In this document: piece by piece, positions 1 through 64,000 of the stretch | How positions within the stretch are numbered: position 1 is the first letter of the stretch | Layout: each line of letters begins with the position of its first letter | DNA from: an uncultured Enterorhabdus sp. | GTDB lineage: Bacteria > Actinomycetota > Coriobacteriia > Coriobacteriales > Eggerthellaceae | Direction: 5' to 3' | Assembly (NCBI GenBank): GCA_947649205.1 | Contig: CANSQM010000005.1 | Location: forward strand, 1-64,000 | DNA length: 64,000 bases | Program-made: the position numbers and the translations under genes | The notes under the pieces: model-generated | What the model was told of the DNA's origin: nothing | Seen by the model: the letters and a program-made list of their open reading frames with translations, nothing else | Databases searched by the model: none

Positions 1-1
1 C

Positions 2-250
2 GAGGCCCTGGCCGCCCAGGGAGCCGACCTTAGCCTCATGGCCACCCTCGTCGTGGCCGAGCGCGATTCCCGACAGCAGGGCCCTACGACCGAGAACCCC
101 TACTACGCGCCGGATACCATGATGGCCGCCGCCGGGGCGCTGCGTTCGGCTGGGGTGCAGTTCCTCCGCGCAGCGGGCGATGCCACGCCGGCCTATACCG
201 GCGTCCTGGCCGCCGCCACGGCAGGGCAGGATGTGACCGTAGAAGGCTAG
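2..250 (+). CDS. 3' end of a gene, possibly a homocysteine S-methyltransferase family protein (partial)
   Basis: An open frame runs in from the left edge and stops at 248-250, leaving about 82 C-terminal residues. The sequence reads like the end of a TIM-barrel methyltransferase: a Pro-Thr-Thr-Glu-Asn-Pro stretch followed by GVQFLRAAGDATPAYTGVL, which sits where the homocysteine S-methyltransferase family has its final GV-x-GGxxGTTP-type strand and loop. The expected cysteines of that loop are not visible (AAGDATP instead of GGCCGTTP), so this is a family guess, not a firm call. The start and most of the protein lie outside the window. Confidence 0.45.
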   Translation, partial: EALAAQGADLSLMATLVVAERDSRQQGPTTENPYYAPDTMMAAAGALRSAGVQFLRAAGDATPAYTGVLAAATAGQDVTVEG

Positions 251-460
251 GCGCATCTGCCCATCCGAAAACGAACGCCGAGAGCGCTGCTGCCCGTCGC
301 GGTGGTTCGCCCGTCTGCGGCGGGAGGTTTCCGTCTGCGCCGGCGAGCTCCGCATGCGCGGGGCTTGCTGACGCGCCGTCATCTCTCATCGAAAAAACTT
401 CTGTAGTTTTCGGCCGCGTAAAAACACAACTTGTTCGGTTGATCTCGAACGGTTCGGCGA

Positions 461-508
461 GTACTATATGTATCCGCCAAATGAACGAATAAACACAAGA
501 TATAGTGG
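461..508 (+). promoter_or_regulatory. Tandem NrdR-type boxes upstream of nrdD
   Basis: ACACAAGATATAGTGG at 493-508 matches the known NrdR box (ACACWATATATWGTGT) at 14 of 16 positions. A weaker copy containing TACTATATGTAT lies at 461-476, exactly 32 bp (three helical turns) upstream, which is the spacing usual for paired NrdR boxes. NrdR is the ATP/dATP-sensing repressor of ribonucleotide reductase genes. The nrdR gene itself is not in this window. Confidence 0.7.
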
Positions 509-584
509 TTCAGTTGGTTGATAACCGGTGGAAAGCCTGTGGGCAAAACAAGGCGAAACATCGGTTTACCTCTTAGGAAGCATC

Positions 585-619
585 GAAGTCCGACGATGGG
601 GAAAACATTGTCGGACTTC
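585..619 (+). promoter_or_regulatory. Strong hairpin in the nrdD 5' leader
   Basis: GAAGTCCGAC at 585-594 pairs perfectly with GTCGGACTTC at 610-619. The stem can extend inward by four more pairs including one G-U, leaving a short purine-rich loop. There is no T-run after it, so it is not a classical terminator. It lies about 60 bp before the nrdD start, downstream of the NrdR-type boxes, and may act in the mRNA leader. The rest of 251-677 shows no gene. Confidence 0.5.
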
Positions 620-677
620 CGTATGTTGTGGTTGGCAAGGCGCGGCAACGCGGCACAAGAAAGGAAGTACAGCGGTT

Positions 678-3011
678 ATGCTCAAGACCATTATCAAGCG
701 CGACGGGCGCACGGCGGAGTTCCACCCCCAGAAGATCGCCGATGCGGTGGAGAAGTCGTTCCAGGCCTGTGCGGCCATGCAGGATCGCGCCACCGCCGAG
801 CAGATCGCCGCGACGGTCGTCGAGAAGCTTGAGAGCGGCGCCATCGAGGGCACGCCCACGGTGGAAGGCGTGCAGGATCTCGTGGAGGAGACCCTCATCG
901 AGTCCGGCTTCGTGCAGACCGCCAAGGCCTACATCCTGTACCGTGCCGAGCGCAGCCGCGTGCGCGACGTGAACTCCCGTCTCATCCAGACTTTGAAGGA
1001 CATCACCTTCTCCAAGGCCGCCGACTCCGACATGAAGCGCGAGAACGCCAACATCGATGCTGACACCGCCATGGGTACCATGCTGAAGTACGGCTCGGAA
1101 TCCGCCAAGCAGTTCTACGAGATGTGCGTCATCGACCCGCGCTACGCCAAGGCCCACCGCGAGGGCGACATCCACATCCACGACATGGACTTCTACACCC
1201 TGACCACCACCTGCTGCCAGATCGAGCTGCGCAAGCTGTTCAAGGGCGGATTCTCCACCGGCCACGGCGTGCTGCGCGAGCCCAACGACATCTCCAGCTA
1301 CGCGGCCCTGGCCTGCATCGCCATCCAGTCGAACCAGAACGACCAGCACGGCGGCCAGTCCGTCTGCGACTTCGACTACGGCCTGGCCGTGGGTGTGGGC
1401 AAGACCTTCCGTCGCCTGTTCAAGAAGCACGCCGCCGAGGCCATCGACCTCTTGACCGACATCGAGGACGACCGTGCCTTCGCCGAGAACCTGCTGGCCT
1501 CCGTAGAGGCCGAGACCGGTACCACCGCCAGCCTGGAGATGGATCCGGCCTTCCGCGCCGCGGTCATCGCCGGCATCGTGGCCGCCGGGGCCGACGAGGC
1601 CACGGCCGAGCGCGTGGTGGCCTACGCCGAGAAGAACGCCTCTCGCGACACCGACCGCCAGACCTTCCAGGCCATGGAGGCCCTGGTGCACAACTTGAAC
1701 ACCATGCACTCCCGCGCCGGCGCCCAGACGCCCTTCAGCTCGGTGAACTACGGTATGGACACCAGCCCCGAGGGCCGCATGGTCATCAAGAACATGCTGC
1801 TGGCCACCGAGGAGGGCCTGGGCTCCGGCGAGACTCCCATCTTCCCCGTGCAGATCTTCCGCGTGAAGGAGGGTGTGAACTACAACCCGGAGGATCCGAA
1901 CTACGACCTGTTCAAGCTGGCCATGCACTGCTCGGCCAAGCGCCTGTTCCCGAACTTCAGCTTCCTGGACGCGCCGTTCAACGCCCAGTACTACAAGGGC
2001 ACGCCGGAGACTGAGATCGCCTACATGGGCTGCCGCACCCGCGTCATGGGCAACGTGTACGACCCCGACCGCGAGGTCACGCCCGGCCGCGGCAACCTGT
2101 CCTTCACCTCCATCAACCTGCCCCGCCTGGCCATTCGCGCCAAGGGCGACATCGACCTGTTCTTCGACCTGCTCGATTCCAAGCTGCAGCTGGTGACCGG
2201 CCAGCTCGACGAGCGCTTCGAGATTCAGGCCCGCAAGCACGTGTACAACGCGCCGTTCCTCATGGGCCAGGGCGTGTGGATCGATTCCGAGAAGCTCTCG
2301 CCCACCGACGTGCAGCGCGACGTGCTGAAGCACGGCACCCTGACCACCGGCTTCATCGGCCTGGCCGAGTGCCTGGTGGCCCTCACCGGCCAGCATCACG
2401 GCCAGTCGCCTGAGGCCCAGCGCCTCGGCCTGGAGATCGTGGGCCACATGCGCTCCTACTGCGACCGCATCTCCCAAGAGCGCGGCATGAACTACTCGCT
2501 CATCGCCACCCCGGCCGAGGGCCTGTCCGGCCGCTTCGTGCGCATCGACCGCGAGCGCTACGGCGTCATCCCCGGCGTGACCGATCGCGACTACTACACC
2601 AACGGCTTCCACGTGCCGGTGTACTACGACATCTCCGCCTACGACAAGATCGCCCTGGAGGCGCCCTACCACGCGCTCACCAACGGCGGCCACATCAGCT
2701 ACATCGAGCTGGACGGCGACCCGTCGGACAACCTGGAGGCCTTCGAGAGCGTCATCCGCTACATGAAGGACTGCGGCATGGGCTACGGTTCGGTGAACCA
2801 CCCCGTGGACCGCGACCCGGTGTGCGGCTACAACGGCATCATCGAGGACGTGTGCCCGAAGTGCGGCCGCTCCGAGGACGCCCACAACCAGCCCTTCGAG
2901 CGCATTCGCCGCATCACCGGCTACCTGGTGGGCACCCTGGATCGCTTCAACGACGCCAAGCGCGCCGAGGAAAGCCAGCGCGTGAAGCACGACGTGCCCG
3001 CCGGCGAGTAA
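678..3011 (+). CDS. nrdD: Anaerobic (class III) ribonucleoside-triphosphate reductase
   Basis: Reduces ribonucleoside triphosphates to deoxy forms in the cytoplasm without oxygen, using a glycyl radical. The 777-residue product has an N-terminal ATP-cone (IIKRDGRTAEFHPQKIADAV, residues about 4-95), the class III catalytic barrel, a Cys-rich metal site near residues 715-735 (CGY...CPKCG) and the C-terminal glycyl-radical segment RRITGYLVGTLDRFNDAK. The start at 678 is chosen because AAAGGAAG lies just upstream and the ATP-cone begins there; the frame is open further upstream. The activase gene nrdG does not follow but lies at 27.4 kb. Only three cysteines are seen in the metal motif, whose first position is Asp (DPVCGY). 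Likely NrdR-regulated. Confidence 0.97.
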   Translation: MLKTIIKRDGRTAEFHPQKIADAVEKSFQACAAMQDRATAEQIAATVVEKLESGAIEGTPTVEGVQDLVEETLIESGFVQTAKAYILYRAERSRVRDVNSRLIQTLKDITFSKAADSDMKRENANIDADTAMGTMLKYGSESAKQFYEMCVIDPRYAKAHREGDIHIHDMDFYTLTTTCCQIELRKLFKGGFSTGHGVLREPNDISSYAALACIAIQSNQNDQHGGQSVCDFDYGLAVGVGKTFRRLFKKHAAEAIDLLTDIEDDRAFAENLLASVEAETGTTASLEMDPAFRAAVIAGIVAAGADEATAERVVAYAEKNASRDTDRQTFQAMEALVHNLNTMHSRAGAQTPFSSVNYGMDTSPEGRMVIKNMLLATEEGLGSGETPIFPVQIFRVKEGVNYNPEDPNYDLFKLAMHCSAKRLFPNFSFLDAPFNAQYYKGTPETEIAYMGCRTRVMGNVYDPDREVTPGRGNLSFTSINLPRLAIRAKGDIDLFFDLLDSKLQLVTGQLDERFEIQARKHVYNAPFLMGQGVWIDSEKLSPTDVQRDVLKHGTLTTGFIGLAECLVALTGQHHGQSPEAQRLGLEIVGHMRSYCDRISQERGMNYSLIATPAEGLSGRFVRIDRERYGVIPGVTDRDYYTNGFHVPVYYDISAYDKIALEAPYHALTNGGHISYIELDGDPSDNLEAFESVIRYMKDCGMGYGSVNHPVDRDPVCGYNGIIEDVCPKCGRSEDAHNQPFERIRRITGYLVGTLDRFNDAKRAEESQRVKHDVPAGE

Positions 3012-3039
3012 CGCGGCGCCGAACATCTCGCGCACCCCT

Positions 3040-3073
3040 GAGGGCCGTCATTATGACGGCCCTCTTTGTTTTT
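3040..3073 (+). terminator. Rho-independent terminator of nrdD
   Basis: GAGGGCCGTCA (3040-3050) and TGACGGCCCTC (3054-3064) form a perfect 11-bp stem with a 3-nt loop, followed by TTTGTTTTT. It begins 29 bp after the nrdD stop. Confidence 0.9.
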
Positions 3074-3129
3074 CCTCGAGAAAAGGCATAGTCGGCTGAG
3101 AATCGGGCATTTTAAGGGATTCTGCAATA

Positions 3130-3175
3130 TGATAGGATAACCTATCAAAATGTTAAATCTAACAAAATGATAGGT
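3130..3175 (+). promoter_or_regulatory. Nested inverted repeats upstream of the DUF4143 ATPase gene
   Basis: TGATAGG (3130-3136) and CCTATCA (3141-3147) form a 7-4-7 inverted repeat. TGTTA (3151-3155) pairs with TAACA (3160-3164). ACCTATCA (3140-3147) also pairs with TGATAGGT (3168-3175), so the TGATAGG word occurs three times in 46 bp. This AT-rich patch ends 21 bp before the chosen start codon. It is probably an operator overlapping the promoter. Confidence 0.5.
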
Positions 3176-3196
3176 TTATTGCCGAGGGAGCTACCG

Positions 3197-4375
3197 ATGT
3201 ACGAGAGGTCTATTGTCTCTGTTTTGTCGAAGCGCATGGAAGAGCCGCGTCGTTTTATCCAAATCGTGATAGGGCCGCGCCAAACGGGGAAGAGCACGGC
3301 GGTCTCTCAGGCACTCGCACGCGTGGGCGCTGCAAAAGTCTCGGCATCCTTCGATAGGCCACGCGACCGGACCGCAAGAAGGCTTGAGGGGGTCTGGAAC
3401 GAGGCGCGCCGTTTTCTTCGTGATGAGCCCGAGGTGATCTTGTCCCTCGATGAGATCCAGAAGGTGCCTGATTGGTCATCAACAGTGAAGGCTCTTTGGG
3501 ATGAGGATACGAGGGAGGGGCGCAATGTAAAGGTCGTTCTCACGGGCTCATCGGCTCTTACGCTCCAAAGCGGCATGGCCGAGTCTTTGAAGGGGAGGTT
3601 CGAGGAGATACCCTCGACACAATGGACCTATGCTGAGTGTCGCGAGGCGTTCGGCTTCTCGCTCGACCAGTTTCTCTTTTTCGGAGGCTACCCCGGGGCA
3701 GCGGCATTTATTGACGATGTGGACCGATGGTTCGCCTACATGCATAGCTCCATCATCGAGCCCACTATTACGCAAGACGTTCTGGAAATGGAAACGGTGA
3801 AGAAGCCCGCCCTCCTTCGTGCCCTTTTTGAAACGGGCGCCCTTTATTCTGCGCAGGAAATATCCTATCGGAAACTGCTCGGTCAACTAGATGACAAGGG
3901 GAACACCGAAACGGTGGCGCACTACCTGGATCTTCTCGATCATGCCGGCTTGTTGTCCGGTCTCAAGAAATACGATGAGAAGATTCTCCGCTCGAAAACG
4001 AGCTCGCCGCGGCTCCTCGTCCACGATACCTCCCTGATGACGGCAGCTTACGAGCAGGATTGGGAGCAGCTCATCTCGATGCCCGACCAGCGCGGTCATC
4101 TTGTCGAGACGGCAGTGGGGGCCTATCTTCTGGCCCGTTCCAAGACCGAACGTTTTGCGCTTCGTTGGTGGCGCGAGCGAAACGACGAGGTCGATTTCGT
4201 GATAACCAAGGGCACAAGGCGCACGGCCATCGAGGTGAAGAGCGGACGCCACCGTCGGGCCCTGGGGGTTGGCACATTCGTCGAGCGCTATCCGGGCACC
4301 TATGCGCTCGTGGTCGGAACCGACGGGTGCACGTTGGAGGACTTTCTGTCAGGAAACGTCTCCCTTTTCCAATAG
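3197..4375 (+). CDS. AAA-family ATPase with DUF4143 C-terminal domain
   Basis: A 392-residue predicted cytoplasmic ATPase of the AAA_14/DUF4143 type. A Walker A motif GPRQTGKST lies near residue 25, a Walker B-like ILSLDEIQ near residue 85 and a sensor segment VVLTGSS near 115. The C-terminus carries EVDFVITKG...AIEVKSG, the D-x(n)-E-x-K arrangement of PD-(D/E)XK nuclease folds that is usual in DUF4143. The start at 3197 is preferred over 3167 because GAGGGAG lies 6 bp before it. Base composition is clearly less GC-rich than nrdD, which suggests transfer. The biological role of this widespread family is unknown; mobile or selfish behaviour has been suspected. A second, unrelated-in-detail member lies at 48805-50118. 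Confidence 0.85.
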   Translation: MYERSIVSVLSKRMEEPRRFIQIVIGPRQTGKSTAVSQALARVGAAKVSASFDRPRDRTARRLEGVWNEARRFLRDEPEVILSLDEIQKVPDWSSTVKALWDEDTREGRNVKVVLTGSSALTLQSGMAESLKGRFEEIPSTQWTYAECREAFGFSLDQFLFFGGYPGAAAFIDDVDRWFAYMHSSIIEPTITQDVLEMETVKKPALLRALFETGALYSAQEISYRKLLGQLDDKGNTETVAHYLDLLDHAGLLSGLKKYDEKILRSKTSSPRLLVHDTSLMTAAYEQDWEQLISMPDQRGHLVETAVGAYLLARSKTERFALRWWRERNDEVDFVITKGTRRTAIEVKSGRHRRALGVGTFVERYPGTYALVVGTDGCTLEDFLSGNVSLFQ

Positions 4376-4426
4376 CGCAGAAGCTTCAGGCAATGTGCAA
4401 CTGCCTCGTGTCGGACAGATGGCCGC

Positions 4427-6001
4427 TTACAGGTTGTCGAAGGCGTCGCGAACGAGAGAGATAAGCTGGTCTCGTGAGTGCACATCAAGCTTCACGTATA
4501 TCTTGTGGGTGTGAGTGCGAACCGTGCTCACGGTGATAGAAAGCTGGGAGGCGATCTCCTGCGGCGTGCGGTTGCGGGACAATTCAAGCAGCAGCTCCCT
4601 CTCTCGGTCGGAGAGCATCGCGCGCTTTCCGACGATCTCGCAGGCTTCCTCCCAGGGCCGCTCGCTTTTCCTCGTCTGAAGTTTGTTACGCTCGCGCATG
4701 AGGACATCACGAATATTGAGCTGATTTGCCCCCGAAGCCTCAAGAATCTCATCAAGGTCTTTCTCAGTGAACACCAACACGAAGCAGCCGAGTATGAGCG
4801 CGATCAGCAGGACAGCGAAGGGCGTTCCGATACCGTCGGGGTTTGCGCCCAGCTTATCGAACACGTTCCAATAGCCGTACAGGTAGCCCACGCCAAGCCC
4901 CATGTTGGCAAACCCTTCCCCCAGCCCAAATACGAGTACGGGCGAGAAGCCTCCCGATTTCGCTACGAAGGAGAGCAGGCACCACACGATAAGGCTGTTA
5001 ACGCTGGAAAGGGCTGCTGTGAACACCAGGGGGAGGGCGGTGTGCAGGTTGAGGAGCGGAAGGGCGGCAACGACAAGGGCAAGAGCGGCCATGCACAGCA
5101 GATACAGCCGACCAAAGCCGACGCTTTTAAGAAAGAAGAGGGCGGCGCAAATAAGCAGGATTGCGAACGTGAGGCGCAGGAGCATGGCTTGCTGGGAGTT
5201 AAGTTGATGCACGTCAGGCGGTTGGTCGAGCATGAAGAAGTTGCGAACGATGGACGACACCGCCGAGAAGACGCATACAGCGACCATGAGCTTGATCATG
5301 AGGGGGAGCGCCTTGAAAAAGAGCGGCACGGTAAGAAGGTCGTTCCCGGGAGCAATGCTTTCCTTGCCAGCTTCTTCAGGAAGAGAGGCAAGACCGACGA
5401 CTACCACGGGCAGCAAAACTACCGAGAGCAGATTGCTGAGCGGAGGGCCGTCGGGAACGGGAGTAAACCAGCTGTTGCCGATGACGAGGTAGAAGATAAT
5501 GGCCACGAGTAGTTCGGAGAGCGCCGCGTAAAGGAAAACCTTGCTGGGCTCCAGATGGGCGTACAGCCTGGCAACGAACAAGGTGAGCAGTCCGAGCCCG
5601 ATGCCGACGAAGATACTGCCGCCTTGGAACAGGATCGAGGAAGGGCCCCAGAGCGCGAGAAAGCGCGGCCCGCTTGCGATAAGCAGCAAAACGCCGACAA
5701 CGCACATGCCCGCTATCAGCAAAGACGCGCGGCGCCATTGAAAGAAGCGAGCGAGCTTTTGCTGGAAGAAAGCACCAGCGATAAGCACTGCAGCCGAAAC
5801 AAGATACACATGCATGGCTACATCAATGGCAGCCAGATTCCCGGCATCAGTGACGGTCATCCATGCTCCGAAGTCAACGACGAGGTAAGTCCAAGCGAGC
5901 AAAACTCCCAAGGAGAAATAGCGCAAGTTGGGCCAGAGGGTTACTAGGGATGTGCCAGCAGATGCTAGACATCTCTTTGCCCCAGTACTGGAATCTGCCA
6001 C
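4427..6001 (-). CDS. LuxR-family regulator with an N-terminal multi-helix membrane domain
   Basis: About 524 residues: roughly twelve hydrophobic helices up to about residue 400, then a cytoplasmic linker and a C-terminal LuxR-type helix-turn-helix (LSDRERELLLELSRN, TPQEIASQLSITVSTVRTH, KIYVKLDVHSRDQLISLV). A GTG start at 6001 is chosen because GGAGGG lies 7 bp before it; a TTG 57 bp upstream lacks such a site. This membrane-LuxR architecture is typical of Eggerthellaceae, where such genes sit beside reductase operons. It is divergent from the molybdoenzyme operon starting at 6194, which it probably controls in response to a substrate outside the cell or in the membrane. The ligand is unknown. 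Three more genes of this design occur in the window. Confidence 0.85.
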   Translation of the reverse strand: MADSSTGAKRCLASAGTSLVTLWPNLRYFSLGVLLAWTYLVVDFGAWMTVTDAGNLAAIDVAMHVYLVSAAVLIAGAFFQQKLARFFQWRRASLLIAGMCVVGVLLLIASGPRFLALWGPSSILFQGGSIFVGIGLGLLTLFVARLYAHLEPSKVFLYAALSELLVAIIFYLVIGNSWFTPVPDGPPLSNLLSVVLLPVVVVGLASLPEEAGKESIAPGNDLLTVPLFFKALPLMIKLMVAVCVFSAVSSIVRNFFMLDQPPDVHQLNSQQAMLLRLTFAILLICAALFFLKSVGFGRLYLLCMAALALVVAALPLLNLHTALPLVFTAALSSVNSLIVWCLLSFVAKSGGFSPVLVFGLGEGFANMGLGVGYLYGYWNVFDKLGANPDGIGTPFAVLLIALILGCFVLVFTEKDLDEILEASGANQLNIRDVLMRERNKLQTRKSERPWEEACEIVGKRAMLSDRERELLLELSRNRTPQEIASQLSITVSTVRTHTHKIYVKLDVHSRDQLISLVRDAFDNL

Positions 6002-6193
6002 GGTCTCACCCTCCCTCGTTCGTAGCTCAATGATGGCCGTTCGGGCGTTTTGGCGCAATACACAAATCTTATGTACAGCAGATAGATGCAGGTGCAGAGC
6101 AGAAAAAGCGAAAAATCATATAGCTGTTCGTAGGGAGTGCCTGCCTGTCTTTTGTACTTTGCCGTTGTTGGTAGCTCGGCAAGGAGGCCTGGC

Positions 6194-6874
6194 GTGGAAG
6201 AGAGGGACTCAGCTATGGAGGAGCAGCGAAGAGGGAAAGCATTCGAAAGTAATGACGAAGAGCGTCGCGCGAAGGCCGACGTGCTGTTTCGCCATAACCC
6301 TGGGTACCGCCAAACATTCCTCGCTATTCTCAAGGCGTGCGAGCGCGAACCCCAGGCTCTATCCGATTTAGAGGAGATGGTGGCCGCCGGTCCCGGTTAT
6401 GAGAAGCTCCGGCAGCCCCCGTTTTTCCCTATTTCCTGGTTGCACGAGGCGGGGTGTCTGGAGGAGCAATACCTTGATCACGAAGGCCGCCTTTATCGTG
6501 CTTCCGATGTGGAAGATCTCACCGAAGATGAGCTGGATGATCTGGTGGCCACTACGGCCTACGAAACGACAGAGGCAGGCTTGGCAGTGCGAGAGCTGTT
6601 CAGTCCCGCGCGCAAGCTCACGGCGCTGCTTGATGACGAGCCCGATCGTGCTGACCTGTATCAGGAGCTTCTTGACTATCTCCAGGAGAAGAAGAGCTTT
6701 GCCCAAATCGAGGTGCTCATTCGTGGTCGCGATGAGCTTATCACTACGGCACGCGATGGTGTGAAGCTGCAACCGAGCCTGTTCGTTGACAAGCTTGAGG
6801 CGGCCGGGGTCATTGCTTACGACGGTGGATGGCAAATCACCTCCGAGGGAAAGGAGCTTCTGAAGACAGCGTAA
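6194..6874 (+). CDS. Uncharacterised protein heading the molybdoenzyme operon
   Basis: A 226-residue soluble, acidic protein with no signal peptide or membrane helix. I do not recognise a named family. The segment LSDLEEMVAAGPGYEKL and the C-terminal FVDKLEAAGVIAYDGGWQIT, TSEGKELLKT resemble winged-helix folds, so two small wHTH-like domains are possible. The GTG start at 6194 is chosen because AAGGAGG lies 6 bp upstream. It lies 46 bp before the catalytic subunit and in the same direction, so it is probably co-transcribed and could be an assembly or regulatory factor. The function is unproven. Confidence 0.7.
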   Translation: MEERDSAMEEQRRGKAFESNDEERRAKADVLFRHNPGYRQTFLAILKACEREPQALSDLEEMVAAGPGYEKLRQPPFFPISWLHEAGCLEEQYLDHEGRLYRASDVEDLTEDELDDLVATTAYETTEAGLAVRELFSPARKLTALLDDEPDRADLYQELLDYLQEKKSFAQIEVLIRGRDELITTARDGVKLQPSLFVDKLEAAGVIAYDGGWQITSEGKELLKTA

Positions 6875-6920
6875 AGGCGAATCAAACGGAACGAAACGGA
6901 CCTAGAGGAGAGGAAAACCC

Positions 6921-9900
6921 ATGAGAGAAAAGTCCCTGTCCCGCCGTGGCTTCGTAGGGGCTGCGGCCGTTGCCGGGGCGGCCGCCGCTTTTGGCGGCGC
7001 GCTTTCAGGCTGCACGGCGAAGCAGGCGTCCAGCGAGGCGAACCTTTCGGAAACGGGGGGCGAGGAGGCCCTGAGCATTCCGAAGTACGACTTCTATACG
7101 ACAAGCTGCCATGGCTGCATCACCACCTGCCCCATGAAGGTGTACATGGAAGACGGCGTGGTGCGTAAGATCGAGGGTCATCCCGCGGGGGCCGAGAACC
7201 AAGGTTCGGCCTGCGTAAAAGCGCTGAACCAAATTCACACGTGCTACAGTCCCCGCCGCGTTCTCTATCCCATGCGCCGCACGGGCGCTCGGGGCGCCGA
7301 GAACATGGCCTTCGAGCGTGTCACTTGGGATGAGGCCATTGAAGAAGCTAGTAGCAAGTGGCTTGAGATCTTCGAGAAGTACGGCACTTATTCTATGCTG
7401 TCCACCACCGGTGGCGGCGGCGCCTACGTACCGGCTCCCATGCTTCCGACGGTTTCCGCGTCGTGCTATTCTCCCAACGCCTTCGAGCCTGGCGCCGCAC
7501 AGTGCTTTCTTCCCCGTGTGTGCGTTACGCAGCTCATGGGCTTCAAGATGAGCGACTCTATCGCCGACAATGAGGTGCGCGAGCCCTTCAAGGGGTTTAG
7601 CAAGGCCGACCGTGAGGCGGGCATCACCAACGACTGCGAGGTGCTGGTGCTGTGGGGCACGCAACCGTCCTCGTCTCAGACGGCCAAGGCCGGACGCGCC
7701 ATGGCCGAGCTGCGCGCGAATGGCTGCAAGACCATCGTCGTCGATCCTATGCTCACCCCTGACGCGGCGAAGGCCACCATCCATCTGCCGCTGCGCCCCG
7801 GCTCCGATTGCGCTCTGGCGCTCTCGTGGTACCGCTATATCTTCGAGAACAAGCTGTACAACGAGGAGTTCACCAAGTATTGGACTAACCTGCCCTGTGT
7901 GATTGACCCCGACACGCTGCTGCCCCTCTTGGCCACTGACGTGTTCGACGGATATACGCCCACCACGCCCGAGGACACTCCGGTGTATGTGTGCATTGAT
8001 GAGGCGACGGGGGAGGCAGCTCCGCTGCCGTATGGGATGCCGGAGGACGTGGGGGTAAACCCCAGCGTGTTCGGTGAGGTGCCCATCAACGGCAAAGCCT
8101 GCAAGACCGCCGGCCAGTACTACAAGGAGGAGGCCGAGCCCTGGACTTTGGAGAAGACGGCCCAGTTCTGCTGGCTTGATGCCAACAAGATCGAGGAGGC
8201 CATCAAGCTGTACGTGTCGCCGTACCAAAACGGATCCGATGGCGGTGGTGGCATCGGTCATGGTGTCGCGACCGACATGATGGAGTGCTCGAGCCAAGCG
8301 CCTCTTGGCACGGCGGGACTCGATTCCATCATGGGCTACGTGCAGAAGCCCGGCTGTGCCCTTACTCTCACCGGCATCGGCGCCGGTGGCCCAGGCGGCG
8401 GAATGGGCGGCGATCAGGCGACGCTCGATGCCACGAACAAATGGGGCAAGTGCATCGCCGATGGCGTTCAGCCGCGTCCCACTCAGGGCGAGACGACCGA
8501 CTTCGGCATCGGCTACACCATGGGCGCCACCGAGGAGGCCAATCGTGCCAACTACGAGTCCTACGCCAGTCCGGAGCAGGACTGCTTCCAGCAAATCGTT
8601 CTCGATCGACTGGGAGTGTCGAATCATCGCGGTCTTGCCCATTGGTATCAGTCCCATATTCCGGCGGTGCGCCAGGCAGTTGAGACCGGCGAGCCGTGGC
8701 GCCCGCGCGCTTGGCTTGACACTTCGGGCAACAAGTTCGCCATGCTGGGCAGCGCCGGTGCTTGGTACAACGCGGCGCTGGAGAACGTGGAATACGTTGT
8801 GCACCAGTATCCGCATTTCACCTCCTTCGACGCCGAGCTGACCGACATGTTCTTCCCCACCGAGGAGTGGCTGGAAATGTGGAACCCCGGCAGCTCCCAG
8901 CTGAACATCGAGACTCCTTGCGGCTCCCTCATCCACCTCGGCGAGGCCGTGGACACGGGCCGCCCCTACTCTCGTTTCCTGGAGGCCTTCTACGAGAAAG
9001 CCAATCAGAAGCTCGACTCCATCGTGTTCAATGGCACGGGTCAGACCCTCGCTGAGATCGGCGTGCAGTTCCCGCTCGTACAGATCCGCTCCGGTTCCGA
9101 CGAGTCTAACAAGCAGCAGCGCCTCCGGCAGGGTGCCTCCATACTGGGCATCGAGGTGGCCGAAGGCGAGTCTGTCACCGAGGATCAGTATCGCGAGGCT
9201 TGGAAAAACAATCCGGTCTACAAGGTGAGCACGCCCTCCGATGAGTACTGGACCTACGGCCATTACCTGGTGCTTGCCAACGACGGGCTCCCCTACGGCT
9301 TCCCTACGGTGTCTCGCAAGGTCGAGGTGTACTGTACGGCTATGGTGCGTCTGGGCCAGACCGGTTTCCCCTACAACTGGCCGAAGGGCTTCGATGCCCC
9401 CGTCGATTCGCGCATCGCGAATTTCCACGGCACCTATGCGCCCATCTGCGTGGTTCCGAAGGCCAAGGAAACGCCGGACGTGGGAGAGGGCTTCGAGGAC
9501 TTCGTCATGGATCCCGACCCTGATTTCCCCTTGGCGCTCACCTCGGGCCGCCGCGTCTTCTTCCATCACGGCACCATGCGCCACGCGCCCTATTCCCGCG
9601 AGCTGTATCCGGTGCCCTTCGCTTACCTGAACCCCGAGACGGCGGCAGAGTACGGTATTGGGGACGGGGATTGGATCGAGGTTTCCTCTCGCCGCACCCA
9701 GGGCGCCGACTACGATCCGTCGAAGGCGGGCACCGAGCGTTCCTACGCGGGGGAGAAGGAGCAGAACACCAAGACGGCCGAGCCCATCCGCACGGTGGCC
9801 TATGTGACTCAGATGGTGGCGCCCAAGGTCATCTTCATGGAGCGCTTCTGGAACCCCGAGTGCTTCGACAACTCCCAAGAGACCAAGACCGGCGGCTGGG

Positions 9901-10184
9901 CCGAGTGCGGCGTGAACGTCATCACGAACGCCGTGGACGCCAACTTCAACGAGGCGTTTGGCTCTTACACCAACCGTGGTTTCGCCGTGAATATCAAGAA
10001 GTCGGAGCGCCCTGACCGCGTATGGGTGACCCCGGAGGAGTTCGAGCCCTTCATGCCCACCGCGGCAAATCAGGCTTCTAACGATGTGGGTGTCCTCATC
10101 GACAATCCCGCCATGCTCACCGCGGTGAGCAGCTTCGATCCGGTTGAGGTGGAGTCCGGCGGCATGGGAGGCGGCCCGAAATAG
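6921..10184 (+). CDS. Exported molybdopterin oxidoreductase, catalytic subunit (DMSO reductase superfamily)
   Basis: A 1087-residue terminal reductase-type enzyme predicted to act outside the membrane. The N-terminus has the twin-arginine motif SRRGFVG and then a lipobox-like LSGC (C31). A [4Fe-4S] motif follows, with Cys 63, 66, 70 and 98 (SCHGCITTC ... GSAC). The rest matches the bis-MGD molybdopterin fold, with the dinucleotide-binding domain near the C-terminus (LTSGRR ... HHGTMRHAPY). RBS GAGGAGAGG precedes the start. The SCHGCI box, the TGGGGAY segment and FEPGAAQCFLPR recall gut catechol dehydroxylase-like members, but the substrate cannot be read from the sequence. Ferredoxin, chaperone and membrane anchor genes follow. 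Confidence 0.93.
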   Translation: MREKSLSRRGFVGAAAVAGAAAAFGGALSGCTAKQASSEANLSETGGEEALSIPKYDFYTTSCHGCITTCPMKVYMEDGVVRKIEGHPAGAENQGSACVKALNQIHTCYSPRRVLYPMRRTGARGAENMAFERVTWDEAIEEASSKWLEIFEKYGTYSMLSTTGGGGAYVPAPMLPTVSASCYSPNAFEPGAAQCFLPRVCVTQLMGFKMSDSIADNEVREPFKGFSKADREAGITNDCEVLVLWGTQPSSSQTAKAGRAMAELRANGCKTIVVDPMLTPDAAKATIHLPLRPGSDCALALSWYRYIFENKLYNEEFTKYWTNLPCVIDPDTLLPLLATDVFDGYTPTTPEDTPVYVCIDEATGEAAPLPYGMPEDVGVNPSVFGEVPINGKACKTAGQYYKEEAEPWTLEKTAQFCWLDANKIEEAIKLYVSPYQNGSDGGGGIGHGVATDMMECSSQAPLGTAGLDSIMGYVQKPGCALTLTGIGAGGPGGGMGGDQATLDATNKWGKCIADGVQPRPTQGETTDFGIGYTMGATEEANRANYESYASPEQDCFQQIVLDRLGVSNHRGLAHWYQSHIPAVRQAVETGEPWRPRAWLDTSGNKFAMLGSAGAWYNAALENVEYVVHQYPHFTSFDAELTDMFFPTEEWLEMWNPGSSQLNIETPCGSLIHLGEAVDTGRPYSRFLEAFYEKANQKLDSIVFNGTGQTLAEIGVQFPLVQIRSGSDESNKQQRLRQGASILGIEVAEGESVTEDQYREAWKNNPVYKVSTPSDEYWTYGHYLVLANDGLPYGFPTVSRKVEVYCTAMVRLGQTGFPYNWPKGFDAPVDSRIANFHGTYAPICVVPKAKETPDVGEGFEDFVMDPDPDFPLALTSGRRVFFHHGTMRHAPYSRELYPVPFAYLNPETAAEYGIGDGDWIEVSSRRTQGADYDPSKAGTERSYAGEKEQNTKTAEPIRTVAYVTQMVAPKVIFMERFWNPECFDNSQETKTGGWAECGVNVITNAVDANFNEAFGSYTNRGFAVNIKKSERPDRVWVTPEEFEPFMPTAANQASNDVGVLIDNPAMLTAVSSFDPVEVESGGMGGGPK

Positions 10185-10232
10185 CCCCTTGAGGAACAAT
10201 GAGAGCGAACAAGACACAGAAGGAGTCTGATA

Positions 10233-10916
10233 ATGTCTAGGAGATGCCTAGTGGTGGACCTCGACCGTTGCTCGGGGTGCCATACCTGCACAGTGGCCTG
10301 CAAGTTTGAGAACGATCTGGGCCTGGGCAATTATCGGTGCGACGTGCTGGACGTGGGCCCGGTAGGCACCCATCCCAACGTAGAGATGTACTGGATGCCC
10401 ATCATGTGCCAGCAGTGTGAGAACGCCCCGTGTGTGGAGGTGTGCCCGACCGGAGCCTCTTTCCGCGCTACGAACGGCGTGGTGACCGTAAACGAGGAGA
10501 CGTGCATCGGCTGTATGTCGTGCCTTACGGCTTGCCCCTACTCCACCGCCGATGGGCAGTCTCGCCCCAGCGTGCGGTGGCTGCGCCCCGATACCAACAC
10601 CGTGACGAAGTGCACGCTGTGCAACCACCTTACCCAGAACAGCGATGGTATTGAAAACGAGGACGACACCTACGACGAGGCCCATTGCGTGCCTCCCTGC
10701 GTGCACAATTGCTGCAACGGTGCCCGTTACTTCGGCGACCTCGATGACGAGAACTCCGTGGTTGCTCAGGCGGTGGCGGCCGCTGAGGCGGCCGGCCGCG
10801 GCGTGTACCATCTGGAGGTAGACGGTGCCCAGCCGGTGTGCTGTTACATTCTCTCCGAGGACGTGGCCACGTGGCAGGGCCTGGATAATTGCCAGGTTCT
10901 GTACGCGAAGGGCTAG
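10233..10916 (+). CDS. Four-cluster ferredoxin subunit of the molybdoenzyme (DmsB/NrfC type)
   Basis: A 227-residue electron-transfer subunit with four groups of cysteines able to bind four iron-sulfur clusters: CSGCHTCTVAC near residue 13, CQQCENAPCVEVCP near 61, CIGCMSCLTACP near 92, and a set spread between CTLC and CVPPCVHNCC in the second half. It has no signal peptide and would be carried out with the Tat-exported catalytic partner. RBS AAGGAG lies just before the start. It follows the catalytic gene by 48 bp. It should pass electrons from the membrane anchor to the molybdenum subunit. Confidence 0.93.
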   Translation: MSRRCLVVDLDRCSGCHTCTVACKFENDLGLGNYRCDVLDVGPVGTHPNVEMYWMPIMCQQCENAPCVEVCPTGASFRATNGVVTVNEETCIGCMSCLTACPYSTADGQSRPSVRWLRPDTNTVTKCTLCNHLTQNSDGIENEDDTYDEAHCVPPCVHNCCNGARYFGDLDDENSVVAQAVAAAEAAGRGVYHLEVDGAQPVCCYILSEDVATWQGLDNCQVLYAKG

Positions 10917-10934
10917 TTCGAGGCTGATTCCCGA

Positions 10935-10970
10935 GGGCTGCCGGCGTCTCCTCCCTCCCGCCGGCAGCCC
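10935..10970 (+). terminator. Intergenic 12-bp perfect hairpin between ferredoxin and chaperone genes
   Basis: GGGCTGCCGGCG (10935-10946) pairs with CGCCGGCAGCCC (10959-10970) around a 12-nt pyrimidine-rich loop. No T-run follows, so it is more likely a partial terminator or an mRNA-stabilising structure inside the operon than a full stop. Confidence 0.5.
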
Positions 10971-10994
10971 TTGCGGAGAAAAAAGGAGTTTCCC

Positions 10995-11714
10995 ATGAAT
11001 ATGAAGGGCGAAGTGAAATCTGTGCTGGACGATAGGGCGGCAAGCTACCGCATGTTCTCTCGGCTGTTCCTCAAGCCGCTGACCGCCGAGGACATCGAGG
11101 GCCTGTCTGAGAGGTCGTTGGAAAGCCAGGGGGGCAGCTTGGCCGACACCTCGGAGGAAGTTTCCGCGGGCGTCGAGCTTTTATCGGCGGGCTTCAACGA
11201 CATGGGCCGCGGGTTGCACCGCCGCCATACAGGCACCCAGCGTTTGCTGAGCACCGACTTCACGATGTGCTTCGACGGCGTGAGCAGTTTCGAGGGCCTT
11301 GTGGCCGTTCCTTATGCGAGCATTTACAACGGCAGCATTAAAGGCGATAAGGCCGTTTTCTTCCAGGAGCCCCGCGCCAACGACCTGGCTGCCTATCGGC
11401 GAGAGCACATTGCGGTGGATGCGAGCCTGCATTTGCCGGAAGACCATCTCAGCTTCGAGATGAGCTTCATGGCCGATTTGTCCGACAAAATGGGAGAGGC
11501 TCTCCAGAGGAACGAGGTAGAGGAGGCCTTGCGGCTCGTTGAGGTGTCGCAGACTTTCTTGAGCGACAACATCTTGAGCTGGTACGGATCCTTTTACGAG
11601 CGGGCGTTGAGCATCGTCCAAACACGGTTCTATCGGGGAGTGCTCAAGGCAACGTTCGGCTATTTGCTTCTCGATCAGGAGACCCTCGGCGATCTGAGAG
11701 ACCTCATTTCTTGA
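10995..11714 (+). CDS. TorD/DmsD-family molybdoenzyme chaperone
   Basis: A 239-residue, mostly helical cytoplasmic protein of the TorD family. These proteins bind the Tat signal peptide and apo-form of molybdoenzymes until the cofactor is inserted. Family-like features are RMFSRLFLKPL at the N-terminus, the central YASIYNGSIKGDKAVFFQEP (matching the conserved Y-x-S-x-Y segment) and LPEDHLSFEMSFMADL (matching E/D-DH-x-x-xE-xxFM). The start at 10995 is chosen because AAAGGAG lies 6 bp upstream; an upstream ATG at 10971 lacks a site. Its place in the operon points to the 6921-10184 enzyme as its client. Confidence 0.88.
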   Translation: MNMKGEVKSVLDDRAASYRMFSRLFLKPLTAEDIEGLSERSLESQGGSLADTSEEVSAGVELLSAGFNDMGRGLHRRHTGTQRLLSTDFTMCFDGVSSFEGLVAVPYASIYNGSIKGDKAVFFQEPRANDLAAYRREHIAVDASLHLPEDHLSFEMSFMADLSDKMGEALQRNEVEEALRLVEVSQTFLSDNILSWYGSFYERALSIVQTRFYRGVLKATFGYLLLDQETLGDLRDLIS

Positions 11715-11748
11715 GTTCTGCTCGATATTTTATCCGAAAGGATTCACC

Positions 11749-12525
11749 ATGAGTTTTGTGGCCGTGATGCTTTGCGCCCTTGCGTTCACCTTGGCGTTCA
11801 AGGATCTTATCCGAAAGGCGCCGGTGCTGTTCTACGGGGCGGCCCTGGCGCTTTCCGCGCTTTATGCCATATCGGGCGTTGTGAGCTATCCCGTTGATTT
11901 CAAGCTGCTGCTCTTTTTCCTGACTCAGAAGGGGACGCTGGCCACAGCTTTGTTTATCGTGGTCATGTACATAGGTGTTTTTCGGGACGTCGATTTTGTT
12001 CGCCATCGTCTGCTGCCCGTGCGCGCGCCGTTGTCCATTGTTGCGTCAATTCTCATCCTCGGCCACGTCGTTAAGTACGCCTTTTCCTTTGCGACGTCGA
12101 TGGGGATGCTCTCTCCGGTGCTTCAGATAGGCCTTGGGGCCGGGGTTGTGGCGTTTTGGCTGATGGTTCCCTTGGCAATTACGTCCGTTCAGGCCATCAA
12201 GAAGGCAATGAGCGCGGGCGTGTGGGTGGTGCTGCAGAAGTGGGCCTACCTCTTCTACGGCTTGGTGTATGCACATCTCGCCCTCCTCCTCGCCCCCTCG
12301 GCTCTGAGCGGTGTGGACGGCACGTCAGCCGAGGGGTTCGTTGTGTATACCGTGCTCTTCGGGGGGTACGCGGCGCTGCGTGTTGCTAAGGCCGTTTTAG
12401 ATCGACGAAAGACCGTCGAACGGCAGCGGGATAAAGGCGACTCTCTGATCGACGAGGCTCCCGCGCCGTCCTCTCCCAATTCGCCCTTCGGAGTGTTCGG
12501 GAGGATCCCCAATAGCGAAAAATAG
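11749..12525 (+). CDS. Multi-helix membrane protein, likely haem-binding anchor (ferric-reductase-like)
   Basis: 258 residues with about seven hydrophobic helices and a basic, hydrophilic C-terminal tail from about residue 215. Histidines lie within helices at LILGHVVKYAF (about residue 105) and GLVYAHLALLL (about 178), the kind of placement used for b-type haem ligands in MsrQ/YedZ-like membrane proteins. RBS AAAGGA precedes the start. As last gene of the molybdoenzyme operon it probably takes electrons from the menaquinol pool and hands them to the ferredoxin subunit. It is not a typical NrfD or DmsC anchor, so the electron route is inferred. Confidence 0.7.
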   Translation: MSFVAVMLCALAFTLAFKDLIRKAPVLFYGAALALSALYAISGVVSYPVDFKLLLFFLTQKGTLATALFIVVMYIGVFRDVDFVRHRLLPVRAPLSIVASILILGHVVKYAFSFATSMGMLSPVLQIGLGAGVVAFWLMVPLAITSVQAIKKAMSAGVWVVLQKWAYLFYGLVYAHLALLLAPSALSGVDGTSAEGFVVYTVLFGGYAALRVAKAVLDRRKTVERQRDKGDSLIDEAPAPSSPNSPFGVFGRIPNSEK

Positions 12526-12544
12526 CGAAACTGGAGTTTCGCTA
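12523..12544 (+). terminator. Hairpin at the end of the molybdoenzyme operon
   Basis: TAGCGAAACT (12523-12532) and AGTTTCGCTA (12535-12544) form a 10-bp palindrome that includes the stop codon of the preceding gene. No clear T-run follows. It directly abuts the left end of an insertion-sequence remnant. Confidence 0.45.
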
Positions 12545-13254
12545 AGTGTTTAGTGCCAAGACGTTGTTTACATCCGGGTAGTGACAAATAGGGAGGCCTC
12601 CGTCAAGCTGTGAGTTGTCGAGATTCATAGCAGAGGGGGCCTCCCATGAGACAGCATCCTAACGCAAAGCTGACCCCGAGGGGGCGGGAAACCCTCGTTT
12701 CCCGCATAGAATCCGGCGTCGGCGTGGCCGACGCCGCCCGCCAGATGGGCGTCAGCCGCCAGACGGCCTCGAAGTGGCTTGCCCGCGCGGCCCGGGGCGG
12801 GGACGGCCTGCCTGCACGTCGCCGTCGACGACTTCAGCCGGGCCGCCTACGCCGAGCTGCTGCCCGACGAGAGGAAGGGCACGTGCGCGGCGTTCGTGGC
12901 CCGCTGCCTGGGATTCTTCGGGGAGATGGGCGTGGAGGTCGAGCGCGTGATGACCGACAACGGGCCGGGCTACAGGAGCGCCGAGTTCAACGCGCTGCCG
13001 GAGGGGCGGGGGATCCGCCACGTCTATACGAGGCCCTTCAGCCCCTGGCAGAACGGCAAGGCCGAGCGCATGAACCGCACGATCGCCCAGGAGTGGCAGT
13101 ACGCCAGGGCGTGGGGGAGCGAGGCGGAGAGGGCCGCCGCCCTCCCCGCCTTCATCGAGCGCTATAATTGGGATCGGCCGCACAGCGCCTGCGGGGGCCT
13201 TCCGCCCATGTCGCGCATCGTCGGCGTAAACAACCTATTGGCACACAACACCTA
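12545..13254 (+). mobile_element. Remnant of an IS481-type insertion sequence
   Basis: The ends form an imperfect inverted repeat of about 30 bp: AGTGTTTAGTGCCAAGACGT starting at 12545 against the complement of the 13225-13254 end (TAGGTGTTGTGTGCCAATAG). Both continue into GTTGTTTAC. A CTAA/CTAG-like tetranucleotide flanks each side, in line with the CTAG target preference known for some IS481 members. The element is about 0.7 kb, shorter than an intact one near 1.0-1.1 kb, because its transposase gene has an internal deletion. Confidence 0.75.
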
Positions 13255-13255
13255 G
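12646..13255 (+). pseudogene. IS481-family transposase, internally deleted and frameshifted
   Basis: The first about 53 codons (from 12646) encode the N-terminal helix-turn-helix (GVGVADAARQMGVSRQTASK). At about 12800 the reading frame jumps by +1 straight into the integrase core (LHVAVDDFSRAAYAELLPDE, VMTDNGPGYRS, FSPWQNGKAERMNRT, RYNWDRPHSACGG). The region between the HTH and the first catalytic Asp strand, some 80-90 codons in intact members, is missing. The DDE residues remain (D in AVDDFS, D in MTDNG, E in KAERMN), but no single frame joins them to the DNA-binding part, so the gene is dead. Confidence 0.85.
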
Positions 13256-13286
13256 GGCCGTCCCAGCGACGGCCCTCTTCTTGCTT
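13255..13286 (+). terminator. Rho-independent terminator after the IS remnant
   Basis: GGGCCGTC (13255-13262) and GACGGCCC (13268-13275) form an 8-bp stem with a 5-nt loop, followed by TCTTCTTGCTTTT. It is built on the same GGGCCGTC/GACGGCCC word as the nrdD terminator. Confidence 0.7.
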
Positions 13287-13293
13287 TTCCTCA

Positions 13294-13442
13294 GAAAATG
13301 CCAGTTCGACCCTGCTTTGGCAAGCGGCGGATTCTCCCTTCTGCTATACCTGCCTCCAACTGGCATTTTTCTGCCACTTCAGGCCCGTAATGGCAGAGGG
13401 TCTCTGCGTGCGGCGACCATTTCGACCCTTAACTGGCATTTT
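13294..13442. repeat. Interspersed extragenic repeat, copy A
   Basis: This 149-bp noncoding stretch aligns along its whole length with 15745-15892. The most conserved core (13357-13399) matches the other copy at 41 of 43 positions. The word AACTGGCA occurs twice and its complement TGCCAGTT once. TCTGCCA and TGGCAGA form a stem around a loop of about 12 nt. The short open frames in it are not consistent between copies. It looks like a REP/MITE-type element. The region 13256-13933 otherwise holds only a permease remnant and phoA regulatory DNA. Confidence 0.75.
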
Positions 13443-13520
13443 GAGCGATATTCGAAAAGCGGGCCCCTTCGAAATGCTGGACACATTCGAAATATCGAGA
13501 ATCTTGCAGGCAAAAGGTGC

Positions 13521-13719
13521 TCACGCGCGCTTCTTGCGGAAACTGGCGGCGGCCAGGGTGAAGAATAGGGCACAGTATGGCGAGATCGAACCCTACGGCG
13601 GCGAGGTTCGCGCCACGCAGCATAATGGCTCGCAGGGCATCTACGCCGTAGGTCATGGGCATAAAGCTGCTCAAGGCCGAGCGCCACCCGAAGTCCCCAT
13701 CGCGTTGCTCGCTGTCCTT
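13521..13719 (-). pseudogene. Remnant of an ABC-2 type transporter permease (C-terminal end)
   Basis: Read on the minus strand, the frame after a stop at 13720-13722 gives about 55 residues ending in SSFMPMTYGVDALRAIMLRG and AAVGFDLAILC. This is the characteristic last periplasmic loop and helix of ABC-2/YhgE-type permeases (P-x-TY-x-VDALR). After DLAILC the natural continuation FTLAAASFRKKRA and a stop (13521-13523) is found only in another frame, so there is a frameshift. The rest of the gene is absent. It is a dead fragment left in a decayed region next to the IS remnant. Confidence 0.5.
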
Positions 13720-13825
13720 TCAGAGAAGTGATGCTCATGTCTACGTACGCCTTTCCCCTCCAAGTTTTCCGGCCTTCCTGCAGCAAAAATACTGCTTGAT
13801 GAGGCCGGAGCCGGGCCTCGCGAGA

Positions 13826-13876
13826 ACTTACGAAAAGCACTCAAAGGTTTTCCTCACGGCTTACCGAAGCTTTACT
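13826..13876 (+). promoter_or_regulatory. Candidate Pho box array upstream of phoA
   Basis: TTAC occurs at 13828, 13861 and 13872, that is at offsets 0, 33 and 44, all multiples of 11 bp. A weaker TTCC sits at offset 22. PhoP/PhoB-type sites are direct repeats with an 11-bp period, so this fits a phosphate-starvation activator site. It ends 58 bp before the phoA start. Confidence 0.6.
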
Positions 13877-13933
13877 GTGCCGATCTATCGTTGAGTTGTT
13901 CGCTGAACGATGAAACCCGAGAAAGGACTTCTC

Positions 13934-15532
13934 ATGATAGATGATGCGATTCCGGATCTTGTATCCCGCCGCAACTTCCTGCGCGGGGCCGTGGGCCTGG
14001 CGGGAACGGTGTCCATGGGCGCGCTGCTCGGCTGCTCCTCGGACGAGCCAAGTTCGGTGGCCGTAGCTGCCACCGGCGAAGGCGGGGCGCAAGGGGGCTC
14101 TGCGGCCGCAACGCCGAAGTACGTGTTCCTCTTCATCGGCGACGGCATGAGCTACCCCCAAATTCAGGCAACAGCCTACTTCAACGGCACCCAGCAGGGC
14201 GGGGAAGAACCGACCATCGAGCGCGTGAGCTTCATGGACTTCCCGGCCATCGGCTCCCAGTACACCTACGACAGCACCTCGTTCTGCCCCGATTCCGCCT
14301 CCACGGCCACCTCCATTGCCTCTGGGCGCAAGACGGCCAGCGGGGTCATCAACGTGTCGCCGGACGCCTCCGAGCACTTCGAGACCATCGCCGAGAAACT
14401 GAAGCGCCAGCTCGGCTACAAGGTGGGCGTGCTCACCAGCGTGAATCTGAACCATGCGACGCCGGCGGCCTTCTACGCTCATCAGCAGTCGCGCAAGAAC
14501 TATTACGAGATCGGTCAGGAGCTTATTGCGAGCGGGTTCGACTACTTTGCCGGCGGCGGCCTGCTCAACCCTACGGGCGCCAGTGATAACCGCATCGATC
14601 TGTACGAGGCGGCGCGTGATGCCGGCTACGTGGTGGCGCGCACCTACGACGAGGCCGCCCATGTCACGGCTGGTAGCAAGGCGCTGCTTGTGGCGGAGAA
14701 ACTGGCCGACGAGGACGCGCTTTCCTACGCGATGGATGCGTCGGCCGACGAGTGGTCGCTGCGCGATTACGTGGCCAAGGGTATCGAGGTGCTGGGTGAC
14801 GGCGACGCTGGCTTCTTCATGATGTGCGAGGGCGGCAAGATCGACTGGGCGTGCCATGCGAATGACTGCGCCGCCGCCATCCACGACGTGATGGCCTTGG
14901 AAGACTGCGTGGCTGAGGCAGTGGCGTTCTGCAAGGACCATCCCGACGAGACTCTGATCGTTGTGACGGGCGACCACGAGACGGGTGGCTTGACCATCGG
15001 CTATGCAGAAACCAACTACGACACTTTCCTGGCCAACATCGCGCGGCAGAAGATCTCCTATGCCAAATTCGACAGCGATTACGTGGCCGGCTATATTGAT
15101 GCCGGAGCAACCTACGAGCAGGCGATGGAAGATGTGGCCCAACTGTTCGGGCTGGAAAGGCCGGCCTCGGCGCTGTCATCGGGCGCCGCCGCCGACGCGC
15201 AAGCGGCCGAGGCCGAGCCGGGCAGCCTGATGCTCACTGCCTACGAGGACGAGCAGCTGCGCGAGGCCTACGAGCGAACTGTGGCCGTCGGCGCCGGCGA
15301 CCAGGAGGACATGACCCAGGAAGAGTACGTCCACTACGGCACCTACGAGCCCTTCACGGTGACTCTCACTCATCTGCTCAACCGTAAGTCGGGTGTCGAT
15401 TTCTCCACCTACGCCCATTCGGGACTTACCGTGCCCGTGTTCGCCATGGGCGCTGGCGCCGAAGTTTTCGACGGCTTCTACGACAACACCGAAGTCTACG
15501 CGAAGTTAGCCGCGCTGACTGGCGTCGCCTAG
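13934..15532 (+). CDS. phoA: Exported alkaline phosphatase
   Basis: A 532-residue phosphomonoesterase that releases phosphate from organic esters outside the membrane. The N-terminus has the twin-arginine motif SRRNFLRG and a lipobox-like LLGC (C34). Family motifs are visible in order: FIGDGMSYPQ (metal Asp), DSASTATSIASGRKT (the active-site Ser follows Asp-Ser-Ala), GGKIDWACHANDC (metal Asp/His), VTGDHETGGL (Asp-His) and YAHSGLTVPVFAMGAG (third metal His). The start at 13934 has AAAGGA 7 bp upstream; an in-frame ATG at 13910 is less likely. It is followed within 0.7 kb by the pst operon and preceded by phased TTAC repeats, so Pho control is expected. Confidence 0.95.
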   Translation: MIDDAIPDLVSRRNFLRGAVGLAGTVSMGALLGCSSDEPSSVAVAATGEGGAQGGSAAATPKYVFLFIGDGMSYPQIQATAYFNGTQQGGEEPTIERVSFMDFPAIGSQYTYDSTSFCPDSASTATSIASGRKTASGVINVSPDASEHFETIAEKLKRQLGYKVGVLTSVNLNHATPAAFYAHQQSRKNYYEIGQELIASGFDYFAGGGLLNPTGASDNRIDLYEAARDAGYVVARTYDEAAHVTAGSKALLVAEKLADEDALSYAMDASADEWSLRDYVAKGIEVLGDGDAGFFMMCEGGKIDWACHANDCAAAIHDVMALEDCVAEAVAFCKDHPDETLIVVTGDHETGGLTIGYAETNYDTFLANIARQKISYAKFDSDYVAGYIDAGATYEQAMEDVAQLFGLERPASALSSGAAADAQAAEAEPGSLMLTAYEDEQLREAYERTVAVGAGDQEDMTQEEYVHYGTYEPFTVTLTHLLNRKSGVDFSTYAHSGLTVPVFAMGAGAEVFDGFYDNTEVYAKLAALTGVA

Positions 15533-15744
15533 ATTGTTTTGTCGCCCTCGCCGTCTTGCTTGTCGAGCTTTCTCTCCTCCTCTTCGTGTCACCCTTCATC
15601 TGTTTTCTCCTCTCTGTCTGGCTGGAGCGCGTCCCCTCCCAAGCGCTCCGGCCTTCTTGCGGCGAGTCGCACCATTAAGTAACTTTCCGGCATCTGAAAA
15701 ACGCCGGAGCGGCCGAAGAGATGTCAAAGGTGCCTGAAGGGCAC

Positions 15745-15892
15745 GGAAATGCCACTTCGACCCCGAAATGGTAAGGCCGAACGGGGATGGTCTGCCATAT
15801 CTGCCCTCAACTGGCATTTTTCTGCCACTCCAGGCTCGTAATGGCAGAGGCATTCGTCGGCCGCCGACCATTTCGGCCCTCAACTGGCATCT
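15745..15892. repeat. Interspersed extragenic repeat, copy B
   Basis: A second copy of the repeat at 13294-13442, in the same orientation and 2.4 kb away on the other side of phoA. It begins with GAAATGCC-x-CTTCGACCC and ends with AACTGGCAT. The shared core is 15808-15850. The TCTGCCA/TGGCAGA stem is preserved although the loop has changed at two bases. The remaining parts of 15533-16004 show no gene, only a pyrimidine-rich stretch at 15560-15620. Confidence 0.75.
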
Positions 15893-16004
15893 ACTCGGCG
15901 AAAGCGCGGCGCCTGGAAATACGCCCGGACAGCTGCTCGGAGTTGCCATTGACGCGCGAGCCAAATGACAGTCAAGTAAGCGCTTCAGGCGTTTGGCGCT
16001 GGGG

Positions 16005-16066
16005 TTTTACCAAAGCTTTTCAAAACTGACGGGGACTCTTTACGGGTGTTGCTCGGTTCTTTTACG
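16005..16066 (+). promoter_or_regulatory. Candidate Pho box array upstream of pstS
   Basis: TTAC occurs at 16007, 16040 and 16062, offsets 0, 33 and 55, all multiples of 11 bp. They lie inside TTTTACC (16005), CTTTACG (16038) and TTTTACG (16060); a weaker CTTTTCA is in phase at 16016. The array ends about 125 bp before pstS. It is the same pattern as upstream of phoA and of the cotransporter gene. Confidence 0.65.
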
Positions 16067-16189
16067 AAGTGGGGCCATCATGGATGCACAGAGGCGGCCC
16101 TTCCCTTGCGGGCCGCTTTCGAAAGTTGAATGGCCTTGCGGGGCGGCGGTTCTGGGATACTGCCCCGCGCACGTGAAAGGAACAATGGC

Positions 16190-17137
16190 ATGAAAGTATC
16201 CTCTGGCACTTCTTGTTTGTCGCAGCGGTTGCGGCGCCTGGTGGCGTTCGTTGGAGCGGCGGCCCTATGCGGTGCGCTGGCACTGGCGCTTGCGGGTTGC
16301 GCGGCCGGCTCGGCCGGCGATGCGGCTGCAGCGGGTGACGCAGGCGGCGCGGCCAGCGCTCCCATCTCGGTGTATTCTCGCGAAGACGGCTCCGGCACCC
16401 GTGGCGCCTTCGTGGAGCTGCTCGGCATCGAGCAGAAGGACGCCAACGGCGACAAGGTGGACATGACCACGCCTACGGCCGCCATCACCAACTCCACGGC
16501 GGTTATGATGACGTCGGTTGCCGGCGACCCCAACGCTATCGGCTATATCTCCCTCGGCTCGCTCGATGACACGGTGAAGGCGGTGTCTATCGACGGCGTC
16601 GCGCCCACGGCCGCCGCGGTGAAAGACGGCTCCTATGCTATCGCGCGCCCTTTCAACATCGTGACCAAGGGTGAGCTCGCGGCCCCGGCCGCCGACTTCC
16701 TCGCGTTCATCATGAGCGCCGAGGGCCAGGCCGTGGTGAGCGACAACAACTATATCGCCATCGATGATGCGGCAGCTCCCTTCGCTTCCAACGGCGCTGC
16801 GGGCAAGGTGGTCGTGGCCGGATCCTCTTCGGTCACGCCCGTCATGGAGAAGCTGGCTGAGGCTTTCCAGGCCGCCAATCCCCAGGTGACGGTGGAGGTG
16901 CAGCAATCCGATTCCACCACGGGCGTGAACATGGCGCTCGATGGCACCTGCGACATTGGCATGGCCTCCCGTGAGCTGAAGGATTCCGAGACGGGTGTCG
17001 GCGCCACGGCCACGGCCATCGCTCTGGACGGCATCGCGGTCATCGTGGCGCCTTCGTCCTCGGTGAGCGATCTCACATCTCAGCAGGTGTGCGACATCTA
17101 CACCGGTGCGGCTACCAGCTGGGCCGACGTCGCCTAG
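16190..17137 (+). CDS. pstS: Phosphate-binding lipoprotein PstS, circularly permuted
   Basis: A 315-residue phosphate-binding protein of the PstSCAB importer, anchored by a lipobox (LALAGC, C37). RBS AAAGGA precedes the start. In ordinary PstS the KVVVAGSSSVTPVMEKL lobe comes first and the SREDGSGTR lobe second. Here ISVYSREDGSGTRGAF is at residues 59-74, followed by AIGYISLGSLDD, IARPFNIVTKG and FIMSAEGQAVV. Only then, from about residue 206, comes the VVVAGSSSVTPV lobe with MASREL, and the protein ends at IYTGAATSWADVA, exactly where the SREDGSGTR part would normally follow. All phosphate-binding segments are present, so it is probably functional. pstC follows 19 bp later. Confidence 0.92.
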   Translation: MKVSSGTSCLSQRLRRLVAFVGAAALCGALALALAGCAAGSAGDAAAAGDAGGAASAPISVYSREDGSGTRGAFVELLGIEQKDANGDKVDMTTPTAAITNSTAVMMTSVAGDPNAIGYISLGSLDDTVKAVSIDGVAPTAAAVKDGSYAIARPFNIVTKGELAAPAADFLAFIMSAEGQAVVSDNNYIAIDDAAAPFASNGAAGKVVVAGSSSVTPVMEKLAEAFQAANPQVTVEVQQSDSTTGVNMALDGTCDIGMASRELKDSETGVGATATAIALDGIAVIVAPSSSVSDLTSQQVCDIYTGAATSWADVA

Positions 17138-17156
17138 CGCCTAAGCGAGCCCGACC

Positions 17157-18227
17157 ATGTTGTTCTCTCTGTTGAATGCGCCGGCGGTAACTGCCTCTGC
17201 GGATGACGGCCCCGGTGGCCCGGCCCTCGGCATGGCCCCTGCTGCGCGCTCCGGCGGCGCAGCTCTGGGTGGCGTGGCGCCCGGTGCGGCCCCTGGTGGC
17301 ATGGCCCCTAGCGGCGCGGGCTCTGGCGACTCAGGCCCGGATGCTCCCGCAGCCGCTCGTGCGCCAAAGCGTCCGCATGCTCTCCGCGAGGGGGCCGCTC
17401 GCGCTCTGTTCGCCATGGCTGCGGCCCTCTCCATTGCCGCCGTGGCGCTGATCTGCCTGTTCCTTCTGGCCAACGGCGTGCCCGCTATGGCCAAGATCGG
17501 GCTGCCCGAGTTCCTCTTCGGCACCACGTGGCGCCCGGCCAACGACCTGTACGGCATCTTCCCCATGATTGTGGGCAGCCTGTACGTGACGGCTGGCGCC
17601 ATGATCGTGGGCGTTCCTGCGGGCCTTCTCACGGCGGTGTATCTCTCGCGGTTCGCTCGCGGCCGCGTGGGCTCCTTCCTGCGCAGCGGCGTGGAGCTGC
17701 TCGCTGGTATTCCGTCGGTGGTCTACGGCTTCTTCGGCCTGGTCATCATTGTGCCTTTCGTGCGTCTGCTCGGGCCGGGCACGGGGCTTTCGGTGCTGGC
17801 GGCCAGCCTCATTTTGGGCATCATGATCCTGCCCACCATCATTACGGTGGCTCAAAGCGCCCTGGATGCCGTGCCCGCCCGCTACTACGAGGGGGCCCTG
17901 GCTCTTGGCGTCGACCACGAGCACGCCGTGTTCAAGGTGGTGGCTCCGGCGGCTGTCTCTGGCATCATGGCCGCCATTGTGCTGGGGCTGGGCCGTGCCA
18001 TTGGTGAAACCATGGCTGTGGTCATGGTGGCCGGGAACATGCCGATTATTCCCGACTCGCTGCTTTCCGGTGTGCGCACCATGACAGCCAACATCGTGCT
18101 GGAAATGGGCTATGCCGCCGATTTGCACCGCGAGGCCCTCATCGCCACGGGGGTCGTCCTGTTCGTATTCGTCCTGCTAACCACGCTGCTGCTCAGCGTC
18201 ATTCGGAAGAGAGGCGAGGCGCGATGA
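17157..18227 (+). CDS. pstC: Phosphate ABC transporter permease PstC
   Basis: A 356-residue inner-membrane permease with six helices from about residue 78 on. The cytoplasmic EAA-like loop is seen in ALDAVPARYYEGALALG and VLGLGRAIGETMAV, which contact PstB. The first about 70 residues form an unusual Ala-Gly-Pro-rich, probably disordered extension; a later start is possible, but no better ribosome site is obvious. The ribosome site before 17157 is weak, so translation may be coupled to pstS, whose stop is 19 bp upstream. The stop overlaps the pstA start by 4 bp (ATGA). Confidence 0.93.
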   Translation: MLFSLLNAPAVTASADDGPGGPALGMAPAARSGGAALGGVAPGAAPGGMAPSGAGSGDSGPDAPAAARAPKRPHALREGAARALFAMAAALSIAAVALICLFLLANGVPAMAKIGLPEFLFGTTWRPANDLYGIFPMIVGSLYVTAGAMIVGVPAGLLTAVYLSRFARGRVGSFLRSGVELLAGIPSVVYGFFGLVIIVPFVRLLGPGTGLSVLAASLILGIMILPTIITVAQSALDAVPARYYEGALALGVDHEHAVFKVVAPAAVSGIMAAIVLGLGRAIGETMAVVMVAGNMPIIPDSLLSGVRTMTANIVLEMGYAADLHREALIATGVVLFVFVLLTTLLLSVIRKRGEAR

Positions 18228-19231
18228 GCATCGCTTTCAACCTGCGTTTCCTGCGTTTTCGCCGTCCGAGGCCACCGGTGGTTGCCTGTTCGCCGGTGCT
18301 GGGCGCCCTGGGCGCCGTCGATCTCGCGCCCGTCTATTTCGCCGAGGAGGACGCCCTTAAGGCCCGCGCCGCGCACGCAGTGCGCCGCCGTCGCGCGATG
18401 TCGGCTCTGCTGCGCTGGCTCACCTATGCCGCCGCAGCGGTAACCGCGGCCGTGCTGCTGTTCGTGGTGGGCTACATCCTGGTGCGCGGCGTGCCCGCGC
18501 TCACCCCCGACCTGTTCCAGTGGGAGTACACCTCCGAGAACGTGTCGCTTCTGCCAGCGCTGGCCTCCACGGTCGTCATGGCGCTGTCGGCTTTGGCGCT
18601 CGCGGTGCCCGTGGGCGTTGGTGCGGCCGTCTATCTGGTGGAATACGCCCGCCGCGGCAGCCGGTTCGTGCGTCTGGTGCGCGTGACCGCCGAAACGCTG
18701 CAGGGCATTCCCTCCATCATCTACGGTCTGTTCGGCATGCTGTTCTTCGTGACGGCCTGCGGCTGGGGCCTCTCGCTTCTGTCCGGTGCCTGCACGCTGG
18801 CCATCATGGTGCTGCCAGTCATCATGCGCACTACCGAGGAGGCGCTCTTGGCCGTGCCCGATTCCTATCGCGAGGGCGGCTTCGGCCTCGGCGCCGGACG
18901 GCTGCGCACCGTGGCCCGCTGTGTGCTGCCTTCGGCGGTGCCCGGCATTCTGGGCGGCGTCATCTTGGCTCTCGGCCGCTGCGTGGGCGAGGTGGCGGCC
19001 CTGCTGTTCACCGCCGGCACGGTGGCCCAAATTCCCGACTTCGGCGGCCAGGGCATCTTCGCCCTGTTCGACTCTTGTCGCACCTTGGCCGTGCACATGT
19101 ACACCCTGGCCTGCGAGGGTCTGCATGTGAACGAGGCCTACGCCACGGCCGTGGTGCTGCTGACCCTGGTTCTTTTACTGAACGCCGCCATGAGGTTGGT
19201 GGCGACAAAGATGGAAGTGAGCAAGAAATGA
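18224..19231 (+). CDS. pstA: Phosphate ABC transporter permease PstA
   Basis: A 335-residue permease, partner of PstC. It has a basic N-terminal cytoplasmic segment of about 60 residues, then six helices. The conserved loop is [19 protein letters not shown] plus [19 protein letters not shown] and [18 protein letters not shown], which dock on PstB. It starts inside the pstC stop (ATGA overlap) and its own stop overlaps the pstB start in the same way, so the three are translationally coupled. Confidence 0.94.
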
Positions 19232-20088
19232 CGAGCTTTTTGAAAGAACGCGCGAACGAGATGAGCGCTTCGGAGCCGGTTGGTGACTCTTCGGCCGACG
19301 TTGTGTGTGCCGCCTCCGGGCCCGCGCGCGCTTCCGCCCCCGCAAAGATGGCCGTCGAGCACCTCAACCTGTTCTACGGCGACTTCCAGGGTCTGCGCGA
19401 TATCAATCTCACCTTCCCGGAAAACCAGGTGACCGCGCTCATCGGACCGTCCGGCTGCGGAAAATCTACGCTTCTGAAAACCCTGAACCGCATGAACGAT
19501 CTGGTTGAAGGGTGCCGTGTGGAAGGCTCGGTCACCTTGGACGGCACCGACGCTTACCGTTCCCTCGATCCCACCGACCTGCGCCGCCGCGTGGGCATGG
19601 TGTTCCAGCAGCCCAACCCCTTTCCCATGAGCATCTACGACAACGTTGCCTTCGGCCCCCGCAGCCACGGGGTGCGCGCCAAGGCCGACTTGGACATCAT
19701 TGTGGAGGAGTCGCTGCGTGCGGCAGCTATCTGGGACGAGCTGAAAGATCGCCTGAAGAAGAACGCGCTTGGGCTGTCGGGCGGCCAGCAGCAGCGCCTG
19801 TGCATCGCCCGTGCGCTGGCCGTGCAGCCCGAGGTGCTGCTGCTCGATGAGTCCACGAGCGCTCTCGATCCCATCTCCACGGCGAAAATCGAGGAGCTCA
19901 TCGGCCAGCTGAAGGAGCGTTATACGGTGATCATGGTGACCCATAATATGCTGCAGGCCCTGCGCATCTCCGACAAAACGGCATTCTTCCTGCTGGGCGA
20001 AGTGGTGGAAGCCAGCGACACCGACACCATCTTCTCGACCCCCACCGACCCCCGCACCGCCGACTACGTCGCCGGTCGTTTTGGGTAA
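19228..20088 (+). CDS. pstB: Phosphate ABC transporter ATP-binding protein PstB
   Basis: 286 residues. Walker [11 protein letters not shown]-loop VFQQPNPFP, signature LSGGQQQRL, Walker B VLLLDES, D-loop SALDP and the switch His in MVTHNM are all present. The [16 protein letters not shown] segment is diagnostic of PstB. The first about 40 residues precede the family core and are unusual but in frame. The start at 19228 overlaps the pstA stop by 4 bp. It is the last gene of the pst operon; phoU, which usually follows, is absent. Confidence 0.96.
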
Positions 20089-20102
20089 TCGGCAGCCCGC
20101 GA

Positions 20103-20131
20103 TTTTACCTTCATTTTACGTGGCTCTTACG
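20103..20131 (+). promoter_or_regulatory. Candidate Pho box: three direct repeats, 11-bp period
   Basis: TTTTACC (20103-20109), TTTTACG (20114-20120) and TCTTACG (20125-20131) are spaced exactly 11 bp apart. This is the clearest of the three phased TTAC arrays. It lies 15 bp after the pstB stop and about 120 bp before the Na/Pi cotransporter gene, which suggests its own PhoP-type promoter. Confidence 0.7.
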
Positions 20132-20252
20132 GCGGCCGCTCAATGGGGGTTCATACTCCTTCCCTGCTGAGACGAGCACGGGCCGCCGGGGCGCGACCTG
20201 CCGACAAATGCGGTTCGCAAGGGGCGGGCCGCCGTAAGAAGGAGACGCAGAG

Positions 20253-21284
20253 GTGGAAGAACTGCTTCAAATCGGGTTGGGACTGTTCGGTGGCTTGGCC
20301 CTGTTTCTGTACGGCATGAACCTCATGAGCGGCAGCCTGCAAGAGGCCGCTGGCGAGCGCATGCGATCTATTCTGGCAGTCGTGACGAAGAACCCGCTGG
20401 TGGCGGTGCTCGCCGGCGCTGTGGCCACGGCGGTGTTGCAGAGCTCGTCGGCCACTACCGTTATGACCATTGGCTTCGTGGCTGCCGGCCTCATGAACCT
20501 GCGCCAGGCCATCCCCATTATCATGGGCGCCAACATCGGCACCACCATCACGGCCCAGATCATCGCCTTCAAGCTGTCCGATTACGTGCTCGGCATTGTG
20601 CTCGTGGGCTTCATCATCATGTCGGTGGCGAAGCAGTCGAAGGTGAAGCTTACCGGTACGGCCATTTTCGGCTTCGGCCTTTTGTTCCTCGGCATCGACA
20701 CCATGGGTGCCGTCATGAAGCCCCTGGCTGAGAACCCCGTGTTCACTGACGTGATTGCCCAGGTCACCGGCGTGCCGATTCTGGGAGTGGCCGTGGGCAC
20801 CGTCATGACCCTGGTGGTGCAGAGCTCCAGCGCCACCATCGCCGTGCTGCAGAACTTCGCCGCCCAGGCCGGCCCCGACGGTGCCAGCGTCATCGGCTTG
20901 GAAGGGGCCCTTCCCATTTTGCTCGGCGACAACCTGGGCACTACCATCACGGCTCTTCTGGCCGCTGTCGGCCAGAGCCGCGACGCCAAGCGCGTGGCCC
21001 TGTCCCACTGCATCTTCAACCTCTCTGGGTGCCTGCTGTTCGTGTGGCTCATCGGCCCCGCCGCCACCGTGGTGGCCGCTCTCACCCCGGGTCCCGAGAT
21101 CGAGGTCATCGCCCGCCAGATCGCCAATGCCCACACCCTGTTCAATGTGACCATGACGCTGCTGTGGCTACCGCTGGTGTCTCTGATGGTGCGCATCGTC
21201 ATGGCGGTGCTGCCCGACCGCCCCCGCCGTCCTCGCAATCCCGTGGCCGAGGGCCCCTTCGCCCCCGATGCGGCCGCCGCTTGA
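20253..21284 (+). CDS. Na+/phosphate cotransporter family protein
   Basis: A 343-residue membrane protein of the NptA/PF02690 family. It has two inverted repeats, each with the hallmark QSSSAT motif (VLQSSSATTVMTIG and VVQSSSATIAVLQ) and a G-x-N-x-GTTIT signature (GANIGTTITAQ, GDNLGTTITAL). The GTG start has AAGGAG 8 bp upstream. Many family members carry a C-terminal PhoU domain; this one stops after the second transport repeat with a short Pro/Ala tail. With a phased Pho box upstream it is probably a second, Pho-regulated phosphate route. The direction of transport is not proven by sequence. Confidence 0.9.
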   Translation: MEELLQIGLGLFGGLALFLYGMNLMSGSLQEAAGERMRSILAVVTKNPLVAVLAGAVATAVLQSSSATTVMTIGFVAAGLMNLRQAIPIIMGANIGTTITAQIIAFKLSDYVLGIVLVGFIIMSVAKQSKVKLTGTAIFGFGLLFLGIDTMGAVMKPLAENPVFTDVIAQVTGVPILGVAVGTVMTLVVQSSSATIAVLQNFAAQAGPDGASVIGLEGALPILLGDNLGTTITALLAAVGQSRDAKRVALSHCIFNLSGCLLFVWLIGPAATVVAALTPGPEIEVIARQIANAHTLFNVTMTLLWLPLVSLMVRIVMAVLPDRPRRPRNPVAEGPFAPDAAAA

Positions 21285-21389
21285 GTCTGCATGACAGGTC
21301 GGTAACGGCCCCGTAGCCATCCCTGTGCTCCTTGCGGGGAAGCGGCTTCGGGGCCGTGCCCGCACCGGCAGATCGGTTACCATAGCCCC

Positions 21390-22109
21390 ATGGAAGAGAA
21401 ACCGCTCATATACTACGTCGAGGACGACGAGCACATTCGCGATCTGACCGCCTACGCCCTGCGCCAGGCCGGGTTCGCCGTGGAAGCGTTCCCCGATGGC
21501 CGTGACCTTGCGGCAGCCTGCCGGCGCGAGCGACCGGCGGCGGTGCTGCTGGACATCATGCTGCCGGGCGTCGACGGCTTGGAACTGCTGCGCCGGTTGC
21601 GGGCCGACGAGGCCACCGAGGGCCTGCCGGTCATGATGCTCACGGCCAAGGGCGCCGAGTACGACAAGGTGTGCGGCCTCGATGCCGGGGCCGATGATTA
21701 CCTGGCGAAGCCCTTCGGCATGATGGAGTTGGTCTCGCGGGTGAACGCCCTGCTGCGCCGGGCCGCCCGTCCTGCCTCAGGCCTCGCCGCGCCGAGCGAC
21801 CGACTGACTGCCGGGCCCATCGCCCTGTCGCCCGACGCCCGCTCCGTGAGCGCCGATGGCGTCGAAGTGCCCTTGACGCGTAAGGAGTTCGACCTGCTGC
21901 GCGTTCTTTTGGAGAACAAGGGCCGCGTGCTCACCCGTGAGCAGCTGCTCGAACGGGTGTGGGGCGTAAGCTTCGTCGGCGAGACGCGCACGGTGGATAT
22001 GCACATCAAGACGCTGCGCAAGAAGCTGGCGGCGGCCCGGCCCGGGGCCGAAGAGGCCGTGAGCACCGTGCGCGGCGTGGGCTACTGCCTGCGCGAGGTG
22101 CCGCGATGA
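21390..22109 (+). CDS. OmpR/PhoB-family response regulator (PhoP-like)
   Basis: 239 residues. The receiver domain has acidic residues at 11-13, the phospho-acceptor D55 in VLLDIMLPG, Thr in MLTAKG and Lys in AKPF. A C-terminal winged helix (LTRKEFDLLRVLLEN, VDMHIKTLRKKL, VRGVGYCL) binds direct repeats. Its stop overlaps the sensor kinase start (ATGA). It follows the phosphate transport genes, so it is very likely the regulator of the Pho arrays in this window. A TACCAT hexamer ends 7 bp before the ATG and no Shine-Dalgarno is visible, which suggests a leaderless mRNA. Confidence 0.93.
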   Translation: MEEKPLIYYVEDDEHIRDLTAYALRQAGFAVEAFPDGRDLAAACRRERPAAVLLDIMLPGVDGLELLRRLRADEATEGLPVMMLTAKGAEYDKVCGLDAGADDYLAKPFGMMELVSRVNALLRRAARPASGLAAPSDRLTAGPIALSPDARSVSADGVEVPLTRKEFDLLRVLLENKGRVLTREQLLERVWGVSFVGETRTVDMHIKTLRKKLAAARPGAEEAVSTVRGVGYCLREVPR

Positions 22110-23431
22110 GCGCTGAGCCCGGGGTGCGGTCCGAGAGTGGCGGCCGCGGCGAGCCGGAGGCAGCCCGCTCCTCGGTTGGCGCGGATCCCGCGACGCGAGC
22201 CGGGGGTGACGTGGGGGCCACGGCCCGCTTCCGCCCGGGTGCCGCGCGTCGTGGGGGCGCCCCCAGCTTGGGCGGCCGCATCTTCCGGGGCGTGCTGGCC
22301 TTCACGCTCACGGGCATCGTCATGCTCACTCTCATGTTAGCGGGCATCTTCTACGCCACCATGATGCAGCTGCCCAACGCCGGCGCCGTCATGGCCGAGT
22401 TCTTCGCGAGCGATCTTGCGGTGTGCGTGCTGGCCACTCTTATTGTGGGCACGGTGCTCGCCTTCGCCATATCGCGTCTGCTGACGGCCAGCATTATGCG
22501 GCCGCTCGATAATCTGGATCCGGCCGAGCCGTGGAAGACACCCGTCTATGCGGAGATGGAGCCGCTCATCGAGCGCATCGATTCCCAGCGCCGCACCCTG
22601 CGGGCCCAAAACGAGGAGCTGGCCCGGGCCGAGAGCCTGCGCCGCGATTTCTCGGCCAATGTGTCTCACGAGATGAAGACGCCGCTCCATGTTATTTCCG
22701 GCTATGCTGAGCTCATGGAGAACGGCCTGGTGCCGCCCGAGGACGTGCCGCGATTCGCGGGGCTCATCCATCAGGAATCTCTGGCCATGCGGGCTCTTAT
22801 CAACGACGTGCTCATCCTGTCGCGCCTCGACGAGGTGCCCCCCGACGAGGCCTCCGCCATACCGGTGGATGTGCGGGCCGTGGCCGAGCGGGCCGCCGGC
22901 CGCCTGGCGAAGGTGGCCGAGGAGCGCGCGGTGACCGTGACGGTGCAAGGGGAGTCGGCCGTGGTGCTCGGCCGCGAGGAGCTGATGGAGCAGATGCTCT
23001 ACAACCTCATCGAGAACGCCATCCGCTACAACGAACCCGGCGGCCATGTGTGGGTAGAAGTGGCGATGGAGCCTGCGGGTGGGGAAGCTGGCCCGGCGGC
23101 GGCCCCAGCTGCCTGGGGGTTCGTCTCGGATCGCGATGGCGTGGCCGCGGGCCCCGATGGGGTTGCGACAACAACCTCCGACGGGGCTGCCGCGCCCACC
23201 GTGACGGTGCGGGTGCGCGACGACGGTCCCGGTATTCCCGAGGCCGAGCGCGAGAAGATCTTCGAGCGCTTCTACCGCTTGGACAAGAGCCGTTCTAAGG
23301 AAACGGGCGGCACGGGGCTGGGCCTCGCCATCGTGAAGCACGGCGCCCAGCGCCACCACGGCACCATCGAAGTCGGCGGCACCGAAGGCGAAGGCGCCCA
23401 GTTCACCCTGCGGTTCCCCGGTATTGCGTAG
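22106..23431 (+). CDS. Sensor histidine kinase (PhoR-like)
   Basis: 441 residues. A disordered Ala/Gly/Arg-rich N-terminus of about 60 residues precedes two membrane helices (about 65-90 and 108-130) with a very short outer loop. Then come a HisKA domain with the phospho-acceptor H188 (FSANVSHEMKTPLHVISGYA), an N-box NLIENAIRYNE, and G-boxes DDGPGIPE and GTGLGLAIVKHG. A low-complexity insert of about 45 residues splits the ATPase domain between the N and G1 boxes. The tiny sensor loop fits kinases that sense through a partner such as the Pst transporter. It overlaps the response-regulator gene by 4 bp. Confidence 0.93.
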   Translation: MSAEPGVRSESGGRGEPEAARSSVGADPATRAGGDVGATARFRPGAARRGGAPSLGGRIFRGVLAFTLTGIVMLTLMLAGIFYATMMQLPNAGAVMAEFFASDLAVCVLATLIVGTVLAFAISRLLTASIMRPLDNLDPAEPWKTPVYAEMEPLIERIDSQRRTLRAQNEELARAESLRRDFSANVSHEMKTPLHVISGYAELMENGLVPPEDVPRFAGLIHQESLAMRALINDVLILSRLDEVPPDEASAIPVDVRAVAERAAGRLAKVAEERAVTVTVQGESAVVLGREELMEQMLYNLIENAIRYNEPGGHVWVEVAMEPAGGEAGPAAAPAAWGFVSDRDGVAAGPDGVATTTSDGAAAPTVTVRVRDDGPGIPEAEREKIFERFYRLDKSRSKETGGTGLGLAIVKHGAQRHHGTIEVGGTEGEGAQFTLRFPGIA

Positions 23432-23515
23432 GGAATCCCCGAGCATTTCCTTTCCAGGCGCTGCTTGCAATGAGGGTGACGCTCTGAGGAGAAACCCTCT
23501 TCAGGCTGGAAGAAC

Positions 23516-23544
23516 TTGAGGAACGTCCTCCGAGCGGTTACACT
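23516..23544 (+). promoter_or_regulatory. Predicted sigma-70 type promoter of the lipoprotein/ABC operon
   Basis: TTGAGG (23516-23521) and TACACT (23539-23544) are separated by 17 bp. Transcription would start near 23551, about 42 bp before the small ORF at 23593 and about 170 bp before the lipoprotein gene. Confidence 0.5.
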
Positions 23545-23592
23545 TGCGTCAAGAAGACGCTTCCGTACTGGAGTGGTTTCGGGAGCACTCGC

Positions 23593-23673
23593 ATGAACTA
23601 TAAGCTGTGGGGCCAGGTTGCCCAGTCTGCGGGCAATACCGGCACCCGTGTTGGGGGACAGTGGAATCCTTAG
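23593..23673 (+). CDS. Candidate 26-residue peptide gene at the head of the ABC operon
   Basis: ATG at 23593 opens 26 codons ending in TAG at 23671-23673. The peptide begins MNYKLWGQVAQSAGNTG and ends TRVGGQWNP. A GGGAG lies 8 bp before the ATG and a TTGAGG-17-TACACT promoter lies 49 bp upstream. The frame is open for 35 codons before the ATG, with GC-rich third positions, so a longer or once-longer reading frame is possible; an in-frame TGA at 23485 separates it from an earlier ATG at 23470. The peptide has no signal sequence and no cysteine. It could be a leader peptide, a secreted or signalling peptide, or chance. The lipoprotein gene starts 46 bp later. Confidence 0.35.
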   Translation: MNYKLWGQVAQSAGNTGTRVGGQWNP

Positions 23674-23719
23674 GATGTGAAACAGTAGAACGAGAGCCCG
23701 CGACTGAAGGAGGAATGCC

Positions 23720-24943
23720 ATGAGTGGAAAGCGCCTGTCGTTGTGGGCTCTCGTGCTTGTTGTCCTGTTCTGCCCAGCGCTCTTGGTGCTGCCGGGATGC
23801 TTGCCCGAACGCATCGACGGCACCGTTGACGCGCTCTCCCCCGTGGACTACGGCATCGACAATTCCAGCTATGAGGCCATGCGCGCTACCACGCCGTCCC
23901 ATGTAGAGGAAAGTATAGGTACGGCTATCTCCATCGATGCTGAGGTGGTTATGCCCGAGCGGGCGTCCACGGCCATATTGAATGCCGAACCGATGAGGTT
24001 CGACCTTTATGCGGAGAGCGTGGCCGCAATGCTCCCTCAGCTCGAAGGACTCGATCTCGTCACCCAGGCTAGTCCCGATTCCCGATGGCGCAGCATGGAG
24101 ACAGCGCCCCTTGTCGTCGCCGACAGCCTATGGGGAGGTCTCAGTGCTGGGGTGGATTTTCTCGTCTATTTCGAGCCAAACGAGACTTTTCTCAAGGGGC
24201 TTTACGAGACGGTAAGCTCAGAAATGCCCTACGTTGACTCGTCGGTCATTCTCGCTGAGGGGGAGTTAGCGGGCTTTTCTGCCGACGAGGCCAAGGGTCA
24301 GGTGATCGCGCTTCTCAAGGCAGCCGGCATCGATGACGTGGCTTCCATCAAGGCCTATCCGCTGTCGGTGGGTGTCCTGCATGCCCTGAGGGATCGATAC
24401 GTGGAGCTTTTTGCGGACGGCGTTGAAGGGCCTCAGTTTGAAGAGGGCGGGGAATTCGCGCAGGAGCGCAAGGATTTCGAGGCTCTCAGTAAGGCCGTAT
24501 ACGACGAGGCTGACGAGATGTACGTGGTGCACCTTCAACTCGAAGCGAACGGCATGCCCCTTGCAGCCTCGTCGCCCGGTACCCGCTACAACATGAGCGC
24601 TGACGTGGACACGTTGGGCCCGTGCTGCCTGCGAGCCTATGTGGGACGGCAGGGAATTCGTTCCGTCAACCTCATGGGCGGCTATGGGGCCGGCACGGTG
24701 TATCACGACGAATACGAGGCGTTGCTGCCCTTGGATGCCGCCATCAATGCGCTACAGCAACGCTATGGGGCGGTGGCTGCGGCTACGTTGTCGAATGTGG
24801 ATCGCATTGCCCTGGAGTATTGCCCGCTGGTGGACGGGGAAAACGAAACGGGGATCATATTGGTGCCGGCGTGGATATTCCGCAACGGGGACGATCCTGA
24901 TCACGCCATTCGAGTGAGCGCCCTGACGGGTGAGGTGATTTGA
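23720..24943 (+). CDS. Lipoprotein of unknown function, first large gene of an ABC operon
   Basis: A 407-residue exported lipoprotein: hydrophobic signal (LWALVLVVLFCPALLVLPGC) with lipobox Cys at 28 in VLPGC. The remainder is acidic and soluble, with no motif I can name. RBS GAAGGAGGA precedes the start. The stop touches the start of the next gene, so it is coupled to two ABC-2 permeases and an ATPase. It may be the substrate-facing or immunity-type component of that exporter. A lipoprotein followed by two permeases and an ATPase recalls lantibiotic-immunity or MacB-like arrangements, but there is no clear family match. Confidence 0.8.
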   Translation: MSGKRLSLWALVLVVLFCPALLVLPGCLPERIDGTVDALSPVDYGIDNSSYEAMRATTPSHVEESIGTAISIDAEVVMPERASTAILNAEPMRFDLYAESVAAMLPQLEGLDLVTQASPDSRWRSMETAPLVVADSLWGGLSAGVDFLVYFEPNETFLKGLYETVSSEMPYVDSSVILAEGELAGFSADEAKGQVIALLKAAGIDDVASIKAYPLSVGVLHALRDRYVELFADGVEGPQFEEGGEFAQERKDFEALSKAVYDEADEMYVVHLQLEANGMPLAASSPGTRYNMSADVDTLGPCCLRAYVGRQGIRSVNLMGGYGAGTVYHDEYEALLPLDAAINALQQRYGAVAAATLSNVDRIALEYCPLVDGENETGIILVPAWIFRNGDDPDHAIRVSALTGEVI

Positions 24944-25735
24944 ATGCGTGCGCTACGGGCCGAGCTGCGCCGCGCCCTTCTCTCCCCGTTGTTTTTCGTG
25001 GGGACGGCCGTGATCGTGCTCGGCCTTCTCTACGGGGCCTCCGTGGATCTGGCGGCCTCTGCTATCTCGCAGACCGATGCGCTCAGCGTCTTTCGTTACT
25101 CCTACTGCTTCAACAATTCATTTCTGTTCGTGGGCGTGGGAGCGGCTATTCCCTTTGCAGGTTCATTCTGCGAAGACTACCGTACCGGAATGCTGAGGCT
25201 CCAACTGACACGGGAAAGCCGCTGGCGCTACCTGCTTGCGAAGGTGCTCGCCTGCGCTGTATCGGGAGGAGCCGCAGTCGTATTGGCCTGCGCGGTTTTC
25301 TTCTGCGTCTGTGTCGCATTTCGTGGTGAGGCGGCATCCCTCGATACGGGCGAATGGGCCGCCCTAGTGGGCCACGAGCCTTTTGTCGAGCTGATCGTTG
25401 AGGGACGCCTCCTCTTGTACGGTCTGCTGTTTTGCGCGGCCCAGTTCATCTACGGGGCCTTTCTTGCGGTCTTTGGTCTCGTGATCTCTATGTTCGCGCT
25501 GTATGCTTACGCCGCTTACGCGGCGCCCTTTATCGGAGGCATCGTCTTCGTGAAGCTGGTCAATATCGGGCTGTGGCCTATGAATCTGAACTTGATGACC
25601 TTGGCCTATGGGAGCTATTTTGGAGAGGGCCTCCAAACCCTCGCGGTTATTGCGGGCGTGTACGGCTCGCTCGTGGCTCTTATGGCCCTTGTGGGGTTGC
25701 ATCGTCTCGGGGTGGTGATCGACCATGCGTTGTGA
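24944..25735 (+). CDS. ABC-2 type permease subunit 1
   Basis: 263 residues with about six hydrophobic helices. The N-terminal MRALRAELRRALLSPLFFVG and the CEDYRTGMLRLQLTRESRWR cytoplasmic loop followed by YLLAKVLACAVSGG are typical of ABC-2 permeases (coupling loop before the second helix pair). It begins directly after the lipoprotein stop at 24943 and overlaps the next gene by 11 bp. Confidence 0.82.
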   Translation: MRALRAELRRALLSPLFFVGTAVIVLGLLYGASVDLAASAISQTDALSVFRYSYCFNNSFLFVGVGAAIPFAGSFCEDYRTGMLRLQLTRESRWRYLLAKVLACAVSGGAAVVLACAVFFCVCVAFRGEAASLDTGEWAALVGHEPFVELIVEGRLLLYGLLFCAAQFIYGAFLAVFGLVISMFALYAYAAYAAPFIGGIVFVKLVNIGLWPMNLNLMTLAYGSYFGEGLQTLAVIAGVYGSLVALMALVGLHRLGVVIDHAL

Positions 25736-26603
25736 ACGCCTTCTCTCCGGGATACGCCCCTTCCTTTCGCTCGCCATGGCTGTTGCGGCCCGCGTGCTGC
25801 TGTCGAAGCGCGCAGCGCTGGTCTTTCTCGTTGAGGCGGTGGTTTTTTGGGACGTGCTGGGCCCCGTGGCCTCTTTTGCCGTCGAGTTGGGCTATCGGGT
25901 GGGGCCGTGGTCGTTGGTGTTTATGGCGGCCGACCCCATTTGCCAGCTGTTCTTCGTGACGGGCCTCATTTTTCTTCTGGCCGATGCTCCTTTTGTGGCC
26001 GAGGGAGAGGCCTCGGTGGCGGTGCGCACAAGTCGAACCTGTTGGGCGGCGGCCCGTATTGCCGCCATCGCCCTGATCGTGATCCTCTACTATCTGGTGC
26101 TGCTCGGGATGTCGTGGCTTTTCACGCTGCCGTGGATGACGTTCGCCGTCGAGGGATGGGGCGTGACGCTTACTACTTTGGCTGAGACCGATGCCGCTGA
26201 GACGGTGGGATTGCCGCTGGCTTTCGCCATTGGCCTCGTGGGCTCCATGGAGCCTTTGAGCGCTTTGGCGCTGGTGCTTGGTTTTGAAGTGCTGGGAGGG
26301 ATGGTGCTCGGCCTCATCATTCTGGCGGTAAATTCCCTTACGGGCACTCATTTCGGGGTGGGTGTCGCTGCTTTTGTGGCCCTGTTCGACTTGTTGGCTA
26401 TCAATACCTTGCCCTATGCCGCTCTGCGCTTTTCTCCGGTTTCCCACGGGCGGCTGACCGTGTTCGACTTCTCTGGCGCATCGCCCTATTTCCCGACACC
26501 GCTCGAAGCACTGGGGGTCGACCTTGTCCTGGCGTGTCTTTTCGGGCTGCTCGCTTTGTCGGCGATGAAGGTTATGGAGATACAACCCCGATCGCTGGAT
26601 TAA
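25725..26603 (+). CDS. ABC-2 type permease-like subunit 2
   Basis: A 292-residue hydrophobic protein with about six helices. It overlaps the preceding permease gene by 11 bp and precedes the ATPase by 20 bp, so it is probably the second membrane subunit of one heterodimeric exporter. The sequence is not close to subunit 1 and I see no diagnostic motif beyond the helix pattern. The C-terminal MKVMEIQPRSLD is cytoplasmic. Confidence 0.75.
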   Translation: MRCERLLSGIRPFLSLAMAVAARVLLSKRAALVFLVEAVVFWDVLGPVASFAVELGYRVGPWSLVFMAADPICQLFFVTGLIFLLADAPFVAEGEASVAVRTSRTCWAAARIAAIALIVILYYLVLLGMSWLFTLPWMTFAVEGWGVTLTTLAETDAAETVGLPLAFAIGLVGSMEPLSALALVLGFEVLGGMVLGLIILAVNSLTGTHFGVGVAAFVALFDLLAINTLPYAALRFSPVSHGRLTVFDFSGASPYFPTPLEALGVDLVLACLFGLLALSAMKVMEIQPRSLD

Positions 26604-26623
26604 TGGCGGGGGAGGAGCATTCT

Positions 26624-27331
26624 ATGAATGGACAGACTGAGGAGCAAGGGTCTCGCGAAGCCGTGGAGGAGAGGGTCGCGTCGCATGTTTCGCAACCGGC
26701 TCTTGCCTTCGAGGGCTTGGTCAAACGATACGGCGACACCTGCGTTCTGAATCATGTGTCGGCCGTTTTGGGGCCAGGGCAGATTCACGGACTGATAGGG
26801 CGCAATGGCTCGGGGAAGACCGTGCTTCTCAAGTGCCTCTGTGGGCTGGCGAGACCCGACGGCGGTCGCATCGCCATCAGGGGGCAGGATGTGCGGCCCT
26901 GGCAAAAGGTGCCAGCAGGCATCGGTGTTATCATCGAAACGCCTGGGTTCATCTCGCACTACAGCGGCATGAAAAACCTCGCCTACCTTGCCCGCTTGCA
27001 AGGCCGCGCCGACAAGCAGGCTCTGCGCCGAGCCATGGCCGATGTGGGGCTCGACCCCGATAGCCGCAAGCCCGTGGGAAAGTACTCCCTGGGAATGCGG
27101 CAGCGGTTGGGCATCGCCCAGGCGTTTATGGAAGGCCAGGATATCTTGCTGCTCGACGAGCCGATGAACGGGCTTGACAAGCAGGGGCTGGCCGACATGA
27201 GGGCCCTCTTTCTCGCGCTTAGGGAGGATGGCCGCACCATCGTGCTTGCCAGCCACAGCAGCGAGGATATCGCCGTGCTCTGCGACACCGTACATGAACT
27301 GGATCGCGGCAGGATGACGCGCCTGCGCTAG
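26624..27331 (+). CDS. ABC transporter ATP-binding protein
   Basis: 235 residues. Walker A GRNGSGKTV, Q-loop-like IIETPGF, signature YSLGMRQRLGIAQA, Walker B ILLLDEP, D-loop NGLD and switch His in LASHSSED are present. The LGMRQRL signature and short length fit drug/bacteriocin-type exporters that pair with ABC-2 permeases. A GGAGG lies 9 bp before the ATG at 26624; an in-frame ATG at 26604 is an alternative. The first about 28 residues precede the conserved fold. It drives the two permeases encoded just upstream. Confidence 0.92.
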   Translation: MNGQTEEQGSREAVEERVASHVSQPALAFEGLVKRYGDTCVLNHVSAVLGPGQIHGLIGRNGSGKTVLLKCLCGLARPDGGRIAIRGQDVRPWQKVPAGIGVIIETPGFISHYSGMKNLAYLARLQGRADKQALRRAMADVGLDPDSRKPVGKYSLGMRQRLGIAQAFMEGQDILLLDEPMNGLDKQGLADMRALFLALREDGRTIVLASHSSEDIAVLCDTVHELDRGRMTRLR

Positions 27332-27404
27332 GAGCGTGTGGCCTCACGCCGGCCCCAAGCTCGTGCTGGGGCGTCGCCGGTGTGGCGTCGCCGTCCGGCG
27401 CGCC

Positions 27405-28061
27405 TTACCAGTTGGAGGGTTTCTCCAGGTCGAAGGTGGTGGGCTGCCAGAGGACTACGGACCCGGTGCGGCGGGTGGCGGGCACGTCGATGAGGCGCTG
27501 GTTGGAAGAGCCGCACCATTTCAGCTCCAAGGACTTGCGGCTTTCCACGAAGGGGCCATCCACCAGCACGTCCAGGTTGTCCAGCAGCGCGCCTATGGCC
27601 AGGTCCCTCTCAAGGCCTTCGACCTGCGCGGCGTCTTCAAGGCCTGCTTCGGCTCGGCGGTCGCGTTCGGCCCGGGCTGTGGCGGTCCGTTTCGCCAGAT
27701 CGTCGTAGAGGTAGCCGGAATAGCTCCACACGCCGTAGCCGCGGCGCTTCAGCTCGCGGGCCAGCACGGCGCAGGCCGCCGGCTGCTCGAAGGGCTCTCC
27801 GCCCGAGAGGGTCACGTTGCGCACGAGCCCGTTGGCCTCGATGTCGGCCAGCAGGTCGCTGATGGCCGTGACGGTGCCGCCTTCGACGGGCTGGCTATCG
27901 GGATTGTGGCAGCCAGGGCAGCCGTGGGAGCATCCCTGCACGAACACGGCGTAGCGCAGCCCCGGCCCGTCCACGATGGAGTCGGGCACGGTGCCGTAGA
28001 GGGAGATATGGGTAGGAGCGGGAATTTCGGCGTTCCCAACGCGCAGCATGGTCTCGTTCAT
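27405..28061 (-). CDS. nrdG: Anaerobic ribonucleotide reductase activating protein (radical SAM)
   Basis: 218 residues. The radical SAM motif is CSHGCPGC (Cys 44, 48, 51), preceded by SIVDGPGLRYAVFVQG and followed by TLSGGEPFEQP, all typical of NrdG. It uses S-adenosylmethionine and a [4Fe-4S] cluster to put the glycyl radical on NrdD. The C-terminal half (residues about 120-218) is longer than in short NrdG forms. The start at 28061 is chosen from family alignment; its ribosome site is weak. It is alone on the minus strand between two plus-strand operons, 24 kb from nrdD, and I see no NrdR-like box before it. Confidence 0.92.
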   Translation of the reverse strand: MNETMLRVGNAEIPAPTHISLYGTVPDSIVDGPGLRYAVFVQGCSHGCPGCHNPDSQPVEGGTVTAISDLLADIEANGLVRNVTLSGGEPFEQPAACAVLARELKRRGYGVWSYSGYLYDDLAKRTATARAERDRRAEAGLEDAAQVEGLERDLAIGALLDNLDVLVDGPFVESRKSLELKWCGSSNQRLIDVPATRRTGSVVLWQPTTFDLEKPSNW

Positions 28062-28284
28062 GGCGGAGATTCTAGCACCCAAGTGACAAAAATGACGTTT
28101 GAGCGAGGGGCCGTCAGCATAATTCAACTATTTGAGCCCAAAACCAACGCAAAACGAGCCCCCGTTCCCTGTGACGATTGCGTAAGGTTGGGGGCTTGTT
28201 GACCCCGCGACCAATGGTTTATGGCAAAATGAACCGATGTGCATTTAGTCGCAGCTTAAACATGGTAGAAACAAGGAGAAGCAC

Positions 28285-29154
28285 ATGGGACTCCTCTCAA
28301 GGTTCGAGGGCAAAATGGAAGACACCGTGGAAGGTGCCGCCGACCGCATGGGCGCGGCCCCGCTGTCTCCCGTGCAAATTGCCAAGAAGGCCGAGAAGCA
28401 GATGCGCCGCGAGAAGATGGTCGGCGCAGGCAAGCAGTATGCCCCCACGTTGTACACCGTGCTCGTGAATGCCGATGACGACCGGCGCCTTCTGGGCTAC
28501 TACCCCACGCTGGCCGGCGAGACCGAGACCTATCTGTCCGCCAAGGCCGCCGAGCAGGGCCTCGTCATGGACGGCCAGCCCCTCGTGCGCTTCATCGTGG
28601 ACGACGATCTGCGCCACGGCAAGTTCGACGTCATCGCCGAGATGGTGGCCTCGCCCCTGGTCGAGCAGCTGCGCCAAGAGGAATACGCCCGCTACGGCAT
28701 CCTGAACCAGGGCGGCCGGCCCCACGCCGCCGCGCCCATGGCCCCGGCCGCCGGCTACGGCTACCAGGCTCCGGCCCCCGCGCCGGTTCCCGCCGCGCCC
28801 CAGACCATGGATTTCAACGCGGCTCCGGCCGATTACGGCTACGACGAGTATCTGGCCGACGACGAGCCGCGCCAGGCCTACATCTACGACATCACCAACG
28901 ATCGCGCCTTCACCCTTCCCGGCGATGCCGAGACCATCGGGCGCGAGTCGAAGAACGACATCGTCATTCCCGACATCAACGTGTCCCGCGTCCATGCGGA
29001 AATTCGCCAGGACGAGTCCGGCGCGTGGATCCTCACCGACCTGGGCTCCACCAACGGCACCTTCGTGAATGGCCGCCAGATCAAGTCCGCGGCCCTTTCC
29101 GATGCCGACCGCATCATCGTGGGCACCACCAACCTCGAATTCCAGCTCATCTAG
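28285..29154 (+). CDS. fhaA: FhaA-like protein: DUF3662 domain plus FHA domain
   Basis: 289 residues. An N-terminal DUF3662 domain (residues about 1-125, beginning MGLLSRFEGKMEDTVEG) is joined by a Pro/Ala/Tyr-rich linker to a C-terminal FHA domain (TIGRESKNDIVIPD, VSRVHAEI, DLGSTNGTFVNGR) that reads phospho-threonine. In actinobacteria FhaA docks on phosphorylated envelope-synthesis proteins and PknB. RBS AAGGAG precedes the start. It is the first gene of the fhaA-fhaB-pstP-rodA/pbpA-pknB operon. Confidence 0.94.
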   Translation: MGLLSRFEGKMEDTVEGAADRMGAAPLSPVQIAKKAEKQMRREKMVGAGKQYAPTLYTVLVNADDDRRLLGYYPTLAGETETYLSAKAAEQGLVMDGQPLVRFIVDDDLRHGKFDVIAEMVASPLVEQLRQEEYARYGILNQGGRPHAAAPMAPAAGYGYQAPAPAPVPAAPQTMDFNAAPADYGYDEYLADDEPRQAYIYDITNDRAFTLPGDAETIGRESKNDIVIPDINVSRVHAEIRQDESGAWILTDLGSTNGTFVNGRQIKSAALSDADRIIVGTTNLEFQLI

Positions 29155-29193
29155 CCGCACATCTGCGGCCATTCGAGCTAAGGAGGATTTCCG

Positions 29194-29607
29194 GTGATCG
29201 ATCTCGTTCTGCTTATCGCGCGCCTGCTGTTCGTGGCGCTGCTCTATCTGTTCCTGTTCGCCATCATGCGCACGGGCATCGGCATGGTAAAGGGCTCCCG
29301 TAAGAAGGAGCGTACCTGGACCGTATCGGTGGAGCGCGGCCCGAAAGAGCTGCGCGGCGTGTCCATTGCGGTGCACGGCCCCGTTATCGTGGGGCGCTCG
29401 CCGGGGGCTGACATCGTCATCGGCGCCGGCTACGTGTCGGGCCGCCATGCTCGCTTCCAGCTCATGGGCCAGAACCTCTTCGTGGAGGATCTGGGCTCGA
29501 AGAACGGCACGGCGGTGAACGGTCGGCCCGTCCACGACCCGGTGGCCCTGCGGGATAAGGACCTCGTGACCATCGGCGACGTTGACATGCGCGTGAGGAA
29601 CCAATAA
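29194..29607 (+). CDS. fhaB: FhaB-like membrane-anchored FHA protein
   Basis: 137 residues. One N-terminal membrane helix (LVLLIARLLFVALLYLFLF) is followed by a cytoplasmic FHA domain (VGRSPGADIVIG, VSGRHARFQL, DLGSKNGTAVNGR). It is expected to bind phosphothreonine on the kinase or on the SEDS/PBP protein. The GTG start has AAGGAGG 7 bp upstream. The stop shares one base with the start of the phosphatase gene. Confidence 0.93.
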   Translation: MIDLVLLIARLLFVALLYLFLFAIMRTGIGMVKGSRKKERTWTVSVERGPKELRGVSIAVHGPVIVGRSPGADIVIGAGYVSGRHARFQLMGQNLFVEDLGSKNGTAVNGRPVHDPVALRDKDLVTIGDVDMRVRNQ

Positions 29608-30881
29608 TGGCGAAGGTCAAGGGCCGCAAGAAGGTCCAGACGCCGTTCGGCAGCCGCACCGATGTGGGCTGCGTGCGCGATCACAACGAAGATTCCCTGG
29701 TGGTGGCCCCGCCGCTGTACGTGGTGTGCGACGGCATGGGCGGTCACGCCGCCGGCGAGGTGGCCTCCGAGATCGCCGTGGACGTCATCGCCCAGAGCGC
29801 CCCGGAACACGCCGACGCGAGCGCTCTGGGCCAAGCGGTGGAAGAGGCGAACCTCGCCATCATCAAGGCTGCCCGGGAGGGGGTGGGCCGCGCCGGCATG
29901 GGCTGCACCTGCACCGCCGCTATCCTGGAGAAGGAGCGCCTCGTCATTGCCCAGGTGGGTGATTCCCGGGCCTACCTGCTGCACCACGGCAAGCTCCAGC
30001 AGCTCACCCGTGATCATTCCCTCGTGGCCGACCTGATCGAGGCCGGCCAGATCACCGAGGCCGAGGCGCGGGTGCATCCCCAGCGCTCGGTCATCACCCG
30101 GGCTCTGGGCAGCGACCCGCGCACCCAGCCCGACCTGTTCGAGATCAACGTGGAGGCGGGCGACCGGCTGCTGCTGTGCTCCGACGGCCTGTCCACGATG
30201 CTGGAAGACCCGGAGATCGAGAAGATCCTCGTCAGCGCGAGCGATCCCCAGCGCTGCGCCGCCCAGCTGGTGAACGAGGCCAACGGCCTGGGGGGCTACG
30301 ACAACGTGACCGTGATCGTGGTGGACGTGACCGGCCTGGCCGAGCAGCGCCGCCGCAAGATGACCCGCCGCTCGCGGGTGACGGCCGCCATGCTCATCTT
30401 GCTGCTCGTGGGTATCCTGGCCGGCTGCGGCTATGGGTTCAACTACCTGGCGAGCAACGCCGCCTATCTGGTGGAACAAGAGGGGAAGGTGGCCATTTAC
30501 CAGGGAGTTCCCGGCGAGCTGTTCGGGTTCACGGCTCACAAGCTCGTTCGCGTGACCGATGTGGCCGTGGACGATTTGCAGCCAGGAGTGGCGAATCGCC
30601 TGCGCGAGGAGACCATCAAGGTGGCCAGCGTGGACGACGCCGAGCACCTCGTGGCCGAATACGAGGCCGACATCGCCGGCCGCACTTCCGATGCCGGTGA
30701 CGGCGCTGCGGGCGCGGGCGCTGGCTCCGATGCCGCGGGTGCGAACGCCGCCGCGGCTGCTGGCTCCGATGCCGGCGACGGCGCGGGTGCGAACGACAGC
30801 TCGCCCGCAGGCTCCTCCGTCGACGACGGCGCAGGCTCGGGCGCCTCCGATTCGGGCTCCAAGCCGGGCACCGCGAGGTGA
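29607..30881 (+). CDS. pstP: PP2C-type Ser/Thr phosphatase with membrane anchor (PstP)
   Basis: 424 residues. PPM-family metal-binding motifs are in order: DVGCVRDHNED, VVCDGMGGHAAGE, AQVGDSRAYLL, LLCSDGLS and GGYDNVTVIVVD, spanning residues about 12-250. A membrane helix follows at about 262-285, then an outer domain and an Ala/Gly/Ser/Asp-rich tail. It removes phosphate from PknB and its targets. It starts one base inside the fhaB stop. The next gene begins 7 bp after its stop. Confidence 0.94.
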   Translation: MAKVKGRKKVQTPFGSRTDVGCVRDHNEDSLVVAPPLYVVCDGMGGHAAGEVASEIAVDVIAQSAPEHADASALGQAVEEANLAIIKAAREGVGRAGMGCTCTAAILEKERLVIAQVGDSRAYLLHHGKLQQLTRDHSLVADLIEAGQITEAEARVHPQRSVITRALGSDPRTQPDLFEINVEAGDRLLLCSDGLSTMLEDPEIEKILVSASDPQRCAAQLVNEANGLGGYDNVTVIVVDVTGLAEQRRRKMTRRSRVTAAMLILLLVGILAGCGYGFNYLASNAAYLVEQEGKVAIYQGVPGELFGFTAHKLVRVTDVAVDDLQPGVANRLREETIKVASVDDAEHLVAEYEADIAGRTSDAGDGAAGAGAGSDAAGANAAAAAGSDAGDGAGANDSSPAGSSVDDGAGSGASDSGSKPGTAR

Positions 30882-30888
30882 TGGCCCC

Positions 30889-33675
30889 GTGACGCGCCGC
30901 AATATCGAGCTGCTGCTCCTGGTCATCGCCTCGCCCATCGTCATCGTGCTCTTCGCGATGATGGTGGTGACCGGCGGTCAGGAACTGTCCGTGAACACCC
31001 TGGGCGTGCCCCTGGGCATCTTCGCCGCCTTCGTGGTGGCCCACATTGCCGTGCGCTGGCTCGCCCCGGCGGCCGACCCGGCCATCTTGCCCATATCCTT
31101 CGCCCTGTCGGGCATCGGCATCGCCTTTGTGACCCGCATCGTGCCGGATCTGGCGGTGCGCCAGGTGATCTGGCTTTTCGCGGCCGTGGCGGTCATGGTA
31201 GCGGTGCTGGCTCTCGTGCGGAACCTGGACAAGCTCGCCAACTATAAGTACACCCTCATGATCGTGGGCATCCTGCTGCTGCTCTCGCCCATGCTGCCGG
31301 TCATCGGCGAGGAGTCGGGCGGCGGCCAGCTGTGGCTGCGCCTCGGCCCCTTCTCCTTCCAGCCGGGCGAGATCGCGAAGATCCTCATCGTGTTCTTCAT
31401 CGCGGCCTACCTGGCCGCTAATCGGGAGATGCTCTCGGTGTTCACCCAGAAGGTGGGTCCGCTGCACCTGCCGAGTCTGCCGACGCTGCTGCCCCTCATC
31501 GTCATGTGGGCCCTCGCCTTCATCGTCGTGGTACTGGAGAAGGACCTCGGCCTGGCCCTCGTGCTGTTCTCTGTGTTCGTCATCATGCTGTACGTGGCCA
31601 CGGGCAAGAAGCTCTACCTGGTGGCCTCCATCGGCCTGGCGGCCATTGCCGCCGTGGCCCTCTATTTCATGATGGGCCACGTGCAGACCCGCGTGAGCAT
31701 CTGGCTCGATCCCTTCGCCGCGGCCCAGGGCGGCGGCTTCCAGCTGGTGCAGTCGCTCTTCTCCATGGCCGACGGCGACCTGTTCGGCACCGGCATCGGC
31801 CGGGGCATGGGCGGCGAGCCGGTGGCCGCGGGCGGCATTCCCGTGGCCGAGAGCGACTTCATCTTCCCCGTCATCGCCGAGGAGGCGGGCCTCATGGGCG
31901 CCGCCGGCCTACTGCTGCTGTACCTGTGCTTCGCCATTCGCGGCATCGTGACCGCGGCCCGGGCGAAGTCCGACGTCAGCTCGTTCGTGGCCGTGGGCCT
32001 CACCTCCATTATCGTGCTCCAGGCCTTCATCATCGTCGGCGGCGTCACGCGCCTCATTCCCCTGACGGGCATCACGCTGCCCTTCGTCAGCCAGGGCGGT
32101 TCGTCCCTCATCGCCAGCTTCATGATCGTGGCCTTCCTGCTGCGCTGCGGCGACGAGGGCACCGGCGTGGGCGAGGAAATGCGCCAGACCGGGGCCATCG
32201 GCTCCCACGGGGCCGACGCGGTGCTCGGGCGCGTGGCCCTGGGTAAGCGGCTGACTGGCACTATGATGATCTTCTCGCTGCTGTTCGCCGTGCTGGTGGC
32301 CAACCTCACGTACCTTATGATTATCAAGGCGCCCGAGTACCAGAACATGCCGAGCAACAACCACACCATCGCCCGCGAGGCCCAGATGGAACGGGGCACC
32401 ATTTCCACCGTGGACGGCACCGTGCTCGCCCAGTCGGTGCGCCAGGAGGACGGCAGCTACCGGCGCGAGTACCCGGCCGGCACCCTGGCGGCCCATATCG
32501 TGGGCTACGCCTCGCAGAAGTTCGGCACCGCCGGCATCGAGGCGGCCTACAACGACGCCCTGCGCGGCGAGCAGAACTTCGCCAGCTTCACCGATGTGGT
32601 GAATTCGCTCGCGGGCATTCAGACCAAGGGCAACGACGTCACCCTGACCATCGACTCCCGCATCCAGCAGGCGGCCCAGAATGCCCTGGAGGGCCAGGTG
32701 GGCGCTGTCGTGGCCATGAATCCCGAGACCGGCGCCGTCTACGCCCTGGCATCCTCGCCCACCTACGACGCGGCCGACTACGAGGCGCTGCTCACGGCCG
32801 CGGCCGAAGGTGACGGGAACGATTCCTCCGAGCTGTACAACCGCGCCACCCAGGCGCTCTATGCCCCCGGCTCCACCTTCAAGATGGTCACCCTGGCTGC
32901 CGCCCTCCAGGACGGCATTGCCAAGGCCGACACCGAGTACGACTCTCCCGGTGAGATGGAGATCGGTAATGCGCCCGTGACCAACGTGAAGAAGCGCTCC
33001 TACGGCAAGATCACCTTGGCCCAGGCCATGTGGTACTCCTCCAACACCGTGTTCGGCCAGGTGGGCGTGCAGTTGGGCAGCGACCTGCTCGTGAACATGG
33101 CCTGCAGCTTCGGCTTCAACGAGGCCATCAACTTCGATCTGCCCCTGGCCACTTCCCTTATGCCCGATCCCGCCGAGATGACCGAGTGGGAGACCGCTTG
33201 GGCCGCTTGCGGCGAGCCGGTGGGCGAGCACGAGAGCCCGGCCGGCCCCCAGGCTACGGTGATGCAGATGTGCCTGGTTGGCTGCGCCATCGCCAACGAG
33301 GGCGCCATCATGCAGCCCTACCTGGTTGACGGCATCTACAACGCCAACGGCGAGCGCGGCTTCACCCCGCTGCCCGTGAAGTTGAAGCAGGCTATCGACC
33401 CCAAAACGGCCGAGGAGGAAATCGAGGTCATGAAGGGGGTCGTGGTCGAGGGCACCGGCGGGAAGGCCGCCATCGACGGTGTGGAGGTGGCTGGCAAGAC
33501 CGGCACCCACGAGCGCGGCGACGGCGACGACGACAGTTGGTTCGTGGGGCTCGCCCCCGCCGACGACCCGCAGGTGGTCGTGGCCGTGGCCATCGAACGC
33601 GGCGAATCGGGCGCGGGGGCCCGGGCAGCCCGTGACGTTATGGAGACGGCTCTCGAAGTGGCGGGGGTGCTGTAG
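30889..33675 (+). CDS. Natural fusion of a SEDS glycosyltransferase (FtsW/RodA) and a class B penicillin-binding protein
   Basis: 928 residues. The N-terminal half (about 1-440) is a ten-helix FtsW/RodA protein with the SEDS signature GTGIGRGMGGEP, AESDFIFPVIAEEAG (the Asp thought catalytic is kept) and LPFVSQGGSS. After a linker a further helix (about 458-482) leads into a PBP2/PbpA-like transpeptidase: RGTISTVDG, catalytic PGSTFK (Ser about 661), SSN (about 716) and KTGT (about 870). It would polymerise and cross-link peptidoglycan in one chain. In other actinobacteria rodA and pbpA are separate adjacent genes in this same place. The start is GTG at 30889; GAGG lies upstream. Confidence 0.93.
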   Translation: MTRRNIELLLLVIASPIVIVLFAMMVVTGGQELSVNTLGVPLGIFAAFVVAHIAVRWLAPAADPAILPISFALSGIGIAFVTRIVPDLAVRQVIWLFAAVAVMVAVLALVRNLDKLANYKYTLMIVGILLLLSPMLPVIGEESGGGQLWLRLGPFSFQPGEIAKILIVFFIAAYLAANREMLSVFTQKVGPLHLPSLPTLLPLIVMWALAFIVVVLEKDLGLALVLFSVFVIMLYVATGKKLYLVASIGLAAIAAVALYFMMGHVQTRVSIWLDPFAAAQGGGFQLVQSLFSMADGDLFGTGIGRGMGGEPVAAGGIPVAESDFIFPVIAEEAGLMGAAGLLLLYLCFAIRGIVTAARAKSDVSSFVAVGLTSIIVLQAFIIVGGVTRLIPLTGITLPFVSQGGSSLIASFMIVAFLLRCGDEGTGVGEEMRQTGAIGSHGADAVLGRVALGKRLTGTMMIFSLLFAVLVANLTYLMIIKAPEYQNMPSNNHTIAREAQMERGTISTVDGTVLAQSVRQEDGSYRREYPAGTLAAHIVGYASQKFGTAGIEAAYNDALRGEQNFASFTDVVNSLAGIQTKGNDVTLTIDSRIQQAAQNALEGQVGAVVAMNPETGAVYALASSPTYDAADYEALLTAAAEGDGNDSSELYNRATQALYAPGSTFKMVTLAAALQDGIAKADTEYDSPGEMEIGNAPVTNVKKRSYGKITLAQAMWYSSNTVFGQVGVQLGSDLLVNMACSFGFNEAINFDLPLATSLMPDPAEMTEWETAWAACGEPVGEHESPAGPQATVMQMCLVGCAIANEGAIMQPYLVDGIYNANGERGFTPLPVKLKQAIDPKTAEEEIEVMKGVVVEGTGGKAAIDGVEVAGKTGTHERGDGDDDSWFVGLAPADDPQVVVAVAIERGESGAGARAARDVMETALEVAGVL

Positions 33676-33757
33676 TACAATGGCTAGACTCATACGAGTC
33701 CGCATCGAAACGCAAACGAAAACGCACTAGCACGTGGAACGTTAAGGAGTAGCAATA

Positions 33758-35743
33758 GTGACCGGACAGGGAACAATGACGGGCAAGGTTTTCAGTGGCC
33801 GTTATGAAATAAAGGATCGCATCGGCATCGGCGGCATGGCCGAGGTGTACCGGGCCCAGGACAGCACCCTCGGGCGCGTCGTGGCCGTGAAGGTTATGCT
33901 GCCGCAATTCGCCGCCGACCCCTCCTTCACCCAGCGGTTTCGCCAGGAGGCCGCCGCTGCGGCGAACCTCCAGAGCCCCTACATCGTGAACGTGTACGAC
34001 TGGGGCCAGGACGACGGCACCTACTACATCGTCATGGAATTCGTGCGCGGGTCCGACCTGAAGACCGCCATCCAGCAGCGCGGCGCCATCAACCAGCGCA
34101 AGGCCGCCGAGATAGGCGGCCAGGTGTGCCAGGCCCTTACGGTGGCCCACAACCAGGATATCATCCACCGCGATATCAAGCCCCAGAACATCATGGTGCA
34201 GCCCGACGGCAACGTGAAGGTGATGGATTTCGGCATCGCCCGGGCGAAGAACTCCGTGAACGACAAGACCTCCGCGGTGCTGGGCACCGCCCATTACATC
34301 TCGCCGGAGCAGGCCCAGGGCAAGGACCTCACGGCCGCCAGCGATATTTACTCGCTCGGCATCGTGCTCTACGAGGCCGCCACGGGCAAGCTGCCCTTCG
34401 ACGGCCCCGATGCCGTGTCGGTGGCCATGCAGCAGGTGAAGGACGAGCCCGTGCCGCCGTCGAGCATCAACCCGGATATCGATCCGGATCTCGAGGACAT
34501 CATCATGGTGGCCCTGGCGAAGAACCCGGCCGAGCGCTTCGCCACGGCCAACGACATGCGCATGGCCCTGAACGATTATCTGGCTGGCCGCCCCGTCACC
34601 CTGCCGGGAGGCGCCGGCTTCACGAGCGCCCGCACCCAGATGATGGGGGCCGTGGGCGGCATGAACACCCAGGCCGCCACTGCGGTCATCGGCGGCATCG
34701 ACGGCACCCAGGCCATGCCCGGCATCGTGGGCGCCGGCGTGGGCGGCATGGTGTCGCCGAGCGCCACCGGCGGGTTCCCGCCCCAGAACTTCCACGCGGC
34801 TCCCCCGCAGAAGAAGAGCAAGAAACCCGTTATCATCGCGCTCGTGGCCGTGCTGGCCGTGGCGCTCATCGCCGGCATCGCCTTCGCCCTGTCCATGGGC
34901 GGCCCGGCTCCGGCCGAGGAAGAGGTGGACGTGCCCAGCGTGGTGGGCCAGACCCAAGACGAGGCCGAGTTCGCCCTGAAGGAGGCCGGGTTCACCGTGA
35001 AGGTGGAACCGAAGGTGGACGAGGGCACCGAGGAGGGCACCGTGCTTTCCCAGGATCCGTCGGGCGGCAAGGCTGCCAAGGGCTCCGAGGTGAAGATCGT
35101 CGTGGCCGTGGGCCCCGAGGAGAAGGAAGTGCCCAGTCTGGCGGGACTGACCGAGGATGAAGCCAAGGCCAAGGCCAAGGAGTACGGGTTCACGGCGGTG
35201 CTGCGGGAGAGCAGCTTCTCCGAGGATGTGCCCGAGGGCCAGGTCATGTCCCAGAGCCCCTCGGCCGGCAGCATGGAGAAGCCGGGCACCCAGATCGAGT
35301 ACGTGCTGTCCAAGGGCAGTGAGCTGGTGAACGTGCCGAACGTCATCGGTCTGTCCGAAGAAGACGCCATCGCGAAGCTCCAGAGCGAGGGCTTTGGCGC
35401 CGATGTGAAGGCCCGCGAGTACAGCGACACCAAGAAGGAGGGCACGGTCATGAAGCAGGACCCCCTCAACGACAAGGTGGCGCCGGGCTCCACGGTTTCC
35501 ATCACCATCTCGAAGGGCCCTGAGCCCGCTCCCGAGCCGGAGCCCGAGCCCGATAACAACGGGGGCAACAATAACGGGGGCAACAACGGCGGCAACAATA
35601 ATGGGGGCAATAACGGCAATGGGGGGAATAACCCCGACCAGCCCGAGAACCCCGATGGTGGGAACAACCCCGATCAGGGCGGTGACGGTGGCCAAGGCAA
35701 CTCCGGCAACAATCCGGGCGGCACCACCCCTGCTGCGGAATAA
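33758..35743 (+). CDS. pknB: PASTA-domain Ser/Thr protein kinase (PknB)
   Basis: 661 residues. The kinase domain (about 15-275) shows GIGGMAEVY, VAVKVM, HRDIKPQN (about 137) and DFGIA, with APE-like SPEQA. One membrane helix lies at about 357-380. Three extracellular PASTA repeats follow (about 388-592), which bind muropeptides. The C-terminus is a low-complexity Asn/Gly tail with repeated NNGG units. The GTG start has AAGGAG 8 bp before it. It is last in the operon; no separate pknA exists here. It phosphorylates FHA partners and envelope enzymes. Confidence 0.96.
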   Translation: MTGQGTMTGKVFSGRYEIKDRIGIGGMAEVYRAQDSTLGRVVAVKVMLPQFAADPSFTQRFRQEAAAAANLQSPYIVNVYDWGQDDGTYYIVMEFVRGSDLKTAIQQRGAINQRKAAEIGGQVCQALTVAHNQDIIHRDIKPQNIMVQPDGNVKVMDFGIARAKNSVNDKTSAVLGTAHYISPEQAQGKDLTAASDIYSLGIVLYEAATGKLPFDGPDAVSVAMQQVKDEPVPPSSINPDIDPDLEDIIMVALAKNPAERFATANDMRMALNDYLAGRPVTLPGGAGFTSARTQMMGAVGGMNTQAATAVIGGIDGTQAMPGIVGAGVGGMVSPSATGGFPPQNFHAAPPQKKSKKPVIIALVAVLAVALIAGIAFALSMGGPAPAEEEVDVPSVVGQTQDEAEFALKEAGFTVKVEPKVDEGTEEGTVLSQDPSGGKAAKGSEVKIVVAVGPEEKEVPSLAGLTEDEAKAKAKEYGFTAVLRESSFSEDVPEGQVMSQSPSAGSMEKPGTQIEYVLSKGSELVNVPNVIGLSEEDAIAKLQSEGFGADVKAREYSDTKKEGTVMKQDPLNDKVAPGSTVSITISKGPEPAPEPEPEPDNNGGNNNGGNNGGNNNGGNNGNGGNNPDQPENPDGGNNPDQGGDGGQGNSGNNPGGTTPAAE

Positions 35744-35758
35744 GGCCAGTATGCGATT

Positions 35759-35786
35759 GAGCGCCGCGCCATGCGGCGCTCTTTCT
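35759..35786 (+). terminator. Terminator after pknB
   Basis: GAGCGCCGC (35759-35767) and GCGGCGCTC (35773-35781) form a 9-bp stem with a 5-nt loop, followed by TTTCT. It closes the fhaA-pknB operon. Confidence 0.75.
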
Positions 35787-35958
35787 ATATCTGAACTCGC
35801 AGGGAAACCCGGGGGTTCCAGTGCCTCCGAGGATGTCGGGGCCCTCACTGGCGGAGGAGGGGAGTGTCGGATGCCCTCCGGGGATGCCGATTGTCTCGCA
35901 CTTGTGGCTGCCCCAGGGATGCCGATCGCCCGTAGGGCAAGGGCCAGGCCTTGCCTCC

Positions 35959-36003
35959 CTACGCGCGGAACAGGTCGATGACGTCTTGCTTGGAATGGAC
36001 GCC
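35959..36003 (-). pseudogene. Remnant of a LuxR-type HTH C-terminus
   Basis: On the minus strand the 14 codons before a TAG (35959-35961) read GVHSKQDVIDLFRA, very close to the ends of the LuxR regulators elsewhere in this window (KLGANSKADVIALFEG, KLDVHSRDQLISLV). Upstream of it the frame no longer resembles a LuxR protein. The fragment suggests a deleted membrane-LuxR gene. Apart from this, 35787-36088 shows nothing recognisable. Confidence 0.4.
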
Positions 36004-36088
36004 GAGAAGAGCCCGGCAAGGTGTCCCACTCCTGCAACGATACGATGAAGACGGGCGGCTTCCTCGTTAGGATGGGGAAGTCGCCCCT

Positions 36089-36094
36089 ATAATA
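36089..36094 (+). promoter_or_regulatory. -10 hexamer next to the mscS start codon
   Basis: A perfect TATAAT ends 6 bp before the ATG at 36100 and no Shine-Dalgarno sequence lies between. Transcription would begin at or next to the A of the ATG, predicting a leaderless mRNA. Confidence 0.5.
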
Positions 36095-36099
36095 GAGCC

Positions 36100-37041
36100 A
36101 TGGAACAGCTCTTCGACATCTTCGAGAAATTCATCCACGCCGACTGGTTCAACTCCCTCATCGGCGCGGCCATTATCTGCGCCATCACCTTCGTGGTGTG
36201 CCGCGTGACCGTGTACTTCGCGCGGCGGTTGCTGAACCGCACGTCGCTTCTGCCCTCCAGCTCCATTTTCATCAACGTCATCCGCGCCACGGTGTGGCTC
36301 ATCGGCATCGGGTTCGTGCTGTCGGCGTGCTTCAACGTGAACGTGAACGGCATGATCACCGGCCTGGGGGTTGTGGGTATCGCCATCTCCCTGGGCTTTC
36401 AGGACACGCTCTCGAACCTCATCGGCGGTTTGCAGGTAAGCCTGTCGCGTTCGGTGGAGCCAGGAGACAACATTCGCATGGGCTCGTCGGGCGTGACCGG
36501 GGTGGTGAAGGACGTGACCTGGCGCTATACCACGGTGGTGGACAGCTCGGGCAACCACACGAACATCCCCAACGCTGTGATGACCTCTACGGCGGTGACC
36601 CGGCTCTCGCCGCTCAGCGACGTATCCATCGCGCTGATCGTGACCACCAACAGCGAGCGGCTGACCGCTACGGCCCACCACATCGAGGATGCGGCCGAGA
36701 AGGCGGTGTCGCGGGTGAGCAAGATCAAGAAAGGCCCCTCGGTGAGCTTCAGTGCCATTACCGAGCGCGGTTTCCAGGGAACGCTGAGCTTCACCATTGC
36801 CGATGCCAGCAAGGCCGGCAATGCCACCGATGCGGCCATTCGCGCCATTGCGCCCTACGTGCACAATCACCTGATCGAGGAAGAGATGGAAAGCCTTGCC
36901 GAGCCGACGGCGGCTACGGGGGCCCCGGCCGACCCGGCGCCCGCTCAGGGCGAGACGGTTGCGGCAAAACCGGTGTCTGCGTCGGGAGGGGAGGCGGCGC
37001 TGGCCGCCGTTGCTGCGGCTTCCGATGAGGGGGATAAGTAG
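36100..37041 (+). CDS. mscS: Small-conductance mechanosensitive channel (MscS family)
   Basis: 313 residues. Three membrane helices are followed by the MscS beta domain. The pore helix region is VVGIAISLGFQDTLSNLIGG, then VEPGDNIRMG, VVKDVTWRYTTVVDSSG and the IPNAVM signature. It opens under membrane tension to release solutes during osmotic downshock. The last about 50 residues are an Ala/Pro/Glu-rich tail with no clear fold. It stands alone between a terminator and the candidate structured RNA. Confidence 0.92.
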   Translation: MEQLFDIFEKFIHADWFNSLIGAAIICAITFVVCRVTVYFARRLLNRTSLLPSSSIFINVIRATVWLIGIGFVLSACFNVNVNGMITGLGVVGIAISLGFQDTLSNLIGGLQVSLSRSVEPGDNIRMGSSGVTGVVKDVTWRYTTVVDSSGNHTNIPNAVMTSTAVTRLSPLSDVSIALIVTTNSERLTATAHHIEDAAEKAVSRVSKIKKGPSVSFSAITERGFQGTLSFTIADASKAGNATDAAIRAIAPYVHNHLIEEEMESLAEPTAATGAPADPAPAQGETVAAKPVSASGGEAALAAVAAASDEGDK

Positions 37042-37084
37042 GGAGGAGCCCCGCCTTTGCGGCGATGGGCATAAAAATGCCCCG

Positions 37085-37243
37085 CCCCCGCCAGAGGATG
37101 AACCCACCTCACAAGGTGGGTGCTCGCATCTGGGATCCTGGCTTTCGTATCAACGGACACGAATCTCCATTCCACCAGCTTCTAAAGCTCCCTCAGTTCA
37201 ATACGTCGGTCCATCGCAGTGTATGGCGGGAACAGGACTTGAG
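37085..37243 (-). ncRNA. Candidate structured small RNA, 6S-like
   Basis: No gene lies in 37042-37418. On the minus strand a TATACT (37252-37247) could start a transcript near 37243 of about 160 nt. Its 5' CCCGCCA can pair with TGGCGGG at the 3' end. Inside this, GATGGACC pairs with GGTTCATC (one G-U). Local hairpins are AGCTT-TAG-AAGCT, TTCGT/ACGAA and a perfect CCCACCT-TGTG-AGGTGGG (37120-37103). The end-to-end pairing, and the GCGAGCACCCACCT...AGGTGGGTTC 3' part as I recall it from 6S RNAs, suggest 6S RNA, the RNA polymerase-binding regulator. Identification is tentative. Confidence 0.45.
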
Positions 37244-37418
37244 TTAAGTATACGCGAACTTGCGCTGAGGGGAAGTCTTGACAAAATCCGTTACCAAGTT
37301 TTTCTTTGGTGCGTTTGGGGCGAGGGAGCCGGTGGCAACGGCTCGGCACCAAGTCAATAGCTGAGTGCCAGGGTCGAGTTTCGCCAGGGTACCATGGGGT
37401 CTTCGGAAAGGAGGGCCC

Positions 37419-39071
37419 ATGGCCACGTTCGAGGAATTTCTGAAGGTCGCCGAGATTTCCCTGAAGGACAAGACCTCCCACAAGCGCATGGACGAGATCA
37501 TCCACATCATGCGCGAATACCACGTGCTGCGCGGGCTCACCCCCGAGCGGGCTGTGGAGGTGCTGCAGGCCCTCGGGCCCACCTATGTGAAGATCGGCCA
37601 GCTGGCATCGAACCGCTCCGACCTGCTGCCGAAGGCCTACTGCGACGCCTTCGAGAAGCTGCGCGACGATGCGAATCCCATGGCCTTCGAGCAGGTGATC
37701 GAGCAGATCGACCGCGCCTACGGGAAATCGTGGCACGCGGTGTTCGCCTCCATCGACCCGAAGCCCTTGGGGGCGGCCTCTATCGCCCAGGTGCACAAGG
37801 CTGTGCTGCTCGATGGCACCACGGTGGCCGTGAAGGTGCGCCGTCCCGGCGTGGCCGAATCCATGGCCGAGGACATCATGCTCATGAAGCACCTGCTGGC
37901 TCTGGGAGAGTTCGCTTCCAACACCCACCGCGATATGCTGCTGTCGCTGGAGGGCTTCGTGGAAGAGATCGAGCGCACCACGGCCAACGAGGTGGATTTC
38001 ACCCAGGAGCTGGGCAACCTCGTGCGCTTCCACGGCGAGCTGGCCGATGAAGAGGGGGTGACGTCGCCGGTGGCCTATCCGGCCTACTCCACCGAATCGG
38101 TGCTCGTCATGGAATTCGTGCAGGGGGTGGAAATATCCGACACGGCGACCCTGCGCAGCCAGGGCATCGACGTGGACGCTCTGGCCCGCCGTGTGTGCCA
38201 GAGTTACGTGACTCAAGTGCTCGACCACGGGTTCTTCCACGCCGACCCGCACCCGGGCAACATCCTCGTGCGCGACGGCGAGGTGGTGTGGATTGATCTG
38301 GGCATGGTAGGCACGCTCACGGTTTCGGAGCGCATGCTCGTGGGGAAGGCGTTCACGGCTGTGGCCACGGGCAATGCCTATCTGCTGAAGGAAGCGGTCA
38401 TGGGGCTCGTGCGGGTAACGGGACCGGTGGACCACGGGGCCCTGCTCGCAGCGCTGTCGCGGCTTTTGGCCAAGTACAGCACCGCCGAGTTGAAGGAGAT
38501 CAACGTGGGCACGGTGCTCACCGAGGTCATCGAGGTGCTGCGCGATCAGAATATGGTGATGACTTCGTCGGTGACCATGCTCGCCCGCGGCTTCGTGACC
38601 CTTGAGGGGGTCATCGCGCAGATTTCGCCGAACACGAGTGTGATCGAGATCGTGTCCAAGCACGTCATTGCCCAGCAGGGCGACCCGAAGCTGCTCGGCA
38701 CGCGGGTGCTCGATCTGGTGGTGTCGAGCGCCGCCTCGGTGGAGGCCCTGGCGAAGCTGCCCACCCAGCTGTCGAATACCTTGGAAATGGTGGATCGCGG
38801 CCAGGTTAAGGTGAACGGCAGCATCGATGTGTCCTCCCGCATTCTGGCCACGGCCTACGCCTCAGTGGGGCGCCTGTCTCTGGCGCTGCTGTCGGCGGGG
38901 CTGTTCATCGGGTCGTCCATCGTGTGCACCACCGCCATGCAGCCGCGGTTTCTGGACGTGCCCCTGCTCGGTGTGCTCGGTTACCTGGGCGCCTTCGTGC
39001 TGGGAGGCTACACCGTGTTCCGCATCATGGTGTCGCGCCATCGCCTGCTGAACAACGAGGAGCCACGGTAA
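37419..39071 (+). CDS. ABC1/UbiB-family atypical kinase
   Basis: 550 residues. The ABC1 fold shows the Ala-rich KIGQLASNR (the family KxGQ motif), GAASIAQVHKAVL (the A-rich loop that replaces the Gly-rich loop), VAVKVRRPG, HGFFHADPHPGNIL (catalytic Asp and Asn) and WIDLGMVG. Two hydrophobic helices at the C-terminus (about 490-540) anchor it. UbiB/ADCK proteins support quinone lipid biosynthesis; here the likely partner is menaquinone, the carrier that feeds the reductases. The start at 37419 has AAAGGAGG 6 bp upstream. Confidence 0.9.
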   Translation: MATFEEFLKVAEISLKDKTSHKRMDEIIHIMREYHVLRGLTPERAVEVLQALGPTYVKIGQLASNRSDLLPKAYCDAFEKLRDDANPMAFEQVIEQIDRAYGKSWHAVFASIDPKPLGAASIAQVHKAVLLDGTTVAVKVRRPGVAESMAEDIMLMKHLLALGEFASNTHRDMLLSLEGFVEEIERTTANEVDFTQELGNLVRFHGELADEEGVTSPVAYPAYSTESVLVMEFVQGVEISDTATLRSQGIDVDALARRVCQSYVTQVLDHGFFHADPHPGNILVRDGEVVWIDLGMVGTLTVSERMLVGKAFTAVATGNAYLLKEAVMGLVRVTGPVDHGALLAALSRLLAKYSTAELKEINVGTVLTEVIEVLRDQNMVMTSSVTMLARGFVTLEGVIAQISPNTSVIEIVSKHVIAQQGDPKLLGTRVLDLVVSSAASVEALAKLPTQLSNTLEMVDRGQVKVNGSIDVSSRILATAYASVGRLSLALLSAGLFIGSSIVCTTAMQPRFLDVPLLGVLGYLGAFVLGGYTVFRIMVSRHRLLNNEEPR

Positions 39072-39298
39072 GACCGGGAATTCGAGCTGCGATTGGATGA
39101 GACCGGGGCTGGGGGGTGGACGGTGGTCCGGCGCAACCCTGGGACAGGTCTTTTGGTGAGCGCGCCCTGCGTAACGCCGTGACTACAGCTGGCCGTAGTC
39201 GCAGGCGCGGGGGCGGCCCGTGATAAAATGACCTTGCGACTTATTTATTATGAGTTGACGGGTTAGCATTCACGCTGCCCGGGGAACAGGAGGCCGTT

Positions 39299-39769
39299 AT
39301 GTACCAGAAGATTCTCGTCCCCTACGATAAGTCCGAGCCGGCCCAGCACGCGCTGTCGGCGGCCCTTGATCTGGCTGCTGGGGTGCCCGGCGCTCAGATC
39401 ACCGTGCTCTCGGTGGTGGACTGGCACGACTTCAATGCGGAGACCTTCAAGATTGCCTCGCGCATGTCTGGCGTCATGGGCGACACCATGGATATGGACG
39501 TGATTGCCGAGGTGGAGAACGAGGCCATCAAGGCCGACACCGACGCCATTGCCGAGAACATCGCACCCTTGGTGGGCGACGCCGAGGGCATCGGCATCGC
39601 CGTGGTGAACGGCTCGCCCCACGACTCCATCACCGCCTATGCCGACGAGGGCGGTTACGACTGCATCGTCATGGGCCATCGCGGCCTGGGCGCCGTGCGC
39701 GGTATGCTCGGCAGCGTGTGCTATTCGGTGCTGCATAAGACCAACGTGCCCGTGCTCATCGTGAAATAG
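39299..39769 (+). CDS. Universal stress protein (UspA family)
   Basis: 156 residues. A single Usp domain: KILVPYDKSEPAQHAL at the start and the ATP-binding signature G-x2-G-x9-G-S in MGHRGLGAVRGMLGSVCYS near the C-terminus, followed by VPVLIVK. RBS GGAGG lies before the start. It is 10 bp upstream of the Gly-rich membrane protein gene, so the two are probably co-transcribed. 39072-39298 before it shows no gene. Confidence 0.93.
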   Translation: MYQKILVPYDKSEPAQHALSAALDLAAGVPGAQITVLSVVDWHDFNAETFKIASRMSGVMGDTMDMDVIAEVENEAIKADTDAIAENIAPLVGDAEGIGIAVVNGSPHDSITAYADEGGYDCIVMGHRGLGAVRGMLGSVCYSVLHKTNVPVLIVK

Positions 39770-39779
39770 AGGAGGGCCC

Positions 39780-40967
39780 ATGGGTCGTTCAGGCGGAGGC
39801 GGCGGCTTCTCCGGAGGGGGAGGCGGCTTCGGCGGCGGGTTTGGAAGCGGAGGCGGCGGTTTCGGAGGCGGATTCTCCGGCGGTTCCGGCCGCGGCGGCC
39901 GCTCCGCGGGCGGCGGCCTTGGCGGCTCCGGCTTCGGCGGGGGCTACCACGGAGGCGGCTATTACGGCGGCGGTTTCGGTGGTGGCAGCTTCTGGGGCGG
40001 TCTGCTCGGCGGCCTCATCGGCTCGAGCCGTAGCGGCGGTGGATCGTCGCGCCCGCCCGCGATGCCCCCGCAACCGAACGGCCCCCAGCAGCCGGGTCCG
40101 GGCGGTTCCGGTCCGGGCGGTCCGAATGGGCCGCAGCTTGGAACACCCCAGGGAACGCCCCCGAAGAGCGGCTGCGGCACCGTGTTCGTCGTGCTGGCGG
40201 CGGTGCTGTTGGTGCTCCTGCTGGTGGTGGCCCTCGGCGGCGGCAGCTGCTCGAGCGCCGATATTCCCCGTTCTACGGTGGAGCGCACGGCCCTCGCCCC
40301 CGGCTCGGTGAACGAGACCGGCTACTTCACCGACGAAGATGGCGACTGGATCCACGATCCGGCCAAGCTGGAGCGCGGTCTGCGCCACTTCTACGAGGAA
40401 ACGGGCGTGCAGCCCTACGTGTACATCCTGCCCAACGGGTCGGTGCGCTCCTACCAGGAGCTTCAGTCCATCGCCCAGCAGAAGTACGACGAGCTGTTCA
40501 CCGACCAGGCCCACTTCGTGCTGGTATTCTGCGACGACGGCAACGGGCGCTTCAACGCGGCCTACTGGGCCGGGGCGCAGACGGGATCGGTGCTCGACGA
40601 CGAGGCCATCAATATCTTCAAGGGCTATCTGAGTCAGAACTACGACGACATGAGCCTGTCCGAGGAAGAGATCTTCTCCAAGGCGTTCAGCGATACCGCC
40701 GACCGTATCATGCGGGTGACGCCTTCGCCGCTGCCGATTATCGCGGTGTGCGGAGCGGTCATAATTGTCGCCGTTGTCGTGTTCGTCATCGTGCGCAATC
40801 GGCGCCTGGCCAAGCAGCGCGAGGCCGAGCGCATGGAGCAGATTCTGAGCACGCCGCTGGAATCCTTCGCCGACAGCGAGCTTGAGGACTTGGAAAAGAA
40901 GTACACGGCCTCGGCGACGGGCGCTTCGGACGCGCCGCCCGTACAACCCACGAGACCCCCGCAGTAG
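39780..40967 (+). CDS. Glycine-rich membrane protein with TPM-like outer domain
   Basis: 395 residues. The first about 95 residues are almost all Gly, Ser and Phe (GGGGFGGGFGSGGGGFGGG). A Pro-rich stretch leads to one membrane helix (about 138-158), an outer domain of about 140 residues with features like the TPM fold (PYVYILPNGSVRSYQEL, VLVFCDDGNGRFNAAY), a second helix (about 318-340) and a short acidic tail. It begins 10 bp after the Usp gene with GAGGAGG upstream, and the pspA-like gene follows 135 bp later. Its role may be in envelope stress, which is inferred from the neighbours only. Confidence 0.65.
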   Translation: MGRSGGGGGFSGGGGGFGGGFGSGGGGFGGGFSGGSGRGGRSAGGGLGGSGFGGGYHGGGYYGGGFGGGSFWGGLLGGLIGSSRSGGGSSRPPAMPPQPNGPQQPGPGGSGPGGPNGPQLGTPQGTPPKSGCGTVFVVLAAVLLVLLLVVALGGGSCSSADIPRSTVERTALAPGSVNETGYFTDEDGDWIHDPAKLERGLRHFYEETGVQPYVYILPNGSVRSYQELQSIAQQKYDELFTDQAHFVLVFCDDGNGRFNAAYWAGAQTGSVLDDEAINIFKGYLSQNYDDMSLSEEEIFSKAFSDTADRIMRVTPSPLPIIAVCGAVIIVAVVVFVIVRNRRLAKQREAERMEQILSTPLESFADSELEDLEKKYTASATGASDAPPVQPTRPPQ

Positions 40968-41102
40968 CGGGACCGGGCCTCTGGCTCGCACGGGGCCAGA
41001 GCCGCCGAAGGGAGCACCGCGCCCACGGGCGCTTGCCGATAACGTCCCGCCCTCGCGCGGAACAACCGAACCGGGCCGATTGGGCCAGATAGGAGATGCA
41101 CC

Positions 41103-41786
41103 ATGGGTATCCTCGATCGTTTCACCTCCATCGTGAAGGCGAACATCAACGAGCTTTTGGACAAGGCGGAAGACCCTGAGAAGATGGTGGACCAGTACCT
41201 GCGCGAGATGACCGAGTCGCTGGCCGAGGTGCGCGAGGCCACGGCCGGCGTCATGGCCGAGGAGCGCCGCTGCAAGAAGCTCGTGGACGAGAACAAAGCC
41301 GAGATGGAGAAGTACGAGGAGCTGGCCCGCAAGGCCCTGGCCGCCGGCAACGAGGCCGATGCTCGCGTGTTCCTGGCGAAGAAGCAGGAGCTGGCCGGCC
41401 GCACCGAGGGGCTGACCGTGGCCTTTGAGGGCGCCAAGGCCAACGCCGACAAGATGCGCCAGATGCACGATAAGCTGGTGGCCGATATCGAGGAGCTGAA
41501 TGCGCGCAAGGCCACTATCAAGGCCAAGGCCGCTGTGGCCAAGACCCAGAGCAAGGTGAACGAGATGACCTCGGCCAGCGACCGTGCCGAGGGTGCTCGC
41601 AGCGCTTTCGACCGCATGGAGGCCAAGGCCGACGAGATGTTGGACCGCGCCAACGCCGTGGCCGAGCTGTCCGAGAAGCCGGCCGATCCCACCGAGGACC
41701 TGGCGAAGAAGTACGCCGAGGCCGGCGCCACCGCCGCCGTGGACGACGACCTGGCCCGCCTCAAGAAGGAAATGGGCCTGGAGTAG
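41103..41786 (+). CDS. PspA/IM30-family protein
   Basis: A 227-residue, almost fully helical coiled-coil protein with the family start GILDRFTSIVKANINELLDK (amphipathic membrane-binding helix), then EDPEKMVDQYLREM and long Glu/Lys/Ala-rich coils. PspA proteins assemble as ESCRT-III-like polymers that protect or reshape the membrane. RBS AGGAGA precedes the start. No pspF-like or liaFSR-like regulator is adjacent. The two upstream genes (Usp and Gly-rich membrane protein) may form a stress cluster with it. Confidence 0.9.
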   Translation: MGILDRFTSIVKANINELLDKAEDPEKMVDQYLREMTESLAEVREATAGVMAEERRCKKLVDENKAEMEKYEELARKALAAGNEADARVFLAKKQELAGRTEGLTVAFEGAKANADKMRQMHDKLVADIEELNARKATIKAKAAVAKTQSKVNEMTSASDRAEGARSAFDRMEAKADEMLDRANAVAELSEKPADPTEDLAKKYAEAGATAAVDDDLARLKKEMGLE

Positions 41787-41811
41787 CACGCTTTCATGCC
41801 GAAAGCGTGCT
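41785..41811 (+). terminator. Hairpin after the pspA-like gene
   Basis: AGCACGCTTTC (41785-41795) and GAAAGCGTGCT (41801-41811) form a perfect 11-bp stem around ATGCC, starting at the stop codon. No T-run follows. Confidence 0.55.
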
Positions 41812-41852
41812 ATCGCGCCGCTCCGCGGTGATTGCGTAACGAACTCAGACTT

Positions 41853-41884
41853 AAGGGACGGTCTCCGGATCGTCCCTTTTTGTT
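41853..41884 (+). terminator. Rho-independent terminator
   Basis: AAGGGACG (41853-41860) and CGTCCCTT (41871-41878) form an 8-bp stem followed by TTTTTGTT. It is the main terminator for the pspA-like gene. The opposing LuxR gene ends at 41957. Confidence 0.75.
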
Positions 41885-41956
41885 GGAAGTGCGGCGCTAA
41901 GAGAGCCTGTTAAAAGCAGGTTGTCTGGAAAGCTGACGCTGGTTGGCGCGAGCGTC

Positions 41957-43408
41957 TTACGACGACGCGCGGCTGACGGCCGCTTCGCGTTCCAGCTCCA
42001 CCAAATCGATCAGCTCTTGCTGCGTATGGACGTCAAGCTTCATATAGATGTGCTTCACGTGGGTCTTCACGGTGTTGTAGGAAAGGGTGAGTTGCTCGCT
42101 GATGGCGCGCCCGTTACGTCCGCGAGCGAGAAGGGCGCACAGCTCCGTTTCGCGCTTGGTGAGTCCGCAGCGCTCGCCCAGGTGCTGGCACAGATCCTCG
42201 ATGCTCATGCTGATCTCTTCGGGTTCAGCGGCTGGAACAGCGGCCACAACTGGTTCGACGCCGAAAATGACGGCTCCGAAACTGAATTTGGAGAGCCAGA
42301 GAAACGCGAGGGCGACAAAGCTGATTAGCAGCGAGGCAAGGAAGGCGGCCGCAAGTTCCAGATTGGGCTCCATGAGCGCATTTGCCTGATGTCCGAGCAT
42401 GGTTCCTGCCAGCGTGCCCGAGCTTGAGAAGATGCAGGCGATCGCGATGACGCGCAAGGCACCTAGCTGGTTGCGCGATCCGATGCCGACGATGACCAGG
42501 CGGCTAATGATAGTGAGGCATGAATCGCTGATTCTCAAGAGAAAATTGCTCGTCGCTCCGAGGGGAAGAAAAAGGGAGATAACAGCGCATAAAAGACCCG
42601 TTACGACAAGCAGGGCGGCAAGGATGGCGAGGGGGTCGGCAAAGTCGTTGCGGTTGCGGCTGACGAGGATGAAAATGCCCACAAGGACCGCCCCGAGCAT
42701 GCCCATGAGAGAAGTGTCGACGGGGACTCCGGAAATACAGTTCAGGGCGAGAGTGAAACCGAAAACCAAGTTGAACACGAGCAGGCAGCAGAAAGCGGGG
42801 TTCCAGGGGTTCACAAAGGAGCTCGGGCTGGCGCACTCAATGGCCTTAAGGCCTCCTGCTTGAGAGAGCGCAAGGAGATTCTGGCGGGCGAGGGGATACG
42901 ATGCCGCCAAGGCAATACAGGGAAGGAGCGCGCACATGATGAGGCGCAGCGCGTGAGGAAGCAGGAAAAATGCCCACTGTCCCAGCGAGCCTACCAGGCA
43001 TGACGCGCAGAGGCAGAGGGCGACAAGGCGGATGGACTTCATCTGGCACAGCGCGAGAAGAAAGAGCGCACGTATCCAGAGATGGCCCAGCTCCCAACAA
43101 GCGAAGCCGGCGACGAGGGCGGGTCTTGAGGCGGCTATCGACCATACGCCTGTAAGGAGCGCGCCTGAAACAATGAGGAGGGGCGCGATTTGGGTCGCTC
43201 GGGCTCCGAGCTGCCGGATATCGCTGCGTTGCGCAGCTGCCAGTATAAGGAGGAGGGGCAATATTCCTGCTGCGATGTAGACGATATCGCGAAGCGCGGG
43301 GCTCTCCATCGAGAGAGGCGCGATGATCTCCGAATTGAGCAAGCGGTTGCAGGCAATTTCGCAGGCACCTGCTACGAAAACCATCAACCAATCTCTCTTT
43401 GCGCTCAT
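41957..43408 (-). CDS. LuxR-family regulator with an N-terminal multi-helix membrane domain
   Basis: 483 residues with the same design as 4427-6001: about twelve hydrophobic helices up to about residue 385, then a LuxR HTH (LTKRETELCALLARGRNGRA, YNTVKTHVKHIYMKLDVHTQ). AAGGAGAGGGGG lies 9 or more bp before the ATG. It lies 149 bp downstream of the flavoprotein gene 43558-45315 on the same strand, unlike the other three, which are divergent from their reductase genes. A hairpin (43501-43532) lies between the two. It probably controls that flavoprotein. Confidence 0.85.
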   Translation of the reverse strand: MSAKRDWLMVFVAGACEIACNRLLNSEIIAPLSMESPALRDIVYIAAGILPLLLILAAAQRSDIRQLGARATQIAPLLIVSGALLTGVWSIAASRPALVAGFACWELGHLWIRALFLLALCQMKSIRLVALCLCASCLVGSLGQWAFFLLPHALRLIMCALLPCIALAASYPLARQNLLALSQAGGLKAIECASPSSFVNPWNPAFCCLLVFNLVFGFTLALNCISGVPVDTSLMGMLGAVLVGIFILVSRNRNDFADPLAILAALLVVTGLLCAVISLFLPLGATSNFLLRISDSCLTIISRLVIVGIGSRNQLGALRVIAIACIFSSSGTLAGTMLGHQANALMEPNLELAAAFLASLLISFVALAFLWLSKFSFGAVIFGVEPVVAAVPAAEPEEISMSIEDLCQHLGERCGLTKRETELCALLARGRNGRAISEQLTLSYNTVKTHVKHIYMKLDVHTQQELIDLVELEREAAVSRASS

Positions 43409-43500
43409 AAGTTGTAGCCCCCTCTCCTTCTGAACGGAAACATTACCACACTCGTGCAGAGCCTGCCGAAAACCAGGTTATCTAGGGCGGCCCAATGCAC

Positions 43501-43532
43501 TCAAGGGACGGGCCTGAGGCTCCGTCCCTTGA
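43501..43532 (-). terminator. Hairpin between flavoprotein gene and LuxR gene
   Basis: TCAAGGGACGG (43501-43511) and CCGTCCCTTGA (43522-43532) form a perfect 11-bp stem. It lies just after the flavoprotein stop on the minus strand. No T-run is seen, so read-through into the regulator gene is possible. The stem shares AAGGGACG/CGTCCCTT with the terminator at 41853. Confidence 0.5.
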
Positions 43533-43557
43533 GGGGGAGGGTTGATGTTCCTACCGG

Positions 43558-45315
43558 CTAGTCCAGGTCTCCAGCGATATGACGCACCTCATGTCGGGCG
43601 AACGTGAGGAGACGGCCGCAGGCCATGCCGTGGGTGAGGTTGTAGTACCCGTCAGCGAAGAGCGAGCCAGCGCAGTTCCCGGCGGCGTACAGCCCCTCGA
43701 TAACGTCGCCGTCGGTGTTCAGCACCTGCCCATCGGGGTTGATGCGGAGGCCATCGGAGGTGTCGAGTAGCGTTCCGCCAAGGGTTACGCCGTAGAAGGG
43801 CGCTTGGCGGATGGCAGATAGCGTGTAGGGCTCCTTGCCGAAATCCTCGTCCTCCTGCTTGTCGTAAAGCTCGTTGTAGCGCTCAATGGTGGCGAGGAAG
43901 TTCTGCTTGTGCTCGCCTTCCAGGAGGAGCTTGTCAGCCAGCTCCTCTAGCGTGTCAGCTTTCACGACAACGCCGTTGTCGATCCACTCCTGAAGGTAGC
44001 CCTCGGTGCCCATTCCGAGAATGTTCACCTTGACGTTCGTGAGGCTCGCGCAGCCCAAGCCGTGGAACCTCTTAACGTCCTCGGCGAAGTTCGCATCCCA
44101 GACTTCCAGATAGACGCCGCCGGGCTGCGAAGCGGCGGCATAGGGCAGCCAGTCATAGTTACCCGACTCGTTTGCGAAGCGCTCGCCGTGGAGGTTCATC
44201 TTCAGGAACGGTTGGGATCCGGGATTGAACTGGCCTGTGGTGGGAAGCATGGGCTCGCCCACGGCCAGACTGTCTTCCGTCCAGCCCGCCTTGGTTCCCG
44301 GAGGCACGGCCCCGCGGTCGAAGACGAACGCCGCCGCGCCCGGATCTTTCATGGCGCCAGCCCACAGGCCGGCCTTAATGCCCATGCCCGTATTGCCGGG
44401 CTCCCAGTTCGAGGAGGTCAGGCAACGGGGCAGAATGGGGTTGATGGCCTCCAGCATATCGGGGTTGGCCGCATAGCCGCCCGTGGCCAGAAGGACGTTC
44501 TCGGCGTTAATCTGGACGAACCCGTTTTTCGTGTCGAAAATGGCGCCCACGACAGCGCCGTTCTCGTTGGTCACCAGTTTCGCGAGGTCGAAGCCGTACA
44601 GGATGTCGTTGCCCTGCTTCTTCAGCAGGTCCTCGAATATCTCGTTGCGCGCCATCTCGGCGTTTTCCTTTGGGCAGTCCTCGCGCGGGTTGTAGTTCAC
44701 CTGAATGGGGGGAACGTACATGTCGATACCCACGCCGCCGCGGCCTTCGCCCTGGTCGGAATCGAAGTTCGACGCAAAACCGTACTCCTCCATAATGGCT
44801 CGAACCCACAGATGCATCTCCGCAGATTCGTTCAGCCAAGTCTTGGTGACACGCATGTCGTTCTTGCCCCAGAAGGCTTGGCGCAGCACGTTGTTCAGCT
44901 TAATGACATCGACGCTTTTGCCGGCCTCGGCGCATTCGGGGACATTGATGGCACCGTACCATTTGCGCGTAGTGGAAACAGTGCCGCTCTTTTCGGCAAT
45001 GAGGAAGTCGAGGCCGAGATCTTGCGCCGTGACTGCCGCTGCGAGGCCGGCGTTACCGGCTCCAACGATGAGCAGCTTCGTCTCGCGCGTCTCTACGATT
45101 TCATCTTCGGGGATGTCCGGGGCAGTGCCCAGCCATGCTGGCGTCTTGCCCACGACGGCGAGTCCGCCCTCTTCAACTGTTCCAGTTGCAGTTGCCTCGG
45201 CCCCGGTTTCGGCCATTGTCTTGGGCGCGCAGCCCGACAGCCCTGCTACCGCGGCCGCGCCTGCGGCGATGGCCGCGCCTGACAGAAAATTGCGTCGGGA
45301 GATTTCCTGGGTCAT
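43558..45315 (-). CDS. Exported FAD-dependent reductase (fumarate reductase/flavocytochrome c-like)
   Basis: 585 residues. Twin-arginine motif SRRNFLSG and lipobox-like LSGC (C29) at the N-terminus, so a Tat-exported lipoprotein. The FAD-binding fold begins LLIVGAGNAGLAA (Gly 85-90) and the family segment VLLATGGYAANPDML is present. The C-terminus GLYAAGNCAGSLFADGYYNL, HGMACGRL is typical of FAD_binding_2 reductases. No FMN-binding domain and no CxxCH haem site are present, so electrons must come from another protein. RBS GGAGGGA precedes the start. The substrate is unknown; this family reduces activated C=C bonds such as in fumarate or urocanate. Confidence 0.92.
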   Translation of the reverse strand: MTQEISRRNFLSGAAIAAGAAAVAGLSGCAPKTMAETGAEATATGTVEEGGLAVVGKTPAWLGTAPDIPEDEIVETRETKLLIVGAGNAGLAAAVTAQDLGLDFLIAEKSGTVSTTRKWYGAINVPECAEAGKSVDVIKLNNVLRQAFWGKNDMRVTKTWLNESAEMHLWVRAIMEEYGFASNFDSDQGEGRGGVGIDMYVPPIQVNYNPREDCPKENAEMARNEIFEDLLKKQGNDILYGFDLAKLVTNENGAVVGAIFDTKNGFVQINAENVLLATGGYAANPDMLEAINPILPRCLTSSNWEPGNTGMGIKAGLWAGAMKDPGAAAFVFDRGAVPPGTKAGWTEDSLAVGEPMLPTTGQFNPGSQPFLKMNLHGERFANESGNYDWLPYAAASQPGGVYLEVWDANFAEDVKRFHGLGCASLTNVKVNILGMGTEGYLQEWIDNGVVVKADTLEELADKLLLEGEHKQNFLATIERYNELYDKQEDEDFGKEPYTLSAIRQAPFYGVTLGGTLLDTSDGLRINPDGQVLNTDGDVIEGLYAAGNCAGSLFADGYYNLTHGMACGRLLTFARHEVRHIAGDLD

Positions 45316-45413
45316 GATTCCCTCCTCGTAAACGATCCTGCTCTCTCGCTCGTCAGTGGACGAGCAGGCACATCCTAAGCGCCGCCAGCGTCTCGCCGCG
45401 TCACCCCTATTGG

Positions 45414-45432
45414 GGTATTTTGGAAAAATACC
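45414..45432. promoter_or_regulatory. Perfect 8-3-8 inverted repeat upstream of the flavoprotein gene
   Basis: GGTATTTT (45414-45421) and AAAATACC (45425-45432) flank GGA. It is about 100 bp before the flavoprotein start at 45315 on the minus strand, in an AT-rich patch. It is a good candidate operator, perhaps for the LuxR protein at 41957-43408. Confidence 0.45.
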
Positions 45433-45624
45433 TGGTAAATACGTTGAGCCAGACGGCCTCGGCGATCTCCAGTCTGATATCCGCGCGTTGGGTAGCGCAT
45501 TCCGACTTGTCCGGCGCCGAGAGCGCGCTTTCTAGTACCGCGCGTGGCCCTGGGGCTGCGCATAGCCCGATCGCGGATCTCCCCATCGCCGCCCTCCCGG
45601 CCGTCAGGGCGGTCGGTATGCCGG

Positions 45625-45829
45625 TCAGCCCCCGCAGACGGCGGGCGCCCAGACGAACCCGGCCAACTCGCGCGCGACGGCCACGTTGGCCTTGTCCGCC
45701 TTCACGCCGCGATCTCGGCGGCCTCGCAGCCGAAGGACCGCTCGACCACCTCCCCTGTCTCTGGGACGAACGCCGCCGCGGCTACGGTTCTGGCGTGCAC
45801 GTCCAGCCTATGCTGGTACGATACTCCAT
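45625..45829 (-). pseudogene. IS110-family transposase remnant
   Basis: From an ATG at 45829 (minus strand) the start reads MEYRTSIG. After a one-frame shift it continues LDVHARTVAAAAFVPETGE, then RSFGCEAAEIAA, which is the N-terminal DEDD domain of IS110 transposases. A stop follows, and the next codons read KADKANVAVARELAGFVWA, the end of the same protein family. The central part, some 200 or more residues, is deleted. So this is a frameshifted, internally deleted copy. The rest of 45433-46072 shows no other gene I trust. Confidence 0.7.
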
Positions 45830-46072
45830 GACTGGGCCTCCTCATGAATGCGGTGCGGACACTACGGTAGCTGTATCCTAACCCGCGATGCCCCTCCGAG
45901 GGCCCTTTGTTTTATGGAGAGAGGCTCCAGCCACCCCTCATATCTTCTAGGGGAAACGCAGCTGCCAAGCGAATTTAACCATCTTAGCCCGTAGCGCACA
46001 TTACCTCGCTTTCGTGCCCTGCGGACTCTGTCTTTAACTATAGGGGGGTTTGTGTCTCGCATCGAGCATGTT

Positions 46073-46094
46073 ATTATTGCGTCAACACAATAAT
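46073..46094. promoter_or_regulatory. Inverted repeat upstream of the zeta-toxin-like module
   Basis: ATTATTG (46073-46079) and CAATAAT (46088-46094) are separated by 8 bp. The repeat ends 19 bp before the antitoxin-like gene, next to its AAGGAGG. It probably binds that HTH protein, as toxin-antitoxin modules usually autoregulate. Confidence 0.5.
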
Positions 46095-46113
46095 TATCGG
46101 CCAAGGAGGACGA

Positions 46114-46602
46114 ATGCTCTCGGTTGCTGAAAGCGCGGAACAGCTAGGGGTGAGTCCGGCGCGGGTGCGAGCACTCATCAAAGACGGGCGCCTGCCGGCC
46201 GTGAAGAACGGCCGCGAATGGGTGCTGCGGGAGGAAGACGTGCTCCAACGTTTGATGGAGCACCCTCGGGCGGGCCGGCCGCGAGGCTGCGCCGCCGGGA
46301 GGGAGCAATGGGCGGCGGGCGAAAGCGAGAAGGGCCTGGGAAGTCGATCAGCTCACGCAACGGGGACTGTTCCCTCGATGGCGGCACCAGACTTATCGGG
46401 AGGTGCCCCGGAAGTTGGGCAGGAGACTCCTTTCCGCGCCCGCGAACTATACGATGAGTGCCGCCGGCAGTTCGCGCATTTGCCCTCGGCCGAGGTAATG
46501 GCCGCGGCGCGAAGTCGAGAGGAGGCATCGTTTTACATGGCCGTGTTCGACTTCTTCCTTCAGCGGCGGCAGCGGGAGCTGATACGGGAAGGGGTCTTCT
46601 GA
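46114..46602 (+). CDS. HTH protein, probable antitoxin/regulator of the zeta-like kinase
   Basis: 162 residues. The N-terminus is an excisionase-type HTH (SVAESAEQLGVSPARVRALI, then DGRLPAVKNGREWVLREEDV). A low-complexity middle (about 60-105) leads to a helical C-terminal domain (RARELYDECRRQFAHLPSAE ... FYMAVFDFFLQRRQREL). RBS AAGGAGG lies just before the start. Its TGA overlaps the ATG of the kinase gene by one base, so the pair is coupled. The C-terminal helices could cover the toxin active site like epsilon, while the HTH gives autoregulation. Confidence 0.75.
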   Translation: MLSVAESAEQLGVSPARVRALIKDGRLPAVKNGREWVLREEDVLQRLMEHPRAGRPRGCAAGREQWAAGESEKGLGSRSAHATGTVPSMAAPDLSGGAPEVGQETPFRARELYDECRRQFAHLPSAEVMAAARSREEASFYMAVFDFFLQRRQRELIREGVF

Positions 46603-47204
46603 TGCAGCCGCTCTATGTGGTGTTCGCCGGCGTGAACGGGGCGGGCAAATCCACCTTCTACCGTACGGGTCTGTGGTGCCAGCCGGGCATGCCGCCCTCG
46701 ATGCCACGGGTGAATTCGGACGAGATCGTGGTAGCCCGTGGCGGTGACCCGCGGTCTCAGGCCGACCAGCTTCGTGCCGGCCGCGAGGCGGTGCGTCTCA
46801 TAGGGGATCATTTCGCGCATCGGCGAAGCTTCAATCAGGAAACCACCTTGACGGGGCACGCGGCTCTGCGCAATTTGGAGCGGGCAAAGAAGCTGAACTA
46901 TCGGGTGCTTCTCTTCTACCTTGGCGTGGACGCGCCTTCCGTGGCTATCGATCGTATCGCCCATCGTGTGGATGTGGGCGGCCATCCCATCGATGATGAC
47001 GCCGTGCGCCGCCGTTACCGAGTATCTCTTGGCAATCTTTCCCGCGCTCTGGACTTCTGCGATGAGGTCACTGTCTTCGACAACACGGTGGAGTTCGTCG
47101 CCCTCGCTCGCTGGACGTCGGGCGTGCTCTCATGGGTGGGCGATCTCGCCCATCACGGCTCGTGGCTCATGAAAGCCGTGCGCGACGAAACGTTGTGGCG
47201 GTAG
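46602..47204 (+). CDS. Zeta-toxin-like P-loop kinase
   Basis: 200 residues. Walker A GVNGAGKST at residues 10-18; RVNSDEIV near 37 gives the conserved Asp/Glu of zeta-like kinases; FNQETTLTG is the usual substrate-side motif; and YRVLLFYLGVDAPSVAIDRI with HRVDVGGHPIDDDAVRRRY is the common C-terminal part with paired Arg. Zeta toxins phosphorylate UDP-N-acetylglucosamine precursors and block peptidoglycan synthesis. The protein is at the short end for the family. It begins inside the stop of the HTH gene. Some stand-alone family members are not toxic, so toxicity is inferred. Confidence 0.85.
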   Translation: MQPLYVVFAGVNGAGKSTFYRTGLWCQPGMPPSMPRVNSDEIVVARGGDPRSQADQLRAGREAVRLIGDHFAHRRSFNQETTLTGHAALRNLERAKKLNYRVLLFYLGVDAPSVAIDRIAHRVDVGGHPIDDDAVRRRYRVSLGNLSRALDFCDEVTVFDNTVEFVALARWTSGVLSWVGDLAHHGSWLMKAVRDETLWR

Positions 47205-47209
47205 GGCGC

Positions 47210-47242
47210 GTGCGGACGCCTCCCTCCCGGCGTCCGCACTTT
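47210..47242 (+). terminator. Terminator of the zeta-like module
   Basis: GTGCGGACGCC (47210-47220) and GGCGTCCGCAC (47229-47239) form a perfect 11-bp stem with an 8-nt loop, followed by TTT. It starts 6 bp after the kinase stop. Confidence 0.65.
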
Positions 47243-47283
47243 GTGCGTACCTGGGCGCTGCTTTCTCCTTGCATAATGGGGTT

Positions 47284-47317
47284 CATAAGTATATGACTTA
47301 TAAATCATATACTTATG
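47284..47317. promoter_or_regulatory. Perfect 13-bp inverted repeat, probable operator
   Basis: CATAAGTATATGA (47284-47296) and TCATATACTTATG (47305-47317) flank CTTATAAA. The right arm contains TATACT, a likely -10 hexamer. It lies about 150 bp before the XRE-type gene, which probably binds it. The spacer and leader between 47318 and 47465 hold no convincing gene. Confidence 0.65.
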
Positions 47318-47465
47318 GGAAGTGAGATCATGCGCTGTCGCGACGTGATAAGAACCCGGTAGGATCTTCGGCATCTCAACTGGGCGGAGCAAGCCGACCC
47401 ATGGGTGCTCTCGCCAATTCACCAGGATGAGATGTGGGATATCGTTTGGGGAAGGTGGTGTCGTC

Positions 47466-48110
47466 TTGCGAACCTTTGCCATAGTTGATGGGAGTCGCCG
47501 TAAGGCGAAGCCCTGCGCGTGGCTCTTCTACGACGAGGAGCGGCGGGAGTTCCATATAGAGCTGGATGAGAGTGCGCAGAAACGGGCGCCGTTGATGCTG
47601 GAGTTGCTGGCGCAGCGAGGGGAGCGCTTCGTTGGCCCCGCGCAGAGCCTGCGATGGGTGCAAGAGCGCATCGCCCCCTCGGGGCGTCAGAATATCGGGC
47701 AGGTGCTCAAGGCTCACGGCATTCGGGAATACGATGAGTTCGCGCTGCTCATGTCGTCGGGCGGCGCGTGCTCGCAGGACGATTTCGTTCTGCGCGAGGT
47801 GGAACGGGGCGGCGACTGCAGCGATGACGAAGGGAGGGCCCCTTTGGGGGGAGCCGTATCCCCTGGGGAAGAAACGGTGGCGCCGGCGAATTGCCATGCT
47901 CGCGACTCGCTGATGATGCAAGTGGGCAGGTCATTGGCCCGGGTGCGCGAGGAGCGGGGTATCACCCAGTATGAGCTATCGCAGAAAACGGGCATCCAGC
48001 AGGCGGCTATCAGTCGCATCGAAAACGGTCGAGGGAACGCCACGCTCGCTGTCGTGGAATCGCTTGCCCGAGGTCTTGGCGCCACACTGCACATCGATAT
48101 TGAGCAGTGA
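47466..48110 (+). CDS. XRE-family HTH protein with an unrecognised N-terminal domain
   Basis: About 214 residues. The C-terminal 70 residues are a Cro/CI-type HTH (VGRSLARVREERGITQYELS, GIQQAAISRIENGRGNATL). The first about 120 residues (TFAIVDGSRRKAKPCAWLFY, FVGPAQSLRWVQERIAP) form a domain I do not recognise; a low-complexity Gly/Ala linker joins them. A TTG start at 47466 with GGGGAAGG upstream is preferred; an ATG at 47427 in the same frame is the alternative. Position next to a toxin module and the 13-bp palindrome suggest a fused toxin-antitoxin or an autoregulated antitoxin-like protein. Function is not established. Confidence 0.65.
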   Translation: MRTFAIVDGSRRKAKPCAWLFYDEERREFHIELDESAQKRAPLMLELLAQRGERFVGPAQSLRWVQERIAPSGRQNIGQVLKAHGIREYDEFALLMSSGGACSQDDFVLREVERGGDCSDDEGRAPLGGAVSPGEETVAPANCHARDSLMMQVGRSLARVREERGITQYELSQKTGIQQAAISRIENGRGNATLAVVESLARGLGATLHIDIEQ

Positions 48111-48341
48111 GTGCTCGGCATCCTTGGGGAGTTTTCGGGCGAATGATCTCCGCAGCCCCGTTGGGTGCTCGTGTTCCGCTGCGATTTCTCGTGGCTGGCG
48201 AGCCCCGCGAAAAGCGGCTACGCGGTAGTAAGGTGATTGTCGCGAGAATGTCCGCGTTTACGGCTGGGCGCCGCCGTTGTGCCCTATGATGCGTGGGAGG
48301 AATTGCAGGGCATCGGCGGAACAGGCGGAAGAGGGCAACCC

Positions 48342-48653
48342 ATGGGCAGCAAGAAGCGGTCGGCGTGGCAGAAGCAGAAGGCGGAGTTCGCCGCCTCTCT
48401 CGGCGGTCGGGACGATTTGTTTGCCGACGGTGGCCGCGACCCCTTCGCCCGCGAGTCGGCGGCCCGGACGGCGCGCGATGAGGCCCGCGAGGCCGCGCGC
48501 CGCAAGAAGGCCTGCGAGCGCAAGAACCGCTACGCCAGCCGCTATGAGGCAGAAGCCACCGCTGCCGAATGCGCCGAGCACGGTGCCCCGCCCCTGCACG
48601 TGTACCGCTGCCCCTACTGCGAGGGCTGGCACCTCACCTCCAAGGGGGAGTAG
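48342..48653 (+). CDS. Small basic protein with a C-terminal zinc-ribbon-like motif
   Basis: 103 residues, rich in Lys, Arg and Ala in the first 75 (many RxxARRKK-type stretches). The C-terminus reads VYRCPYCEGWHLTSKGE, where Cys-x2-Cys and His could form half of a zinc site; an earlier Cys pair is at KKACERKN and AAECAEHG. The start at 48342 has AAGAGGG upstream; the frame is open before it. No known family is recognised. It may bind nucleic acid. 48111-48341 before it shows nothing definite. Confidence 0.6.
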   Translation: MGSKKRSAWQKQKAEFAASLGGRDDLFADGGRDPFARESAARTARDEAREAARRKKACERKNRYASRYEAEATAAECAEHGAPPLHVYRCPYCEGWHLTSKGE

Positions 48654-48804
48654 GGACGCGTGGTCTCCCCTGATCGCGGACACCACCCCTCCCAGCGGCC
48701 GCGCTTCTTCGTTGTGCTTATGGGGATGCCGTAGGAGGGGCCGGGAGCGAAACGGCAGCTTGCGGGGGTCGACGTTCTTCCCAGCTGCGAGGGCACCCGC
48801 GTCC

Positions 48805-50118
48805 TTAGGGAGCCAAGCTGGTAATGGGGATGACGCAGACGCCGTCGTCGCGAACGTAGGCGTGCTGGCCCAGCCCCTCTACCACGGCAAGGAACGACGG
48901 AGGCTCGGTTCCAGCAGCTTCCATCTTAGCCTTCAGGCGCAGGAGGTTTTTAGCGGCCTGGTCTGCCTGGCTGTGCCCGAGCTTTATTTCGAGGGCGCCC
49001 CATTTCCCGTCATAGGATTCGATAATCGCGTCCACTTCCAGATCGGTGTTATCGCGGTAGTAGCGCACCTGCGCCTCTGAGGCCTCGGCGTATACCAGCA
49101 GGTCGCGCAGGCAAAGGCACTCAAAAAGGAACCCAAAGGCGTTGAGGTCGCCGAGGAGCTTCTGCGGGGTGGCCCCAAGGACGGCCGCCGGTAGAGAGGG
49201 GTCGACGTAGTGGTATTTGGGTCGCTTGTTGATGCGGATTGAAGACCGCAGGTTCGGGGACCAGCCGGGGATTTCCTCAATGACGAAGATGCGCCGAAGA
49301 GCTTGAAGGTAGTCGTCAACCGTTTCCTTGGAGAGCGGCTCGCTCGTTGCATCGGCGGTCATGTCGCGAATCATGGTTTTGGTGGCCGTCGCCTGCTCTG
49401 CGTTGCGGGCGAGCGAATGGAGGAGCCGACTGATTTTCTGCGGATCGCGGGCCACGTCGTCGACGCGCGAGAGATCGTCTTCGGACACCTGGCGCACGTA
49501 ACTGCGGGCGAGCCGCGATGCCCGGCGCAGCTCCATGGCTTGAACGGCGGGCCAGCCGCCACGGAGGACGGCGTCGCAGAGGTCCTCTAAGGTTACGGGA
49601 AGGGCGCTGCCGTCCGGCTTCTCTCCATTGAAGAGGGCCCGCAACGATATGGCCCCCGAGGACCGGTTCGCCTCGAAGAGCGTCATGGGTCGCATACGCA
49701 CCTTTTCGATGCGGCCCACGCCGCTGTGATGCGGTTTGGCCCTGCGGGGAACGGCGGAGCCCGTGAGGATGAACGTATCCCGCTTGCCGCTTCTGTCGAC
49801 GGCGTTGCGGACGGCATCCCACAGCGAGGGCACCTCTTGCCACTCGTCAATGAGGCGGGGATGGGCGCCTTGGAGCGCCTGGTGGGGAGACAAACGCGCC
49901 AGTTCTTGGTTTTGGAAGGCGCCTTCGGTGTCGAGCAGGCAGATCTCGCTGTTGCTGAGACTTCGGGCCGTCCACGTCTTTCCGCAGTACTTTGGCCCCT
50001 CGATGCACACGGCTCCGAAGTCTTCCAAATTCTCGTAAATGAATCTATCGAGAACCCGTGGCTCATAGCCGATGTTGATAAGGTTTCCACGCTGGGGATC
50101 AATGGGTATGCTTATCAT
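48805..50118 (-). CDS. AAA-family ATPase with DUF4143 domain
   Basis: 437 residues. Walker A GPKYCGKTWTA near 45; Walker B-like RLIDEWQEVP near 90; a sensor-type FILTGSAVP near 118. The C-terminal DUF4143 part ends with LEVDAIIESYDGKWGALEIK, again a D-x(n)-E-x-K nuclease-like arrangement. It is divergent in detail from the ATPase at 3197-4375 and has clearly different upstream repeats. The start at 50118 is 47 bp downstream (minus strand) of a four-copy 23-bp tandem repeat. The family is widespread in gut bacteria with no settled function. Confidence 0.85.
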   Translation of the reverse strand: MISIPIDPQRGNLINIGYEPRVLDRFIYENLEDFGAVCIEGPKYCGKTWTARSLSNSEICLLDTEGAFQNQELARLSPHQALQGAHPRLIDEWQEVPSLWDAVRNAVDRSGKRDTFILTGSAVPRRAKPHHSGVGRIEKVRMRPMTLFEANRSSGAISLRALFNGEKPDGSALPVTLEDLCDAVLRGGWPAVQAMELRRASRLARSYVRQVSEDDLSRVDDVARDPQKISRLLHSLARNAEQATATKTMIRDMTADATSEPLSKETVDDYLQALRRIFVIEEIPGWSPNLRSSIRINKRPKYHYVDPSLPAAVLGATPQKLLGDLNAFGFLFECLCLRDLLVYAEASEAQVRYYRDNTDLEVDAIIESYDGKWGALEIKLGHSQADQAAKNLLRLKAKMEAAGTEPPSFLAVVEGLGQHAYVRDDGVCVIPITSLAP

Positions 50119-50165
50119 TGAAACTCCTGGTTATCTAAGGAAATACTGAGATTAAGAGGACTTTC

Positions 50166-50252
50166 ACTCTCCTTTTTTCAACCAGTTTACTCTCCTTTTT
50201 TCAACCTGTCCACTCTCCTTTTTTCAACCAATTCACTCTTCTTTTTTCAACC
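50166..50252 (-). repeat. Four-copy 23-bp tandem repeat upstream of the DUF4143 ATPase gene
   Basis: The 18-bp unit ACTCTCCTTTTTTCAACC begins at 50166, 50189, 50212 and 50235 (the last with one change, ACTCTTC). Units are separated by variable 5-bp words (AGTTT, TGTCC, AATTC), so the period is exactly 23 bp. Read with the gene it is GGTTGAAAAAAGGAGAGT, with a Shine-Dalgarno-like AAGGAG in every unit. The last unit ends 47 bp before the ATG. It is too short for CRISPR and has no flanking cas genes. It looks like a multi-site operator or a leader RNA motif. Confidence 0.8.
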
Positions 50253-50317
50253 TAAATATGCCTTCTTTTCCCGAGGGCGTGGGAGAGGCTTCGGCTGCGA
50301 AACGGGTCTCATACGCG

Positions 50318-50347
50318 AAGCGCCGCCCCGGATAGCGGAGCGGCGCT
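50318..50347. terminator. Hairpin in the intergenic region
   Basis: AAGCGCCGC (50318-50326) and GCGGCGCTT (50339-50347) form a 9-bp stem with an inner CCG/CGG pair. No T-run follows on the plus strand. It may end minus-strand transcription from the flavoprotein gene. Confidence 0.4.
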
Positions 50348-50400
50348 TGAAAGGGGTGCGGGCCAGGGAGGGTAGGCCCGCAGGGAGTTGGAACGGGAGA

Positions 50401-50428
50401 GTAGCCCTCCCCCCGGGGGGAGGGCTAC
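50401..50428 (-). terminator. 28-bp perfect palindrome downstream of the flavoprotein gene
   Basis: GTAGCCCTCCCCCC (50401-50414) is followed directly by its exact complement GGGGGGAGGGCTAC (50415-50428). It lies 75 bp after the stop of the flavoprotein gene (minus strand) and would fold as a very stable hairpin or cruciform. It is a probable transcription end without a long T-run. Confidence 0.5.
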
Positions 50429-50502
50429 AGGGGGGCGGAACCTCGGCGGGGCGGCGCGGGTCGGGGAGGGAGAACTCGCGCCGCGCCGAGACGGCCGTTT
50501 CC

Positions 50503-52146
50503 CTAGGCGATGGCCTCAGCGGCGTACATGCCGGCCATGCGGCCGCCGCTGTAGGCGCACATGAGAGAGAAGCCCTCGTAGTCGCAATAGGGTGCGCTCA
50601 TGAGGGTGCCGTTGTCGGCGCCGGCCACGTACAGGCCCGGGATGGCGATGCCCGCGTTGTCGATGGCCTGCAGGCGGTCGTTGGTGCGGATGCCGCCGAT
50701 GGTCACCCAGGCGCTCGGCTCGTACTGCATGGCGTAGAAGGGGCCCTCCGCCACCGGCTGCAGGAAGCAGGCCGGCTTGTAGAACTGCTCGTCCTTGCCG
50801 GCGGCGCAGTAGCCGTTGTACTCGTCCAGCGTCGCCACCAGCTCGGGGGCGCCGATGGCTTCGGCCAGGGCCTCCACAGTGTCGGCCTTGAAGATCCAGC
50901 CCGCGTCGACGCCGGCGTCGATGTTCGCCTGCACGTCCTCCAGGGGCTTGTCCTTCAGGGTCATCATGCCGGTGCGCCAGTTTTCGGCATCGGATCCGCA
51001 CAGCGTCCAGGGGTCGGTGCCGCCGGCCAGACCGTCCACGTAGGCCTGGTCCACCACGGCGTAGTATTGGCCGCCCACCAGCGAGATGGCGCCGCCCAAG
51101 GCCAGGGGCAGATTCGCGAACTTGCCCTCGTTGCTGAAGCGGCGGCCCTGGTTGTTCACGAGCAGCGTGCCGTAGATGCCGATGGAGAAGGCAGCGTTGC
51201 CCTTGCCCCACAGGCCGTCGGCGTTCTGGTTGGAACCGGAGAACTCGTTGCCGGCGATGCCCCACTGGGTGGACACCTGGCCGCCCACCTCCTGCACCAT
51301 CTCGATGCCCTCGCCCACGGACAGCAGGTTGCCGAGCGGGTTCACGAAGGTGCCGAAGCGCTCGGTCATCATCTCGGGATTGCCGAGGAAGCCGCCCGTG
51401 GCCACGATGACGGCCTTGGCCTTCACGTCGATGATGCTATCGCCCTCGCACTGGATACCGGTGCAGGTGCCGTCTTCCATGATGAGGCGCTTGCCGGCGG
51501 TGTTGAACAGGAACTCGCCGCCGTTGCCCTCGATGAAGGCCTGCAGCGGGCCCATGCGGTCCACGCCCTTGGCCTGGGTCTTGGAATCCTTCGGGTCTGA
51601 CTGGAAGTTGCAGCGCACGGAATCGTGGCCGGCGCCGTAGTTGTCGGGGCGCAGGCCCGTGGCCACGCCGAACTCGTCGGTGAACTCGTCCACGGTGCTG
51701 CCCGACAGCTCCAGCGCCCGCTTCACGGCCGCGGCGTTCGTGGACCAGTGGGAGTACTCCATGATGTGGTTGAAGGCCTCCTCGATGGAGAAGGCGATGC
51801 CGGCCTGCTGCTGGAGCTTCGAGCCCACCATGAACGGGCCGCCGGCGATGGATCCGTTGGAGACACCCACGTCGCCGCCCTTCTCGATGACGATGACCGA
51901 CTTGCCGGCGCGGACGGCCTCCACGGCGGCCCACATGCCCGCGCCGCCGGCGCCCACGATGGCGATGTCGCATTCCTTGGTCTCGTCGGCGGTCTGCATG
52001 GCCGCGCCGGCTTCTTCGGCGCCGGTTTCGGCCAAGTCCTTCGCCGGGGCCTTCGGAGCGCAGCCGGCCAGGGCCGCGCCGGCGCCCAGGGCGGCGATGC
52101 CCCCGAGGGTCAGAAAGCTGCGACGGGAAACGGTGGTGTTGCTCAT
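50503..52146 (-). CDS. Exported FAD-dependent reductase (fumarate reductase/flavocytochrome c-like)
   Basis: 547 residues. Tat motif SRRSFLTLGG and lipobox-like LAGC (C29). The FAD Rossmann motif is IAIVGAGGAGMWAA (Gly 65-70), and VIVATGGFLGNPEMM and GLYVAGADNG complete the family pattern. There is no FMN-binding domain and no haem motif. The start at 52146 is chosen because GGAGGGAGAG lies 4-6 bp upstream and the Tat signal begins there. It is divergent from the membrane-LuxR gene at 52427. The substrate is unknown; the C=C-reducing family is inferred from the fold. Confidence 0.92.
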   Translation of the reverse strand: MSNTTVSRRSFLTLGGIAALGAGAALAGCAPKAPAKDLAETGAEEAGAAMQTADETKECDIAIVGAGGAGMWAAVEAVRAGKSVIVIEKGGDVGVSNGSIAGGPFMVGSKLQQQAGIAFSIEEAFNHIMEYSHWSTNAAAVKRALELSGSTVDEFTDEFGVATGLRPDNYGAGHDSVRCNFQSDPKDSKTQAKGVDRMGPLQAFIEGNGGEFLFNTAGKRLIMEDGTCTGIQCEGDSIIDVKAKAVIVATGGFLGNPEMMTERFGTFVNPLGNLLSVGEGIEMVQEVGGQVSTQWGIAGNEFSGSNQNADGLWGKGNAAFSIGIYGTLLVNNQGRRFSNEGKFANLPLALGGAISLVGGQYYAVVDQAYVDGLAGGTDPWTLCGSDAENWRTGMMTLKDKPLEDVQANIDAGVDAGWIFKADTVEALAEAIGAPELVATLDEYNGYCAAGKDEQFYKPACFLQPVAEGPFYAMQYEPSAWVTIGGIRTNDRLQAIDNAGIAIPGLYVAGADNGTLMSAPYCDYEGFSLMCAYSGGRMAGMYAAEAIA

Positions 52147-52426
52147 GGTTCTCTCCCTCCAAGAGTTGGAATCGATGCCGCTTGGGGGCGGCTCTCGGAA
52201 TCGGTGCCGCATTTCAGCGGCGGGGCGACCGCCCTCTCAGCGGCCGAGCCCATCATGGAACCGCCACGATTTCTTGTCGCGGGTGAAGTTGCCGCCGATT
52301 CCGGGTGATTGCCCCCTCACCCCTCGCCTCACCCCTGAGTTTTCCCTGGTACAATGAGCCTATGTTCCAAGGGGAAGGCGGGAGGCTCGCCCCGCGGGAA
52401 GCCACGGAAGAGGGGAATGACCAACG

Positions 52427-53971
52427 GTGGGAACCAGGGAAGCAGTGCAGATGGTGACGGGTACCATGGTGGAGGCCGCAGCCGAGGGGCTGCCCGGGCC
52501 CGCGTCGGCGCCGGCGCCGCCCGGCCCAGCGCAGCAAGAGGGCGAGGTGGCCCCGGATGCTCCCGGCGATGATCGCGGGGGCATGCCGGCGCGGTTCTTC
52601 CCCTGGCGCTTCCTCGGCATGGGGCTGCTCATCGCCTGGCTCTGCTGCACCCACATCACGGCCATATTCCCCGGCCCGGGCATCGACCTGGAGCCCCGCC
52701 ACGGGTTCGACTATGCCATGCGCGTCGGCGATGTGGGCATGCTCTTGCTGCTCGGCCTGGCCGCACCGCGGGTGGGGCGCCTCAGCTGCCATGGCGGCCT
52801 GTGCGCCGGGCTGGTGGGACTTACCTGTGCGGGAACGTTGGCCGGCGGTGTTGCTCTCATTCCCGGGGCCGTTCCCGTGCCGCTCCTGAGCGCGGTCGGC
52901 GTGGTAACGGCCCTCGGCGGGGCGGCGCTGTTCTGCCTGTGGGCCGAGATCTACTCCCAGATGGGCATGACGCGCACCATCATGTACGGGGCTCTTTCCT
53001 GCCTGGTCGCTGGTGGTGCGGCGTTCCTCGTGTGCACCATGAAAGCGCCCTATGCCATCCTCGCGACGGCAGCCCTTCCTGTCCTGTCCCTCGGCTGCGC
53101 CTGGCTGAGCCTGCGCGCACTGCCGGGAGAGCCCGCCGGCCAGCCTCGGGCTCGATACGCCGTGCCATGGAAGCTCGTGGCCATTATGGCCGTGGCTGGC
53201 CTGCTGTCGGGCACGTCAGGTCTGGTGCAGGTGGAAGGGGTCGGGGCGATGTTCCGCGTGCTGGCCACCATGCTGGCGGGCGCGGTCATTTTGGGGGTGA
53301 TGTTCGCCCGCCGCGACCGCATGGACGTGCGTTTCCTCGCGAAGGTGGCCCTGCCTCTGGCGGTGCTGGCCCTGGCTCTGGTGCCCTCCGCCCACGGTGC
53401 CCTGGCCTACCTGGTGGCCTTCCTCGTCAAGTTCGCCTACGTGTGGTTCACGTTCTTCGTGCTGCTGGTGCTGGCGGGCATCTGCTATCGCTTCGAGGTG
53501 CCGAGCCTGCGGGTCTTTGCTATTGCCCGCGCTTCTAGCGAGGCGGCCATTCTGGTGGGCGTCATCTTCCGGCGCTTCTTCTGGGAGAGCGGCTATACGG
53601 AAAACGACGCCTTTGTCGCAGCCTTCGCCGTGGCGGGCCTTGCGTTGGTGGGAGCTTGCGTGCTCGTGTGGACGAGCGAGAAGTCCGTCAATGGTGACTG
53701 GGGCGCAGCGGGGGTGGCGCCCGAGACGAACCTGCATGTGGCCGGCCCTCGCGAGCGCTTCATCACCCGTTGCGATCGCCTGTCCGCCGAGCATGGGCTG
53801 ACGGCCCGGGAGGCGGAGATCATGGGGCTCATCGCCCAGGGTAAGACGCGCCGCGAGATAGAGGGCGAGCTGTTTCTGTCCGAGAACACGGTGAAGACCC
53901 ACGTGCGCCACCTGTACGCCAAGTTGGGCGCGAACTCGAAAGCCGACGTCATCGCCCTGTTCGAGGGGTAG
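52427..53971 (+). CDS. LuxR-family regulator with an N-terminal multi-helix membrane domain
   Basis: 514 residues from the GTG at 52427; ATG codons at 52451 and 52466 are alternatives, and a stop at 52418 fixes the upper limit. About twelve hydrophobic helices occupy residues 60-420. The C-terminal LuxR HTH reads GLTAREAEIMGLIAQGKTRR, then SENTVKTHVRHLYAKLGANS. A TACAAT hexamer lies at 52349-52354. It is divergent from the flavoprotein gene 50503-52146, with 280 bp between the two starts. It is the likely sensor-regulator of that reductase. Confidence 0.87.
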   Translation: MGTREAVQMVTGTMVEAAAEGLPGPASAPAPPGPAQQEGEVAPDAPGDDRGGMPARFFPWRFLGMGLLIAWLCCTHITAIFPGPGIDLEPRHGFDYAMRVGDVGMLLLLGLAAPRVGRLSCHGGLCAGLVGLTCAGTLAGGVALIPGAVPVPLLSAVGVVTALGGAALFCLWAEIYSQMGMTRTIMYGALSCLVAGGAAFLVCTMKAPYAILATAALPVLSLGCAWLSLRALPGEPAGQPRARYAVPWKLVAIMAVAGLLSGTSGLVQVEGVGAMFRVLATMLAGAVILGVMFARRDRMDVRFLAKVALPLAVLALALVPSAHGALAYLVAFLVKFAYVWFTFFVLLVLAGICYRFEVPSLRVFAIARASSEAAILVGVIFRRFFWESGYTENDAFVAAFAVAGLALVGACVLVWTSEKSVNGDWGAAGVAPETNLHVAGPRERFITRCDRLSAEHGLTAREAEIMGLIAQGKTRREIEGELFLSENTVKTHVRHLYAKLGANSKADVIALFEG

Positions 53972-54060
53972 GAGCGCCGGGCACTGCCGGATGTTGTTGT
54001 CGCAATGGTCTGCGTGTTTCTGGATCGGTTTATTATGGCTTCGGGGTCTCTCGGGCTTCT

Positions 54061-54094
54061 TTCGCATCTTTCGCAAACTTTCGCAATTTTCGCA
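54061..54094. repeat. Four phased TTCGCA repeats
   Basis: TTCGCA occurs at 54061, 54070, 54080 and 54089, spaced 9, 10 and 9 bp, about one per helical turn. On the other strand the unit is close to TTTGCGAAA, a palindrome. They lie between the LuxR gene (ends 53971) and the solute-binding gene (starts 54241). They may be a cluster of protein-binding sites. Confidence 0.5.
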
Positions 54095-54240
54095 AACAGG
54101 CGCGATGTCCGTGCAGTCAGTGCAGTGAGGGTTCGCTTGATGCGCGGGCGCTGGCTTTTGCCAGAGGTTTCATCCTGATCGTATGAGGGGACGGTGGGGT
54201 CCTTGGCTAAGATGGGGTCGGTAGTCCCGTCGGAAGGATG

Positions 54241-55167
54241 ATGGTGAAGCGTGCTCTCTGGTGCTCTGGGTCGAACAGAGTGAAGGCGCTGCTGGCGTTG
54301 GCTCTTGCGGCGACCGTAGTGGTTGCTGGATGTGCGGGAGATCCGGATGGTTCGTTGCCTGAGGAAGTTGGCGGGCGGGATTCCGTAGCGCCTGCTTTGG
54401 TCGTGGCGTCGACCTACACGGGGGTGCCGTTTGAGATGAAAACGGGCATGGAGCCCGAGGGCTTCGCCATCGACCTGCTGGCCCGGGTGGGCGATGAGTT
54501 GGGCACTTCCCCGACCTTCGGCGATCCCGTGCACGATGAAAGTGCCCTGCCCGATATAGAGCCGGGCACTGTGGAGGATGTGGCGGCGTCGGTGGCGGCC
54601 CATGAGGCGACCGTGGGCCTTTCGAGCATTCGGTTGAGCGACGATCTGCCCGAGGGCGTTGTGGCGACCGATTCCTATCTTGCGCTCGACCTGGCCGTTG
54701 TCGTCCGCGCGGATAGCAGCATTGAAGGGGTGGAAGCCATCGGGGCGGGGCCGGTGGCTGTTCAGGGTCGTGGAAGCGCCGCAGCTTGGACGGCCGAGTC
54801 CATGCCCGAGGCCGAGCTGGTGACCTACGACGATCCCAACGATGCGCTCTCGGCGCTGGTGTCGGGCAACGTGGTGGCCTGCGTGGTGGACGAGCCCGTG
54901 GTGCAGCGGTTCCGCAAGGTGAAGGCGCCGGGGCGTCTGGCGGTCGTCGAGACCGTGACCACCGGCGACGGCTTCGTGATGGTCGTAGCCGAGGACAACG
55001 GGGCGTTGGCCACGGCCATCAACGAGGCCCTGGCCGCCCTGAAGGCCGATGGCACCTACGACGAGCTGATCGAAACCTGGTTCGGCGAGCCTTCCCAGCG
55101 CGGCGATGCCGGCCCCTATACCGCCATGCCCGACGGCCCTGGCGATATGGTGTTCCAAAACGGATAG
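54241..55167 (+). CDS. Solute-binding lipoprotein (type 3 family-like), no linked permease
   Basis: 308 residues. Signal with lipobox VVAGC (C31-C32 region), then a periplasmic-binding fold like SBP_bac_3: PEGFAIDLLARVGDELG, ATVGLSSIRLSDDLPEGV, DLAVVVRAD, PVAVQGRGSAAAWTAE, DALSALVSGNVVACVVDEPV and a final LKADGTYDELIETWFG. GGAAGG lies just upstream, and ATG at 54238, ATG at 54241 or GTG at 54244 could each be the start. It probably binds an amino acid or small organic ion. No ABC permease or ATPase is adjacent, so it may work with an unlinked transporter or as a sensor. Confidence 0.83.
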   Translation: MVKRALWCSGSNRVKALLALALAATVVVAGCAGDPDGSLPEEVGGRDSVAPALVVASTYTGVPFEMKTGMEPEGFAIDLLARVGDELGTSPTFGDPVHDESALPDIEPGTVEDVAASVAAHEATVGLSSIRLSDDLPEGVVATDSYLALDLAVVVRADSSIEGVEAIGAGPVAVQGRGSAAAWTAESMPEAELVTYDDPNDALSALVSGNVVACVVDEPVVQRFRKVKAPGRLAVVETVTTGDGFVMVVAEDNGALATAINEALAALKADGTYDELIETWFGEPSQRGDAGPYTAMPDGPGDMVFQNG

Positions 55168-55397
55168 GATCCGGCGGGCGGGGCGCCGTGCCTAATCAGC
55201 CGCCGGCCTTCTCGCGCCCACCCAGCCGACGCCCCTCTCGCTCCGGCGTCTCGGTGGACAGCTGCCCGTGCGCCTCTAACCGGCCTTGCACTGGCTGCGA
55301 CGGCGGCGGTTGCGGCGCTGGCCGCGACGGCACAAGGTGGAGGCCCCGATCAGCTCGGGGCCTCCACTGGTTCGCTCGGCTGCTGGCTTTCCGGCCG

Positions 55398-57305
55398 TTA
55401 GGCTTTGCTCACTGCGTCATCGACGGCCGCCATGATGGCCTTGCTCGTCAGGGTGGCGCCGGTGGCGACGTCCACATTCGTGCCGTTGGCCTCGACGATG
55501 CGGCCGGGCATGGTGGTCACGGCGTCCGTGGCGATAGAGGGCGTCTCGTTCTGCTCGAGGATCTCCACGGCGCTGATGGTCGTGCCGTCGAAGGCTACCT
55601 TGACGACGATGGGGCCCTTCTTACCCTCGGCCACGCCGAGGTATTCCCCGTCGCCGGCCTCGTAGGAGGACAGGTCCACGGCCTCACCGAAGGCGGCCAG
55701 GGTCGTGGGCACGAAGGCGACGCCGTCTTCAAGCACCGATTCCTGCAGGTTGTCGTCCTTCGCCGCCGCGGCGTTGCGCCCGGAAATGCGCCCGAAGATC
55801 ATGCCGCCGCCCAGGTTGCACGAGCCCTGGTAGTGATTCGACCAGATATCGCCGAGCTCGCCGGCCTCATAGAGGTGGGGGATGGCCTCGCCGCGCGGGG
55901 TCACGATCTGGCCCTGCTCGTTCTTCACGGGACCGCCCTGGGTGTTCACCAGGGTATGGGTGAGCTTCACCGCGTAGAAGGGGGCCTCGGCGACGGGGGA
56001 CAGGTCGCCCTTGCGGCCGAAGGCCAGGTCGGTGCCCTCTTCGCAGAAGCGATTCCACTTGGACACCTCGGCCACGAGGTTCTGGGTGCCCTCCTCATCG
56101 AAGCCTATGGCGGCGGCCAGGGCCTCCAGGGTGTCGGCTTTTAGGATCCAGCCCTTGGCGATTTCCTCCTGGCCGTCGGCCGACCAGGACTTATAGAGGG
56201 GTCCGCGACTGAAGATGGCCTGGTCGAGCACTTCGTAGGTGACTTCGGGCAGCACGGGCACGTGCCAGGTGCCGGCGTAGTTCAGGTGCCCGTGGTTCGT
56301 GGCGCCGGTGTCGGTCTCGCTGATGAAGCGGCACCCGTTGCCGCCGACGAGAATGCCCTTCAGGTCGCTGTCGTACTTCCAGGTACAGTCCAGGGTGTCG
56401 GGATCCACGAACTCGAAATTGTTCGTCTGCATGTTGCCCATGTGCCACAGGTCGCAGCCCACCTCCATGGCCATCTTGATGCCGTCGCCGGTGTTGTGCA
56501 GCGCGTGGCCCAGCGATTCCCAGCCGTGGTAGCCGTTGAAGCTCTGGAGCATCTCGTCGTTGGACTCGTAGCCGCCGCAGGTCAGGATCACGCCGTTCTT
56601 GGCGCGCACGTTCACTGTGCGGTCGTCCACGGCCACCTCCACGCCGTGGACGATGCGTGTCAGCGGATCCTGGATAAGGTGCTGGCCGGCGGCCTCGTAC
56701 CACACGTCGATGGCGTCGGACCGGGCGGCCACTGCCTCCCGGAACAGCTTGTAAGCCGCACCGTCGCCGCGGCCCTCGTGCACCGTGAGCACGCGGAAGG
56801 ACTGGGCACCGGGCATCTCGGGGTATTCGATCTTGCCCTCCACGAAGGCAGGGCTCTCGGCGCCGAGGTACTCGATCCACTCCTTGTTCTTCACCATCTC
56901 GCCGCAGTAGGCCTCGATGATGGCGTCGCTGGGGGTCTCGTAGTCGCCGCGCATGGCCTTCACGTAGGCGATGGCATCGTCGAGGCTCTCCGACCAGCAC
57001 AACAGCTGCATACAGGCGATGGAATTGCCGCCGGCCTCGGCCTGGGGCGCTTTCTCCAGCAGCAGTACGCGGGCTCCAGCATCGGCTGCGGCAATGGCGC
57101 TGTTCGCTCCGGCGCCGCCGAAGCCGACGACGATCACGTCGTATTCGGCATCCCAGGCCACGGTGTGTTCGAAGGCCTCATCGGTACCAGTGGCGGCCGC
57201 GGGTGTCTGCGGCGAGCAGCTGGCCATGAGGGCGGCGCCCAGCAGGCCCGAGGTGGCAAGGGCCGAGCCGGTGAGGAACGAGCGACGGGACAGATTGGTG
57301 TTCAT
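55398..57305 (-). CDS. Exported FAD-dependent reductase with C-terminal FMN-binding domain
   Basis: 635 residues. Tat motif SRRSFLTGS with lipobox-like MASC (C30). The FAD motif is DVIVVGFGGAGANSA (Gly 61-66) and GVILTCGGYESND follows. Unlike the two other flavoproteins here, it has a C-terminal FMN_bind domain (about 545-635) ending DVATGATLTSKAIM, where the final Thr of the (S/T)GATxTS motif carries covalent FMN. It thus has its own electron-entry domain. RBS AAGGAGGGA lies before the ATG at 57305; the frame is open further upstream but without the signal peptide start. It is divergent from the LuxR gene at 57584. Confidence 0.93.
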   Translation of the reverse strand: MNTNLSRRSFLTGSALATSGLLGAALMASCSPQTPAAATGTDEAFEHTVAWDAEYDVIVVGFGGAGANSAIAAADAGARVLLLEKAPQAEAGGNSIACMQLLCWSESLDDAIAYVKAMRGDYETPSDAIIEAYCGEMVKNKEWIEYLGAESPAFVEGKIEYPEMPGAQSFRVLTVHEGRGDGAAYKLFREAVAARSDAIDVWYEAAGQHLIQDPLTRIVHGVEVAVDDRTVNVRAKNGVILTCGGYESNDEMLQSFNGYHGWESLGHALHNTGDGIKMAMEVGCDLWHMGNMQTNNFEFVDPDTLDCTWKYDSDLKGILVGGNGCRFISETDTGATNHGHLNYAGTWHVPVLPEVTYEVLDQAIFSRGPLYKSWSADGQEEIAKGWILKADTLEALAAAIGFDEEGTQNLVAEVSKWNRFCEEGTDLAFGRKGDLSPVAEAPFYAVKLTHTLVNTQGGPVKNEQGQIVTPRGEAIPHLYEAGELGDIWSNHYQGSCNLGGGMIFGRISGRNAAAAKDDNLQESVLEDGVAFVPTTLAAFGEAVDLSSYEAGDGEYLGVAEGKKGPIVVKVAFDGTTISAVEILEQNETPSIATDAVTTMPGRIVEANGTNVDVATGATLTSKAIMAAVDDAVSKA

Positions 57306-57449
57306 GGGGTATCCCTCCTTCAGGGGTGGAACGGATGGGGCGCGGTCTCGCATCGGCGGGATAGAGCCGCGGGCCCGGGCCGGGGCGGGGGAGGTGCGGT
57401 CGCGGTGCCCGGGCAACGCCCATGATGGGGCGCCCTGCGCCGATGCGCA

Positions 57450-57491
57450 TCCCATAAAAGCCCCGCATGCTCGCCAGGCCCTCCCATAAAA
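57450..57491. promoter_or_regulatory. Direct repeat TCCCATAAAA, 32-bp spacing
   Basis: TCCCATAAAA occurs at 57450-57459 and 57482-57491, 32 bp (three helical turns) apart, within the divergent region between the flavoprotein (57305) and LuxR (57584) genes. It is a candidate regulator-binding pair. Confidence 0.45.
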
Positions 57492-57583
57492 CATGTATAT
57501 TTGCCTTTTCCCTGATGGGGTCAGAGGGAAACGGGGGTCGTCGGTCGTGCAGGAGGGCCCGTGGAAGCGTTATACTTACCCCC

Positions 57584-59062
57584 ATGGAGAAGGAGGAACG
57601 CAACATTCTCATTGTCGCAACGCTCGGTATGGCGTTCTGGTGGCCGCTGCTGCGCAACAGCATCGTGGGCTTCCTGTTCTCGCCGTCCCGGGTGGCCGAG
57701 CCGTGGGCCCACGGTTGCCTCTGGCTGTTTCTCGCAGTATCCGCCCTGGTGGCTTGCGGAGGCGTGCTGGCCTTGGGGTCGGAGCGTGGCCGCCGCATCA
57801 TCGCTGGCCGCGGGAGTGCCGCCTTGGTTCTGGCGCCCTGCGTGGCAGCAAGCGTGCTGGGGCTTCTGTTGGTGGCGGTGCCCGCGGCGGGGGAAGCGGC
57901 CCTTGTTGCCGCCGATGCCGTTATCTTGGCTTGCGTTTACGGTGCGTTGCCCCTGGGTTGGTGCACCGTGCTGCTGCGGTGGTTTGGTCCGTTTCCCAAG
58001 CGGCTGCTGCTCGTGGCGGCGACATCCTACGGAGCGAGCTTCCTCGTGGGCTACCTGTCCTACGCCCCCGATCCGCTCAACCTCGTGCGCCCGGTGGGCG
58101 CCCCTCTCTTGTCGGCCGCAGCTTGGCTGTACTGCTGGCGCGAAGGAAACGGCGGCCCCAAAGGACGCGCTGCGGCGTCCGATGGGGCCGGTGAGACAGC
58201 GGCGGTCCCGGGGATGGCCCAGGCTGACGGTCGGAGCCTCTATGGACTCGTTTTGGTGATGTTCCTCGTGAGCAGCGTGGCGACGGGCTTCATCAACTCA
58301 GGTACGGCCTCCTACGATCCGTCGCCCCACACCTTCGTGCGCGATACCCTCAATGTGGTGGCGACGCTTTCGATCATCGCCCTCATAGCCGCATCGAAGT
58401 CGGTAGAGCGCATCAAGTTCACGCTCATCGTGGCGATCGTCGTGTTGCTGTTCGGCGGCATCTTCCTCGCCACGCTGTTCCGGCAAAGCTGGTTCACCAT
58501 CGGCGTCGGTCTCATACAGACGGGCAAGTCCTGCTTCTCGCTGCTCTTGTTCATGCTCGTGGTGTTGGAGGGAGCCGCAGGCCCTGCCGCTGCGGGGCGT
58601 TCGCTGCTGCTGAAGTTCGTGCTGCCCACCATCGCAAGCAGTCTCATCAGCTATTTGATCGTGCCGTTGGCGGCCGAGGCCCTCGGTGTGGCCTACAACG
58701 ACTTCTGGGGTGTGCTCTCGCTGTTGCTCGGGTTCTCCCTGGGCGTGTTCCTCTTCGGGTTCCTGTCATCCCTGGTGATTCGGTATCTGCCCCGCGTGGA
58801 ACTCGCGCCGGCTCCGGGTCAAACGGAGGCGGTCGTTCTCGCTGGGGCCATGGCCCGTGCCTACGGCCTTACCGAGAAGGAGGCCGAGGTGCTGGGACTC
58901 TTGCTCGAGGGGAATACCTACAAGAAGATTGCCGCGCTCATGTACGTCAGCGATAGCGCCGTGCAGTCCCACGCCAAGAGCATCTACCGGAAGGTGGACG
59001 TCCATACCAAGCAGCAGCTGGTGGACCGCGCCCTGGCCCTCCGCGACCGTCCCGGACGGTAG
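57584..59062 (+). CDS. LuxR-family regulator with an N-terminal multi-helix membrane domain
   Basis: 492 residues. About twelve hydrophobic helices to residue 405, then an HTH reading AYGLTEKEAEVLGLLLEGN, YKKIAALMYVSDSAVQSHAK and SIYRKVDVHTKQQLVDRALA. A TATACT hexamer (57571-57576) lies 8 bp before the ATG and there is no Shine-Dalgarno between them, which suggests a leaderless transcript; the in-frame region further upstream is less protein-like. It is divergent from the FMN-containing flavoprotein gene and probably regulates it. Confidence 0.88.
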   Translation: MEKEERNILIVATLGMAFWWPLLRNSIVGFLFSPSRVAEPWAHGCLWLFLAVSALVACGGVLALGSERGRRIIAGRGSAALVLAPCVAASVLGLLLVAVPAAGEAALVAADAVILACVYGALPLGWCTVLLRWFGPFPKRLLLVAATSYGASFLVGYLSYAPDPLNLVRPVGAPLLSAAAWLYCWREGNGGPKGRAAASDGAGETAAVPGMAQADGRSLYGLVLVMFLVSSVATGFINSGTASYDPSPHTFVRDTLNVVATLSIIALIAASKSVERIKFTLIVAIVVLLFGGIFLATLFRQSWFTIGVGLIQTGKSCFSLLLFMLVVLEGAAGPAAAGRSLLLKFVLPTIASSLISYLIVPLAAEALGVAYNDFWGVLSLLLGFSLGVFLFGFLSSLVIRYLPRVELAPAPGQTEAVVLAGAMARAYGLTEKEAEVLGLLLEGNTYKKIAALMYVSDSAVQSHAKSIYRKVDVHTKQQLVDRALALRDRPGR

Positions 59063-59170
59063 GGCCGCCCGGGACGGGGAGGCCGGTCTGCGGGCAGGGC
59101 CACGCTAGGGGGCGCTGGGCCTGGGCGGCATAGCTCCGCGGTTCCGACCAGGGTACCTAGGCGCGCGGCC

Positions 59171-60451
59171 CTAGTCGCTCTTGCGCTGGCTGCGACGGTG
59201 CAGGGCGAAGGCGATGGCGGCTACGACGGCGGCGGCCACGGCGACGGTCGCCACTGCGGCGAGGGCCGTGCGGTCGCCCGTTTGAGCAAGGCTCTCGCCT
59301 TCGCGCAGCCCGGTTTCGTAGACGTTCTTCACGTAGTCGGCTTCGGCTTTGCTCACGGGGTTCTCGATCATCTCATCGGTGATTTCCACCTTGTCCTGGG
59401 CATCGCCCGAGGCTACGAAGTCGTTGACCACCTCGTCTTTGTTGGGAACGGCGGCTTCGATCTCGTTCTTGTCGAAGGTGGTGTCACTCGGCAGGCTCGG
59501 TGGGGTGGAGGCATCGCTGCCCGGGGTAGGGGCGGAATCGTCGTTCGGGGTATCGGCGGGCTTGTCGGAGGAATCGTTTCCGGCGCCCTGATCCGGTGTG
59601 CCGTCATCGGGGGCATCCCCGCCATCGGGCTTGGTCATGCTGTCGTCGGGGGCGGTTGCGTCATCGGGCGGCGTGCCGTCATCAGGCGTGGTCGTGTCGT
59701 CGGGCTTCGCCCCGTCATCGGGAATTTCCACGCCGTCGGGGATGTTCGGGGAATCGGGCACGTATAGCACGTTGATGACATTGTCATCGGGATTCACGCC
59801 CACGCGGATCTCGGTCGGATAGGTGTCAACCACGTAGGTGCCGTCGATCTTGTACTCGTAGGCGTCGCCCTTCACGAGTTTGTCGAAGCGCTGGTCGGTG
59901 AAGGTTTCGGAGCCCATCTTGATGAACTTCACGTCATCGGGCTTCAGGGCGTCCTTCCAGTTGTCGGCCGACAGATCGGCGTTTTCCATGAGGTAGTAGT
60001 TCACGGTGTACGCGTTGTTCCACAGCTTGAAGTAGAACAGCTTGATCACGTTGTCGTCGGGGTTCTCGCTCACGGTGAGGTTCTGCGGCCAGCCGTCCCA
60101 GAAGAAGTAACCGGGGATGTCGACCACGTAGTTCCAGGCGTTCAACGTTTGTCCGACGGCCACATCTTTGAGCTCGTAGGTCCCCAAGAGCACGCGGCCC
60201 TCGGCGTCGGGCTTCACGTCGCCGTCGTCGTAGTTGACGTTCTCGTAGTACATGATGGTGGCCGTGGTGGCTGCCCCCTCGGCTTCAGCGTCGTTGTTCG
60301 GAGCGGCCTCCTCCGTTGGATTGGTGGAAGCGAGGCTCCGGTTGGGGTCGTCTATCGACTGGCTTGCGCAGGCGCTCAGAGAGATGGCCAGGCATCCCGC
60401 AAGAAGGAATCCCCACAGGGAGAGGACGGATTTTCTCATTGACGTGGCCAT
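59171..60451 (-). CDS. Surface protein with two MucBP-like repeats and a LAQTG sorting-type C-terminus
   Basis: About 426 residues. A signal peptide ends in a lipobox-like LSAC. Two related repeats follow (each ending NPDDNVI-x-x-x-YV/F, about residues 60-230), similar to MucBP/beta-grasp repeats of cell-wall proteins. A long Asp/Pro-rich PDDGTTPDDG-type linker covers about 235-330. The C-terminus has LAQTGD, a hydrophobic helix and RRSQRK, the plan of a sortase-anchored protein. The start at 60451 is chosen from the signal peptide; an ATG at 60439 is possible. The repeats point to adhesion, but no ligand is known. 60453-60698 shows no gene. Confidence 0.8.
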   Translation of the reverse strand: MATSMRKSVLSLWGFLLAGCLAISLSACASQSIDDPNRSLASTNPTEEAAPNNDAEAEGAATTATIMYYENVNYDDGDVKPDAEGRVLLGTYELKDVAVGQTLNAWNYVVDIPGYFFWDGWPQNLTVSENPDDNVIKLFYFKLWNNAYTVNYYLMENADLSADNWKDALKPDDVKFIKMGSETFTDQRFDKLVKGDAYEYKIDGTYVVDTYPTEIRVGVNPDDNVINVLYVPDSPNIPDGVEIPDDGAKPDDTTTPDDGTPPDDATAPDDSMTKPDGGDAPDDGTPDQGAGNDSSDKPADTPNDDSAPTPGSDASTPPSLPSDTTFDKNEIEAAVPNKDEVVNDFVASGDAQDKVEITDEMIENPVSKAEADYVKNVYETGLREGESLAQTGDRTALAAVATVAVAAAVVAAIAFALHRRSQRKSD

Positions 60452-60698
60452 GGTGCGCCCCCATTCTCGGTGCAGCAAAGGTTCTCCCTCACTGAAAAGG
60501 TCATCGCAAGTATAAGAAGGCGACCTCTCGCAGCCCACGCCCCCGCCGAACCTGTCACCAACCCTCCCGTAACCTGTTGTCTCCCGGACATTTCGTAAGA
60601 GGGCTCGTGCGCTTTGGGATGCGACGAGCAGTATCCAGCTTCCCTGCTTCACCGAAAGGCGATATCATTGCTATCACCTAAGCGAGGGAGGTGCTGTT

Positions 60699-60941
60699 GT
60701 GGCCGATCTGCTCATACGAGACCTTAACGAGGGAACGAAGCGACTGCTGCGAGAGTGGGCGGCGCGTCATGGGCGCACGCAGCAGGGGGAGGCAAAGGCC
60801 ATCCTCGAATCGTCGCTGCATCCTGAGCCGTCAAGCTGGGTGACGCGGCTGAGGAATGCCGCCCAGGCCGTCAGCGGTATCGATTTTGAAGATCCTCCGC
60901 GCCATCCGGCCCGGGAAATTGATACGCGGGGGTGGGTATGA
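60699..60941 (+). CDS. FitA-like antitoxin (ribbon-helix-helix)
   Basis: 80 residues. The N-terminus ADLLIRDLNEGTKRLLREWA fits the RHH fold of FitA/VapB antitoxins, with AARHGRTQQGEAKAILE as the second helix pair. The GTG start has GAGGGAGG 7 bp upstream. Its stop overlaps the PIN-domain gene by 4 bp (ATGA). The C-terminal tail (SGIDFEDPPRHPAREIDTRG) would wrap the toxin. The toxin downstream is internally deleted, so the antitoxin may no longer be needed. Confidence 0.85.
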   Translation: MADLLIRDLNEGTKRLLREWAARHGRTQQGEAKAILESSLHPEPSSWVTRLRNAAQAVSGIDFEDPPRHPAREIDTRGWV

Positions 60942-61162
60942 ACTATGTTGTCGATACCAATGTGGCCTCGGAATTGATGCGCCCCAGCGCCTTTCTTTGT
61001 GCCGAGCTTCATGAGCGGGCGTTGTCTCAGGGGAAAGTGCCCACCATAGAGGATCTGATGATCGCAGCCATCTGCAAGCGCAACGACTGCATTTTGGCAA
61101 CGCGCAACGTGAAGGACTTCGATTATTTGGCCATCGACGTGGTCAATCCCTTTGAGCGCTGA
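60938..61162 (+). pseudogene. PIN-domain (VapC/FitB-type) toxin, internally deleted
   Basis: 74 residues against about 135-140 for the family. The first part MNYVVDTNVASELMRP matches the N-terminus of FitB with the first catalytic Asp (D6). It then joins directly to LHERALSQGKVPTIEDLMIAA, DCILATRNVKDFDYL and DVVNPFE, the C-terminal third of the family. About 60-65 residues, including the region with the second acidic residue, are missing, with the frame intact. The product probably has no RNase activity. It overlaps the antitoxin gene by 4 bp. Confidence 0.8.
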
Positions 61163-61182
61163 GTATGTGAGGAGACAACGCT

Positions 61183-61983
61183 ATGGGTCTGGGAATGCGG
61201 CGGTGCCGGCTGGAGGGCACGCCCATCGTGTATCACGTGGACAAGACAGAGGGAACGCCGTGGGTGCTGCTGCTCCACGCGGCCTTCGTTGATCATCGGA
61301 TGTTCCGAGCCCAGGTGGAGGCCTTCCGCGGACGCTATAGCATCATCGCTGTGGATATTCTCGGCCATGGTGGCTCCACTGAGGCACGGCGCGGTGATAG
61401 CCTCGAATCCATGGCCTCGTGGTTGAATGCCATCCTGGAGGCCGAGGGTGCCCGTGCGGCCCACGTGGTGGGCGTGTCGCTCGGCGGCGTGCTGGCCCAG
61501 GATTTCGCCTGCGCCTATCCGGAACGGGTGGCGTCCCTGGCCTGCTTTGGCGCCTACGACATAACGCGCCCCGACTCCGAGTTGCTTAAGGCCAATGGGG
61601 CCGCCCAGATGGCCATGGTGGGCAAGGCCCTCGTGTCGGGACGGTGGTTCGCCGAGTCCAACAAGGCCATTTCGGCCTACACCGACCAGGCGCAACAGGA
61701 GTTCTACGAGCTCAATCTGGGCTTCCCCAAGCGATCGCTGCGGCATCTGGCGGCCTTGGGCAAGCTGGTGGGCAAGCACGAGCCGCGCCCGCGTCCCTAC
61801 CCGCTGCTCATCGGCTGCGGCGAGCGCGACTTGCCCATGGAGCTTGAAGCCGTGCAGACCTGGGCCACGGCCGAACCCGACAGCTCGGTGGCCGTCGTGG
61901 AAGGTGCCGGCCACTGCGCCAATATGGACGCCCCCGACCGCTTCAACGATATCCTGCGCCAGTTCTGGACAAGCGGGGAATAG
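61183..61983 (+). CDS. Alpha/beta hydrolase
   Basis: 266 residues. Nucleophile elbow GVSLGG with Ser 99; oxyanion region LLLHAAFVDHRM; strand/loop VDILGHGGSTEA; catalytic Asp probably in CGERDLPME and His in EGAGHCANMDAPDRF. A compact esterase/hydrolase-type enzyme of the 3-oxoadipate enol-lactonase-like group. GGAG lies upstream. No linked pathway gene defines a substrate. It starts 20 bp after the PIN remnant. Confidence 0.9.
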   Translation: MGLGMRRCRLEGTPIVYHVDKTEGTPWVLLLHAAFVDHRMFRAQVEAFRGRYSIIAVDILGHGGSTEARRGDSLESMASWLNAILEAEGARAAHVVGVSLGGVLAQDFACAYPERVASLACFGAYDITRPDSELLKANGAAQMAMVGKALVSGRWFAESNKAISAYTDQAQQEFYELNLGFPKRSLRHLAALGKLVGKHEPRPRPYPLLIGCGERDLPMELEAVQTWATAEPDSSVAVVEGAGHCANMDAPDRFNDILRQFWTSGE

Positions 61984-62108
61984 ACCCACCCGTGTGGGGC
62001 GGGCGGACGGGCTAGTCGCGCTCGCTCCAGCGGCGGCAGCTGCCTTGCGGCGTTCGACCCGGCGGCGACAGGCATTCCGCGACGCTTGAGAGAAGAAAGG
62101 GCGGCACG

Positions 62109-63107
62109 TTGATCATAAGCGCGAGCCGAAGGACCGACATCCCCCGATTCCACAGCGCGTGGATGGTCAATCGCGTGAAAGAAGGGTTCGTCGACGTGAG
62201 GAACCCTCTGTTCCCTACGCAGGTGAGCCGCTACCGTTTGGATCCGAGCGTGGTGGACGGGATCGTATTCTGGACGAAAGATCCGGCGCCCATGCTCGAC
62301 AAGCTGGATGCCTTTTCCACCTACCCGTTCTACTTTCAGTTTTCCCTGACTCCCTACGGCAAAGATATCGAAAGCGGCCTGCGCGCCAAGCGCGATTTGG
62401 TCGAGACGCTCAAGGCGCTCGCCCGTGAAATTGGCAGCGATCGTATCGTATGGCGCTTCGATCCTATTCTTATCAGCGAGAAATAACCGGTCGAGTACCA
62501 GCTGCGGGCCTTCAGCGCCCTTGCGGCCGAACTGAGCGGCTTTACCGAGAGGGTAACCATGAGCTTTATCGACGAGTACCCTTGCGGCGGAAGAAGCGCC
62601 TATGCCGCGGTGGGCACCAGCGGGGTAACGGCCGATCAGCAGAATATTCTGGCGGAACGGCTTTCCTCCGTGGCCCATGAGCATGGCATGGCGCTTGGCA
62701 CCTGCGCCGAGGCCGCCGATCTGAGTCGGTGGGGCATCGGCCGCGGGCGCTGTGTCGATTCGCGAATCTTTGAGAAGATCGGCCGCTGTCGGCTCTCGCG
62801 CCTCAAGACCCGCCACGAGGAGATGCCCAAGGACAAATCCCAGCGGAAGGAGTGTGGCTGCGTCGAAAGCATCGACATCGGTTGGCCCAACACCTGCCTG
62901 AATGGATGCAAGTACTGCTACGCTACCACCACGGATCATGAGGGCCTTGCGCGCACGATGCGGCTTTGCGACCCCGCCAGCTCAATGCTGTGCGGCTCCG
63001 TCGATCCCGCCGTCGACAAAGTCACGGATCACCGGGGCACCGGGGATGCAAGGGACAGAAGCTTCAAGTTTAGTGAGCCGCCCATGCAGGGCGTGCTCGA
63101 TCTTTAG
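62109..63107 (+). pseudogene. DUF1848 family gene interrupted by one in-frame stop
   Basis: A TTG start at 62109 (AAAGGG upstream) opens IISASRRTDIPRFHSAWMVN, the standard DUF1848 N-terminus. After ILISEK a TAA at 62484-62486 stops it. The same frame resumes at once with PVEYQLRAFSALAAELSGF and runs to 63107, including CGCVESIDIGWPNTCLNGC with KYCYA, a Cys set of the type that can bind an iron-sulfur cluster. One base change (TAC or TAT to TAA) explains this. An ATG at 62559 could restart the C-terminal part. DUF1848 proteins resemble spore photoproduct lyase-like radical enzymes; the role is unknown. Confidence 0.8.
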
Positions 63108-63994
63108 GGATGCGTTTTCAGCGCGCGCGAAGGGTCGATGTGCTTGAGGAGCTGGGGATTATCGAAGAGCTCGGGGCAGATGAGGTCTTCGCGATTGAGT
63201 TGATGCCCGGTGTCCAGCAGCAGGTTTTCGTAGAATGCCTCCAGAGGCCCGCGCTCGGGCGGGATGCCGGCCTCGTTGTTGCGGTAGTTGGCCCGCACAA
63301 GGGCGTCACGGTAGTAGCGTGCGTGCTTTTGGAAGGGCTCGTTGCCCACTGCGAATCCGAGCGAGCCGAGATAGAGCTCCGAGAACACGGCCACCGTGCG
63401 GGTGTTCCCCTCCACGAAGGGGTGCACCTGCCACAGCAGCGCGACGAACTTCGTCAAGCGCGCGATGTCGGCCTCGGAAAGCGACGTGCTATAGCCCTCG
63501 CGACCCTCTTCGCGGAATAGGTAATCCAGCGATGTCTGGATCATGGCTGGATCTGCGTACAGCACGCTGTCGCCGTTGAGGATGTCCTCCTGCTTTACGA
63601 GCCGTTCGGTTTTGAATTGACCGGGTTGGTAAACTTCCGCATCCATGTCTTGGAACAGGGTGTGGTGGATGAGGGGAAGCATGTCGGGGGCAAAGGTGAA
63701 GCTGCCGGCCTCCAACATCTCGACGATGCGCTGGCTGACCAGGTCGGCCTCGGTTGTGGCTCGTCGATCGTGCGCTCCCTCAGCGTGGTAGGTGCGAATG
63801 AGCTCACCTGTCTCCTGCAAAGTGCAGCGCCCTTGTTCGTAGTCTCGCGCTAGTTCGCGCAGATAGGGGGAAACTTCCAGGCCGTCTACCGCCTGCAGCC
63901 CGATGGCCGTGGCCCAGTAATGTCGGCGCATCGCTTCATTGGAGAGCTGTGCGCTGATTTCGTAGGGGAAGGCATCGAGGCTATCGGCGGACAT
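63104..63994 (-). CDS. Fic-domain protein
   Basis: 296 residues. The Fic motif HPFVEGNTRTVAVF lies at 191-204, close to the consensus HPFx(D/E)GN(G/K)R but with Thr in the Gly/Lys position. The helical N-terminus (AIGLQAVDGLEVSPYLRELA) resembles the antitoxin-type helix fused to class II Fic proteins. Most Fic enzymes transfer AMP to protein Tyr/Thr. Its stop overlaps the DUF1848 gene end by 4 bp on the opposite strand. The ATG lies at 63992-63994, near the window edge; the start looks complete, but its upstream region is outside. Confidence 0.88.
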   Translation of the reverse strand: MSADSLDAFPYEISAQLSNEAMRRHYWATAIGLQAVDGLEVSPYLRELARDYEQGRCTLQETGELIRTYHAEGAHDRRATTEADLVSQRIVEMLEAGSFTFAPDMLPLIHHTLFQDMDAEVYQPGQFKTERLVKQEDILNGDSVLYADPAMIQTSLDYLFREEGREGYSTSLSEADIARLTKFVALLWQVHPFVEGNTRTVAVFSELYLGSLGFAVGNEPFQKHARYYRDALVRANYRNNEAGIPPERGPLEAFYENLLLDTGHQLNREDLICPELFDNPQLLKHIDPSRALKTHP

Positions 63995-64000
63995 GGGCTC

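Follow-up and report, generated by a model that had tools for sequence, protein, structure and literature searches.

A private tandem array as the probable operator of each gene in a large ATPase-nuclease family

We found that four tandem repeats before an ATPase-nuclease gene of an uncultured Enterorhabdus sp. are, judging from comparison across homologues, one case of a rule in which hundreds of such genes carry a tandem promoter array of their own. The sequence of the array appears private to each gene, with the 23-bp architecture common to the whole family, and the encoded protein most probably binds its own array to control its own gene. The reading that we favor, at a probability of roughly two in three, is that the array is a private tandem operator by which each ATPase represses its own promoter. 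The relevant features of the window (the whole stretch of 64,000 nucleotides that was analyzed) are as follows.

48805-50118, minus strand: AAA_14-DUF4143 ATPase-nuclease gene, 437 aa, PADLOC PDC-S01 (domain and PADLOC matches)
49630-50049, minus strand: STAND-type ATPase core, residues 24-163, Walker A at 41-48 (domains, model and structural matches)
49207-49443, minus strand: predicted winged-helix domain, residues 226-304, covarying with repeat bases (model and covariation)
49291-49329, minus strand: predicted recognition helix, residues 264-276; repeat positions 8-11 covary with its K264 and E265 (model and covariation)
48808-49197, minus strand: PD-(D/E)XK-like nuclease domain, residues 308-437, with invariant D363, E377 and K379 (alignment and model)
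50166-50252, minus strand: tandem array of four 18-bp copies, at 50235-50252, 50212-50229, 50189-50206 and 50166-50183
50165-50179, minus strand: core site of 15 bp in the last copy, GAAAAAAGGAGAGTG; this portion is still conserved in last copies family-wide (family alignment and last-copy profile)
50119-50165, minus strand: 47-bp leader between array and ATG, with a Shine-Dalgarno-like CAGGAG (sequence and promoter search)

The four copies recur at an exact 23-bp period, with 5-bp words between them that differ from one another, and the array (TRF score 145) ends 47 bp before the ATG at 50118. The array repeat had no match in 100 shuffles of the window, and the array score was reached by 2 of 627 dinucleotide shuffles clade-wide, ruling out chance or low complexity as its source; coordinates and shuffles thus bear out the layout given in the initial annotation. 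The claim that each transcript-sense unit holds AAAAAAGGAGAG stands for three copies and fails for the most upstream one, with GGTTGAAAAAAGGAGAGT exact in three of the four and changed at one base (GAAGAGT) in the other. The period, described as close to two helical turns, corresponds to about 2.2 turns. A search of the whole genome of origin placed the repeat at this gene only, and the two other matches at three mismatches equal the number expected from a reversed-pattern control. We rejected a wider regulon, having found the repeat nowhere else in this genome and no viral contig with two copies in register, and also a CRISPR array, as the spacers are only 5 bp long versus unique spacers of tens of bases. 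A separate small tandem repeat, CTTTCGCAA, with a period of 9, lies at 54059-54097 of the window, between an ORF ending at 53971 and one starting at 54238.

To place the gene product, we compared its sequence and predicted structure with known systems. AAA_14 and DUF4143 occur together in a single gene of the window, and the PADLOC models of PDC-S01, an AAA_14-DUF4143 phage-defense candidate, match its protein over the full length (PDLC04790, 231.7 bits, E 3e-69, residues 19-435), as they also match other tested DUF4143 proteins. An AlphaFold2 model built with 70 homologues (pLDDT 94, pTM 0.93) lays out an ATPase core, a helical domain, the winged helix (226-304), and then a C-terminal domain, in which D363, E377 and K379 are invariant across 70 sequences, as expected of PD-(D/E)XK nucleases. 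The model therefore agrees with the earlier description of an ATPase with a nuclease-like C-terminus and points to a putative nuclease. The closest solved folds for the ATPase and winged helix are the archaeal STAND ATPases PABY2304 (2qen, Z 13.7) and SSO1545 (2fna, Z 12.9), followed by the NB-ARC modules of plant NLRs and CED-4 (Z 10-11). Because these are the nearest folds, we take the window protein to be a STAND ATPase, with NB-ARC-like ATPase, helical and winged-helix domains present in the model. The match to 2qen and 2fna stops near residue 315, leaving the nuclease domain outside it, and we know of no arrays described for PABY2304 or SSO1545. The ATPase core also resembles ORC2; MalT (8bob) and Can2/Cdn1 are among the Foldseek matches of the model, the latter at a low TM-score. 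Our search of the PDB found no solved sequence homologue of the window protein.

We then looked for arrays before homologous genes. We began with 80 homologues in named genomes of bacteria and archaea plus 8 in viral contigs, then added paralogues from the genomes behind those homologues and further members from the window's family and from one phylum; an array was called when the best period among 12 to 60 reached a score of at least 14. The clade of the window protein contributed 209 distinct upstreams, drawn from many phyla of bacteria and archaea; 168 of them show a best period of 23 or 46 at this score, compared with 10 of 281 other genes of the same loci at array score. Period 23 appears in one alone of these other genes, a divergent tex-like gene at locus L111. 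The repeats before this gene are L111 array units in reverse complement, and we read them as probably the same array as that of the ATPase gene. The L111 ATPase gene has at least six near-identical 23-bp repeat copies upstream, and the tex-like gene may be co-regulated with it. About 20% of the clade lacks an array at the score threshold, and an alphaproteobacterial plasmid member (~32% identity) likewise shows none at that threshold. Among relatives from the window's own family, most homologues have their own array, different in sequence and with a period of 23. Clear 23-bp arrays are also present in archaeal MAG loci (L066, L089, L095, L143), and public plasmid records with independently annotated starts show the array as well, two from Collinsella aerofaciens and one from Bacteroides ovatus. 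Repeats at random positions unrelated to ATPase genes had been named as the finding that would speak against a functional link; we looked for them, and the association between array and gene held.

The arrays of paralogues within one genome are distinct: a difference of at most two bases out of 15 occurs in only 1 of 92 same-genome pairs, whose proteins are 92% identical. As each paralogue keeps its own array sequence, paralogues of one genome should not cross-regulate. Arrays from the same genome are about as different as those from different genomes at equal protein identity, which gives no sign of extra selection for insulation between paralogues. DUF4143 domains number 15 in the window's own genome and up to 45 in one 1.9-Mb genome (G163, behind L119, Bifidobacterium panos).

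Beyond this clade, arrays precede 57 of 118 genes of other DUF4143 clades at array score, 54 of these 57 having a period of 22/23, 44/46 or 32/33; periods 23 and 33 are roughly one helical turn apart. Many units of the 32/33 clade (L021, L024, L026, L242, L257, L275 and others) share a core like AAAAATGTG. The ATPase_2-DUF234 proteins (PADLOC PDC-S27) likewise combine an ATPase, a winged helix and a PD-(D/E)XK-type C-terminus with private tandem arrays, but differ in having a period of 15 instead of 23 and a C-terminal domain of a different family. The best period is 15 in 18 of their 28 testable upstreams, and 12 of those 18 reach a score of at least 12, a raw count without shuffle control. 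Several ATPase-PD-(D/E)XK families thus seem to have private tandem arrays in common, at a step particular to each family. At the ATPase_2-DUF234 loci (L378-L407; e.g., L400 and L406), several period-15 units resemble palindromes (e.g., TAATGATCATTA), in contrast to the 23-bp units, which are not palindromic.

The array also accompanies its gene between genomic contexts. In one relative from the genus (G001), homology spans window positions 48806-50227, that is, the ORF and the array, within unrelated surroundings, so array and gene were co-transferred in this one case. Viral contigs also encode related proteins, as do plasmids, of which many are conjugative. The insertion site of this cassette could not be delimited from an empty site, the relatives' flanks not being syntenic on both sides. 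In another genome (G004; L013, 1480-1520), a deletion has removed the promoter region and the first 73 codons, leaving the array joined to mid-gene ATPase sequence; the allele appears from its sequence to be a natural decay intermediate.

To define what is shared among arrays that differ in sequence, we aligned 94 of them circularly. A single motif emerged, which 88 of the 94 carry in one orientation with respect to the gene; its information content is 747 bits versus 301-330 with columns permuted. The unit consensus from 178 arrays is ccAAAttgccGAATaAAAtttct. In the last copy before the gene, conservation is confined to positions 1-15 and A-richness is lost at 16-18, suggesting that the 23-bp unit consists of a 15-bp site and an 8-bp spacer. 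We next measured background-corrected mutual information between protein columns and repeat positions, finding that the winged helix holds 27 of the 60 strongest residue-base pairs versus 10.8 expected (enrichment by residues, p = 4e-5). The coupled pairs include R/K264 with G8, D/E265 with G11, and D265 with C9, which look chemically sensible, and residues 279, 286 and 299 on the wing side track base 2. With one protein per 60%-identity cluster, the 264/8 pairing holds in 12 of 14 versus 4 of 45 (p 1e-7) and the 265/11 pairing remains at p 1e-5. The window pair fits this code, its protein having K264 and E265 and its unit G8 and G11. The nuclease domain holds 15 of the top 60 couplings, and phylogeny contributes to the couplings because some fall outside the winged helix in this way; the winged-helix excess nonetheless appears to stand out. 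These results support the earlier suggestion that a protein binds the repeats in register, and that protein is very probably the ATPase itself.

The position of the array relative to promoter elements bears on what such binding would do. Of 168 arrays, 110 have a strong -10 within reach of their last copy, and 58 of these 110 elements lie 14-19 bp from base A3, peaking at 16, versus 10.5 in shuffles; a second peak lies one period further. Roughly half of the homologues whose -10 is clear thus have the last site directly upstream of it. Many near -10 elements lack a good -35. This commonest arrangement places the last site at about -30 to -16, which suggests occlusion of the polymerase. A minority of arrays, such as that of L111, lie upstream of an apparent complete promoter, and the window leader has no clear -10 at the family spacing.

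Taken together, these observations suggest a mechanism in which ATPase protomers would assemble cooperatively on the array in head-to-tail order, with one protomer at each 15-bp site, 23 bp from the next, and the winged helix behind the STAND ATPase core making the contact. Where the last site directly precedes the -10, in DNA that RNA polymerase must touch, assembly on the array would repress the gene, keeping a potentially toxic ATPase-nuclease at a low level, and array and gene would travel as a minimal cassette. Binding, and repression rather than activation, are what we infer from the family-wide array, its fixed period, its common motif and orientation, the winged-helix covariation and the -10 spacing. 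Some observations sit less easily with autorepression: the window has no evident -10 at the family spacing, arrays upstream of apparent complete promoters make simple occlusion less obvious, couplings outside the winged helix carry a phylogenetic contribution, and about a fifth of the clade falls below the array threshold.

The main rival, which we consider rather unlikely, is positive autoregulation, in which the activated ATPase would assemble on the array and switch its own gene on as a feed-forward alarm, much as MalT acts. MalT is a STAND protein that acts on direct repeats (malT boxes) at promoters; there, however, a separate LuxR-type domain binds at target genes, whereas here the STAND winged helix itself appears to read only the array of its own gene. 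The STAND fold, the direct repeats in one orientation, the arrays just upstream of an apparent full promoter and the many near -10 elements without a good -35 would all suit such an activator, but a protein bound at the commonest position of the last site should block the polymerase. We regard as quite unlikely that the array serves as a scaffold as much as an operator, storing or nucleating an ATPase-nuclease that waits there to be freed or activated on phage attack: the exact 23-bp register and its multiples suggest protein-protein contacts along the DNA, and the NLR-like fold and nuclease motif fit as well, yet operator function by itself accounts for the data. A related proposal, unlikely in our estimation, is that the array is a loading dock that keeps the NLR-like ATPase-nuclease inactive, as a head-to-tail oligomer, at its own promoter. 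The winged helix that controls STAND activation would then also read the array. If the complex were lost, for example through a phage attack on host DNA or transcription, the gene would be derepressed and the nuclease released as well, making the protein an immune receptor that guards its own promoter.

The remaining readings fare worse. Another, host-encoded transcription factor is a very improbable binder: the window array alone does not tell what binds it, but the array is private to each ATPase, covaries with the winged helix of that same ATPase, and moves with the gene across phyla into unrelated surroundings. It is likewise highly improbable that the array is a set of replication iterons with the ATPase as an ORC-like initiator. 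Iterons have similar periods, the core has its likeness to ORC2, and some members reside on plasmids, but chromosomes carry many paralogues (15 in the window's own genome, 45 in another) and the array keeps a fixed spacing to the -10. The initial annotation had also offered that the repeats act in RNA, and leader regulation of this kind would suit an array in one orientation before the start codon. We found this extremely unlikely: the window leader folds no better than its shuffles (z +0.46) and matches no Rfam family, and the rigid 23-bp period persists in relatives whatever their sequence. In most relatives with a clear -10, moreover, that element lies downstream of the array, which puts the array upstream of the transcript.

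Autoregulated tandem operators are a known kind of control, and RptR is a recent example from a defense island, autorepressing its defense operon through direct repeats at the -10 (PMC12255303). RptR is a 9-kDa dimer that uses 9-bp repeats with a palindromic core and is a dedicated regulator, not the ATPase-nuclease itself (PMC12255303). What is apparently new here is a very large ATPase-nuclease family with an array of its own for each gene and a quantized period, apparently read by the STAND winged helix. We found no description of such arrays in the literature searched, which did not extend to bioRxiv and most subscription journals, so that a prior description is possible; a single paper in the literature searched names DUF4143. 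PDC-S01 is known as a genome-context candidate, with no mention of an array, operator or mechanism in the literature found. It has been named the fourth most common defense across prokaryotes (9,986 archaeal and 29,494 bacterial cases), with validation pending for most PDCs at the time of writing (PMC12988326). The ATPase-nuclease family is thus very common in bacteria and archaea, yet unstudied, and the conserved array, with a readable residue-to-base code, gives a testable handle on what the protein binds, where, and by which residues, while also supplying many orthogonal ATPase-operator pairs. Should the ATPase be an immune effector, control by its own STAND winged helix would unite sensing, transcription control and effector in one polypeptide.
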